From Planctomycetaceae bacterium (GTDB lineage: Bacteria > Planctomycetota > Planctomycetia > Planctomycetales > Planctomycetaceae): a stretch of DNA of 41,912 bases. The stretch's first letter is position 1; the number at the start of each line of letters is the position of its first letter. The stretch lies in the NCBI GenBank assembly GCA_014762625.1, contig JABURQ010000202.1, positions 1-41,912 of the forward strand, in the 5' to 3' direction. Below, in pieces: positions 1 through 41,912 of the stretch. The notes under the pieces were generated by a model that was not told the DNA's origin, did not search any database, and was given only the letters and a program-made list of their open reading frames with translations. The position numbers and the translations under genes were made by a program.

Positions 1-40
1 GGACCGAGTTTCTGGGTCATCGGCACGTCACTCGTTCAAG

Positions 41-78
41 AAAAAACCGGCTGCTCCAAGTTCTCAGAGCAGCCGGTT
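41..78 (-). terminator. Intrinsic terminator of the secreted-protein gene
   Basis: A perfect 12-bp inverted repeat (45-56 with 67-78) encloses a 10-nt loop. Read on the minus strand it is followed by six T residues (41-46 on the plus strand are all A). It lies 27 bp past the stop codon of the minus-strand gene that ends at 105, as expected for a Rho-independent terminator. Confidence 0.85.
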
Positions 79-104
79 GAATAACAAATATCAATACCGG
101 TCAA

Positions 105-1199
105 TTACGGCAGCGGCACCGTCATCAGGTTGGTTTTGCCGTCCACTTCCGTCACGACGACCGCGTGCGTCTCGTTCAACTTGTCGAGTTGCGAAACGCC
201 TTCCCATTCCTTGATGGTCACATATTCCTGACCGGCGACTCCACCACCGCCAACACGTTCGGTGATCCCTTCGGCGCGTCCGATATCTTCGGTGCTGACT
301 TTCATCACGCCGCGGGCGCTGTTGGCCATCAGCAGGTAATCCTTGCCGTCTTTGGTGTAGACGACCATGTCGAGCGGACGGTTGCGGTTACCGAGTTCGG
401 CGACCGTCGTCCCTTTCACTTTTTTGCCCGGCACGAGGTCTTTGACATCAAACCGCACCAGCGGCGTGCAGGTATATGCCCCCAGCACCGTCGGCTCGCC
501 GTTGATGTTGAAGGGGACGAAGGTGTTCATGGCGGAAGCGTCTTCATTACGCCCGTGAGCCCCGTGGAAGATTTCCAGTGACGTTCCCGGATCGGATTCA
601 TCGAACGGATAGGACAATCCCCGGATCGAAGAAGGAGCGTCCGACTTCGACAATCCCGAGACCAGCACCTGACCTTCCATGAAGGCCACATCGGTGATCG
701 ATTGCAGACGCAGGTTTCGTTTTCCGCGGCGTCCTTCGACCAGTTTGTCGTCCGGAGCATCCTGCAGGACCGCTTTGGTGTAGCGGACATCTTCGGTCGA
801 GAATTCGGACACTTTCCCGTCGGTGTTGATTTTGACCAGGGTCGGACCAGCTTCCGGGCCGGTCGCCGAAACAGACAGGTACAGATTGCCGGACTGCGGA
901 TTGGCGGCCAGATCGTTGATGGATACGGTTTTGGCGTTCAACGCCTTGGCGATGGTCCCCGTCAAATCCTCGATGTTGATCGAAACGTCGTCGGCAGAGC
1001 CGGAGGTATCACCCGTTTCAATCGCGTACACGGTCGCCGCTTTCGGGTCACCAACCAGCAGCACTCCCTGAGGTCCGAAGGCGAGCGGTCCCGCCGATTT
1101 CAGCGTCACACTTCCTTTTTCCGCCGCCGAGGCGGTCGCGTTCATTCCGATGACGACAGCCAGCATCGCCGCCGTCGCGAGCATTGTCTTGAGTCTCAT
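105..1199 (-). CDS. Secreted hypothetical protein, possibly beta-propeller-like
   Basis: I do not recognise the family. The 364-residue product begins with a clear Sec signal peptide: MRLK, a hydrophobic stretch, then an ASA-AE type cleavage site near residue 27. The mature part has short strand-rich segments with recurring patterns such as DPKAATVYAIETGD and NGEPTVLGAYTCTPLVRFD, which recall exported propeller or NHL-like proteins, but no repeat register is firm enough to claim that fold. The start at 1199 is chosen over an upstream in-frame ATG at 1316 because an AAGGAG-type ribosome site lies about 6 bases before it and the signal peptide then sits at the N-terminus. It is a single-gene unit with its own terminator at 41-78. 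Confidence 0.8.
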   Translation of the reverse strand: MRLKTMLATAAMLAVVIGMNATASAAEKGSVTLKSAGPLAFGPQGVLLVGDPKAATVYAIETGDTSGSADDVSINIEDLTGTIAKALNAKTVSINDLAANPQSGNLYLSVSATGPEAGPTLVKINTDGKVSEFSTEDVRYTKAVLQDAPDDKLVEGRRGKRNLRLQSITDVAFMEGQVLVSGLSKSDAPSSIRGLSYPFDESDPGTSLEIFHGAHGRNEDASAMNTFVPFNINGEPTVLGAYTCTPLVRFDVKDLVPGKKVKGTTVAELGNRNRPLDMVVYTKDGKDYLLMANSARGVMKVSTEDIGRAEGITERVGGGGVAGQEYVTIKEWEGVSQLDKLNETHAVVVTEVDGKTNLMTVPLP

Positions 1200-1340
1200 C
1201 GCAGTCTCCTTATGAATTATGGTTCGTTTTCCCCGAGCGTCTCTATTGTTCAGAAGGAAGGTCGGGGATGCAAAAGAATTTTTCGTGAGTTGAAAGAAGG
1301 TCCGGGATTTCCCCATCTGATACCCCGGACCCTAAAGAGT

Positions 1341-1592
1341 TCAGGATTGCGGCGTGAGCGAGGACGCACATTTCGCACATAGGGAAACTTCACGGGCGAT
1401 CTCCCGACCCATTCCGCCGGGATCACCTACTATTTTTACTTTCGAGCGGGGGCCTTTCTTGGTTGGCTCGGTGCGACGAAACTTATTCGCCTTGTCGCGA
1501 GCGGGATAACGTCGTTCCCGGGTTTTGACCACCAGCCGACAACATTTGATCCCCGCAGGAACCAGAGTCTTACATAGCTCGCATCGATACAT
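1341..1592 (-). CDS. Small Cys4 (zinc-ribbon-like) protein
   Basis: An 83-residue basic protein with a CxxC pair near the N-terminus (CELC, then KCC ten residues later) and a second CxxC near the C-terminus (CAKC). This arrangement suggests one zinc-binding site holding both ends together. The middle is rich in Arg and Lys (ERRYPARDKANKFRR), which would suit nucleic-acid or ribosome contact, but that is inference. The ATG at 1592 is preferred over a GTG at 1604; neither has a clear Shine-Dalgarno site. No other strong frame covers this stretch, and the spacing of the Cys pairs argues against a chance ORF. Function unknown. Confidence 0.6.
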   Translation of the reverse strand: MYRCELCKTLVPAGIKCCRLVVKTRERRYPARDKANKFRRTEPTKKGPRSKVKIVGDPGGMGREIAREVSLCAKCASSLTPQS

Positions 1593-1617
1593 CTTTCTGA
1601 GCACGATTCGATTTTAA

Positions 1618-1640
1618 CGCCGGGTGGCTCACGTCCGGCG
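1618..1640. repeat. Intergenic hairpin (CGCCGG arms)
   Basis: Six-base arms CGCCGG (1618-1623) and CCGGCG (1635-1640) enclose GTGGCTCACGT, which can itself pair GTG with CAC. There is no T-run, so it is not an evident terminator. It belongs with the other short GC-rich palindromes found between genes in the first 10 kb. Confidence 0.5.
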
Positions 1641-1838
1641 GGGTTAGATTTTGAAGCTTGAAGCAATTTGAATCAAGTAGACGCGCAGCGGGAGAGGTCG
1701 TGCAGAGAGCGGAGGTGGCCGGGCAAAGCAGATGAAATTAGGCACCAGCGAGACTCAGGTCATCAAGCCCAAGCTTGGAAAATCAGTGAGAAACCAATGT
1801 ATCAGGCCGTTATTGTGCGTCAAGCTGAAATTCAGTCT

Positions 1839-3254
1839 TCATTTTTCGTCAGGCTCTGATTGCAAGAGCTTGAGCAATTGTTTGCAACGCCACCATCGTA
1901 CACGCGATTCTGAAGGTTTCACCTCTGCTGCCCCGTTCTGGTTGCGGGTGGCATCTTTGTACGCCTGGTCTCTCAATTGAATGATCGGAGCCAGAGAGTT
2001 TTCTTGGAGTGCGTCCTCAAACGTTTTCTGTAACTGCGCATCGGATTGCATCAAGTCGATGAAGGTGAGCATTTCATGGGGCGTTTTAAGTTGTCCCGCG
2101 GGGAGAATATTGCTGTTCTCGAGAGATACGGGAAAAAGAGCTTTCGCCTTCATTTCATAGCCGGTTGGAGAAATGTCGTCGACGTCGAACGACCAACGCG
2201 CAGTGCCGTTTGTCTCAAGAGTGCCGTTCGTTTGGACAATGGTTCCGGGAAGCCGTATCCAGATATCAAATTGATCGTTGGTGTAGAGAATATTCGCGTG
2301 ATAAATCCCGAATTGTGTGGCGATCAGTTCTCGAAGACGCGCTGCGTCTGTTCCGTTTTGGTCAAAACGTTTTTTGAAGACGTCGATCATCCGTCGATGA
2401 CGAGCATTGTTTTCATATTTCTTCTCGATTCCCAGCATTTCTTCGACAACTTCATCGTCGATGGGTTCTCCGTTTCGATCCCGTACTCCCGCTTTCAAAC
2501 GAAGACGCAAAAAGTTCAGGAATTCTGCTTCCTGAAACCCGACCAAACCATATTTCCCAAATGTGTCGCGGATGCGCCGGGCGGATTCCTCTTCGCTCAG
2601 ATCCTCGAATTGATTCTGCTTGTCGGCGTAGAGGTACAACGTGTATTCTTCCAGCATTCTATTTCCGTCCGTCCGCATCCATTCGATCAGCTTTGAAACG
2701 TTATATTCGTTTCCGAGACCTGCCTGAACTGCTTCCTGGGTCGCATCTGCGAGGAGATCGATCAGCTCACGTCTCGCCTGCGGGATTTTTTCGTACTCGA
2801 CGATATCCGTGATCTCTTCCTCCCAGACGTATTCCTTCACGAGTTGATAGTCTGTCACCGTCAACTGATGTCGAAGTACGGATTTGAAATTCGTCCCTTC
2901 CAGCTCATATCGATAATGTTCGGGGAAGTCCTCGATGCGATCGACGGTCTTCTCGGCCATCAAATAATCACGATCTTCGCTGGAGCCATTCATCTTCACA
3001 CGATCCCAGCGGTCCTCGGTGAAAGGGCTCGGCCAATACTCTCGTGTCAGCTGGTTATGTGCCCCCTGTCGATCCCAGTTTGCGAATTGAGACGCTGAGT
3101 CGGGTGTCCTGTTCCAGGGCTGGCTGATCGTACGCGTCATCGAACCGTCTTCGTGGATCATCGTCTGCCAGCGGAAATTTGAGGTTCCACAGCCGGAAAG
3201 CATCGAAACCGTGGCCAAAAACAAGAGAATCGGAGAGAAGGACAAGCGTTTCAT
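1839..3254 (-). CDS. Exported lipoprotein of unknown function
   Basis: The product has 471 residues and a lipoprotein signal peptide: MKRLSF, a hydrophobic core and the lipobox MLSGC with Cys22 as the likely lipidated residue. The body is mainly charged and helical (for example EEITDIVEYEKIPQARREL and GIEKKYENNARHRRMIDVF). A strand-rich part around residues 320-385 contains WIRLPGTIVQTNGT. No catalytic motif is visible and I do not recognise the family. The ATG at 3254 is chosen because a GGAG site lies about 8 bases upstream; a longer frame reaching 3320 would bury the signal peptide. It is divergent from the nuclease-like gene at 3386, so 3255-3385 should hold both promoters. Confidence 0.8.
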   Translation of the reverse strand: MKRLSFSPILLFLATVSMLSGCGTSNFRWQTMIHEDGSMTRTISQPWNRTPDSASQFANWDRQGAHNQLTREYWPSPFTEDRWDRVKMNGSSEDRDYLMAEKTVDRIEDFPEHYRYELEGTNFKSVLRHQLTVTDYQLVKEYVWEEEITDIVEYEKIPQARRELIDLLADATQEAVQAGLGNEYNVSKLIEWMRTDGNRMLEEYTLYLYADKQNQFEDLSEEESARRIRDTFGKYGLVGFQEAEFLNFLRLRLKAGVRDRNGEPIDDEVVEEMLGIEKKYENNARHRRMIDVFKKRFDQNGTDAARLRELIATQFGIYHANILYTNDQFDIWIRLPGTIVQTNGTLETNGTARWSFDVDDISPTGYEMKAKALFPVSLENSNILPAGQLKTPHEMLTFIDLMQSDAQLQKTFEDALQENSLAPIIQLRDQAYKDATRNQNGAAEVKPSESRVRWWRCKQLLKLLQSEPDEK

Positions 3255-3385
3255 CGGCGGCACTCCAATGAAGAATTGAGCGGTCTTGACTTGCTTGGTA
3301 CGATGTAAACTTCTGATCAATAACAGGAGACTTCCGGGGAGTCATTTATTCCCGGAATTCACCCTTTATTCACAAAAGGTGACGA

Positions 3386-4930
3386 ATGGATTCCATGACC
3401 ACGGCTGCCGAGTTGTCCCTCGAACTCAATATCACCGATTCCGAGATCATCGCCGAGCTCGAACAGTTCGCCGATGAAGCCGAGCGGGACGAATTCGCGC
3501 TCAAAGCGCTCAAGATCGGCGTCCTCGCACTCAAACAGGCTCGCGGGCAGATCGACGCCGACATGGTTCGTCGGGAAGGGGAGCGGCTGATGGTCGATCT
3601 CAAGAATCGACTCGATCAGCACGAACAGTTACTCAACGAGCGAATGGGCTCCGTCCTCAAGGAATACTTCGATCCCAACGACGGTCGGTTTTCCGAACGG
3701 GTCCAGAAACTCCTTGAAGAGGACGGCGATCTCGAACGAACTCTCAAAAGACAAATTGCCGGCGACGACTCGGCACTCTCGCAAACGCTCTCGTCGCATA
3801 TCGGCGAAGAGAGCAAGTTGATGAAACTGCTCGATCCCGATCAGCAAAAGAGCCTGTTGTCGGTGATGCGGGAGACGTTCGACGAACAGCTCGATTCACA
3901 ACGGCGACATGTGTTGATGCAGTTCTCGCTTGACGATAAAGAGTCGGCGTTGTCGCGGCTGGTCGCCGAGTTGAAAGAGAATCACGGCCAGGTCTCCAAA
4001 GATCTGGAAGAGAAAATTGACGAGGTCGTCAAAGAGTTCTCGCTCGATGAAGAGAACTCCGCCTTGTCGCGACTCGTGAAGAACGTCGACGAAGCCCAAC
4101 GCACCATCACCAAAGAGTTCTCCCTCGACGATGACAAGTCGTCCCTCGCGCGGTTGCAGAAAACCCTCACCCAAACCCTCGCCCAGCAGCAGGAAGCGAA
4201 TCAGAAATTCCAGGAGGAAGTCAAAGAAGCCCTCGCAGCCATGAAAGCGCGGAAGGAAGAAGCCGAGCGCTCCACCCGGCACGGCGTCAGTTTTGAAGAG
4301 ACGCTGTTTGAAGTGCTCCAGAAAGAGACCCAGCGGCAGGGCGATATCGCCGAGCATACCGGCAACACCACCGGCCTGATCCGTAACAATAAAAAGGGAG
4401 ACGCCGTCATCGAACTCTCGCCGGAGTCGGCGGCAGCGGGAGAAAGGGTCGTCGTCGAGGCGAAGGAGGATCGTTCGTACGATCTCAGCAAATCGCGGGC
4501 GGAGATTGCGGAAGCTCGCAGTAACCGCGGTGCGCAAATCGGTCTGTTTGTCTTCTCGAAGAAGACGGCTCCCGAGGGGCTCGAACCAGTCGCCCGGTAC
4601 GGCGATGATGTGTTCGTCATCTGGGACGCCGAGGATGAGCAGAGCGATCTGTATCTCAAAGTTGGTTACACGTTGGCCAAAGCGCTCTGCGTTAAAGGGG
4701 CCGCGCTGACCGCCGACCAGCAGGCCGACTTCGACGCCATCGACAAAGCGATCAACGAAATCATCAAGCAGACGGACGGTCTGACGGAGGTGGAGACTTC
4801 GGCGACGACGATCAAGAAAGCGAGCGAGAAGATTCTGAAGCGGGTGGAGATCGTGCGGAGCAAACTGATGCGAGAAGCGGACACCCTCCGCGAGAACACG
4901 GACGCCCTACGCGATGCAATGGGCGAGTGA
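3386..4930 (+). CDS. Coiled-coil protein with PD-(D/E)XK nuclease-like core
   Basis: A 514-residue cytoplasmic protein with no signal peptide. Residues about 30-290 are charged, heptad-like helix. Within them lie three copies of a motif of the form FSLDxxxSxLxRL, starting at residues 180, 218 and 245. Residues about 300-410 look like a PD-(D/E)XK fold: Glu304/305 in the first helix (GVSFEETLF), Asp339 in GDAVIEL, and Glu358 and Lys360 in VVVEAKE. These are followed by a helix with SRAEIAEARSNRGAQ and a strand GLFVF. The tail (430-514) is helical again. The layout recalls RmuC-type proteins, a coiled coil followed by a nuclease-like domain, but no close sequence match is claimed. An AAGGTG site precedes the ATG. 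Role in DNA repair or defence is inference. Confidence 0.8.
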   Translation: MDSMTTAAELSLELNITDSEIIAELEQFADEAERDEFALKALKIGVLALKQARGQIDADMVRREGERLMVDLKNRLDQHEQLLNERMGSVLKEYFDPNDGRFSERVQKLLEEDGDLERTLKRQIAGDDSALSQTLSSHIGEESKLMKLLDPDQQKSLLSVMRETFDEQLDSQRRHVLMQFSLDDKESALSRLVAELKENHGQVSKDLEEKIDEVVKEFSLDEENSALSRLVKNVDEAQRTITKEFSLDDDKSSLARLQKTLTQTLAQQQEANQKFQEEVKEALAAMKARKEEAERSTRHGVSFEETLFEVLQKETQRQGDIAEHTGNTTGLIRNNKKGDAVIELSPESAAAGERVVVEAKEDRSYDLSKSRAEIAEARSNRGAQIGLFVFSKKTAPEGLEPVARYGDDVFVIWDAEDEQSDLYLKVGYTLAKALCVKGAALTADQQADFDAIDKAINEIIKQTDGLTEVETSATTIKKASEKILKRVEIVRSKLMREADTLRENTDALRDAMGE

Positions 4931-4949
4931 GCGGATTGTCGTTTTGTAG

Positions 4950-4966
4950 GTCAGGCTGTTCCTGAC
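4950..4966. repeat. Intergenic hairpin (GTCAGG arms)
   Basis: Six-base arms GTCAGG and CCTGAC enclose a 5-nt loop, 20 bp after the nuclease-like gene. There is no T-run. It is preceded by TGTAG, as is the hairpin at 9354-9372, which suggests a shared family of mobile or dispersed palindromes. Confidence 0.5.
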
Positions 4967-5210
4967 ATTGGGAAATAATCGCGCAAAGACGCGGAGTATG
5001 GCTTCATATTCATCCGTGTTCCATCCTTCAACTCACCCAGGGGATCTTTGGGAGCGAGAACTCTGATTCGTGTGATTCGAGAAATTCGTGGTTCATTATT
5101 CTGGGGGCTCACTTCGTTCGTCCCCAGCCACCCCTCAAAGGTTCTTCGGTGAAACTCCGATTCAACAGTATCATCCGTGTTCTATTTGCTTTGCGTCTCT
5201 GCGCGAGACT

Positions 5211-5248
5211 GTTTGCAGTCACTGGCGGACAAGCCGCCAGTGCCAAAC
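5211..5248. repeat. Intergenic hairpin (ACTGGCGG arms)
   Basis: Perfect eight-base arms at 5221-5228 and 5234-5241 enclose a 5-nt loop. The structure can extend outward through GTTTG (5211-5215) and CAAAC (5244-5248). It lies mid-gap rather than directly after a gene, so a dispersed palindromic repeat is likelier than a terminator. Confidence 0.55.
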
Positions 5249-5349
5249 GAAAAAGTGCTCTTGTCAGGTCGTCTGTACCAGAGCTACAGAGAGTGTTGGG
5301 TTTGAAGTGATCTTTGACAATTTGAATTTCGTACTTGGTGCTTTGATTT

Positions 5350-5393
5350 TTGTTCTTGGTGCTTGGCAACGAAAGACCAAGCACAAAAGACAA
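5350..5393. repeat. Imperfect inverted repeat (CTTGGTGCTTGG phrase)
   Basis: Two 17-base arms (5350-5366 and 5377-5393) match with about three mismatches. The left arm is preceded by another partial copy of the same phrase (ACTTGGTGCTTTG, about 5333-5345). This looks like a decayed multi-copy repeat, not a gene. Confidence 0.5.
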
Positions 5394-5600
5394 AGAACGA
5401 ATACTCAAACACCTGCGGAAAACACATTTCGTCCGTAGGGGAGTCAAAAGTGATCAAAACTCTCGGGTTTCGTCCGAAGATGAGAACTTGAGAAGTTGAG
5501 GTCTTGCAAAAAACTCATCTTCCAAACTGTAACGACTTACGTCGAAAACAGCGGAATGTCTTCCAGACAATGAAAGCAAATTTGGTGGAGCAGAATTTGG

Positions 5601-6653
5601 TTACTCGTGGTCGTCACGGGTTTGATACGTCCGCACTTTCCCGTTCGGACCGATCTGGACCGTGTAGGATTTCCCGTCCGGGGCGACGCTCGCTTTGACC
5701 CAGACCCCTTTGCACTCCTGGGTGATGGCGTCGTTGGCGATGAATTCCGCAGGCGTTTGTTGATCGGCATCGAGTTTGATGTTGCGGTGCAGTTGATACA
5801 GGTGTTGCAGCGATTTGACTTCGCGAAGTGTCTGCTGGGTCTGTTCGTGTCCTCCTTTGGTCGGTCCGTTGCACATGACGGCAACGACCGGATCGATGGC
5901 GAGCACCAGCGCGGGATTGTTGCTCATTGGTAAGCCGTGGTGCGTCACCATGAACAGATCGACCTTTCCGAGGGGGTTGTTGGGAGTGACGAGTTTTCCT
6001 TCGACATTCCAAGTGAGGTCGCCGCAGCAGAGAAATTTGAACTCCCCGAAAGAGACCAGAAAACTGAGACTGGCGGCGTTATCGGATTTGTCGGTGTCGC
6101 GGGGCTCGTGCCGGTCGGCGTGCGGGTTCGGTTTTCCGATGTTGGGAATGACTTCGCGGCTGGCGGTGGCAATTTTGATATGGAGAGGAGAACTTTTCGA
6201 GGGGAATTTCAACACATCGCCGGCCTTCAGTTTTTTGGACTCATTTTGCGAGGCCCGGCGGTAATCGGCGATGCGTTCCAGAAACTTCGCGTCCTCCTGC
6301 AGGTCGTCGGGAATGCCCCGGTCCCAGAAGTTCCTGATGTCGATCTCCGCCGCCAGCGCCGCGTGATTGCCGTAATGGTCGAGGTGCCAGTGAGTGACCG
6401 CCGCGTGATCGAGATGTTTTTTACCGGCGACGTTTTTCAGGACATCGAGAATCCGGTCCCGGTCGCGTCCGCCGTAATCGGGATAGCCGGAGTCGATGAG
6501 TAACGTTTCGCCGTTCGGAGTCACGAAGAGTGTGGCGGCTCCCCCTTCGACATCGATGAAATAAATGTCGAGGCGACCGTCCGCTTCGTCGGCGAAGAGG
6601 GGAGAGCAGGCAAACGCGAGTAAAGCCAGGGAAGTCATGAAAGCACGGAACAT
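5601..6653 (-). CDS. Secreted metallo-beta-lactamase-fold hydrolase, ComEC/Rec2-like
   Basis: The product has 350 residues. A signal peptide (MFRAFMTS, hydrophobic core, cleavage near LFADEA at 20-22) directs export. The mature protein is a stand-alone MBL domain of the ComEC/Rec2 type: strand IYFIDVEGGAATLFV, LLIDSG at 51-56, the metal motif HWHLDH at 88-93, a downstream Asp in CCGDLTW, and a His pair in MVTHHGLP. It lacks the membrane channel parts of ComEC, so it is a free exported hydrolase; phosphodiester substrates such as DNA or nucleotides are possible but unproven. A GAGGA site lies about 8 bases before the ATG. Confidence 0.85.
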   Translation of the reverse strand: MFRAFMTSLALLAFACSPLFADEADGRLDIYFIDVEGGAATLFVTPNGETLLIDSGYPDYGGRDRDRILDVLKNVAGKKHLDHAAVTHWHLDHYGNHAALAAEIDIRNFWDRGIPDDLQEDAKFLERIADYRRASQNESKKLKAGDVLKFPSKSSPLHIKIATASREVIPNIGKPNPHADRHEPRDTDKSDNAASLSFLVSFGEFKFLCCGDLTWNVEGKLVTPNNPLGKVDLFMVTHHGLPMSNNPALVLAIDPVVAVMCNGPTKGGHEQTQQTLREVKSLQHLYQLHRNIKLDADQQTPAEFIANDAITQECKGVWVKASVAPDGKSYTVQIGPNGKVRTYQTRDDHE

Positions 6654-6739
6654 CGGTCAAATCCTCGATCGTGTGTGAGAAGTTCAGATGGACTTATGAT
6701 GTCGAAGCGGGGAATCTGAAGCAAGAAAATCCGGGGCGA

Positions 6740-8017
6740 TCAGCTCTTCTTCCGGTTGGATTGCTTCTTCTGCTTCTTCGGTTTTGGTTCCGCCTCGGTT
6801 TTATTCTCGTCGTTTTTCTCGGAGTTCTGTTCTTGAGATTCGTCCGACGTGGAAGTTTCAGACGGTTCCGGTTCCTTGTCATCGTCTTTGGAGAAGGTTT
6901 CTTTGAGGACCTGAAACTGGTCTTTCGAGAGTTCCTTCAGTTCGGTATTGAAGATCAGAATGAGAGCATGCAGGCAGGAGGCGACAATGGGGGCAATGAA
7001 AATCCCCCACAGGCCCATCGCCTGGACTCCGCCGAGGACCGAGATGAAAGCCAGTAACGGATGGAGTTTTACATCGGTATGAAGGATGTAAGTTCGGATC
7101 AGATTGTCGAGCGTACCGATGAAGACAGCACCATACAAAACCAGAAAGATCGCCGAGAACCAATATTCCTGATAGCCGAGCCAGATCGAACAGGGGATCC
7201 AGACGACCGGTGCGCCGGCGAGTGGAATCATGGCAAAAAAAGTTGTCAGAAAAAAGATCAGGAAGAAGCGATCGAAACCGAGGAAATATAAGGCGATTGC
7301 CGTACAGAGGCCCTGGGCAATGGCGGCGAAGAATGTCGAGGAGACAACCGCCCGGACCGATTTTTCGAACTGCATCAGAATCTGAGTCTGATGATCGAGT
7401 TTGACGGGTATCAATTTTTGCGTGGCCTCCAACAAACGCGGTCCATCCCGCAGAAAGAAAAACAGGGCGATGATGAACATTCCGGCGCTCACCAGTCCCA
7501 TCACGACATTCCCCACAAAGGAGATCGCCGCTCCCGCCATCCCGAGCGTTTTCTTCGCAACACCGGTCGCGGCCTGTTCGACGGTTCGCTCGATTTCTTC
7601 CGCGATCTTTTGTTCGTCAGCGTTCGGCCCGATCAGCGGTTGGATCTCGTGGGCCAGTTGTTCCATCCAGGGATCGGACTTGAGGTGTTCGATGGTTTTC
7701 CGAACTTCGGGAGAATTGCGAACCTGGTATGCCAGCGTCAACAGTTCTCCCACCGCGAAGAACACGCACAGCAGCAGTGGGATCAGAAACGTGGCCAGAG
7801 CCACCGCGGTCGTCGTAGCCGCGGCGAAGGTTTCTTTGCGACTTTGTTGCTCCCACGTCAGACGTTCCGTGATGCGACGATACAGCGGGCGAAATAGTAG
7901 CGAGACAACCCCCGCGATAAACAGCGGGAGCAGAAAGGGAGCGATGACGTGGTAAAACGTCACTCCCAGAACGATAATCAGCAGCACCAGAATGCCGAGT
8001 GAAACCAGTCGAGCCAT
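6740..8017 (-). CDS. AI-2E family (PerM/YhhT, DUF20) membrane permease
   Basis: The product is a polytopic membrane protein of 425 residues with about eight hydrophobic segments: two near the N-terminus (residues about 5-45), one at 65-95, then several from 160 to 350. The pattern with a long soluble loop after the third segment (about 95-160) is typical of this family, and the motif GVQAMGLWGIFIAPI near 330-345 matches its conserved C-terminal region. The last 60 residues are a charged, Lys- and Glu-rich tail (EQNSEKNDENKTEAEPKPKK) that would lie in the cytoplasm. Members export small molecules or ions; the substrate here cannot be read from sequence. It is divergent from tdh. Confidence 0.88.
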   Translation of the reverse strand: MARLVSLGILVLLIIVLGVTFYHVIAPFLLPLFIAGVVSLLFRPLYRRITERLTWEQQSRKETFAAATTTAVALATFLIPLLLCVFFAVGELLTLAYQVRNSPEVRKTIEHLKSDPWMEQLAHEIQPLIGPNADEQKIAEEIERTVEQAATGVAKKTLGMAGAAISFVGNVVMGLVSAGMFIIALFFFLRDGPRLLEATQKLIPVKLDHQTQILMQFEKSVRAVVSSTFFAAIAQGLCTAIALYFLGFDRFFLIFFLTTFFAMIPLAGAPVVWIPCSIWLGYQEYWFSAIFLVLYGAVFIGTLDNLIRTYILHTDVKLHPLLAFISVLGGVQAMGLWGIFIAPIVASCLHALILIFNTELKELSKDQFQVLKETFSKDDDKEPEPSETSTSDESQEQNSEKNDENKTEAEPKPKKQKKQSNRKKS

Positions 8018-8263
8018 AATGACATCAAACTTTGTTTAAGGAATATCGAAGGAACCGTATTGTGACGAGAGGAACTCTGCGCGTCTAATCAATTCGCTGG
8101 GATGCAAACAAATGTTAAGAATTCGCGCAAAGTTTCGCCGCGACGCTTTCCGCTGAATCAGGAATCAGTCATCCTGAAACGACACCGAACCAACTAGCAC
8201 TTCGCGTCTCTGTACGTTGATCGGACACAGAGAGTTCACCATTTTTTGTCGGATTCATGCACT

Positions 8264-9295
8264 ATGAAAGCACTCGTCAAACGGGAATCGAAAGAGGGAC
8301 TCTGGTTGGAAGACGTCCCCGAACCGACGATCGGCATCAATGACGTGCTGATCAAAGTGGATCGGACCGGCATCTGCGGCACCGACGTTCATATTTACAA
8401 ATGGGACGAGTGGGCACAGAAAACGATTCCCGTTCCGATGGTGGTGGGGCATGAGTTCGTCGGCGAGATCGTGGAGGTCGGTTCCAACGTCAGTGACTTT
8501 CATCCGGGCGAACTCGTGAGCGGAGAAGGGCATGTCGTCTGCGGTCGTTGTCGAAACTGTCTCGCCGGTCGACGACACTTATGCGCGCATACCAAAGGAA
8601 TCGGCGTGAATCGTCCGGGGGCGTTCGCCGAGTATATTTCCCTGCCGATGACCAACGTCTGGCATCATAACGAATCGATCGATAAAGACATTGCCTCAAT
8701 TTTCGATCCGTTCGGCAACGCCGTCCATACGGCGCTCTCGTTTCCGGTTCTGGGGGAAGACGTCCTGATCACGGGAGCCGGCCCGATCGGTTGCATGGCG
8801 GCGGCGGTGGTGAAACATGCCGGTGCCCGTTACGTCGTGGTGACGGATATCAATCCGTGGCGACTGGAACTGGCGAAGAAAATGGGGGCGACACGGGTCG
8901 TGGATGTCCGCCACGAAAAGTTAGAAGACATCCAGAAAGAACTCGACATGCACGAAGGATTCGACGTCGGACTCGAGATGTCGGGAAGCCCTGAGGCGTT
9001 TCGCAGCATGCTGGCCAATATGTGTCACGGCGGCAAAATCGCCATGCTGGGGATTCCTTCGGAAGATATCGCGATTGACTGGAACACCGTTGTCTTCAAC
9101 ATGCTGACGATCAAAGGAATTTACGGTCGGGAGATGTACGAGACCTGGTACAAGATGACGGTCATGATTCAGGGTGGGCTCGATATCTCCCCCGTCATCA
9201 CGCATCGTTTCCATTACACCGAATTCCAGAAAGGGTTCGATGCGATGCTCTCCGGGGAATCGGGCAAAGTGATTCTCGACTGGAAAGAACAATAA
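8264..9295 (+). CDS. tdh: L-threonine 3-dehydrogenase
   Basis: NAD-dependent, zinc-containing oxidation of L-threonine to 2-amino-3-ketobutyrate. The 343-residue product aligns well by eye with Escherichia coli Tdh along its whole length. Catalytic zinc and active-site residues are Cys38, Thr40, His43, His63 and Glu64 (GHEFVGE). The structural zinc loop has Cys93, Cys96, Cys99 and Cys107. The nucleotide-binding Rossmann motif is GAGPIG, and [24 protein letters not shown] and IKGIYGREM are family signatures. I set the start at MKALVK (8264), matching known enzymes, rather than at 8246. kbl follows 269 bp later, the standard partner, with three hairpins between them. Confidence 0.96.
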
Positions 9296-9308
9296 AATTA
9301 TTTGAGCC

Positions 9309-9324
9309 GCGTGCGCAAGCACGC
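9309..9324. repeat. Hairpin after tdh (GCGTGC-GCAA-GCACGC)
   Basis: A perfect six-base stem is closed by a GCAA (GNRA) tetraloop, 14 bp past the tdh stop. AGGGCA follows, and the 9515-9530 hairpin has AGGGCTG in the same place. There is no T-run, so termination would be weak; RNA stabilisation of the tdh 3' end is possible. Confidence 0.55.
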
Positions 9325-9353
9325 AGGGCAGACAATATTCCGCGTAACTGTAG

Positions 9354-9372
9354 GCCGACTCTCCGAGTCGGC
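9354..9372. repeat. Hairpin between tdh and kbl (GCCGACT arms)
   Basis: A perfect seven-base stem (9354-9360 with 9366-9372) with a CTCCG loop. It is preceded by CTGTAG, like the hairpin at 4950. No T-run follows. Confidence 0.55.
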
Positions 9373-9514
9373 ATGATTGATGCGGTCTATTTCACACGGG
9401 GGCTTTCGCTCACGTGAAGCGCCACCACCTCAATGAAGAAAATCGAATCGAGTTGGCCCGGCGATCTTACGATCGTGGCTCCTTGATACCCGTTCAATGA
9501 TTTATCAAGCAGCC

Positions 9515-9530
9515 GCCGTCGTGAGACGGC
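9515..9530. repeat. Hairpin upstream of kbl (GCCGTC-GTGA-GACGGC)
   Basis: A perfect six-base stem with a GTGA (GNRA) tetraloop, 34 bp before the kbl start codon. It is followed by AGGGCTGAGTCCT. It lies inside the tdh-kbl transcript if the two are co-transcribed, and so could affect kbl translation or mRNA processing. Confidence 0.5.
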
Positions 9531-9564
9531 AGGGCTGAGTCCTATTTCTCCAGGATCACCAACC

Positions 9565-10749
9565 ATGTACGGCACTATCAAAGAACACCTGCAGCACGAA
9601 CTTTCCGACATCCAGGACGCGGGACTGTTCAAGTCCGAGCGGATCATCACCACGCCGCAGGAAGCACATATCAAAGTGGGGGAGGGACAGGAAGTCCTCA
9701 ACATGTGCGCCAATAACTACCTGGGGCTCTCCGATCATCCAGAAATCGTCAAAGCGGCCCACGAAGGTCTCGATCGCTGGGGCTTCGGTTTGTCGTCAGT
9801 CCGGTTTATCTGCGGAACGCAGACCTGTCACAAGGAACTCGAAGATAAACTCTCCGGATTTCTGGGAACGGACGACACGATTCTGTATACCTCCTGCTTT
9901 GATGCGAATGGCGGTCTGTTTGAAACGCTGCTGACCAAGGAAGACGCTGTCATCTCGGACGAACTGAATCACGCCAGCATTATCGACGGAATTCGCCTCT
10001 GTAAGGCCCAGCGGTTCCGTTACAAAAACAACGACATGGCCGACCTGGAAGAAAAACTAAAAGAGGCCCAGTCGGCCCGCTATCGATTGATCGCAACGGA
10101 CGGCGTCTTCTCGATGGACGGCTACATCGCCAATCTTCCCGCTATCTGCGAACTCGCGGACAAATACGACGCGATGATCATGGTCGATGACTCCCACTCT
10201 GTTGGTTTTATGGGGAAAACGGGACGCGGCACGCACGAGTATCACGATGTGATGGAACGGATCGATATCATCACCGGGACTCTGGGTAAAGCACTCGGCG
10301 GCGCGAGTGGCGGATATACCTCCGGTCGCAAAGAAGTCATCGACATGCTCAGGCAGCGGTCGCGACCATACCTGTTCTCGAACTCGGTCGCTCCTCCGAT
10401 CGTGGCGGCATCGATTCGCGCCATCGAAATGTTGCAGGATTCGACCGCGCTCCGCGACAAGCTGGAAGAGAATACGAAGTTCTTCCGGGAAGAAATATGC
10501 AAAGTTGGTTTTGAAGTCCTCCCCGGCGAACATCCCATCGTCCCGGTCATGCTGGGGGATGCAAAACTTGCAGGAGCCCTCGCCGACAAACTGCTGGAGA
10601 AGGGGGTCTATGTGATCGGTTTCTCCTATCCGGTCGTTCCTCAAGGAAAGGCTCGCATCCGGACACAGGTCTCCGCCGCCCATTCACTGGAGGATCTCAA
10701 GTTCGCTGTCGAGAAGTTTGCCGAAGCCAAATCGGAACTGGAAGCGTAA
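9565..10749 (+). CDS. kbl: Glycine C-acetyltransferase (2-amino-3-ketobutyrate CoA ligase)
   Basis: A PLP enzyme of the alpha-oxoamine synthase family that cleaves 2-amino-3-ketobutyrate with CoA to glycine and acetyl-CoA, the step after Tdh. The 394-residue product matches the E. coli enzyme (398 residues) in nearly every block: [11 protein letters not shown]-like [54 protein letters not shown] and the PLP-lysine motif [10 protein letters not shown] with Lys242. The C-terminal part has [12 protein letters not shown] weak AGGA site sits about 10 bases before the ATG. It converges on the VOC gene with a 30-bp gap and no visible terminator. Confidence 0.97.
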
Positions 10750-10779
10750 GTTTTTGACGCAGAGGCTCAATGAAAACAA

Positions 10780-11202
10780 TCACTTCCGGAACAACTCGTC
10801 CGGATCTCGGAACGCTTTGAACTCCAACGCATTGCCCGACGGATCGAGAAAGAACATCGTCGCTTGTTCGCCGGTCTGACCGGCGAAGCGAATGTAAGGC
10901 TCGATGACAAATTTGATCTCGGCGGCTTTCAGTTTCTCGGCCAGTTGTTCCCATTCCTCCCAAGGCAGCACGACACCAAAATGAGGCACGGGAACATCGT
11001 GTCCGTCGACGGGATTCGATCCGGGAGAGTCCGCTTCCGCCGTCGGCGTGACATGCGCGACAATCTGATGTCCGAAGAAGTTGTAATCGATCCAGGTATC
11101 GGCGGAACGTCCCTCTTCGCAGCCGAGAAGTCCCCCGTAGAACTCCCGCGCCTCAGAGAGATCGTGGACCGGAAAAGCGAGATGAAAGGGAGGAATGGTC
11201 AT
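10780..11202 (-). CDS. VOC-family (glyoxalase/dioxygenase fold) protein
   Basis: The 140-residue protein is one complete VOC domain with two beta-alpha-beta-beta-beta modules. The first is [19 protein letters not shown] with [12 protein letters not shown]; the second is [18 protein letters not shown] ending with [17 protein letters not shown]. Candidate metal ligands are the His of FHLAF, the His of PHFG and the Glu of ALEF. The start [10 protein letters not shown] at 11202 is chosen because this is where the domain begins; a longer frame to 11262 adds 20 unlike residues. Members include glyoxalases, dioxygenases and resistance proteins; the substrate is unknown. Confidence 0.88.
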
Positions 11203-11379
11203 AGAGTGATTGTGTACTTGAGGGCGATGATTCTCAAGAACATTCGCGCGCAAGAATATCAATCAGCTTCGATTAGGGAGTGGTCTATTATTGACAGGGG
11301 TAGTGTATATATGTATATTTTATTGTGATGAAGATAGAAGATATTTTTCAATGTTTTGGCCCGCTCGTGGGAGTGCCCA

Positions 11380-11958
11380 ATGCCGCGACTTCAACCGACT
11401 CTCAATGGCCTCGATCCGTACGTCTGCGTGTCCGCATTGCAAAAATGTATTCGGCGGGGACTCGAACGCGAGGCGATGGAGTTCGCGGTGGAAATGGCGC
11501 GAACGTCGAAACATTACTTTTCCTGGGTGTGTAACCGGATCGAAATCTGTGCTCATGAAGATATTGGCCTCGCTGATCCAACCGCGGTGCTGTTCGCCAG
11601 TCGGGCCATTGAGCAAGCGCGGCGATTTTACAAACCGGACCGTCAGGGCGAATGCCTGATCATGGTGGGGAATGCGGTCCGTTGTTTGTGTCGTGCCGAC
11701 AAATCACGAGAAGGGGATCACTATCAAGCGGTCTGCATGCTCAACTCGGAACTCAACAATTACGTTCCCGAAGTTCCCGATTTTGCCTACGACCAACACA
11801 ATCTCGAAGGACGGAAACGCGGTCGAGGAGTCCAGCATTTTCGTGACGAGGGGACACAACTGTCGCCGAGCCCAGAGAGCCCCGATGCTTACGAAGAGGA
11901 AGCGTTCCAACTCTGGTTTCAACAGGAACGGGAGCGGCACAAGCAGCGGTTGTTTTGA
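11380..11958 (+). CDS. Stand-alone RarA/MgsA C-terminal-domain-like protein
   Basis: The 192-residue protein resembles the helical C-terminal region of replication-associated recombination protein A (RarA/MgsA), which mediates tetramer formation and DNA contacts. Matching blocks are SALQKCIRRGLEREAMEFAVEM, ICAHEDIGLADPTAV (the family hallmark EDIGLADP) and VRCLCRADKS. The last third has a separate motif with spaced residues DxHNLxGRxRGRGxxHF and then EGTQL. There is no Walker A or B, so the AAA+ ATPase part is absent, and neither flank encodes one. The start at 11380 has a TGGGAG site 6 bases upstream and is preferred to 11356. It converges with the HTH-receiver gene on a shared terminator. 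Confidence 0.72.
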   Translation: MPRLQPTLNGLDPYVCVSALQKCIRRGLEREAMEFAVEMARTSKHYFSWVCNRIEICAHEDIGLADPTAVLFASRAIEQARRFYKPDRQGECLIMVGNAVRCLCRADKSREGDHYQAVCMLNSELNNYVPEVPDFAYDQHNLEGRKRGRGVQHFRDEGTQLSPSPESPDAYEEEAFQLWFQQERERHKQRLF

Positions 11959-12070
11959 GGTTGCTTTTGCGTCTCTTTACCGTTCACCGGTTTAGCGTCT
12001 CGAAGAAGGAACTTTGTCGTCAATTCCATAAATGCTGCATCCTGTTTCCTATCCTTACCCGCGCATGAAA

Positions 12071-12102
12071 AAAAGCCGACCGAAAAAATCCGGTCGGCTT
12101 TT
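12071..12102. terminator. Bidirectional terminator
   Basis: A perfect 12-base inverted repeat (12071-12082 with 12091-12102) has A-run and T-run flanks, so it reads as a Rho-independent terminator on both strands. It sits between the convergent RarA-like gene (+) and the HTH-receiver gene (-). Confidence 0.9.
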
Positions 12103-12191
12103 TATCAGATGATCACCGTGATGATGAATCCGAAACGGTTTTCAGGAGTTCTGTTCGCCTTCCCTGGCGATCCTGAAAACAGCCCGATCCA

Positions 12192-12764
12192 TCAGGCGAT
12201 TTGCTTTTTGCGTCCGACGAGCGTTTTGATTCGTTCGGCGAGCAGAGCTGCGTCGAACGGTTTCCGAAACGTCTCGTTAAACATGGTTCGGTCAAAACCG
12301 GAAGCCGTATCCTCATCACTCAAAAGTGCGATCAGAACAGTTTCCGAATATTCGGTGTTCTTCCGCAGGTTTTGAGCGATCATGAGGGCTTCTTGTCGGC
12401 CCATTCCGAAATCCACCACAACACAATCCGGGTGCAGAGACTCGGCTTGTATTCCGGCTTCAAATCCACTTGCGGCGACATCGATTTTGAAATCGTTGTC
12501 ACCCATTAATTCATCCAGGTTTGATCGCACGTTGCCATCTGCTCCTACGAGCAGAATTTTACCCATCGCTTCGTCTTCGAGTTCTCCCAAAGGCATACCA
12601 TGCTCTTTGAGAAATCGAATCAGGTGTTCACGCGGGATACGACGGTCTTGCGATCCAGGAATTCGATAACCGCGAAGTCGTCCCGAGTCGAACCATTTGC
12701 TGACGGTGCGGGGTGCAACTTTGCAGATCTTAGCTACTTGTCCAGTAGTAAAGATCGTCCTCAT
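12192..12764 (-). CDS. Excisionase/MerR-type HTH fused to a response-regulator receiver
   Basis: The 190-residue protein has two domains. Residues 1-55 form a winged HTH of the excisionase (DNA-binding, helix-turn-helix_17) type: FTTGQVAKICKVAPRTVSKW followed by RLRGYRIPGSQDRRIPREHL. Residues 68-185 form a receiver domain: ILLVGADGN (with only Asp76 of the usual acidic pair), the phospho-acceptor Asp118 in VVVDFGMG, Ser149 in ALLSDED at the switch position, and Lys168 in FRKPF. The order, DNA-binding domain first, is reversed from classic response regulators. No histidine kinase is nearby. A GGAG site lies 8 bases before the ATG. Confidence 0.88.
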   Translation of the reverse strand: MRTIFTTGQVAKICKVAPRTVSKWFDSGRLRGYRIPGSQDRRIPREHLIRFLKEHGMPLGELEDEAMGKILLVGADGNVRSNLDELMGDNDFKIDVAASGFEAGIQAESLHPDCVVVDFGMGRQEALMIAQNLRKNTEYSETVLIALLSDEDTASGFDRTMFNETFRKPFDAALLAERIKTLVGRKKQIA

Positions 12765-13433
12765 GGCGGGCTCTCCAATCAGATTCTCATTGCCAACTCA
12801 GAGGGTTGTCAGTCCCCTCTTCAAAATTCACCCCCGGACTCGATGGTCGGCTGTACTAGCCATGGGTCCTTGACTTACACACCACCGTATAACAAAAGTC
12901 GGGGTCGTTTGATTTCCGGTCGCTTCTCTCCTCAGAAGTCTCCGGTCATCGTTTCATCCCGAATCAGATATCTGTGGGTCACAGATCGCTCACTCGGGAC
13001 CGAATCCGACAGATCGATGAAATGGCTTTCACACCAGTACAACGCTCTGTCCTTTCGGATGCAAACGGTCACAACATCCCTGTTGAGTTCTGAGTTGGAC
13101 AAGCCGCGTCAGACATCCGCATCTGCCCAAAAGCATCGACAATCCTGATGTATCGACTTTAAGATCTTTGAGCGAAGCGCTTGCGGAGACAGATGGACCA
13201 GTTCGACCAGACACAACGACCGCCCTGATTGTGACTGGAAGTGAGGTTGCTAATCCCTTTTAATTAAAGGGTTTACGGCGTGATTGTTCCGGGCGTCCCG
13301 ACTAATCCTCACATTCTGAACGAACTAAGCGGGAATTCTGATTGGCGCGCCAAGCGATTTGGCGGTTTTGAGAAATCTAACCCCGATACTGGTTGCAGCG
13401 GTCCTGTTTCAGGCAACAGAAGCGAGGCCTTGA
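12765..13433. other. 670-bp stretch without a confident gene
   Basis: This is the promoter side of the HTH-receiver gene and the 3' side of smc. Two plus-strand open stretches adjoin with a frame change: 12893-13093 (66 codons, no good start) and 13087-13263 (58 codons). After them come a palindrome CCCTTT-TAATT-AAAGGG (13255-13271) and a hairpin CGCCAA-GCGAT-TTGGCG followed by GTTTT (13348-13369) that could end a plus-strand transcript. A broken gene is possible, but no family is recognisable. Confidence 0.4.
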
Positions 13434-16400
13434 TCAGGCGGCGTCGTTGGAGGAAACGTTACCGGAATCCTCTGAGGACTGGAACTCTCCATGTTCGTTC
13501 ACCTCATCGAACTTCACCGACATCCTTTTCGAAACTCCCGATTGTTCCATTGTCACGCCGTATAGAACGTCACAAACCGTCATCGTCGGCTTGCGGTGAG
13601 TGATGATGATAAACTGCGTTGATTCCTGGAACTCTTTGAGGACATTGATAAACCGATCGATGTTCGCTTCATCCAACGCCGCATCCACTTCGTCCAGAAT
13701 ACAGAAGGGGCTCGGTTTACTTTTGAAGATCGACATCAACATGGCGACGGCGGTCATGGTTCGCTCGCCGCCACTCAGTAGGGAGATGCTCCGCAATTCT
13801 TTCCCAGGAGGTCGGGCGACGATTTCGACACCGCATTCCAGGATATCGTTCGGATCTTCCAGAATGATGTCCCCTTCACCGCCCCCGAACAGTTTGCGGA
13901 ACAATTCCCGAAAATGATCGCGTATTGAAGCGAAACTCTCCTGAAACAGTCGTTTGCTCTCCGTGTTGATCTTCCTGATAATTTCTTCGAGGGAACTGCG
14001 GGCTTCCACCAGGTCTTCGAGTTGGGTGCTCAACGCAGAGTAGCGTTGTTCCAATTCGTCGAGGTCGGCGAGACTGTCGGTATCGACGGCCCCCATCATC
14101 TTTCGTTTCCGCCGCAGTCGATTGACGCGTTCTTCCAGCTCCGCGTGAATTGTTTCGTAATCGAGCTCTTCGGGATAGACCAACTCGGCAGGATCTTCCG
14201 GATTCTGTTCAGCGGACGTTTCCGCTGAATCCTGAGAGAGTTTCTCTTCTCCCTCGCGTGGCTGAACGACGACCGCTTGTTTGAGTGATTCCACCGTTAA
14301 CTCGTTAGGATCTTTGTTCTCTTCTTGTTCTTGAGGCTCTTCTTGGTCGTCGGATTGGTCGCCCGTTTCATCCTGTTCTTCGTTGGATTCCTCGGGGCGT
14401 TCCGCTGCCACCGCCTCGTAATAATTGTTCAGATAGGTGCGGATCGCGGAATCGCCCCTGTCGACCACATCCTGAATGACCAATTGATATTCTTCTTCGA
14501 TCCGCTCGGCAATGCCCTGAATTTGATAGTTGATGTCGCGGAGTTTGATCTCGAGTTGGTGGATTTCCTCGTCCACTTTTCGACGTTCGCCGCGCAGGTC
14601 ATTCTCCTGATGTTGGAGCCGTCCTCGTTGCAGGCGGGCTTCATCCTTGGCAACGAGCAACGCTTCAGCACGCAGCGACAGATCCTGCTCTTCGAGATGG
14701 AGTTCGGAGAGTTCCGCTTCGAAATTCAGGACGGTCAACATGGCATCGCGATTGGCGGTACAGATCTGTTCGTATCGACGGTGAGCGTCTGCTTGCTGTT
14801 GTTCTCGCAGTTTGAGATCGTCCACCAGACGTTCGAAGGACTGTTTTAAGCTGATGACTCGCTCTTCCTGTTTGGCAAGTTCCAGTTTGTCGTCCGCGAG
14901 TTGCCCGTCGTGTTCGTGAAGTTGCGATTCGACCTTCTCTTCTTCCGCCTCAATCTCCGAGATCTGCGATTGCAAGTCTTCCAGACGGGTGGCGAATGTG
15001 GAGAGTTGTTCTTCGACCTCTCCTCGTTCCGCCTCCAGTTCCGTAAGTCGCGTGTTGATGGACTGTGCGGTTTCTCGAAGGGATTCGAGCTTCTGTTGCC
15101 GTCGGTTGAGCTCACCTTCCGACCCGCTGGCGAGATTTTTGACGGTGTTCAGTGATTCCCGGGCGTGCTGCAGATTCGTTCGCGATTCATCCAGTTGCTG
15201 CTGGTGGTCCGCAATTTGAGATTCGACATCGCCGACGCGTGTCTCTTCAAAAGCGATGCGATCGTCGTACTTCGTCAGATCAACTTTGAGTCGTTTGAGC
15301 TCACTCCGGCGTGATAAAATCGCTGATTCCTGGCTCATCGTGCCCACGAACAGCGTTCCATCCGTTTCCAGCAATTCGCCCTGGAGAGTGATGAATCGCT
15401 GGCGTGTATTTTTTGGGGTTTGTCGGAGCAATCTCAGTGCGACTGGTAACGATTCCACGACCCACGTATTTCCGAGGAGTTCGGTCGCAAGAGCTGCATC
15501 TGAGTCGGTTGTTTTCACCAGCCGGTCGGCGCGGGCGACCACTCCCGGTTCGTCATCTAGCGATTCGGATTGTGACTCCTCCGCAGTGAATTCCGGAATC
15601 GAACGAAAGCCGACGCGTCCCGTAATGGGACTTTTGGCGTGTTTCAGGTAGTCGACGAGCGGACCGAGTTCGTCGATCAGGATCAAACTCGCCTTGCTGC
15701 CTAATGCCAGTTCGACCAGCGGGGCGTGTTCCAGATCGACCTCAAAACGATCCGCCACACTTCCCTGGATACGATTCCAGGGAGAGATGTCAGTCGATTC
15801 CGATCGTTCCAGAATATCCTGCGCTCCGATTCCGAGCCCTTCCTGACGACTCTCCAAATCTTCGAGCACGGTTTTGCGGGCGCGGGCTGCCGACCGTTCT
15901 TCGCGCAGCCGCGTGATATTCTGCTTCATCTCACTCAGCGTTTGTCTCAGGTTGTCCCGTTCCTGAACCAGATTCGAAACGCTCGCATCGGCTTGTTGAA
16001 CCATTTCGGTTGCCGCGCGGACCTTTTCATTTTGTTGGAGGAGTTTATTTTCGAGTTCCTCGATTTCCTGTTCCCTCTCAACCAATTCCTGTTGAGTCTG
16101 TCGCAAGGTCGAATCGAGATGTGTTTGCTGGTCGGTGATATTTTCCAGACGGGACTTGGCTTCCGCCTGGGCTCGGGTTTCCGTCAGTAGTCTCTGTCGT
16201 AACGCTTCCGCTCTTTGGCGGAGAGTTTTGAGAGTCTGGATCTGCGCTTCGACGGCATTCTGTTTTTGTTGAATGGAAAGTTTGAGAGTCTCGAAATCGC
16301 TCGTTTGTTCGTTGAGAACGGTTTTGGTTCTTTCCATTTCCCGCTGGGCTTCGGCGGCACGGTTCTGGGCGATCTGCCGCTGCTTTCGTAAGCGGATGGT

Positions 16401-17348
16401 TTCTGTGTCCATCTCCTGACGACGAGCGGCTTGATGGCGAATTGTTGTTTGATGAGCGGTGATTTTCTGTCGGAATTGTCCGGCTTCCCGTTCGACGTCT
16501 CGTAGTTGATCTTCGATTTGACCGATGGATTGATCGAGAGACTTCAATTGTTCGTCGATCAGATTCTGACTTTCCGTGAATTCCTGCTGCTCCGCCTGGC
16601 GTTTTTTCAGTTGACGGCTGAAATCTTCATGGAGGGTGTTGTAGTGGCGGTATTCATCGGCAGAGAGCCCCAACCATAATTCTTTGAGCTCTTCGGAGAT
16701 TTCGCGGTACTTGGCCGCCTTTGCGGCTTGGGAACGCCGGGAGACGAGTTGCGCTTCGAGACTATCGACGATGTCGGTCAGTCGTCTCAGATTTTGATCC
16801 ACGCGTTCCAGTTTGCGTTCGGCTTCCGCTTTACGTCCTTTGAAACGACTGATCCCGGCGGCCTCTTCAAATACCGCTCGCCGTTTGGCGGGATTCGATT
16901 GCAGAATCTGATCGACTCGACCCTGCTCGATAATGCAATATGCAGAGGCACCAATTCCTGACCCGGAGAGCATGTCCTTGATGTCTCTCAAACGGGCGGT
17001 TTGATTGTTGAGCAGATATTCGGCGTCTCCACTACTCCAGATGCGACGACCGATTTTGACTTCCTGGTGTTCGGTCGGCAGATAACCGGTGGAGTTATCG
17101 AAGGTGAGCGTGGCCTCGGCAAATCCGGCCCCCTTGCGTCCGGTCGAGCCGTTGAAAATGACGTCCGTCATTTCCTTGCCGCGCAGGCTTTTCGCGGATT
17201 GGTTTCCCAGGATCCATTTTACGGCATCGACAACGTTACTCTTCCCCGAACCATTCGGACCGACTACTCCCGTGATGCCGGGAGAGAAGGCGAAACTGGT
17301 TTTGTCGGCGAAGCTTTTAAAGCCGATGACGTCCAGTGACTTCAGCAT
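13434..17348 (-). CDS. smc: Chromosome segregation protein SMC
   Basis: A 1304-residue SMC ATPase that compacts and helps segregate the chromosome. The N-terminal head has [16 protein letters not shown] and the Walker A motif GPNGSGKS at 30-37. Long coiled coils flank a hinge at about 507-680 ([10 protein letters not shown] to [10 protein letters not shown]). The C-terminal head has the ABC signature [10 protein letters not shown] from 1191 and Walker [16 protein letters not shown] with Asp1219. It is longer than typical bacterial Smc (about 1190 residues), mostly because of an acidic Glu/Gln/Asp-rich insertion at about 979-1060. The start at MLKSLD (17348) is chosen because the frame's upstream start lies inside the terminator of the preceding gene. 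No scpA or scpB is in the window. Confidence 0.95.
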
Positions 17349-17370
17349 CAGTGGGTTCCGGGTTTGTGAC

Positions 17371-17400
17371 AAAACGGAACGCTCGAAAAAGCGCTCCGTT
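17371..17400 (-). terminator. Probable terminator between the FlgI-like gene and smc
   Basis: Ten-base arms (17373-17382 with 17391-17400) have one mismatch and an 8-nt loop. On the minus strand a short TTTT run follows. It would end the transcript of the FlgI-like gene before smc. Confidence 0.6.
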
Positions 17401-17452
17401 CATGAATCGAAAACGAAATGGAAAAGGGACACGTGAGGTGCGTTGAGTGGGT

Positions 17453-19483
17453 TTACTTCGTGGATCGTTTGAACAAGGAGAACGGGCTGGGGTACAGTGA
17501 CTCTCGATCCCCTCGTTTGAAGAAACTCCTTTTCGATTCCACTTCTACCTCTGTGGAGCGTTCCTCCGATTCGACGGGCAGAGTGGCGGTTGGCGTCTCT
17601 TCAACAGGGGAGGTGACGTCGGCGGAACTGGCTTCTCCGATTTCTTCGTCAGGCTGGGTGGCTTCTTGGGGCTCTTTGACTTCGGCGAGAGTCGGTTCTT
17701 CCTCAGTCAATTCCTCAACGTCATACTCGTCTTCCTCGTTGGAGTCGCCTTGCGGATTGCTGAAAATATTCGGTGCCATTGTGGGACGACCGATACGAGA
17801 TTTTTTCCGAGTGGAAGATCGCATTCCCGCGTCGGGCCGCAGATAAACCCGTCCGGCCCGCGGCATAGCATCGAATTCGAGCCGACTGATCAGGTTCGAT
17901 TGATTGCGGGACTGGATCAGGAATTGCGCAATATCCGGATAACTGGCACCAAGCTCCGAGATCGCGTTGATCACGGAAGGAACATCGTTCGGCACAATAC
18001 GACGTTCGGTTTCGTTGAGTGTGATTTTACTAACGGTAATCTTATTCTCGCCGGCGCGTCCAGTGATCATCACATCCTTACCTGCTCGGGCAATCAGAGG
18101 TAATGTGAATTTCTGGCCGGTTCCGAACACAACGACTTCCGCTTGCTTGAAGCGGGTCATGTGGACCATTGGGTCGCCTTCGACATCCAGAATATGCAGA
18201 CGGAATCCACCCGGCATACGAGTTCCCCGGACGAAGGGGTCATGGGGATCGAGTGATTTCAGAGCGCGAAACGCGCCGTAGCGGGTTTCCGCGCTATCGC
18301 CATCCAGCAAACCGCGTAATGCCATAAAAGAATCCGAATCATCGACGACCGCCAATGCGGCGAGCGAGAAGATGCGGAAAGCCGGTTCTTCTTTGGCGGT
18401 TTTGGCCAGAACTTCAATTCCGGTGGGATCTTGCAGGTACGCCAAAGCGAGGGCTGAATAAAATTGGACTTCCAGCGAATCGCTCTTCAGGCCGGTCTTG
18501 AGCACTTCGATCGCCGGTTGACCGATTGCTTCCAGTTGAATGGATGCTTTTTCCGCGGTGCTCGGATCTTGGAGTTCATCGGTTAACCGTTGCATTCGCA
18601 CTCGCTCGGCGACTTCCGATTCGTTCAGCGACATGTTCCGAATGACGGAGAGGTATCGGGGGTAGTTGTCTTTGTATCGACTGTGAATTTTCAATTCGAT
18701 GCGTTTGTTGTTTTTGGCTTCCGCGAGAGGAACCCGTTGTCCGCCAATTTCGTAATCAAAGAACCGAGTCCCGACGCGGTTGGCAACCCGGTAAGCCATC
18801 CGTTCGCTTTGGTAGGCCTTACGAAGCATCAGAGACATGTCCCGATCGCGGACCGACATGCCGCCACTTAGGATTCGGCCTCGCACCATGGTCCCCATGT
18901 CCTGAGCAGTATCCTCGTCATACGTCGAGGTCCCCGTCATGATCGGGCCGCCTGCTTTCGCCCAGACGTGACCGTCCATCACCCCTTCCCCTTGAATGAA
19001 GCCTTTTTCCGTCAGATAAGTTTCCAGCAGAAATCCGCCGTTCAGGCTGGTGACTTCCGAGTTTTCAGGAACGCGAACCTGCACGTCAAAGCGTTCTCCT
19101 TTTTCGACGAGGGGAGGAAGATAAGCGCGGACAATGACCAGCGCCGTGCTTTTCGATCGCAGAATCTGATTGGGGTTTGTAATATCGCGCCGGCGCATTT
19201 CCTCGATCAGTTGAGCACGATAGGGCGATACGGGGGGATCGCCGCCGGTTCCAGGGAGTCCCGTTACCAGTCCCACGCCTTCGAGAACGAGTGAGCCGAG
19301 ATTATCAACATTCACATATTCCCCAATCAGAGGTGTTTCGACCTTGGTTTTAGTCTCTTCTACAAGTGACTTATTGTCGTTTTCTTCCGGGTTTTGCGAA
19401 CGGAAGTTCATCAAGTCGAGTTGACCGCAGCCACTGAATAAAAACAGGCAGGTTGCGGCGAGAGTTGAGCTGATTTTCAACAT
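17453..19483 (-). CDS. FlgI (P-ring)-like lipoprotein with HEAT-like repeats
   Basis: The 676-residue protein starts with a lipoprotein signal (MLKISS, hydrophobic core, lipobox FSGC with Cys19). Residues about 50-270 resemble flagellar P-ring protein FlgI: LVLEGVGLVTGLPGTGGDPP and FDVQVRVPENSEVTSLNGG recall its GYGLVVGLNGTGD and RGGTLL blocks. Residues about 300-400 are helical HEAT-like repeats (AIGQPAIEVLKTGL, SLEVQFYSALALAYL, FRIFSLAALAVV). A strand-rich region follows, then an acidic, Glu-rich tail from about 590. No other flagellar gene is in the window and true FlgI has neither lipobox nor HEAT repeats, so an envelope role other than the P-ring is likely. A GGAG site lies 8 bases before the start. 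Confidence 0.78.
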   Translation of the reverse strand: MLKISSTLAATCLFLFSGCGQLDLMNFRSQNPEENDNKSLVEETKTKVETPLIGEYVNVDNLGSLVLEGVGLVTGLPGTGGDPPVSPYRAQLIEEMRRRDITNPNQILRSKSTALVIVRAYLPPLVEKGERFDVQVRVPENSEVTSLNGGFLLETYLTEKGFIQGEGVMDGHVWAKAGGPIMTGTSTYDEDTAQDMGTMVRGRILSGGMSVRDRDMSLMLRKAYQSERMAYRVANRVGTRFFDYEIGGQRVPLAEAKNNKRIELKIHSRYKDNYPRYLSVIRNMSLNESEVAERVRMQRLTDELQDPSTAEKASIQLEAIGQPAIEVLKTGLKSDSLEVQFYSALALAYLQDPTGIEVLAKTAKEEPAFRIFSLAALAVVDDSDSFMALRGLLDGDSAETRYGAFRALKSLDPHDPFVRGTRMPGGFRLHILDVEGDPMVHMTRFKQAEVVVFGTGQKFTLPLIARAGKDVMITGRAGENKITVSKITLNETERRIVPNDVPSVINAISELGASYPDIAQFLIQSRNQSNLISRLEFDAMPRAGRVYLRPDAGMRSSTRKKSRIGRPTMAPNIFSNPQGDSNEEDEYDVEELTEEEPTLAEVKEPQEATQPDEEIGEASSADVTSPVEETPTATLPVESEERSTEVEVESKRSFFKRGDRESLYPSPFSLFKRSTK

Positions 19484-19795
19484 GACGGGAACTCCAGGAC
19501 GGTGATGTGATGAGAAATCACACACAGTCGGGAAAAAAGGAATGGTCACGGATAGGTTCGGGATGTTGTGTCGACGGAACTGTCGAAGGAAAGTCTCGGT
19601 TTGAAGTTGCTGGCCCGGAACGGACCATGGGAAGGGCCGGAACCATAGAATTCCTGACTGTTCGGGTCAAGATCACTCTTCATTTTCCGACAGAAGTCTC
19701 ATTGTCCAGAGAGTCCTGAAAAGCAGCAAAAGGCTTGTTTGACCATTCAAAACCGGACAAATCACGGAAATTCCTCGCATTTCGGCGGTTGCGCC

Positions 19796-19851
19796 TTGTG
19801 AGAGTCATCTACAAAGGGCTAAAATTCGATAGTAGTTGAGACTGAGTCTCA
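19796..19851 (+). promoter_or_regulatory. Feo promoter with a Fur-like 7-1-7 operator
   Basis: A perfect palindrome TGAGACT-G-AGTCTCA lies at 19837-19851, 26 bp before the first feoA start codon. It has the 7-1-7 form of a Fur box (compare TGATAAT-N-ATTATCA). Upstream are a plausible -35 TTGTGA (19796-19801) and -10 TAAAAT (19820-19825) with 18-bp spacing, so a repressor bound at the palindrome would cover the start of transcription. The reading as iron control follows from the site shape and the genes behind it. Confidence 0.7.
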
Positions 19852-19876
19852 GTAGTAACTGATTTGAGAGAGACCC

Positions 19877-20122
19877 ATGGCTATAGACTCCATTTCCCAG
19901 ATTTTACCGCTCGATCTCCTGCGAAAAGGAGAAACAGGGGTGGTTCACGATTTGGAAGGATGTGAAGACGTCATCCATAGACTGGCGGAAATGGGCTTAC
20001 GTCCGGGGGTTTCCTTTACCATGTTGCAGCCGGGACAACCTTGTGTTGTGCGCATCGGTGAGCATCGCTTGACTCTTCGTCTCGATCCCTCCCTCCAGAT
20101 TCTCGTTGAAGTCCACCAGTAA
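19877..20122 (+). CDS. feoA: FeoA family protein, first copy
   Basis: An 81-residue SH3-like FeoA domain, the small cytoplasmic partner of FeoB in ferrous-iron uptake. Hallmarks are LRKGETGVVHDLEG at the start, HRLAEMGLRPGVSFTML in the middle and VRIGEHRLTLRLDPSLQILVE at the end. It opens the feo cluster, directly behind the Fur-like palindrome, with GAGAGA about 4 bases before the ATG. The second feoA follows after 18 bp, so the two are almost certainly co-transcribed. Confidence 0.92.
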   Translation: MAIDSISQILPLDLLRKGETGVVHDLEGCEDVIHRLAEMGLRPGVSFTMLQPGQPCVVRIGEHRLTLRLDPSLQILVEVHQ

Positions 20123-20140
20123 ACCGCGGTAGCGGATTAG

Positions 20141-20398
20141 ATGCCTGCCTTCATGGAAGCGCCCGCCTCTCGATTGTTAACAGATCTCCAACCAGGGGAA
20201 TCCGCAGTGATTGCGGAAATCCTGGGAGATGACTCCCTCGCTATGCGTTTGATGGAAATGGGGATTCTCGAAGGTGAAGGGATTTCTCTCATCGGCTACG
20301 CCCCCCTCGGCGACCCTATCGAGTTTGAGATTCGCGGGTATCGGATTTCGTTGCGTGCTGCCGAGGCGAGGCGAGTTCGTCTCGAAGCAGCTTCCTGA
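20141..20398 (+). CDS. feoA: FeoA family protein, second copy
   Basis: An 85-residue second FeoA domain: LTDLQPGESAVIAEILGDD, MRLMEMGILEGEGISLIGY, then GDPIEFEIRGYRISLRAAEARRV. The last block has the family's usual form, in which a strand reads like IEVRGYRLALR. It differs clearly from the first copy, so it is not a recent duplicate. The start could be this ATG or a second ATG four codons later; neither has a strong ribosome site. feoB starts 33 bp downstream. Confidence 0.92.
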   Translation: MPAFMEAPASRLLTDLQPGESAVIAEILGDDSLAMRLMEMGILEGEGISLIGYAPLGDPIEFEIRGYRISLRAAEARRVRLEAAS

Positions 20399-20431
20399 TT
20401 TCGATTGTCCTGTGACTGACTGGCAACAGAC

Positions 20432-22744
20432 ATGTCTTCGACGTCCGACGTTCCGACCACTGAATCCGAATCCTCGCCGACAAGGTCCGCTCGGAAAACG
20501 GTGGCTTTGATCGGAAATCCCAACACCGGAAAAAGCACCCTGTTCAATGCGCTCTCCGGGATGAAGGCCCGCACGGGAAATTATCCCGGCGTGACCGTGG
20601 AGAAAAAAGTCGGGAAAGTGGTCTGGGACGGTCGCGAAATTGACCTGATCGATTTACCTGGAACATACAGTCTCTCTCCTCGATCCCCCGATGAACTCGT
20701 TTCCGTCGACGTCCTGCTGGGACGACAGGCCGGTGTCGATGCCGTGGATGCCGTCGTCTGTATTGTGGATGCGTCCAATCTGGAACGGAATCTGTATCTC
20801 GTCAGTCAGGCACTGGATTTAGGACTGCCGACGATTCTGATTCTCAATATGATGGACGTCGCGGAAGCCCGAGGCATTGAAGTGAATGCCGAAGAACTGG
20901 GAAAACGCTTGCAGCTACCGGTCATTACTACGCAGGCGCATCGACGAAAAAACATCGATATCGTCAAACAGGCTATTGCTGACGCCATCGATCGCCCGTT
21001 ACGCACGCCGGAGTCATTGTTCCCCGATCCCTTCTATGAAGAAGTCGGCAAGCTCCGTGAGATCTTGAGAGCAGAGAAAAACATCGACCTGCCTCAATTT
21101 CTGGCCCAACGACTATTGATCGATCGGGAAGGGCAAATCGAGAAAGAAGTCACCGGACATGGGGAGGCGGGGCAGAAGGTCAAAACGGAATTGACTGCCG
21201 CCCGGGAACGCCTTGCAGAAGCCAACTGCCGTGTTCCGGGGATTGAAGCCCGCGTCCGATACGGCTGGGCCCGAGAATTACTGGACGGCGTAGTAACGCA
21301 CCCCGCGGAACGTCCCGCCTCTCGTAGCGATGCCATCGATCGTTTTCTCACGCATCGCTTTTTCGGCCTCATGGTCTTTGCGGCATTGATGATGCTGGTT
21401 TTTCAAACGATCTATACTTGGGCCGGCCCGTTCATGGAGCAAATTGAAGCGGGACAGGAAGTGATCGTCGGGATGGTCGATCGCGTCCTCACGCCAGGGC
21501 CGTTACGTTCATTGGTCGTCGATGGCGTGATTGCCGGCGTCGGCGGCGTGCTGATTTTTTTGCCGCAAATCTGCCTGCTGTTTTTATTCATCGCGATTCT
21601 GGAAGATTGCGGATATATGTCGCGGGCTGCGTTTTTGATGGATAAATTCATGGCGCGACTGGGGCTGAGTGGTAAGTCGTTTGTGCCCTTGATGTCGTCG
21701 TTCGCATGCGCTGTCCCCGGTGTGATGGCAACCCGTGTCATTGAAAGCCGCCGCGACCGGTTCGTGACGATACTGGTCGCTCCACTCATGAGTTGTTCGG
21801 CGCGTTTACCAGTATATCTGCTGCTGATTCAAGCCTTCATCCCCGATCGCACATTGGCGGGCGGACTTGGATTACAGGGAACAGTGCTGTTTCTGATGTA
21901 TTCGATCGGCGCGCTGGTGGCGATTCCCGTAGCTTGGGGGCTGAAGAAGTTCTTCTTCCCCGGCGAGACGCCTCACTTTGTCATGGAATTGCCCAGCTAC
22001 AAAATTCCCTCTGTTCGCGTAGTGTTCGATCGTGTGTATGATCGGGCGAAAGCCTTTGTCGTCAGAGCGGGAACGTTGATTTTCGCGACCACGATTGTCA
22101 TCTGGGCACTCGGATTCTATCCCGGCAACCATGACCATCAGTACGATTTACAACGGTCGATCAGGGCGGCGGACATCAAATTGGAACATGAATCAGAAAA
22201 ACTGGCGGAAGTGGAACTCTCCCAGGAAAAGGGAGAAAAATTGGCGGCTGCGAAAGAGGATGTGCGGTTGGCGGAAGTTCATCTGAATGATCTGGAAGAG
22301 GAATACCGGCGCGTCAGTTCGCAGTTGATGGCCGACAGTGCTCTCGGACGAATGGGACACGCCATCGAGCCTGCTGTCAAACCGCTCGGTTGGGACTGGC
22401 GGATTGGAGTCGGTGCGATTGCTTCCTTCCCCGCGCGTGAGGTAATCATCTCGACTCTCGGGACGATTTATTCTCTCGGAGGCGATGTGGATGAAGCGGA
22501 TGAAGGCTTGATTGGTGCCTTGCGAAGTTCGCGCTGGCCCGATGGCCGTCAAGTATTCAATGTGCCGGTGGCTCTGTCGATTATGGTATTCTTTGCGTTG
22601 TGTGCTCAATGTGCGGCGACTTTGATGGTCATCAAACGGGAGACCAACAGTTGGCGGTGGCCGATCTTCAGTTTTGTGTATATGACCGCTCTCGCCTATC
22701 TGGGCGCACTCATCACCTATCAGGTCGGCAGTTTGTGGTTATAA
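20432..22744 (+). CDS. feoB: Ferrous iron transporter FeoB
   Basis: The 770-residue inner-membrane Fe(II) transporter with an N-terminal G domain. G1 is GNPNTGKS (28-35), G2 lies at NYPGVTVE (Thr55), G3 is DLPG (74-77) and G4 is NMMD (139-142), the FeoB form of NKxD. A helical linker spans about 200-290. The membrane part has gate-like blocks: GVGGVLIFLPQICLLFLFIA, EDCGYMSRAAFLMD, SFACAVPGVMATR, PLMSCSARLPVYLL and SFPAREVIISTLGTIYSLGG. An unusual charged, coiled-coil-like segment at about 572-630 sits between the membrane segment ending ALGFYPG and the SALGRMGHAIEPA block. It follows two feoA genes and is followed 7 bp later by a small Cys-rich protein. Confidence 0.97.
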   Translation: MSSTSDVPTTESESSPTRSARKTVALIGNPNTGKSTLFNALSGMKARTGNYPGVTVEKKVGKVVWDGREIDLIDLPGTYSLSPRSPDELVSVDVLLGRQAGVDAVDAVVCIVDASNLERNLYLVSQALDLGLPTILILNMMDVAEARGIEVNAEELGKRLQLPVITTQAHRRKNIDIVKQAIADAIDRPLRTPESLFPDPFYEEVGKLREILRAEKNIDLPQFLAQRLLIDREGQIEKEVTGHGEAGQKVKTELTAARERLAEANCRVPGIEARVRYGWARELLDGVVTHPAERPASRSDAIDRFLTHRFFGLMVFAALMMLVFQTIYTWAGPFMEQIEAGQEVIVGMVDRVLTPGPLRSLVVDGVIAGVGGVLIFLPQICLLFLFIAILEDCGYMSRAAFLMDKFMARLGLSGKSFVPLMSSFACAVPGVMATRVIESRRDRFVTILVAPLMSCSARLPVYLLLIQAFIPDRTLAGGLGLQGTVLFLMYSIGALVAIPVAWGLKKFFFPGETPHFVMELPSYKIPSVRVVFDRVYDRAKAFVVRAGTLIFATTIVIWALGFYPGNHDHQYDLQRSIRAADIKLEHESEKLAEVELSQEKGEKLAAAKEDVRLAEVHLNDLEEEYRRVSSQLMADSALGRMGHAIEPAVKPLGWDWRIGVGAIASFPAREVIISTLGTIYSLGGDVDEADEGLIGALRSSRWPDGRQVFNVPVALSIMVFFALCAQCAATLMVIKRETNSWRWPIFSFVYMTALAYLGALITYQVGSLWL

Positions 22745-22751
22745 TAAAAGA

Positions 22752-22964
22752 ATGTCATCATTCCTCGAAAATCTCGTGATCGTGCTGATTGTCGGCGGAG
22801 CTGTTTTCGCACTCGGCAGGCGATTCTATCGGTTCCTCTCGCAAGTCGGACAGGGAGGAGCGGCGTGTGGGAGTGGTTGCGGAGATTGTGGATCGAAAGT
22901 CGAGAATGCTCCCTCTCCCAAACCGCTGGTGCAATTGGATCTGAATGGCGAAAAGCATCGCTGA
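22752..22964 (+). CDS. Small FeoB-associated Cys-rich membrane protein
   Basis: A 70-residue protein starting 7 bp after the feoB stop. Residues about 7-22 form one membrane helix (LVIVLIVGGAVFALGRR), followed by the Cys cluster CGSGCGDCGS with Cys39, Cys43 and Cys46. This architecture, one helix then clustered Cys, is that of the FeoB-associated Cys-rich (p12-like) family often found after feoB, and it may help assemble or sense iron at FeoB. No strong ribosome site is seen, consistent with translational coupling to feoB. Confidence 0.8.
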   Translation: MSSFLENLVIVLIVGGAVFALGRRFYRFLSQVGQGGAACGSGCGDCGSKVENAPSPKPLVQLDLNGEKHR

Positions 22965-23038
22965 ATGGAGACATTCACCGAAACTGAATGGAGTCTGCGG
23001 GGTTTCAATCGAGTCCCTGTTTGAAAGCGAGTATTGTG

Positions 23039-23755
23039 ATGTATCGAATTCTGGCCCTGTCTCTTATTCCCGGTTTATCGTTAACCGTTTGTGCCGTGGA
23101 ACAGGCGAAAGGGCCTGCCGATTCCCCCGCTAAAACCGCTTTGGCAGAATTGAATGATCTCATCGGAGGTTGGCGCGGCATCGGGCAACCACAGCGAGGG
23201 TCATCACGCGGAGCCTGGAAAGAAACCGCCGACTGGGCCTGGTCGTTCGACAAAAAAGAACCAGCCCTCATCTACGCCGTAGAAGATGGTAAACATCTCA
23301 AGTCCGTACGGTTGACCTATAAACCAGACGCGAAACTCTACCGGGCTGTCGTGACTTATGCTGATGAGGCCAATCGCAAGTTCGCCGGTGAGCTCGATGA
23401 AAAGAAACTGTCTCTCGTGTCGGATCCTGATAAAGAGGGAGTACGTCAGCGATTGACGATCACCCGACTGAACGAAAAACGAACGCTGGTTCTGTTGGAG
23501 CGGGAAATTGCCGAAGATCGCTTTTACCGCATTGCCGAAGTCGGTTACACCCGTGAAGGGACGAGATTGGCGATTTCGGGAGCCAACGGTCCGGAATGTG
23601 TGGTCACGGGTGGCCGGGCCACCACGCCGGTCACCTATATGGGAAAAACCTACTATGTATGCTGTACTGGCTGTCGACAGGCTTTTGAGGACGACCCGGC
23701 GGGAATTATCGCCGATTACGAGAAAAAGTTGGCGGCACGCAAAGCAGGAAGTTGA
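23039..23755 (+). CDS. Exported protein with C-terminal YHS/TRASH-like Cys motif
   Basis: The 238-residue protein begins with a signal peptide (MYRILALSLIPGLSLTVCAV). The middle is a lipocalin-like or strand-rich domain (LIGGWRGIGQPQRGSSRGAW, then LIYAVEDGKHLKSVRLTY and RAVVTYADEANRKFAGEL). The C-terminus resembles a YHS or TRASH metal-binding segment: PECVVTGG, then TYMGKTYYVCCTGCRQAFEDDP. It follows the feo genes by 75 bp on the same strand, so a role with iron or another metal outside the membrane is likely but inferred. The ATG at 23039 is preferred over 22988 because it begins the signal peptide. Confidence 0.75.
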   Translation: MYRILALSLIPGLSLTVCAVEQAKGPADSPAKTALAELNDLIGGWRGIGQPQRGSSRGAWKETADWAWSFDKKEPALIYAVEDGKHLKSVRLTYKPDAKLYRAVVTYADEANRKFAGELDEKKLSLVSDPDKEGVRQRLTITRLNEKRTLVLLEREIAEDRFYRIAEVGYTREGTRLAISGANGPECVVTGGRATTPVTYMGKTYYVCCTGCRQAFEDDPAGIIADYEKKLAARKAGS

Positions 23756-23880
23756 ATTTTCGAGGAGGGGATTTCCAGGGCATCCATCTTGACACGGTTT
23801 CCCGGTCAATCTACCTTTCCAGCCACTTCTCGATTCTTCATCGATATTCCCACCGATCCACATGCGAAAGGATTCGCATT

Positions 23881-25059
23881 ATGGCACATCCTGCCTCCTC
23901 CCAACCTGTTCCCCTGATCGATCTTGCCGCTCAATACACCCCCATCGCCGATGAGGTGATGCAGACCGTCACCGAAGTCTTCAGCTCGCAACGATTTGTG
24001 CTGGGGGATGAAGTGTCGGCTCTCGAAAATGAAATTGCCGATTACGTGGATGCACGATACGCCATCGGATGTGCTTCAGGAACCGATGCGTTGATCCTCG
24101 CGCTGATGGCGCTCGACATTGGTCCCGGCGACGAAGTCATCACCAGCCCGTTCACATTTTTCGCGACCGCGAGTTCCATTCATCGCGTCGGAGCGAAGCC
24201 GGTCTTTGTGGACATTAAACACGAAACCTTCAATCTCGACCCCGATCAGGTCGAAGCCGCGATTACTGAACACACCAAAGCCATCATGCCGGTTCATATC
24301 TTCGGTCAATGTGCCGAAATGGATCCGCTGTGGCGAATCGCCGTCAAACACGGCTTGCACATCGTCGAAGACGCCGCTCAAGCCATCGGTGCCAAGTATC
24401 GCGGTCGTTGTGCCGGCGTGCTGGGGACGATCGGCTGTTTCAGCTTCTTCCCGACCAAGAATCTCGGCGGAGCGGGCGACGGTGGAATGATCACTACCGA
24501 CGATAAAGAGCTTGCAAATCGGATGCTGCGGCTTCGCGTTCACGGCGACGTCGGCGGTTACGATCATCAGGAAGTCGGGCTCAACAGTCGTCTCGATGCT
24601 TTGCAAGCCGCCGTCCTGCGGATCAAGTTAAGACATCTGGAAGACTGGTCGACCGGACGTCGCACCAACAGCGAAAAATATCGCGAGTTGTTCGAGCAGT
24701 TCGGACTCGACGGTTATTACGAGCGACCGGCAATCTTCGCCGATCGGAAACACGTCTTCAATCAGTATACGGTTCGCGTTCCGCACGGACATCGCGACGC
24801 GGTGGTCAAATATCTGCGAGATCGACAAGTAGGCTGCGGCATCTACTATCCGAAGCCGTTGCATCTACAAACCTGCTTCGAGTACCTCGGCTACCAGGAA
24901 GGCGACCTCCCGATCTCCGAACAAGCCTGTCACGAAGTGATGTCCCTGCCGATCTTCGCCGAATTAACTGATGCTCAACTCGAAACGGTCGCCCAAACCC
25001 TATGCGACGCGGCAGCGGAAGTGATCAACGGCGGTCAGGAATTCCGCAAAGCGGCGTAA
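23881..25059 (+). CDS. DegT/DnrJ/EryC1/StrS-family sugar aminotransferase
   Basis: A PLP enzyme of 392 residues that aminates keto-sugar nucleotides for surface polysaccharides. Family marks are VPLIDLAAQYTPI at the start, GCASGTDALILALMAL, GDEVITSPFTFFATASSI, VEDAAQAIGAKYRGR and the PLP-lysine motif FFPTKNLGGAGDGGMI with Lys193. LNSRLDALQAAVLRIKL and a C-terminal GIYYPKPLHLQ are also typical. It is most like WbpE/WecE-type enzymes, but the substrate cannot be assigned. The start has AAAGGA about 8 bases upstream. No other sugar-nucleotide genes adjoin it. A strong terminator follows at 25095. Confidence 0.93.
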   Translation: MAHPASSQPVPLIDLAAQYTPIADEVMQTVTEVFSSQRFVLGDEVSALENEIADYVDARYAIGCASGTDALILALMALDIGPGDEVITSPFTFFATASSIHRVGAKPVFVDIKHETFNLDPDQVEAAITEHTKAIMPVHIFGQCAEMDPLWRIAVKHGLHIVEDAAQAIGAKYRGRCAGVLGTIGCFSFFPTKNLGGAGDGGMITTDDKELANRMLRLRVHGDVGGYDHQEVGLNSRLDALQAAVLRIKLRHLEDWSTGRRTNSEKYRELFEQFGLDGYYERPAIFADRKHVFNQYTVRVPHGHRDAVVKYLRDRQVGCGIYYPKPLHLQTCFEYLGYQEGDLPISEQACHEVMSLPIFAELTDAQLETVAQTLCDAAAEVINGGQEFRKAA

Positions 25060-25410
25060 ACACGCCGAGCATAATAACCAGAACCTCACACAACCCGTGG
25101 CGTTTTCGTCACGGTTTTTTTTGCAGCTGTGATTGTCATTTTTACAAAATGGGTGAGCAGATTCTTGAAAGTTCGTCATCCCGGACGAATTGTGCTTGCG
25201 CCCCACCGGCCAGTTATGCCGGTTGCGAAAACCTCTCCGGCCGCAAAGTTTTCCCGCTTTGACTGTCCGGCACCGGGTTTCGAGAACCGAGGGCATTCGC
25301 TGCCGTGAAACGCGCGTCTGGCATCCTGCGTGGTAAGTTTAAGGGATTGTGCTTCGCCATCTGATGCGCGAAGAGTCCGAATCTACTTTCCTACCTCCCT
25401 GTAACGAATC
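25060..25410. other. Intergenic stretch with terminator and a second hairpin
   Basis: After the terminator at 25095-25122 there is a GC hairpin, ACCGGC (25205-25210) with GCCGGT (25218-25223) and a 7-nt loop without a T-run. The remaining ~180 bp should hold the promoter of the gene at 25411. No gene is visible here. Confidence 0.5.
25095..25122 (+). terminator. Intrinsic terminator of the aminotransferase gene
   Basis: An eight-base stem (25095-25102 with 25107-25114, one G-T pair) has a TTTT loop and is followed by eight T residues. It lies 35 bp after the stop codon. Confidence 0.9.
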
Positions 25411-27315
25411 GTGATTGCCATGATTTTGTCCTACCTGCTCGCCGGACGAGTCACTCCCACCAAACTATACGTGCTGTTGCTTCTGGTCTCTTCGACGTTG
25501 TGCCCGAAGATGATGACCGTCAGCGCCCAGGCGGCCGCAACGGAACCGACGGCGGAGCAAAAGGCGGAAGCCGAGCGTCGGGAACGGGTCAAGCTGGCCG
25601 TGGCGCTGAACTATTGCCGGGCATCGTTTCATCGGATTAATAAGTATCAGACGAAGGATGTCCTCGTACAGGAACAACAGCGAATCCTGAACAATCTTGA
25701 CCTGACGAGTATCGATGACGCTCAGGTGATCAAACTCTACACCGACGTCATTCAGGAGATCAATCAGATCCAGCTTGTCGAGACCGAAGAAAAGTTGATC
25801 ATGCAACGCCATCGTCGCGATCTCACGGAGCGGCTGTTCTTCAACGCGTTTAACATCAGTGCGAACGTCGCCACGTTTAACTACGTCGGTGCGGTTCAAT
25901 CGGGAGCCAGAAGTTTCTGGGACTATCAGCAGACGGAAAACCGCGCCGATACGGATGCTTGGAAGCTGGAGAAGGGGCATCTCAGCTCATTGACTTCCAA
26001 AACGACGAACTTCATTGAGACCTCGTGGAAACTGGCTCGGGAACGCAACATCCCCGACGAATGGCTGATCCGCGATCGCGACATCGAACTGATGTACGAA
26101 TCTTTGCAGGAAAGAGATCTGGAAACTCGCTTGAGAATTCTCAAACGGAAAGAGCCCTACTTGCAATGTTTTCCCCCTTATTACTATTACATCGGTCGGC
26201 TCGAACAGTCGCTGGGCAAATTCCAGGACGCGGCGGAAACTTACCGTAAGTTACGCGATCTGGAATCGGGACACATGCGACGCGACGATATGCTGGCAGC
26301 CGGCCTCGCGAATCTGGCAGTCATTGAAAGTCACTTCGGCGATCCCCGAGCAATTGAAACCGCGCAACTGGCGTTGAAGGAATCGAGCGATGTCTGGGAA
26401 GCGAATCTGATCTGCGCGGGGATTCTGGCGGATGCTGGGCAGTTCGATCTGGCCGAGGATGCCGTGCTACGAAATCTCGATGTCGCTCTGGAAACGCATT
26501 CGAGCCGCAATTCATTGGCGCTCGTCTATTCAAAATCGGGAGATCGAGAGAAACTGGCCCGGCATCTGAATGACGGCGAGTTCGTGGCGTCGCTGCGAGC
26601 GCCGGTGCTTCTCAAATGTGCTCTGGCAATGGGACCGAAAGGCTTGCCGGCTCCGGCCAGTCAAAAACTTCTGGCGTCGTTGCACGGGCGAGTGAATCTT
26701 TCAAACGGTCGCGATGATCTGGTGATTACCGCCAGCGAGGATTGGATGCTCGGCGGTGCTCATCTGAAGATTACTTACGATGGTCGCGTGTTGGGACGTC
26801 CTCTGGTGTCGCGCGAGCGAGGCCAGTTAAAAATGGTTTATAAAGACATTCTGGAGATTGGAACGCCCTGGAGACAAACCCATCAGGTGCGACCGCTGGC
26901 GATGGAAGTCACTTTCCCCGATCAACCGAGCGTGGCGTTTCACTTGACCCCAGGTAGCATGGCGACCGCTCGTAAAACGCTCGAATTGGCCGGTCGTCCT
27001 CAATTGCCGGGGGCTCAAGCGAACGGCTACTTGTTGACGAATGTGCGGAGTGAGGAATACGCCATTGCGTTTGACGGTTCGCAAATGGACCTACGGGATC
27101 CACCTCAACTGGTGACGCCGAAGGAATCCATCGACGATCAGACACAGGTCACTCAACAGGAACCGACCGAAGAAGAGAAACCTGGCGCGAAGACGTTTCA
27201 GGCAAGTCAGCCGGCACAAAAGTCGCAGGGAGTCCAGGAGGCGAACCCAGGTTCTCCCACCGAACAACCGGCTCGAATCGAGACCCCCGCGGAATTATTG
27301 GCTCCCGGTTCCTGA
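25411..27315 (+). CDS. Exported TPR-like protein of unknown function
   Basis: The 634-residue product has an N-terminal hydrophobic signal (LYVLLLLVSSTLCPKMM, probable cleavage near VSAQA). The first 230 residues are helical and charged. Residues about 235-400 look like TPR units (YYYYIGRLEQSLGKFQDAAETYRKL; ANLAVIESHFGDPRAIETAQ; AGILADAGQFDLAEDAV; LALVYSKSGDREKLARHL). The end is strand-rich (ASEDWMLGGAHLKITYDGRV), then a Gln, Pro and Glu-rich tail. The frame opens with GTG at 25411, with ATG at 25420 as an equal candidate; neither has a good ribosome site. It converges on the toroid-protein gene with only 7 bp between stop codons. Confidence 0.82.
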   Translation: MIAMILSYLLAGRVTPTKLYVLLLLVSSTLCPKMMTVSAQAAATEPTAEQKAEAERRERVKLAVALNYCRASFHRINKYQTKDVLVQEQQRILNNLDLTSIDDAQVIKLYTDVIQEINQIQLVETEEKLIMQRHRRDLTERLFFNAFNISANVATFNYVGAVQSGARSFWDYQQTENRADTDAWKLEKGHLSSLTSKTTNFIETSWKLARERNIPDEWLIRDRDIELMYESLQERDLETRLRILKRKEPYLQCFPPYYYYIGRLEQSLGKFQDAAETYRKLRDLESGHMRRDDMLAAGLANLAVIESHFGDPRAIETAQLALKESSDVWEANLICAGILADAGQFDLAEDAVLRNLDVALETHSSRNSLALVYSKSGDREKLARHLNDGEFVASLRAPVLLKCALAMGPKGLPAPASQKLLASLHGRVNLSNGRDDLVITASEDWMLGGAHLKITYDGRVLGRPLVSRERGQLKMVYKDILEIGTPWRQTHQVRPLAMEVTFPDQPSVAFHLTPGSMATARKTLELAGRPQLPGAQANGYLLTNVRSEEYAIAFDGSQMDLRDPPQLVTPKESIDDQTQVTQQEPTEEEKPGAKTFQASQPAQKSQGVQEANPGSPTEQPARIETPAELLAPGS

Positions 27316-27322
27316 TCGAAAG

Positions 27323-28924
27323 TCAGGGTTGGCTGTAGAGGGGAGCGTGGCGGTAGGGGGTTTCCAAGATCAGCACGCACATGGCGGTAAGGTAGAGTCG
27401 TCCTGCCTGTGTCGCGTATTCGTGATAGGCGCCTTCCGGGTTGAGAGGATCCCAGGTTCCGCGGACATCCTTGCCGGATCGTGTGGAGCCGGTTTTTGTC
27501 TGTGAGCGGACAATCTCCCGCGCTACGGTCTGATACCATTCGTGCCAGTTCTCGCCCCCCAGATTGTGGAGCGTCTGAGCGGTGTAATACCACTCGTAGA
27601 CATTACGGCGTCCCTGCTTCCACTGCGGTTCGTTTTCGGGACTCAAGAGCCAGTTGACGCCGGCAGTCATTGCCAGGCTGTCGGGGGCTGCTCCGAGGAA
27701 CTGGCGAGAGAGAAGGCCTTCCGCGGTCATCGTAGCGGAAACGCTTTCGGAGGGATCGCTGGGCATGTATTTGTAACGTGTGCCCTGTTTCTCCGAGACG
27801 CTGTCGAGAAATTCCGCCGCCCGTACGAAGTGAGTGTCGGGTATCTCGAAACCGGCGGCTCGAGCGGTATGCAACGCCATCAGCGCCCATCCTGTGACCG
27901 AGAGGTCTCCGACCGTCAGTTCTGTGGCGGGACGATAGCGCCAGCCTCCCTGAGTCGGATTTTGCCCTTGAAGCAGATAGTCGATCCCTTTCTGTGTCGG
28001 TTCCCGTAACGATTCATCGCCGGTCAACAGCAGAGATTCAGAGAGCACAATGACCGCTTGCGCGTGAGCGTAATAGGTCGATTGATGGCCGAGATCGTAG
28101 CGGTCGTGAAAGTTACCGCTTTCACGCTGGTTGTGGATCAGCCAATCCAGACCACGTTTGACGGTTTCGCTGTGGTCTCCAGCGACGTGAGTCTGTCCCG
28201 CCCCCAAAAACGCGAGGAGCGCCAGCGTCGTCGCGCCGGTTTCGGTTTTCATCGTCACTTCGCCGGCGTCGGGATAGCCGGTATGCAATTGCCAGCTTCC
28301 CCCTTCTCCCTGTTGACGCTTGAACCACAGTAAGGCTGCCTTGATGGTTCCTTCGGTGGAGATGGTCCCTCCATGTTTCTCCAGAATCTCTTTGCGTAAT
28401 TCGGGATTGCGCAAGGAAAGCATCTGCTTCACGTTGACCGGTTTGACGCCTTCCGAGGGCGGTTTCTCGTCGGGATTCTCTTCTTCGCCACTACCCGTCT
28501 TGTCTTTTGGAAGATCGAGCGGTTTTCGTTTCTCGGAAGAATCCGGATTCAGGTTGATCGCCCCCACATCGATGGGGCCACGTGGCCGATTCTCCATCGC
28601 GGCGACGGGAGTCGGTGTGAAGCCGAGTTCGAAGAAATAATCGTCCCGTTGGCTTTGAATGGTGATGATGATGGTCGCCAGAATCGCAAGTAACGCAATA
28701 TGTAGAATTGTACTAGTGATCAAGCCACGGATGCCGTGTTTGCGGTCTCGGATCAGGTCCTTCCAGAAAGAGAGTTTTGGAGGTGCGAGATCATCGGGAT
28801 GAACTTTGATCCGAGGACTTTTGGTGCGACGCAACTTCAGCGGTTTTTGAGGGGACGAACCGGTACGGGCCCTGGATTGTTGCTTTTTGGCAAACCAGTC
28901 GGGTTTTTCAGAGCGAGAAGACAT
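27323..28924 (-). CDS. Membrane-anchored alpha/alpha-toroid (squalene-cyclase-like) protein
   Basis: The 533-residue protein has a basic cytoplasmic N-terminus (1-65), one membrane helix at about 66-90 (ITSTILHIALLAILATIIIT), a charged Pro-rich linker (about 130-170), then an exported helical toroid like prenyltransferase or squalene-cyclase repeats. Repeat-like blocks include AALLWFKRQQGEGGSWQLHT, GLDWLIHNQRESGNFHD, GIDYLLQGQNPTQGGWRYRP and GVNWLLSPENEPQW. The DxDD motif of class II cyclases is not visible, so a terpene-cyclase reaction is unlikely. The ATG at 28924 is used; a TTG at 28951 would extend it by nine residues. It is divergent from the metallopeptidase-like gene. Confidence 0.83.
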   Translation of the reverse strand: MSSRSEKPDWFAKKQQSRARTGSSPQKPLKLRRTKSPRIKVHPDDLAPPKLSFWKDLIRDRKHGIRGLITSTILHIALLAILATIIITIQSQRDDYFFELGFTPTPVAAMENRPRGPIDVGAINLNPDSSEKRKPLDLPKDKTGSGEEENPDEKPPSEGVKPVNVKQMLSLRNPELRKEILEKHGGTISTEGTIKAALLWFKRQQGEGGSWQLHTGYPDAGEVTMKTETGATTLALLAFLGAGQTHVAGDHSETVKRGLDWLIHNQRESGNFHDRYDLGHQSTYYAHAQAVIVLSESLLLTGDESLREPTQKGIDYLLQGQNPTQGGWRYRPATELTVGDLSVTGWALMALHTARAAGFEIPDTHFVRAAEFLDSVSEKQGTRYKYMPSDPSESVSATMTAEGLLSRQFLGAAPDSLAMTAGVNWLLSPENEPQWKQGRRNVYEWYYTAQTLHNLGGENWHEWYQTVAREIVRSQTKTGSTRSGKDVRGTWDPLNPEGAYHEYATQAGRLYLTAMCVLILETPYRHAPLYSQP

Positions 28925-29054
28925 ACCGAGACGATCAGGAAGTGAAGGCAATTGAGCGATTTATCTTAGCCGAAATCCAGAGAGGAAACAGTAGCGTTGC
29001 CGTGAGAAATTGATTGATATGGACCCACTACACTACCTCGTATACACTTGAGAA

Positions 29055-30608
29055 ATGAGATGTTTTCGTACAAAAACTTGGATGAACGGCTGCTGCCGAT
29101 GGCGAGTCACTCTCTCTGTCATCATGATGCTGGGAGTGTTTCGCGGCGGCTCGTTATTGGCTCAACGAGTCAGCGTTGATGACTATCAACAGCGCTTTCA
29201 GGAGCAGCGCGAATTGTTCATCCTGAATGGAGAGCAGTTTGCGGAATCGCTCCAGAGTGCCGGTCAAGACAAATACGCTCAGCATATCACCCGACAACTT
29301 GAACTGTTGAACGATTCGAGCCGTGTGCACATGCCCCTGGCCAAATCGGCGCGTCCAGAAATCAGTCCGGTGGCGACCCCCGAGACGGTCTGGTTAAATC
29401 GCTGGAGACGTTTGAAAGATCAGCACGCCGCCGAAATGTTTACACTGTCGCAGCAAGTGTTGCGACAGAAGTATATCGGTCTCAGTTATCGGATCGCCCG
29501 TTACGTTTTGCAGGTAAACTCCGATCATGCGGAAGCCCGCAAAATGCTCGGCTATGTGCGCGATGAAAATGAATGGATGACCCCCTTCGAGAAGCTGAAA
29601 AAGGAAGATGGGGAAATCTGGGACGATCGCTTTGGCTGGATCGAGGAAGCCGATCTCCCCAAATATGAACAGGGACTCCGCCCGTTCAAAAATCGCTGGA
29701 TTACGATTGAGCAGGATCGCAATTTGCGTCTGTCGTCTGATGACCTCTGGGAAGTTCGGACCGAGCATTGGGTGATCCGAACCGATCATTCACTGGAAAA
29801 GGGAGTGGAAGTTGCCGGGAAACTGGAAGATTTTTTTCAGTTCTTTGTCCGTGAATTCCCCGATCTATTTGCTTCGCGCGGCCAAATGAATCAACTCTTT
29901 AATATCGGATTCAACGGCCGCGCCCGCGTCAACAAAAACCCGATGCAGGTGAATTATTTCAGCTCTCGCGACGGATACATAAATCGTTTGCGAGATGCCG
30001 GTCCTCTGATCGGATCGACAAATGGGATTTATCTCAACCGACACAAAACTTCTTATTTCTACAATCGTCCAGAGAATTCCGAGGAAGAAGAATCGACCAT
30101 CTATCACGAAGCAACTCACCAGATTCTTTTCGAATCGCGATCGGGAGCCCGGGAGGTCGCACAGGAGATGCACTTCTGGGTGATCGAAGGATTCGCCTGT
30201 TATATGGAGTCGTATCGCAATCAGGATGGGGTTGTCTCCATCGGCGATCCCAATTTTATTCGCTTCAATAATGCGATGGTTCGCCTCGTGGTCGATCGGT
30301 ACTTTGTCGGACTCGAACAGTTCACGTCACTAGGGCAGAATGAATTCCAACGTCAGCCGGAGTTACCCAAGCTGTACTCGCAAGCATCCGGAGTTGTCCA
30401 TTTTTTCATTCACGCCCATGATGGTGCCTATCGTGACGATTTTGGAAAATTCCTCGCGGCCATCTACTCCCCACAATTGCGAAGCGAGAGACACGTTCCC
30501 ACGCTCAATGACTTGACCGGCAAATCGTACCGTGAACTCGATGCGGAGTATGTCCGTTACATCGCTCAACTGGCGGAAGAAGTCGCTCTCGCCGAAGATC
30601 AGGACTAA
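29055..30608 (+). CDS. Secreted HExxH metallopeptidase-like protein (DUF1570 type)
   Basis: The 517-residue product has an N-terminal hydrophobic signal (VTLSVIMMLGVFRGGSLLAQ, cleavage near residue 36). A helical middle domain follows (to about 230), including DQHAAEMFTLSQQVLRQKY and NSDHAEARKMLGYVRD. The C-terminal domain carries a gluzincin signature: HEATH at 351-355 and Glu378 in VIEGFACYMES, the expected zinc ligands and catalytic Glu. This pattern is that of planctomycete DUF1570 proteins. Protease activity is inferred. Its stop codon overlaps that of the sulfatase gene on the other strand by 4 bases. Confidence 0.83.
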   Translation: MRCFRTKTWMNGCCRWRVTLSVIMMLGVFRGGSLLAQRVSVDDYQQRFQEQRELFILNGEQFAESLQSAGQDKYAQHITRQLELLNDSSRVHMPLAKSARPEISPVATPETVWLNRWRRLKDQHAAEMFTLSQQVLRQKYIGLSYRIARYVLQVNSDHAEARKMLGYVRDENEWMTPFEKLKKEDGEIWDDRFGWIEEADLPKYEQGLRPFKNRWITIEQDRNLRLSSDDLWEVRTEHWVIRTDHSLEKGVEVAGKLEDFFQFFVREFPDLFASRGQMNQLFNIGFNGRARVNKNPMQVNYFSSRDGYINRLRDAGPLIGSTNGIYLNRHKTSYFYNRPENSEEEESTIYHEATHQILFESRSGAREVAQEMHFWVIEGFACYMESYRNQDGVVSIGDPNFIRFNNAMVRLVVDRYFVGLEQFTSLGQNEFQRQPELPKLYSQASGVVHFFIHAHDGAYRDDFGKFLAAIYSPQLRSERHVPTLNDLTGKSYRELDAEYVRYIAQLAEEVALAEDQD

Positions 30609-32203
30609 TTTACAGAAGGCGATTTCCCCAGCCATTCTTCCAGTGTGAGAACCTCGTCCCCGTTCTTGTCGAGATTTTCAAATCGTTTGGTTAACGCGGG
30701 GACGTTTCGTTTTTTCGGATCGCCGATCAACTCCGTGAGTGTCAGTTTACCGTCTCTATTGCGATCTCGTTGCTCGAATATTTTCCGGGGAGACGGACGT
30801 TTTGGTTTCGACATTGAACTTGAGGGAGTACGGAATTTCTCCGGGAGCGGCGGTGCCGGTTTCCCGTCGAGATAAAAATCAAAATAATCGTTCCAAGTCG
30901 CCGACATCGGTCCCGTTGCCAGACCGGGGGGATCGAGTTCCCGGCTCCAGATCCGTAGTCTCTCTCGCAGGCGATCGGCGATTTCCGGATGATCGCTGAT
31001 GAGGTTGTGAGTCTCTTCTTTGTCTTTCGCAAGATTGTAGAGATATTCTCTGCGTCCGCCACGTAGCAGTTTCCAGTCTCCTTCGCGGATCGCCGATTGT
31101 GAAACCCAGCGCCAGTACAGCGTTTTGTGAGGAGGCTCGGGATTTGCCCCAGTCAGGTAAGGGATCAAATTCACGCCGTCGAGCTCGGGATCTTCGGGAA
31201 GTCCCGCCAGGGCGATCGCCGTGGCGGCAACATCCAGCGAACTGACGGGGTGGTCGTAGTCGGAACCTCCGGGAATGGTTCCTGGCCAACTGACGATAAA
31301 TGGGACCCGAATCCCTCCTTCGCTCAGCATCCCCTTTTCGCCATTGAGAGGTTCGTTGAGAGAACCATCCCAACCCGGCCCGTTGCCGGGAGCGTCAAAT
31401 TTGTGAATTTTGAGCGGCGCTCCATTGTCGCCGATGAGGAAAATCAGTGTCTTTTCCAGAATCCCCTCTTCCTTGAGAGTTTGACGGATCAGACCGACCC
31501 CATCATCGATGGCAGAAATCATGGCGAGGGCCTGCCGTCTTCGTTCTGGCATCTCACCCGGAAAGCGATCAAGATACTTCGGAGGGGCATCGAGAGGCAC
31601 GTGGGGAGCCCGATAGGCACAGTAGTAGAAAAATGGCTCATCAGCATGTTGCTTGATGAAAGAGACTGCGGCCTGAGAGTTCGCATCAAGATGGTAGAGC
31701 TTGGAATCTTCAGGGCCCGGTTTGACATGCTCTCCTTCCAGATTGACGTTGGCCCAGCCGGGACGATTGGCGTTTTTGTAATAGACATCGCGAAATCCAT
31801 GTAAGGGAATCTGGTGCGGAGGCCCCAGGTGCCATTTACCCGTCATACCGGTAGCGTAATCGACGGTCCGTAAACGTTCTGCGATTGTTTTTTCTCGGTT
31901 GAAGCCGGCAATTTTGGCTCCATTACTCTCAACCCCGAAACGGTTTTGTGACTTCCCTGTCAACAATCCCGCCCGAGACGGCATGCACTGCGGTGCGGTC
32001 ACGTAGCCGTTCGTCAGCCGCATACCTTCTGCCGTCATGGCGTCGATATTGGGAGTTTTCAAATCGTCACGAATGCCCTGAACTCCCAGGTCGGTCCAGC
32101 CGTGATCGTCGGTAAAGATCACAATCACATTGGGATGCCGAGCCTGAATCGCTGAAGTCAAGCAAAGCAAGAACAAGCAAGCTGCCAAAGCCAGAGAACG
32201 CAT
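30605..32203 (-). CDS. Secreted sulfatase with C-terminal EF-hands
   Basis: A 532-residue arylsulfatase-type enzyme that hydrolyses sulfate esters, in planctomycetes usually of marine or mucosal polysaccharides. The signal peptide ends near IQA-RH (residue 21). Metal-binding Asp32 and Asp33 lie in IFTDDHGW. The C-x-P-S-R motif CMPSRAG has Cys73, which needs conversion to formylglycine. The later blocks GKWHLGPPH, FLIGDNGAP, GGIRVPFIVSWPG and LYNLAKDKEETHNL are typical. Residues about 480-530 hold two EF-hand-like loops (DRNRDGKLTLTE; DKNGDEVLTLEE), probably calcium-binding. AAGGA lies about 7 bases before the ATG. No formylglycine-generating enzyme is in the window. Confidence 0.95.
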   Translation of the reverse strand: MRSLALAACLFLLCLTSAIQARHPNVIVIFTDDHGWTDLGVQGIRDDLKTPNIDAMTAEGMRLTNGYVTAPQCMPSRAGLLTGKSQNRFGVESNGAKIAGFNREKTIAERLRTVDYATGMTGKWHLGPPHQIPLHGFRDVYYKNANRPGWANVNLEGEHVKPGPEDSKLYHLDANSQAAVSFIKQHADEPFFYYCAYRAPHVPLDAPPKYLDRFPGEMPERRRQALAMISAIDDGVGLIRQTLKEEGILEKTLIFLIGDNGAPLKIHKFDAPGNGPGWDGSLNEPLNGEKGMLSEGGIRVPFIVSWPGTIPGGSDYDHPVSSLDVAATAIALAGLPEDPELDGVNLIPYLTGANPEPPHKTLYWRWVSQSAIREGDWKLLRGGRREYLYNLAKDKEETHNLISDHPEIADRLRERLRIWSRELDPPGLATGPMSATWNDYFDFYLDGKPAPPLPEKFRTPSSSMSKPKRPSPRKIFEQRDRNRDGKLTLTELIGDPKKRNVPALTKRFENLDKNGDEVLTLEEWLGKSPSVN

Positions 32204-32592
32204 CTGAGTTTCCTTGTTGAAAAGGGAAACCTTCAGAATACTCCAGTTCAGATTCCAAATTCAATCACTTTGCGGGAACCAAGAGGGGTGGAGCGATCTT
32301 GAAATGCCACAGACACAAAAAATATTTTTCTTTGATGCGTGATGAGAGACACGAGACTTCTAGAAGATCTCGTCTCGTGATCATTCTAGAAAAGCTGTCA
32401 AACTTCCCTGAAGCTGTGCCTGTTTTAAGAAAAATCAACAACTCAGTGAAAGACAACTTGTGTCAGACGGTAACAATTTCATCAGCGAGCTCATCAAGGT
32501 ATGCCGGCCTAATTCGTACGACTTGAGAGCCCACAAACTTACTAACGTTCAACTTCACATCTTCACAATTTCAGCATCGAAGGATTCAGATT
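32204..32592. promoter_or_regulatory. Divergent promoter region with inverted repeats
   Basis: This 390-bp gap lies between the sulfatase (-) and the fasciclin gene (+). It contains an inverted repeat CACGAGAC (32350-32357) with GTCTCGTG (32372-32379). It also has two TTCTAGAA palindromes (32358-32365 and 32384-32391) 26 bp apart, start to start, the first inside a longer CTTCTAGAAG. These could be operators. No gene is seen, and no clear -35/-10 pair was assigned. Confidence 0.45.
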
Positions 32593-33114
32593 ATGCGTAT
32601 TCTCACTGCTATGGCTCTGACTCTTGCAGTTTCACTCGCCGCCTATGCTGGTAGCTGCAAAGATTCCGCTAAAACAACGGCAACTCAAAAAGTGGCTGCT
32701 AAGAAACCTGCCGATATAGTAGACACCGCTGCATCAGTTGATGATTTCAGTACATTAGTGGCTGCTGTGAAAGCAGCCGGTTTGGTGGAAACTCTGAAAG
32801 GTGACGGGCTCTTTACGGTCTTTGCTCCGACCAACGAAGCTTTCGCCAAGCTTCCGGAAGGTACGCTCGAAAGCTTGCTCAAGCCGGAAAACAAGAAGAA
32901 GCTGGTTTCAATTCTGACCTACCACGTCGTTCCTGGAAAGGTTATGGCTAAAGATGTGGTCGGGCTCAGCTCCGCAAAAACTGTGCAGGGATCGACTATT
33001 GATATCGCTGTCAAAGACGGGACTGTGATGATCGATAATGCAAAAGTCGTCAAGACTGACATTGAGACTTCCAATGGAGTCATCCATGTGATCGATTCCG
33101 TGATTCTCCCGTAA
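32593..33114 (+). CDS. Exported fasciclin (FAS1)-domain protein
   Basis: The 173-residue protein has a signal peptide ([20 protein letters not shown]). A lipobox-like reading AYAGSC is possible but does not fit well. One FAS1 domain follows at about 40-173: the H1-type motif [16 protein letters not shown], then [11 protein letters not shown], and the final [19 protein letters not shown]1 proteins act in adhesion or matrix binding at the cell surface. AAGGA lies about 8 bases before the ATG. It stands alone, with a terminator at 33146. Confidence 0.93.
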
Positions 33115-33145
33115 GTGAGATATCTAAAAGAAAGTAGCCATCTTC

Positions 33146-33199
33146 AGGCCGGTCACTGGCCGACGTTCGTACCACGTCGACGGTGATTCGGCCTTTTTT
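33146..33199 (+). terminator. Terminator of the fasciclin gene
   Basis: Outer arms AGGCCG (33146-33151) and CGGCCT (33189-33194) pair, with further TCAC/GGTGA pairing and an inner CGACG/CGTCG hairpin. Six T residues follow (33194-33199). It is a branched but convincing Rho-independent terminator 32 bp after the stop codon. Confidence 0.8.
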
Positions 33200-33313
33200 C
33201 TGCGCGGGTGTGCAGGATCCAGGGTTGCCGAGACTGATATTTTTCCACCGTCCCTCTATGATAGGCGAAGTGTTGAACAGCTTCTCATCTCGCAGGCATG
33301 GCAGGACGGCCCC

Positions 33314-34366
33314 ATGACAAACGGCGGATTAAGTTACAAAGATTCGGGAGTCGATCTCGACAAATACGAACAGGCAATGCAGAAATTGCCGCCTCTCATG
33401 AAGCGAACACATTCCACTCGCGTGATGGAATTGACGGGAGGCTTCGCCGGTCTGTTCCGATTGAATGGCGAAACACCCTATCGCGATCCCGTACTGGTCT
33501 CGGGAACGGATGGAGTTGGGACGAAGATCAAAGTCGCCATGCTGGCGAAAGTTTACAACACGATTGGGATCGACCTGGTGGCGATGTGCGTGAATGACTG
33601 TCTCTGCCTGGGAGCGGAGCCTCTCTTCTTCCTCGATTATCTGGCGATGGGGAAAGACAATCCACTGCTGATCGCGGATCTGGTGGAAGGAGTGAGCGAG
33701 GGATGCTTGCAGGCGAATGCGTCTCTCATCGCCGGCGAAACGGCGATCATGCCCGATGTCTACGGAGAGGACGATTTCGACCTTGCTGGTTTTTGCGTTG
33801 GCGTCGTCGAACGGGACCGTTTGATTGATGGGACGAAGATTGAGCCGGGAGATGTTCTATTGGGGCTTCCGTCGAACGGTTTCCATTCCAACGGATACAG
33901 CCTGATTCGCAAAGTTGTTTTCGAGCACGCCGGGCTGACGGTCGATTCTCCGGTCGAGGAACTGGGAACAACCGTGGGCAAGGTTTTAATGGCTCCCACC
34001 CGGATTTATGCCGCGGAAACCGCGGCGGTGATGACGCTGAATCAGGAAGATGTTGCCGTGACAGGAATCGCTCATATCACGGGCGGTGGCCTGGCTGAAA
34101 ATTTGGAGCGAATTCTTCCCGACGGCGCGAAAGCAATTCTCGGTCGAGACCGCTGGACTCCACCGCCCTGTTTTGATTGGTTACGGCAACTCGGCAATAT
34201 TGATCCTGCTGAGATGGATCGCGTCTTCAATATGGGAGTAGGAATGGTCTTTGCGGTGCGTCCCCACCGTGCTGATAGTCTGGAAGCGGCATTTAAACAG
34301 GCGGGAACCTCCTCGTTCCGGCTGGGAGAAATTCAACAGGGTGATCGCGGAGTGGAATTCCAGTGA
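33314..34366 (+). CDS. purM: Phosphoribosylformylglycinamidine cyclo-ligase (AIR synthetase)
   Basis: This enzyme closes the imidazole ring of FGAM using ATP to give AIR, the fifth step of purine synthesis. The 350-residue product has the family blocks [35 protein letters not shown] (nucleotide-binding strand), [58 protein letters not shown] and a C-terminal [23 protein letters not shown] lies about 8 bases before the ATG. Its stop codon overlaps the start codon of the ABC-2 permease by 1 base, so the two are co-transcribed. No other purine genes are in the window. Confidence 0.97.
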
Positions 34367-35211
34367 TGGATTCGAGTTCTCAGGAGACAAGTTTTCGTCC
34401 CGACTACGGGCGCGTGTTACGTACCTTTATTCGTAACGCTCTCATTCGCGAGATGACGTTTCGCGGGAACTTTCTAATTACGATGTTCACGCGTGCTTTC
34501 TGGTTTACCGCGCAAATAGTGCTCTTCGAAATCATTTTTCGGGAGGTTTCCCAGATTGCTGAGTGGAGTCGTGCGGAGTATTTCGGCTTCATGGCGACCA
34601 GCATGTTGATTAACTCAATCGTGGAAACATTTTTCATGCCGAATTGCGCCAACTTCAGCGAACTGATTCGAACGGGAAATCTCGATTTCGCCTTATTAAA
34701 GCCTATCGATACGCAGTTTCTGGTCTCCTGCGAGAAACTGGAAATTGCGAATTTGAGTCAGACGGCACTTTCGTTGTCGTTGCTGTTGTATGCCGTTCTG
34801 ACCAGCGGGGTGACTCCCGATGCGATGTCGGTTTTGGCTTATGTGCTGCTGGTGTTGATTGGAGTCGCGTTCTTTTACAGCTTAATGATCGCGCTCGCGT
34901 CTACTAGCATCTGGTTCGGACGCAATCAGGGACTGTACGACTTCTGGTTTTACATCACCGTCTTCGCTCGTTATCCCCGCAGCATCTATACTGCGCGTGA
35001 CACTCTGGCGGGAAATCTGCTCTCGACCGCTTTCACGTTCGTCATCCCCATTCTGCTAGTGGTGACGGTTCCGGCTCGCGTGTTGATGCAGAAAACGCTC
35101 GACCCGAGCTGGCTGATTTTCGTCGGCGGAGGTTTGACCCTGGTTGGACTCGTCGTCTCGCGACGAATCTTCAAATGGTCGTTGAAGAGCTATCGAAGTG
35201 CGAGCAGTTAG
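34366..35211 (+). CDS. ABC-2-type transporter permease (DUF990-like)
   Basis: The 281-residue integral membrane protein has about six helices, including [71 protein letters not shown] and [13 protein letters not shown]. The pattern, with [20 protein letters not shown] between helices, is that of the DUF990/ABC-2 family used for export of drugs or lipids. It overlaps purM by one base (TGATG); a GTG at 34363 would be an alternative start. No ATP-binding subunit or second permease lies in the window, though such genes usually come in threes. Confidence 0.85.
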
Positions 35212-35645
35212 GCGTCTTTGAATTCGTCGTCGTCGAATTCCATATCGTCGAAATTGCTGTCATCCCACTCGTTCTCATCCACGTCGCCGAGGAGTGCTTC
35301 ATCGCTGCTCCCGAAGTCGTCTGTCTCGAATTCATCATCTCCCTCCATCTCACTGAACTCATCGACTTCGCTGGCTTCCTCGGTTTCGTCGAAATATTCG
35401 AGTTCCTCCTCCTCAGTTGCTTTCTTCTTATCCTGCTTGGGAGCGGACGCGCTCTTGGGGCCCATAATGAAACCCAGAATCGGCAGTGCGATCACCCCGA
35501 CGCCGGCGAGAACCGCGACCCCTGCCATGATCAGAAGCATTCCGCTAAGTTGGCTTCCCATCAGCCCCATAATCAGGAGGAACAACATACAGCCGGCGGG
35601 AATAACGGCGACCAGCGACGACAGTGCAAAACCAACTTTACTCAC
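35208..35645 (-). CDS. Small membrane protein with a highly acidic tail
   Basis: The 145-residue protein has two membrane helices (about 4-28, [19 protein letters not shown]; and 34-62, [19 protein letters not shown]). A short Lys-rich turn (KQDKKK) and then about 75 residues dominated by Asp and Glu follow (ending [13 protein letters not shown]). Positive residues by the membrane and the long acidic tail suggest the tail is cytoplasmic. No function is recognised. Its stop overlaps that of the convergent permease by 4 bases (TTAG). Confidence 0.8.
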
Positions 35646-35821
35646 GGCAAAGACTCCTGGGATTGAATCCTCAAAAGGGGTGTGGATGCTACTCCTATGT
35701 TATGTCGGGTAAGATTGGGATCGCAAGCGGCGATTCGGTTGAATGTTGATCCCACGCCTGCGAGAGTTCTAATCAATCCGATTATAGCGGTCAGTGAACG
35801 CAGAAACGGGAAGGTATTAAA

Positions 35822-36535
35822 ATGGGATTGGGACGTCAAAAACCGCTCCCGCAAGTTGCTTGGGAGAGATTGAACCGTCAGATTGCTTCTTGTCGGGCGT
35901 GTCCGCGATTGCGCGAGCATTGCGAGACTGTGGCCCGCGAGAAACGACGAATGTTTGCTGACGAGGAGTATTGGGGACGTCCCGTGCCGAACTTCGGTGA
36001 TCCGCAGGCTCGGCTGTTGATTGTCGGCTTGGCGCCCGCCGCCCACGGAGCCAATCGGACCGGGAGAATGTTTACCGGTGATCGAAGTGGAGACTGGTTG
36101 TATCGCGCACTCCATAAAGCGGGTTTTGCGTCGCAATCGGAAGCGACATCCCTCGATGACGGTTTGACCTTGCGAGATTGCGCGATTACGGCAACCTGCC
36201 ATTGTGCGCCTCCTCAAAACAAACCGACACGGGAGGAGATTGAGAACTGTCGTGATTTCATGACACAATCGGTGGAAGTGCTGCCGGTGAAGGTCTTTCT
36301 GGCGCTGGGATCGATTGGATGGCGGGCGGTGATCGATTATGCCAAATCTGTCGGTTGGTGGACGCAAAAACTTCCCAAGTTCGGTCATGGCGAAACGTTG
36401 CAGTTGGAAAACGGATTGTGGCTTGTCGGCAGCTTTCATCCCTCGCAGCAGAATACCTTTACGGGAAAGTTGACCGAACCGATGTTCGATGCAGTTTTTC
36501 GACAGGTGCATGATTTACTCGAAAGCCCGGTCTAA
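35822..36535 (+). CDS. Family-5 (UDGb-type) uracil-DNA glycosylase with Fe-S cluster
   Basis: Removes uracil, and in this family often hypoxanthine, from DNA in base-excision repair. The 237-residue product has Fe-S cluster Cys candidates Cys24 and Cys27 (CRAC) with Cys128 and Cys143. The active-site region [18 protein letters not shown] at 67-84, the block [13 protein letters not shown] and the C-terminal HPSQQN motif (His206) match UDGb enzymes such as that of Thermus thermophilus. In this family the usual catalytic Asp of family-1 enzymes is absent, as here. GGAAGG lies about 7 bases before the ATG. Confidence 0.93.
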
Positions 36536-36676
36536 TCCCGTTGGACAGATACGACCCTTTAAAGGCTGAAATCTCGTGATATCTCGGTAATATATGAATT
36601 TTCTCAGTCGAGAATTACTGCGTGGCTTATAGTGTTATCAAGTTGGCTAAGATCGCTGTAGAGGGGAACACGGATC

Positions 36677-37267
36677 ATGCTCGAAAAACTCTGGTTCTCG
36701 ACTTTAATTCGAGGTCTGTTAGCAATTCTTTTTGGTTGCTCCATGCTCTGGTGGCCGGGTTTGACGCTCAAACTGGTGATCATGGTGTTCGGTTTTTTCG
36801 CCGTGTTGGAAGGGTTTGCTCTCATTGGCGGTGCGTTGGCATTTCAAAATGAACATCCTGATTGGTGGTTGCCGCTGGTGACCGGATTCGGAGTTTTGAT
36901 TCTCGGGTTGCTCGCCTTTTTCGCGCCTGGGGTCACGGGACTGGCGGTGCTCATCCTGATCGCGGCTCGCTTCATGGTGGTGGGGGTTACAGAAATCATG
37001 CTCGCGGTCCGAATTCGGAAAGCGATTGTCGGCGAATGGTTCTTACTGGCTCAAGGAGCATTGTCACTATGCCTGGGAATTCTTCTGGTTGCCTGGCCGG
37101 GGGTGAGTGCGGTTGCGTTAGCCTGGTTGTTCGGGAGCCTCGCACTCTTCAGTGGAGTCCTGACAGTCATCATTGCTCTCCGCTTTCGTGGCGATCTTCA
37201 AAAAGTTCGACAACAGGCCGAAGAAGAGATGGGGTTTGCTGATTCGACGGCTCCCGACTCCCATTGA
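36677..37267 (+). CDS. HdeD/DUF308-family membrane protein
   Basis: The 196-residue protein has six membrane helices in three pairs (LIRGLLAILFGCSMLWWPG; VIMVFGFFAVLEGFALIGG; LVTGFGVLILGLLAFFAPG; VLILIAARFMVVGVTEIML; LLAQGALSLCLGILLVAWPG; LAWLFGSLALFSGVLTVII). The repeated xxWPG or FAPG turn between helices is the HdeD/DUF308 hallmark. Members help acid or stress tolerance in E. coli, but the general function is unknown. GAGGGGA precedes the ATG. It converges on the AroD-AroE-like gene with no spacer: the two stop codons form TGATCA. Confidence 0.9.
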   Translation: MLEKLWFSTLIRGLLAILFGCSMLWWPGLTLKLVIMVFGFFAVLEGFALIGGALAFQNEHPDWWLPLVTGFGVLILGLLAFFAPGVTGLAVLILIAARFMVVGVTEIMLAVRIRKAIVGEWFLLAQGALSLCLGILLVAWPGVSAVALAWLFGSLALFSGVLTVIIALRFRGDLQKVRQQAEEEMGFADSTAPDSH

Positions 37268-38725
37268 TCAAACCACCAGCTTATTCACGGCTTCGTCAAA
37301 GTCCTCGCGATTGAGAGTTTCTCCCGTGACGGCTTTGAACATGGCCGAGAGATAGACGAATCCCAGTTCTTCAGGCGGGATCACCTGCGCTCCTCGCGCA
37401 GAAGCTTCACGTGTAAATTCGGTTTCCAACGGTAGTTGACTGAAATCAGCGATCGTCATTTCCGCGCGGAAAAACGCCGGGTTGAGTTCGGATTTCCCGT
37501 GACCGGCTCTGAGCGATTCATCGGCGATCACAGCGACATCAGTGTAAGTATCGTACAAATTCATGAACGGTATCTGGCGAACTTTCATGACCTGAGCCAC
37601 CTGCTTAGCGGCGATGTCGTCGGGGGACGTCACGCTGACGACGCAATCGCGTCGATTCAGGCCGTAAATTAAACTGCGGGCGAGAGGGTTCGTTCCGAAG
37701 ACCAGCACGTTTTGTTTGCCGAGCGTCTTCCCCTGTTCGTCCAGAGAGCCCTCGATCGTTTTGAGCATCACGCGCCATAACAGATTGAATCCCTGCCATT
37801 GCTCTTTTTTTCGGAACAGAAGATCGCAGGCTTTCGACTCGCGAACCGCGTCTTCTTCATGATCGGTGAATTGATGAAGATCGAGATGGATGGTCGGATT
37901 GACGAACATTCCCGGAACTTTCAGAGTTTCGAGTCGCTTACGAATCTTGTCGAGTTGTCCGACTTGAAACGGCAGACACCGAAACGATGAACCAGTTCTT
38001 TCAAAACCCCGATTGAGAACCCTGGCCATCAGCGGCTGGGTTCGATCGTATCCCACTAAACCGATGAAGCGGGTTTTGGCCGTAATGCTTTTGAAATCGT
38101 AGAGCTCGGTGAGATCGAATGCGGAAGCCTGACCGTCAAACGCTTCCATTCCCTTTTCGAGCGCCGCGTACAACCAGGGAGAACCGTATTTTCGCCCCAA
38201 CAGCGAAAACGTGATTCCCGATTTGCCGATCCCCATCCCCACAACCGGAAGCTCTCGCTTATCGACGACCGCCTTCAGCAAAGGCCACGCATCCTCAAAA
38301 TGGGGAGTGGCCCAGGTAAACTTCACGACATCCGCCTTCGCTTTCCAGGCGGCATCGAACATTCCGTTCACATCGCCGATCGGTTGATCGAGACTCGTCA
38401 GGCTGATCACTCTTTTGGTCTCGCCGAAACGGGGAATTTTGGTGGCGGTTTCCAGGTCGAGTTCGACGTAATCGGGGCCGCTGATAATCGCCTGCCGTAA
38501 CAGAGCGATCCGTTCCTCCTCCGAGCCTCCGAATTTGCCGCCATCTTCCGGTGTGCGACAGGAGACGATCACCGGCTTATCCAGACCGTGCGTTAATTCG
38601 CCGACGTCCGGAGCCTTAATCAGTCGATCGAGACACAACTCGATCATGTCCGCATACCGCGAAGCGTTGAGCAGATCGACCTTCGCCAGATTGCGGGATT
38701 CCGGAGTGACGGAAATACAAATCAT
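37268..38725 (-). CDS. AroD-AroE-like fusion lacking most catalytic residues
   Basis: The 485-residue protein joins a type I 3-dehydroquinate dehydratase-like half (about 1-215) to a shikimate dehydrogenase-like half (about 218-485). In the first half the scaffold is clear: MIELCLDRL (Glu29), VIVSCRTPEDGGKFGG (Arg57), YVELDLE and DVVKFTW with the Schiff-base Lys135. Yet the catalytic His position (VISxH) reads VISLT (Thr110), and the Arg after the IS of the family pattern reads Ser174 (ITFSLLG). In the second half FIGLVGYDRTQPLMARVLNRGF, LPFQV and VLVFGTNPLARSLIYGL mark the fold. The catalytic Lys block (NVTxPxK) is MFVNPTIHL and NTD is NLLW. It may be a pseudoenzyme or a remodelled enzyme; alignments are by eye. 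Confidence 0.8.
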   Translation of the reverse strand: MICISVTPESRNLAKVDLLNASRYADMIELCLDRLIKAPDVGELTHGLDKPVIVSCRTPEDGGKFGGSEEERIALLRQAIISGPDYVELDLETATKIPRFGETKRVISLTSLDQPIGDVNGMFDAAWKAKADVVKFTWATPHFEDAWPLLKAVVDKRELPVVGMGIGKSGITFSLLGRKYGSPWLYAALEKGMEAFDGQASAFDLTELYDFKSITAKTRFIGLVGYDRTQPLMARVLNRGFERTGSSFRCLPFQVGQLDKIRKRLETLKVPGMFVNPTIHLDLHQFTDHEEDAVRESKACDLLFRKKEQWQGFNLLWRVMLKTIEGSLDEQGKTLGKQNVLVFGTNPLARSLIYGLNRRDCVVSVTSPDDIAAKQVAQVMKVRQIPFMNLYDTYTDVAVIADESLRAGHGKSELNPAFFRAEMTIADFSQLPLETEFTREASARGAQVIPPEELGFVYLSAMFKAVTGETLNREDFDEAVNKLVV

Positions 38726-38770
38726 GATCGCGAGTTTCTAAGACAAGCTCTAACATTTCCGACTGAGGGA

Positions 38771-41170
38771 TCAATCCGCCACACTTTCGGCGGCAATCTG
38801 GCGATAAATTTCGGCCGCTTTTTGATAGGCCGGTTCGGCCTGTTTTTTGTCCTCTGCCGAAATCAATCCTTGCTTGCTGTTCCAGCAGGTTTCCACCGCT
38901 TTCACACACCATTCCGCCGACCGCCGGGACGCCCGAATCGGTTGGTCCGCCACCTCGACAAAAATCGGGTTCGTATGACAGGAAGGGAGAATCCGAACCG
39001 CCACCCAACTGGAGTGGGGAATATCGATGTCAAATTCCAGCGGAATCGTTTTTCCATCCGCGACGATTTCCTGTTTCGCGACGACTTGTCCGTTCACAAT
39101 CACTTCGACGGGAACCTTGCGCGAATCACCGATCCGACAACGCTCGACGTTCCAGTACGGTTTTTCATCGAGTCGACGATTGCGGATCGCTTCCGACTTG
39201 GCGGTCGGTTCCGGCTCGAGGAACGCCGCCGCATCGAATGACACTTTCACTTTGCCCGGTTTCTCCAGATCGAGTTGACTGATTTTCCCGTCCGATCCCG
39301 GCTCCCCGAGAGCAACATCATTGACTTGAAAATCCATCAGGTGGCTCAGGCCGTCGCCGCAGTAGCTCCGACCATCCTTCACACCCGCCACCCAGTTATC
39401 GAAGGTGAACTCCTCGGAGTCGTCCAGCTTCACGTAGATGCGACCGAGGCCGACTTTGTCCCCGAAAATGCACGGAAAATCGGTCTCGCCGCTAATGCGG
39501 GCTTTCATGCCGCAATTCAGGGTGTGATACCAGATGTTGAGTTCCCAGATTGCCGGCGTATCGACGGCAGAAATGAAGTCGCAGACGCCGTGCGCCACGG
39601 TCACGATGTATTCATTCGCCCCGATGCCGTCAAAGCGGGGGACTTCGTAGTCGGGAAGTTTATAAGCCGCTCGGCCGCGGACTCCCTGTCGTCGGCGGAA
39701 GATCTCGATCCGTTCTCCATTATCGCCGTAATCGGGCAGAGCGAGCCCCCAGCCGCTGTGACTGTATCCAACGACCCCGTCCTGTTCCTGCCCCCATTTC
39801 AGAATCGGTAACGTCCAGGTCGGCCATTCTTCGATGTACGTGGTGCCTGGGTAGTCGTCCTCTTTGAGTCGTAGCAGACACAAATGCCCCGCGTGCGAGG
39901 AAGGAAAACCGCTCACCTCCACGTCGTACCGCATCAGGTATTCGGGAGTCGATAGTTTCGACACGTCCCCTTCAAAGTATTTCTTCTGCGTGTACCAGCA
40001 CGGTCCCCAACTCAGCACACAACCGACGTTCAAATCCTCTCCCAGAATGTGGCGCATCATGTCGGCGGGAGTGACACCTTCCGTCGGGGCATCGTAATGA
40101 GCACAACCGGCGGCGTGGACGTGATGATCGCCCGAGAACCAGTTCCGTTGCGCCGGGTAAATCCAACGTTCGAGCTGGAAGTCCAGACCGTGCGTCGGTG
40201 TGCCGTCGGGAATGGTGACTTCCGTCGTTTTCGTCAGGTATTCCGGACCGCGGGTCACTTCAAACGTGTAATTACCGGGCGGCAGGATTACCGACTCGCC
40301 GTCTTCCCGATAAATCTGTTCGTGGAAGAAAAAGTCGGGAGCCAGACGACGTGACGGAGCCGGATAGACGCGTCCCCGTTGATCTTTGATCACGAACGAC
40401 GCCATCGCCGGCTTCCCGTCCACATCTTTGACACCGAGCAGCACTTCCACAGCAGGAGCACAGTTGAAGAGGATCGGTAGTTCGTTGCGGAATCCGATGT
40501 CCTGCGTTCCCTGTCCGACATTGAAGGAGAGCTCGGCTTCCCGTTTTCCGCTGTCGCGGGTGTAGATTTGAAGGATGCGATATTCCAGTTCCAATCCCGA
40601 AAGTGTCGGTTTGAGAGGCTGTTTGTCGAACGTGGTCAATTCGAGGAACCGGTTGCCGGTCTGATTCGGACGGACGAGATCCGGATCATCGGCCAGCGGC
40701 TTCTGTCGCGGTCCGCGTCCCCGCTGATAAATGGGAGCGGCGTTCGGACTCTGGGCCACCAGTTTCGCCGTCACGCCCGCTTCGTTATGAACTTTGACCA
40801 GAAACGTCCGCCAGCCGTGCTTGATCAATTCTTTGGGGGCAGGTCCTTCGGCAACTTTGACGCGGCTTTCCGGGTTGATATTCACGCCCGCCAGACAATA
40901 TTTGTCGAGGACGTCCTGAATGCCGATGATCGACTTCGCGACATCGTCCATTTCCATCGCCTCTTTGAGGGCTGCGGAGTCTTCCTCGGTGAGTGGAGAG
41001 CCGACATACGTCAAAGCCGTTTCCAGTCGTTTCGTAGCCGCCACAAACGGCTGATGAGCGACGTCATCGACCAGAGGAAGTTCTGGACCCTGCGCGATGA
41101 GAGCTGCCGAAGGTAGAGCACAGAATAGCGCGGCGAGCAGGATAAAGTTCATGTTTCTTAAGCGTGGCAT
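38771..41170 (-). CDS. Exported CehA/McbA-like PHP-domain protein
   Basis: The 799-residue protein has an N-terminal signal (MNFILLAALFCALPSAALIAQ, about residues 7-27). After a long strand-rich N-terminal part comes an Ig- or carboxypeptidase-regulatory-like segment (ILPPGNYTFEVTRGPEYLTK, about 290-320). A PHP-type domain follows with GDHHVHAAGC (His349, His350, His352). Further likely metal ligands are the His in GYSHSGWG and in TVAHGVCD. CehA/McbA members hydrolyse phosphoester or carbamate compounds; here the substrate is unknown. The start at 41170 is supported by a strong GGGAGGA site 5 bases upstream. Confidence 0.82.
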   Translation of the reverse strand: MPRLRNMNFILLAALFCALPSAALIAQGPELPLVDDVAHQPFVAATKRLETALTYVGSPLTEEDSAALKEAMEMDDVAKSIIGIQDVLDKYCLAGVNINPESRVKVAEGPAPKELIKHGWRTFLVKVHNEAGVTAKLVAQSPNAAPIYQRGRGPRQKPLADDPDLVRPNQTGNRFLELTTFDKQPLKPTLSGLELEYRILQIYTRDSGKREAELSFNVGQGTQDIGFRNELPILFNCAPAVEVLLGVKDVDGKPAMASFVIKDQRGRVYPAPSRRLAPDFFFHEQIYREDGESVILPPGNYTFEVTRGPEYLTKTTEVTIPDGTPTHGLDFQLERWIYPAQRNWFSGDHHVHAAGCAHYDAPTEGVTPADMMRHILGEDLNVGCVLSWGPCWYTQKKYFEGDVSKLSTPEYLMRYDVEVSGFPSSHAGHLCLLRLKEDDYPGTTYIEEWPTWTLPILKWGQEQDGVVGYSHSGWGLALPDYGDNGERIEIFRRRQGVRGRAAYKLPDYEVPRFDGIGANEYIVTVAHGVCDFISAVDTPAIWELNIWYHTLNCGMKARISGETDFPCIFGDKVGLGRIYVKLDDSEEFTFDNWVAGVKDGRSYCGDGLSHLMDFQVNDVALGEPGSDGKISQLDLEKPGKVKVSFDAAAFLEPEPTAKSEAIRNRRLDEKPYWNVERCRIGDSRKVPVEVIVNGQVVAKQEIVADGKTIPLEFDIDIPHSSWVAVRILPSCHTNPIFVEVADQPIRASRRSAEWCVKAVETCWNSKQGLISAEDKKQAEPAYQKAAEIYRQIAAESVAD

Positions 41171-41912
41171 GGCGTTCCTCCCGGATCAAAGTGGTTTGGA
41201 TTCATTCTGGACCGCCGACAATTCACATGCAATTCTTTTCCGCGCATGATTCGCCGGTTCGTCTCGTCTTTTCCACTCGGTGAAATTGATCTGGCTGTTT
41301 CGCAATGTATCGGCTCCTTTCGTCGTAACTCCTTTGATTCTGAAAGATGGGCTTTGGAAAAGATCCCATCATTGGCATCATTGAGATCTTTGGATGAAAC
41401 CCGTCAGTTTTGCCCATTTTGGGAACTCATCTTTGCTCGATCAGGCGGAATTTGTTATTGCACACTGTTTGAGACGTGAGGAGTCGGGAATCGGGATTCA
41501 GGAAACAGATATCTGTGCTGTGACGGCTTGGTCGCGTTTGACAGAAATTTCATTGTTTCATGGCTGAATCCCGAGGGTTTTCAACTTGACGATTTTGCAA
41601 GTTGTCATCTTGTCAAGTTGTCATCTTGGAACGAAACCCGATGGTTTTGCCCGGTTTTGGGTCCGTCCGCCGCGAAATCTGAAATCGCGTCTGTCTGGGA
41701 ATGGCCCGATGTGCTGCGTTTACAGTCAATTGTGAGACCACATCAGAAGATTGGGGGATGGAAGGAATCAGGAATCGGGAGTCAGGATTCAGATATCAGT
41801 GATGTGACCTCCTTGCGTTTCTCTAGTTGCTAATTGCCAGTTTCTAGTTTCTTCTCGGCAACTGACCACTGACCAATCACAACTAACAAAAAACCAAATT
41901 GCCAAAGATCGC
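41171..41912. other. 740-bp gene-free end of window with decayed repeats
   Basis: No coding look in any frame. It holds two degenerate copies of a module: 41397-41524 and 41634-41808 both run from AAACCCG..TTTTGCCC..TTTTGGG to GGAATCGGGA..CAGGA..CAGATATC..TGTGAC. A 16-bp tandem (CAAGTTGTCATCTTGT) lies between them. Close to the window end are several CTAGTT and ACTGACCA phrases. The rest, nearest the PHP gene, should hold its promoter. Confidence 0.55.
41598..41628. repeat. Tandem 15-bp direct repeat
   Basis: Two exact copies of CAAGTTGTCATCTTG (41598-41612 and 41614-41628) separated by one T, in the noncoding end region, suggesting slippage or a decayed repeat. Confidence 0.7.

Follow-up and report, generated by a model that had tools for sequence, protein, structure and literature searches.

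An AroDE paralogue of Planctomycetales with lost catalytic residues, recurrently paired with a CehA/McbA-type metallohydrolase gene

The window analysed here, a stretch of 41,912 nucleotides from a Planctomycetaceae bacterium (GCA_014762625.1, contig JABURQ010000202.1), carries on its minus strand a gene for a protein of 485 amino acids, referred to as B (37268–38725), which is an old paralogue of the bifunctional shikimate-pathway enzyme AroDE and not a decaying gene. B probably does a different job from the shikimate pathway. We tentatively favour the reading that it persists as a pseudoenzyme which binds a ligand and has a link to the hydrolase predicted from the upstream gene, M.

Fold and active-site residues of the AroDE-like protein

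B was delimited from its open reading frame, Pfam, alignment and a fold model. The dehydratase-like half, a DHQase-type TIM barrel, covers residues 1–209 (38099–38725, minus strand) and was identified by alignment and by a PF01487 match to residues 3–209 (E 1.4e-34, 120.6 bits against a cut-off of 22.2). The dehydrogenase-like half, an SDH-type domain, covers residues 216–485 (37268–38080, minus strand) and was assigned by alignment and model superposition, the AroE model being absent from the Pfam matches for the remainder of the chain. With phmmer, Arabidopsis AroDE (2gpt) aligned with residues 2–473 (E 3.5e-19). The fold was predicted for one B representative using AlphaFold2 with 27 B-type sequences (mean pLDDT 90.2, pTM 0.86), and the best-matching structure was Arabidopsis AroDE 2o7q, which superposes along the full length of the model (466 residues, Z 38.0, rmsd 2.2). 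The AroE fold is also present in the model, residues 213–484 superposing on 2hk7_B (Z 28.1, rmsd 2.1, 259 residues). Because of the alignment to 2gpt and the confident model matching 2o7q, B is an AroDE by predicted fold, which bears out the original prediction of an AroD–AroE fusion. NCBIfam scores of B fell under the cut-offs for aroD (59.5 vs 139.3) and for the bifunctional model (47.7 vs 598); the canonical copy of the same genome is also under both of these cut-offs, but over that of TIGR00507 aroE. A DUF308/HdeD-like gene (36677–37267, plus strand) converges on B with abutting stop codons (37267/37268), and the same layout was seen at one other locus (L078).

Active-site residues were read from an alignment of B-type proteins with E. 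coli AroD and AroE and with 33 canonical planctomycete AroDE sequences. The B set consisted of 84 different open frames, all longer than 430 aa; identical sequences were counted once, and the length cut removes the broken copy of genome G063. Arg213 is the substrate-binding residue of AroD that holds the substrate carboxylate, and Lys65 and Asp102 are the catalytic residues of AroE. In B of the window, Thr110 stands at the position of AroD His143, Lys135 at Lys170 and Ser174 at Arg213, while the dinucleotide loop reads GTNPLA (residues 344–349) against a Gly-rich loop; all of these lie where the original prediction had placed them. The AroE catalytic Lys and Asp, which it had called missing, are indeed replaced, by His280 at Lys65 and Leu316 at Asp102. 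Besides Lys135, the dehydratase-like half keeps Glu29, Arg57 and Gln199.

These losses are general in the family. AroD Arg213 and AroE Lys65 are each kept in 0 of the 84 B sequences against 33/33 canonical ones, AroE Asp102 in 0/84 against 32/33 (the exception being Glu), and AroD His143 in 2/84 against 33/33. The residue losses in both halves extend to the whole set for Arg213, Lys65 and Asp102, with His143 still present in two members. Loss of the Gly-rich loop is true of the window's protein, but part of the family retains Gly (position 128 of AroE in 36/84 and position 129 in 43/84, canonical 33/33). The two sequences with His at the His143 position, L095 and L123, are relatives of one genus and are likewise without Arg213. 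The Schiff-base Lys170, on the other hand, is kept in 81/84 B and 33/33 canonical sequences, with Arg in the remaining three, and the other equivalents of the AroD pocket are also retained: Glu46 in 84/84, Arg82 in 81/84 and Gln236 in 76/84. A type I dehydratase needs both His143 and Lys170, according to the account of this enzyme class in PMC9902378. That B has given up both known shikimate reactions is, judged from these residues, well supported.

Since the pocket residues are kept and the His and Arg213 are gone, B probably binds a small molecule without turning dehydroquinate over. As a pseudoenzyme, it would use the pocket inherited by its barrel (equivalents of Glu46, Arg82, Lys170 and Gln236) to bind a small molecule with a ketone or hydroxyl group; dehydroquinate itself would probably not be converted, with no His for dehydration and no Arg for the carboxylate. 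Position 110 is variable across the family and takes six residues (T, A, N, V, R or H), unlike a catalytic residue, which supports this reading. Counting against it, the frequency of Lys170 would also fit retained Schiff-base chemistry.

A close rival, nearly as likely as the pseudoenzyme, is that B catalyses a new reaction, in which Lys135, Glu29, Arg57 and Gln199 would act with different residues for acid-base catalysis; Glu190, a B-specific residue of the beta8-alpha8 lid, is one candidate. The substrate would then be one without the carboxylate of dehydroquinate, perhaps a product of the hydrolase M. The near-complete retention of the four pocket residues favours such an enzyme, as do Glu190, present in 83/84 B and 0/33 canonical sequences, and Gly192 (82/84 vs 8/33). 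Ser10, Asp17, Asn20, Trp147 and Arg383 are among the other residues near-invariant in B but seldom seen in canonical sequences; no His is found among the near-invariant positions of the 84 sequences, which speaks against a new enzyme. The catalytic face of the B barrel, defined from predicted strands and not from distances, showed no significant enrichment of B-specific positions (12/84 vs 11/125, p 0.26), a point against the pseudoenzyme reading. At position 48, Arg occurs in 19/20 B sequences of other families, and mostly Cys in the window's family (53/64).

Canonical enzymes, distribution and selection

The original prediction had allowed that the true shikimate enzymes might be elsewhere, and had proposed a search of this genome for separate dehydratase and dehydrogenase genes. 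This possibility is confirmed: the genome has, on a different contig (G000:C204), a canonical AroDE of 494 aa with the expected catalytic residues, adjoined by a frame read by eye as AroK-like, and a separate shikimate-dehydrogenase-type protein of 296 aa was found on a third (G000:C174); the search of the genome for a type II dehydratase found none. B is therefore not needed for the pathway here. A type II dehydratase was found in 0/100 genomes of the order, with a control search positive in 7/14 known genomes, and was rejected as the replacement enzyme.

At least one further AroDE-type place was detected at E 1e-10 in 137 of the 143 genomes that have B, and of 20 such places fetched 19 were canonical and one was an extra copy of B. 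In the other six (G065, G089, G122, G127, G137 and G138), which are among 13 genomes checked with PF01487, this model finds only B. These six assemblies comprise 80 to 1560 contigs, one of them is listed as 100% complete, three had no match to Shikimate_dh_N, and in the two searched for a type II dehydratase there was no match. Because of the many contigs and the three genomes also without a Shikimate_dh_N match, the missing canonical AroDE is probably due to assembly gaps.

Two further explanations bear on these counts. One is that B still performs the dehydroquinate dehydratase or the shikimate dehydrogenase reaction by means of substitute residues. B being the sole type I dehydratase found in these six genomes, together with the type II results, would suit it, but His143, Arg213, Lys65 and Asp102 are lost in 82, 84, 84 and 84 of the 84 sequences, the window's own genome carries the canonical enzyme, and the state of the six assemblies suggests gaps; we regard retained activity as very improbable. 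The other is that B is a non-catalytic partner of canonical AroDE, in a mixed oligomer or as a scaffold tuning its activity or stability. The co-occurrence of the two in most genomes and their common two-domain fold are consistent with a partnership, against which stand the six genomes, all multi-contig assemblies, in which no canonical copy was found, and the distance between the two genes, at least 63 kb in 11/11 single-contig genomes compared. Such a partnership is unlikely.

B was searched for in three samples of genomes. Within the order Planctomycetales, 143 of 150 sampled genomes have a B-type place at E 1e-60 or better and seven do not. In a sample of the class, 148/397 genomes carry B at E 1e-60; three other families account for 28 of these, and in one such family B is present in 23/95 genomes. 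In a sample of the phylum (294 genomes) the best place outside the class scored 155.9 bits, within the range of canonical copies. Relatives are named as Gimesia, Schlesneria, Planctomicrobium, Fuerstiella and Thalassoglobus neptunius (Thalassoglobus neptunius and Schlesneria belonging to Planctomycetales, Planctomycetaceae), with a few other names on metagenome bins. In a tree built by a quick method and rooted at the midpoint, in which the long branches L113, L063, L044 and L097 are unsurely placed, a branch with support 100 separates the 84 B from the 33 canonical sequences, B forming one clade. Either B is therefore no younger than the common ancestor of the families that carry it, or it has moved among them. 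It could be mistaken for a second AroDE. Extra, fast-evolving B-type copies were seen in two genomes holding another B (L063, G010:C41; L113, G429:C1). In four genomes of family f34 of the phylum (G337, G368, G387 and G405) two places of AroDE type were seen, the open frame at one of the two being shorter, about 340–370 aa.

Constraint was compared between the halves of B and of the canonical enzyme (A) in 17 two-copy genomes, giving 136 pairs. Mean identity of the dehydratase half was 0.68 for A and 0.659 for B, and that of the dehydrogenase half 0.565 for A and 0.413 for B; B exceeded A in 41% of the pairs for the former and in 4% for the latter. At a threshold of 85% of rows, conserved columns numbered 58 in B and 51 in canonical sequences for the dehydratase half, and 19 and 62, respectively, for the dehydrogenase half. 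The dehydratase half of B is thus about as conserved as that of the true enzyme and the dehydrogenase half less so, the former being a point in favour both of the pseudoenzyme reading and of a new enzyme.

For dN/dS, 14 B and five canonical pairs were chosen as close relatives, some sharing members; one B pair was saturated, and in the 13 computable ones values were 0.007–0.045 for the dehydratase half and 0.022–0.167 for the dehydrogenase half, compared with 0–0.035 and 0.026–0.067 in the five canonical control pairs. B is under purifying selection. Identity, conserved columns and dN/dS together argue that the barrel is kept for some function and the second half more loosely; in the pseudoenzyme reading the dehydrogenase-like half, its active site lost, would act as a structural or signalling partner. 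Most of the order has thus retained this old lineage, with its two halves under sharply different constraint, and B offers a case for testing how a catalytic barrel can be reused while its pocket stays conserved.

The same values contradict, for the family as a whole, the explanation that B is a pseudogene in decay or a product of assembly or frameshift errors. Individual copies do look broken: in the single-contig genome G063, B runs over three frames (L126, G063:C1:3295500-3299500), through recent decay or sequence errors, and stop codons interrupt the matched stretch in G134, G572 and G513. Against these stand the 84 distinct long open frames, dN/dS far under 1 in all the computable pairs and the pLDDT of the model, which leave decay with next to no likelihood.

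Among the three sequences with Arg at the Lys170 position, the close relatives L121 and L094 gave dN/dS values of 0.043 and 0.088, and M lies directly upstream of B in both (genomes G102 and G061). As this Arg-bearing pair is still under purifying selection, the Schiff base is not essential in that lineage, which counts against a new enzyme and tips the balance slightly towards a binding protein, even though the great majority of the family keep the Lys.

The neighbouring metallohydrolase gene

Gene M (38771–41170, minus strand) lies upstream of B on the same strand, separated by a gap of 45 bp, and encodes a protein of 799 aa with a CehA/McbA family metallohydrolase domain at residues 343–739 (NF038032, 276 bits against a cut-off of 80, E 4.4e-82). 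There was no Pfam match at E 0.01 and no PDB match by sequence at E 1. About 340 N-terminal residues lie outside the named domain, and 230 columns are invariant across 26 aligned relatives, all of which (26/26) keep the DHHVH motif (Asp348, His349, His350 and His352). M and most of the 26 have a hydrophobic stretch near the N-terminus, the starts being uncertain, and this stretch suggests that M may be exported. M resembles the CehA/McbA carbamate hydrolases in the NF038032 domain, the conserved DHHVH motif and the hydrophobic N-terminus of its relatives, and differs from them in its length of 799 aa and in the N-terminal residues beyond the domain. For CehA of strain CFD-1, the account in PMC8292978 reports four histidines that matter.

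The M set comprised 105 genomes with an orthologue of at least about 60% identity among the matches listed, paralogues of about 45–51% being left out. Among these matches, 20 of the 99 genomes with both genes, from 14 genera, have M upstream of B in the same orientation and no more than 2 kb away. The gaps were 33–1651 bp, and the widest case (G007) has an opposite-strand gene in between. G429, a genome of another family, gives one more case, with M 3.6 kb away from its second copy of B. A binomial chance figure for the pairing treats genomes as independent and is only indicative, the 14 genera being the fairer measure. Again among the matches listed, M falls outside the 2-kb range of B in the other 79/99 two-gene genomes, many of these having the two genes on different draft contigs; 44/143 genomes with B have no M orthologue of about 60% identity, and at least 6/7 sampled genomes of the order without B have M. 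For these three reasons the pairing is not obligatory, but M is the one recurrent partner of B that was found.

A first clustering of neighbourhoods had pointed to B being without a conserved neighbour; this was rejected, as a CehA-type cluster was present in 7/41 loci and proved recurrent on follow-up. A wider operon around the two genes was likewise rejected: around M, in 27 loci (20 near B, seven not), B was recovered in 19/20, and apart from these two genes the most widely shared cluster occurred in only 5/27. Clusters inspected by eye showed no other recurrent neighbours of B across genera, such as regulators or pathway genes; that pathway genes are not seen recurring near B weighs against a new enzyme, while the link to a predicted hydrolase weighs for it. 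That no regulator recurs there counts against the pseudoenzyme reading.

For B as a ligand-binding pseudoenzyme, the recurrence of M beside it suggests that the bound molecule may be a product or substrate of the hydrolase, and the pairing gives a concrete route to this ligand. B might sense, sequester or relay the M-linked molecule. If it regulates, a partner would be required, as Pfam lists no DNA-binding domain in B. A bolder and more doubtful possibility is a planctomycete two-gene module in which an exported CehA/McbA-type metallohydrolase would supply its product to a repurposed AroDE barrel serving as receptor or enzyme.

Comparison with known systems

No prior description of the B lineage was found by title or abstract start in the open-licence PMC literature on planctomycete dehydroquinate and shikimate metabolism. 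New here are the recurrent pairing of B with M and, as far as that literature goes, apparently the lineage itself; catalytically silent relatives of shikimate enzymes acting as regulators are already known in fungi.

The closest enzyme compared, the bifunctional AroDE of Arabidopsis (2gpt/2o7q), is like B in whole-chain fold and domain order and in the Schiff-base Lys and the equivalents of Glu46, Arg82 and Gln236. B differs from it in being without His143, Arg213 and the AroE Lys65 and Asp102, and in the window's protein the Gly-rich loop is gone as well.

For the fungal repressors QutR, GaaX and TanX, PMC10512348 describes a kinship to the last three domains of AROM and adopts the working hypothesis that such a protein, though catalytically inactive, can still bind an inducer. 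This precedent makes a reuse of B as an inactive binding protein plausible by analogy. As these repressors are described there, they would share with B a relationship to the DHQase and SDH domains, the catalytic residues of B appearing lost from its sequence; they are also related to the shikimate kinase domain, and each adjoins a transcription activator gene. B, by comparison with these descriptions, is set apart by having two domains only and a hydrolase gene as its neighbour. If the two-gene module were true, it would be a separately arisen bacterial counterpart of the fungal repurposing of AROM.
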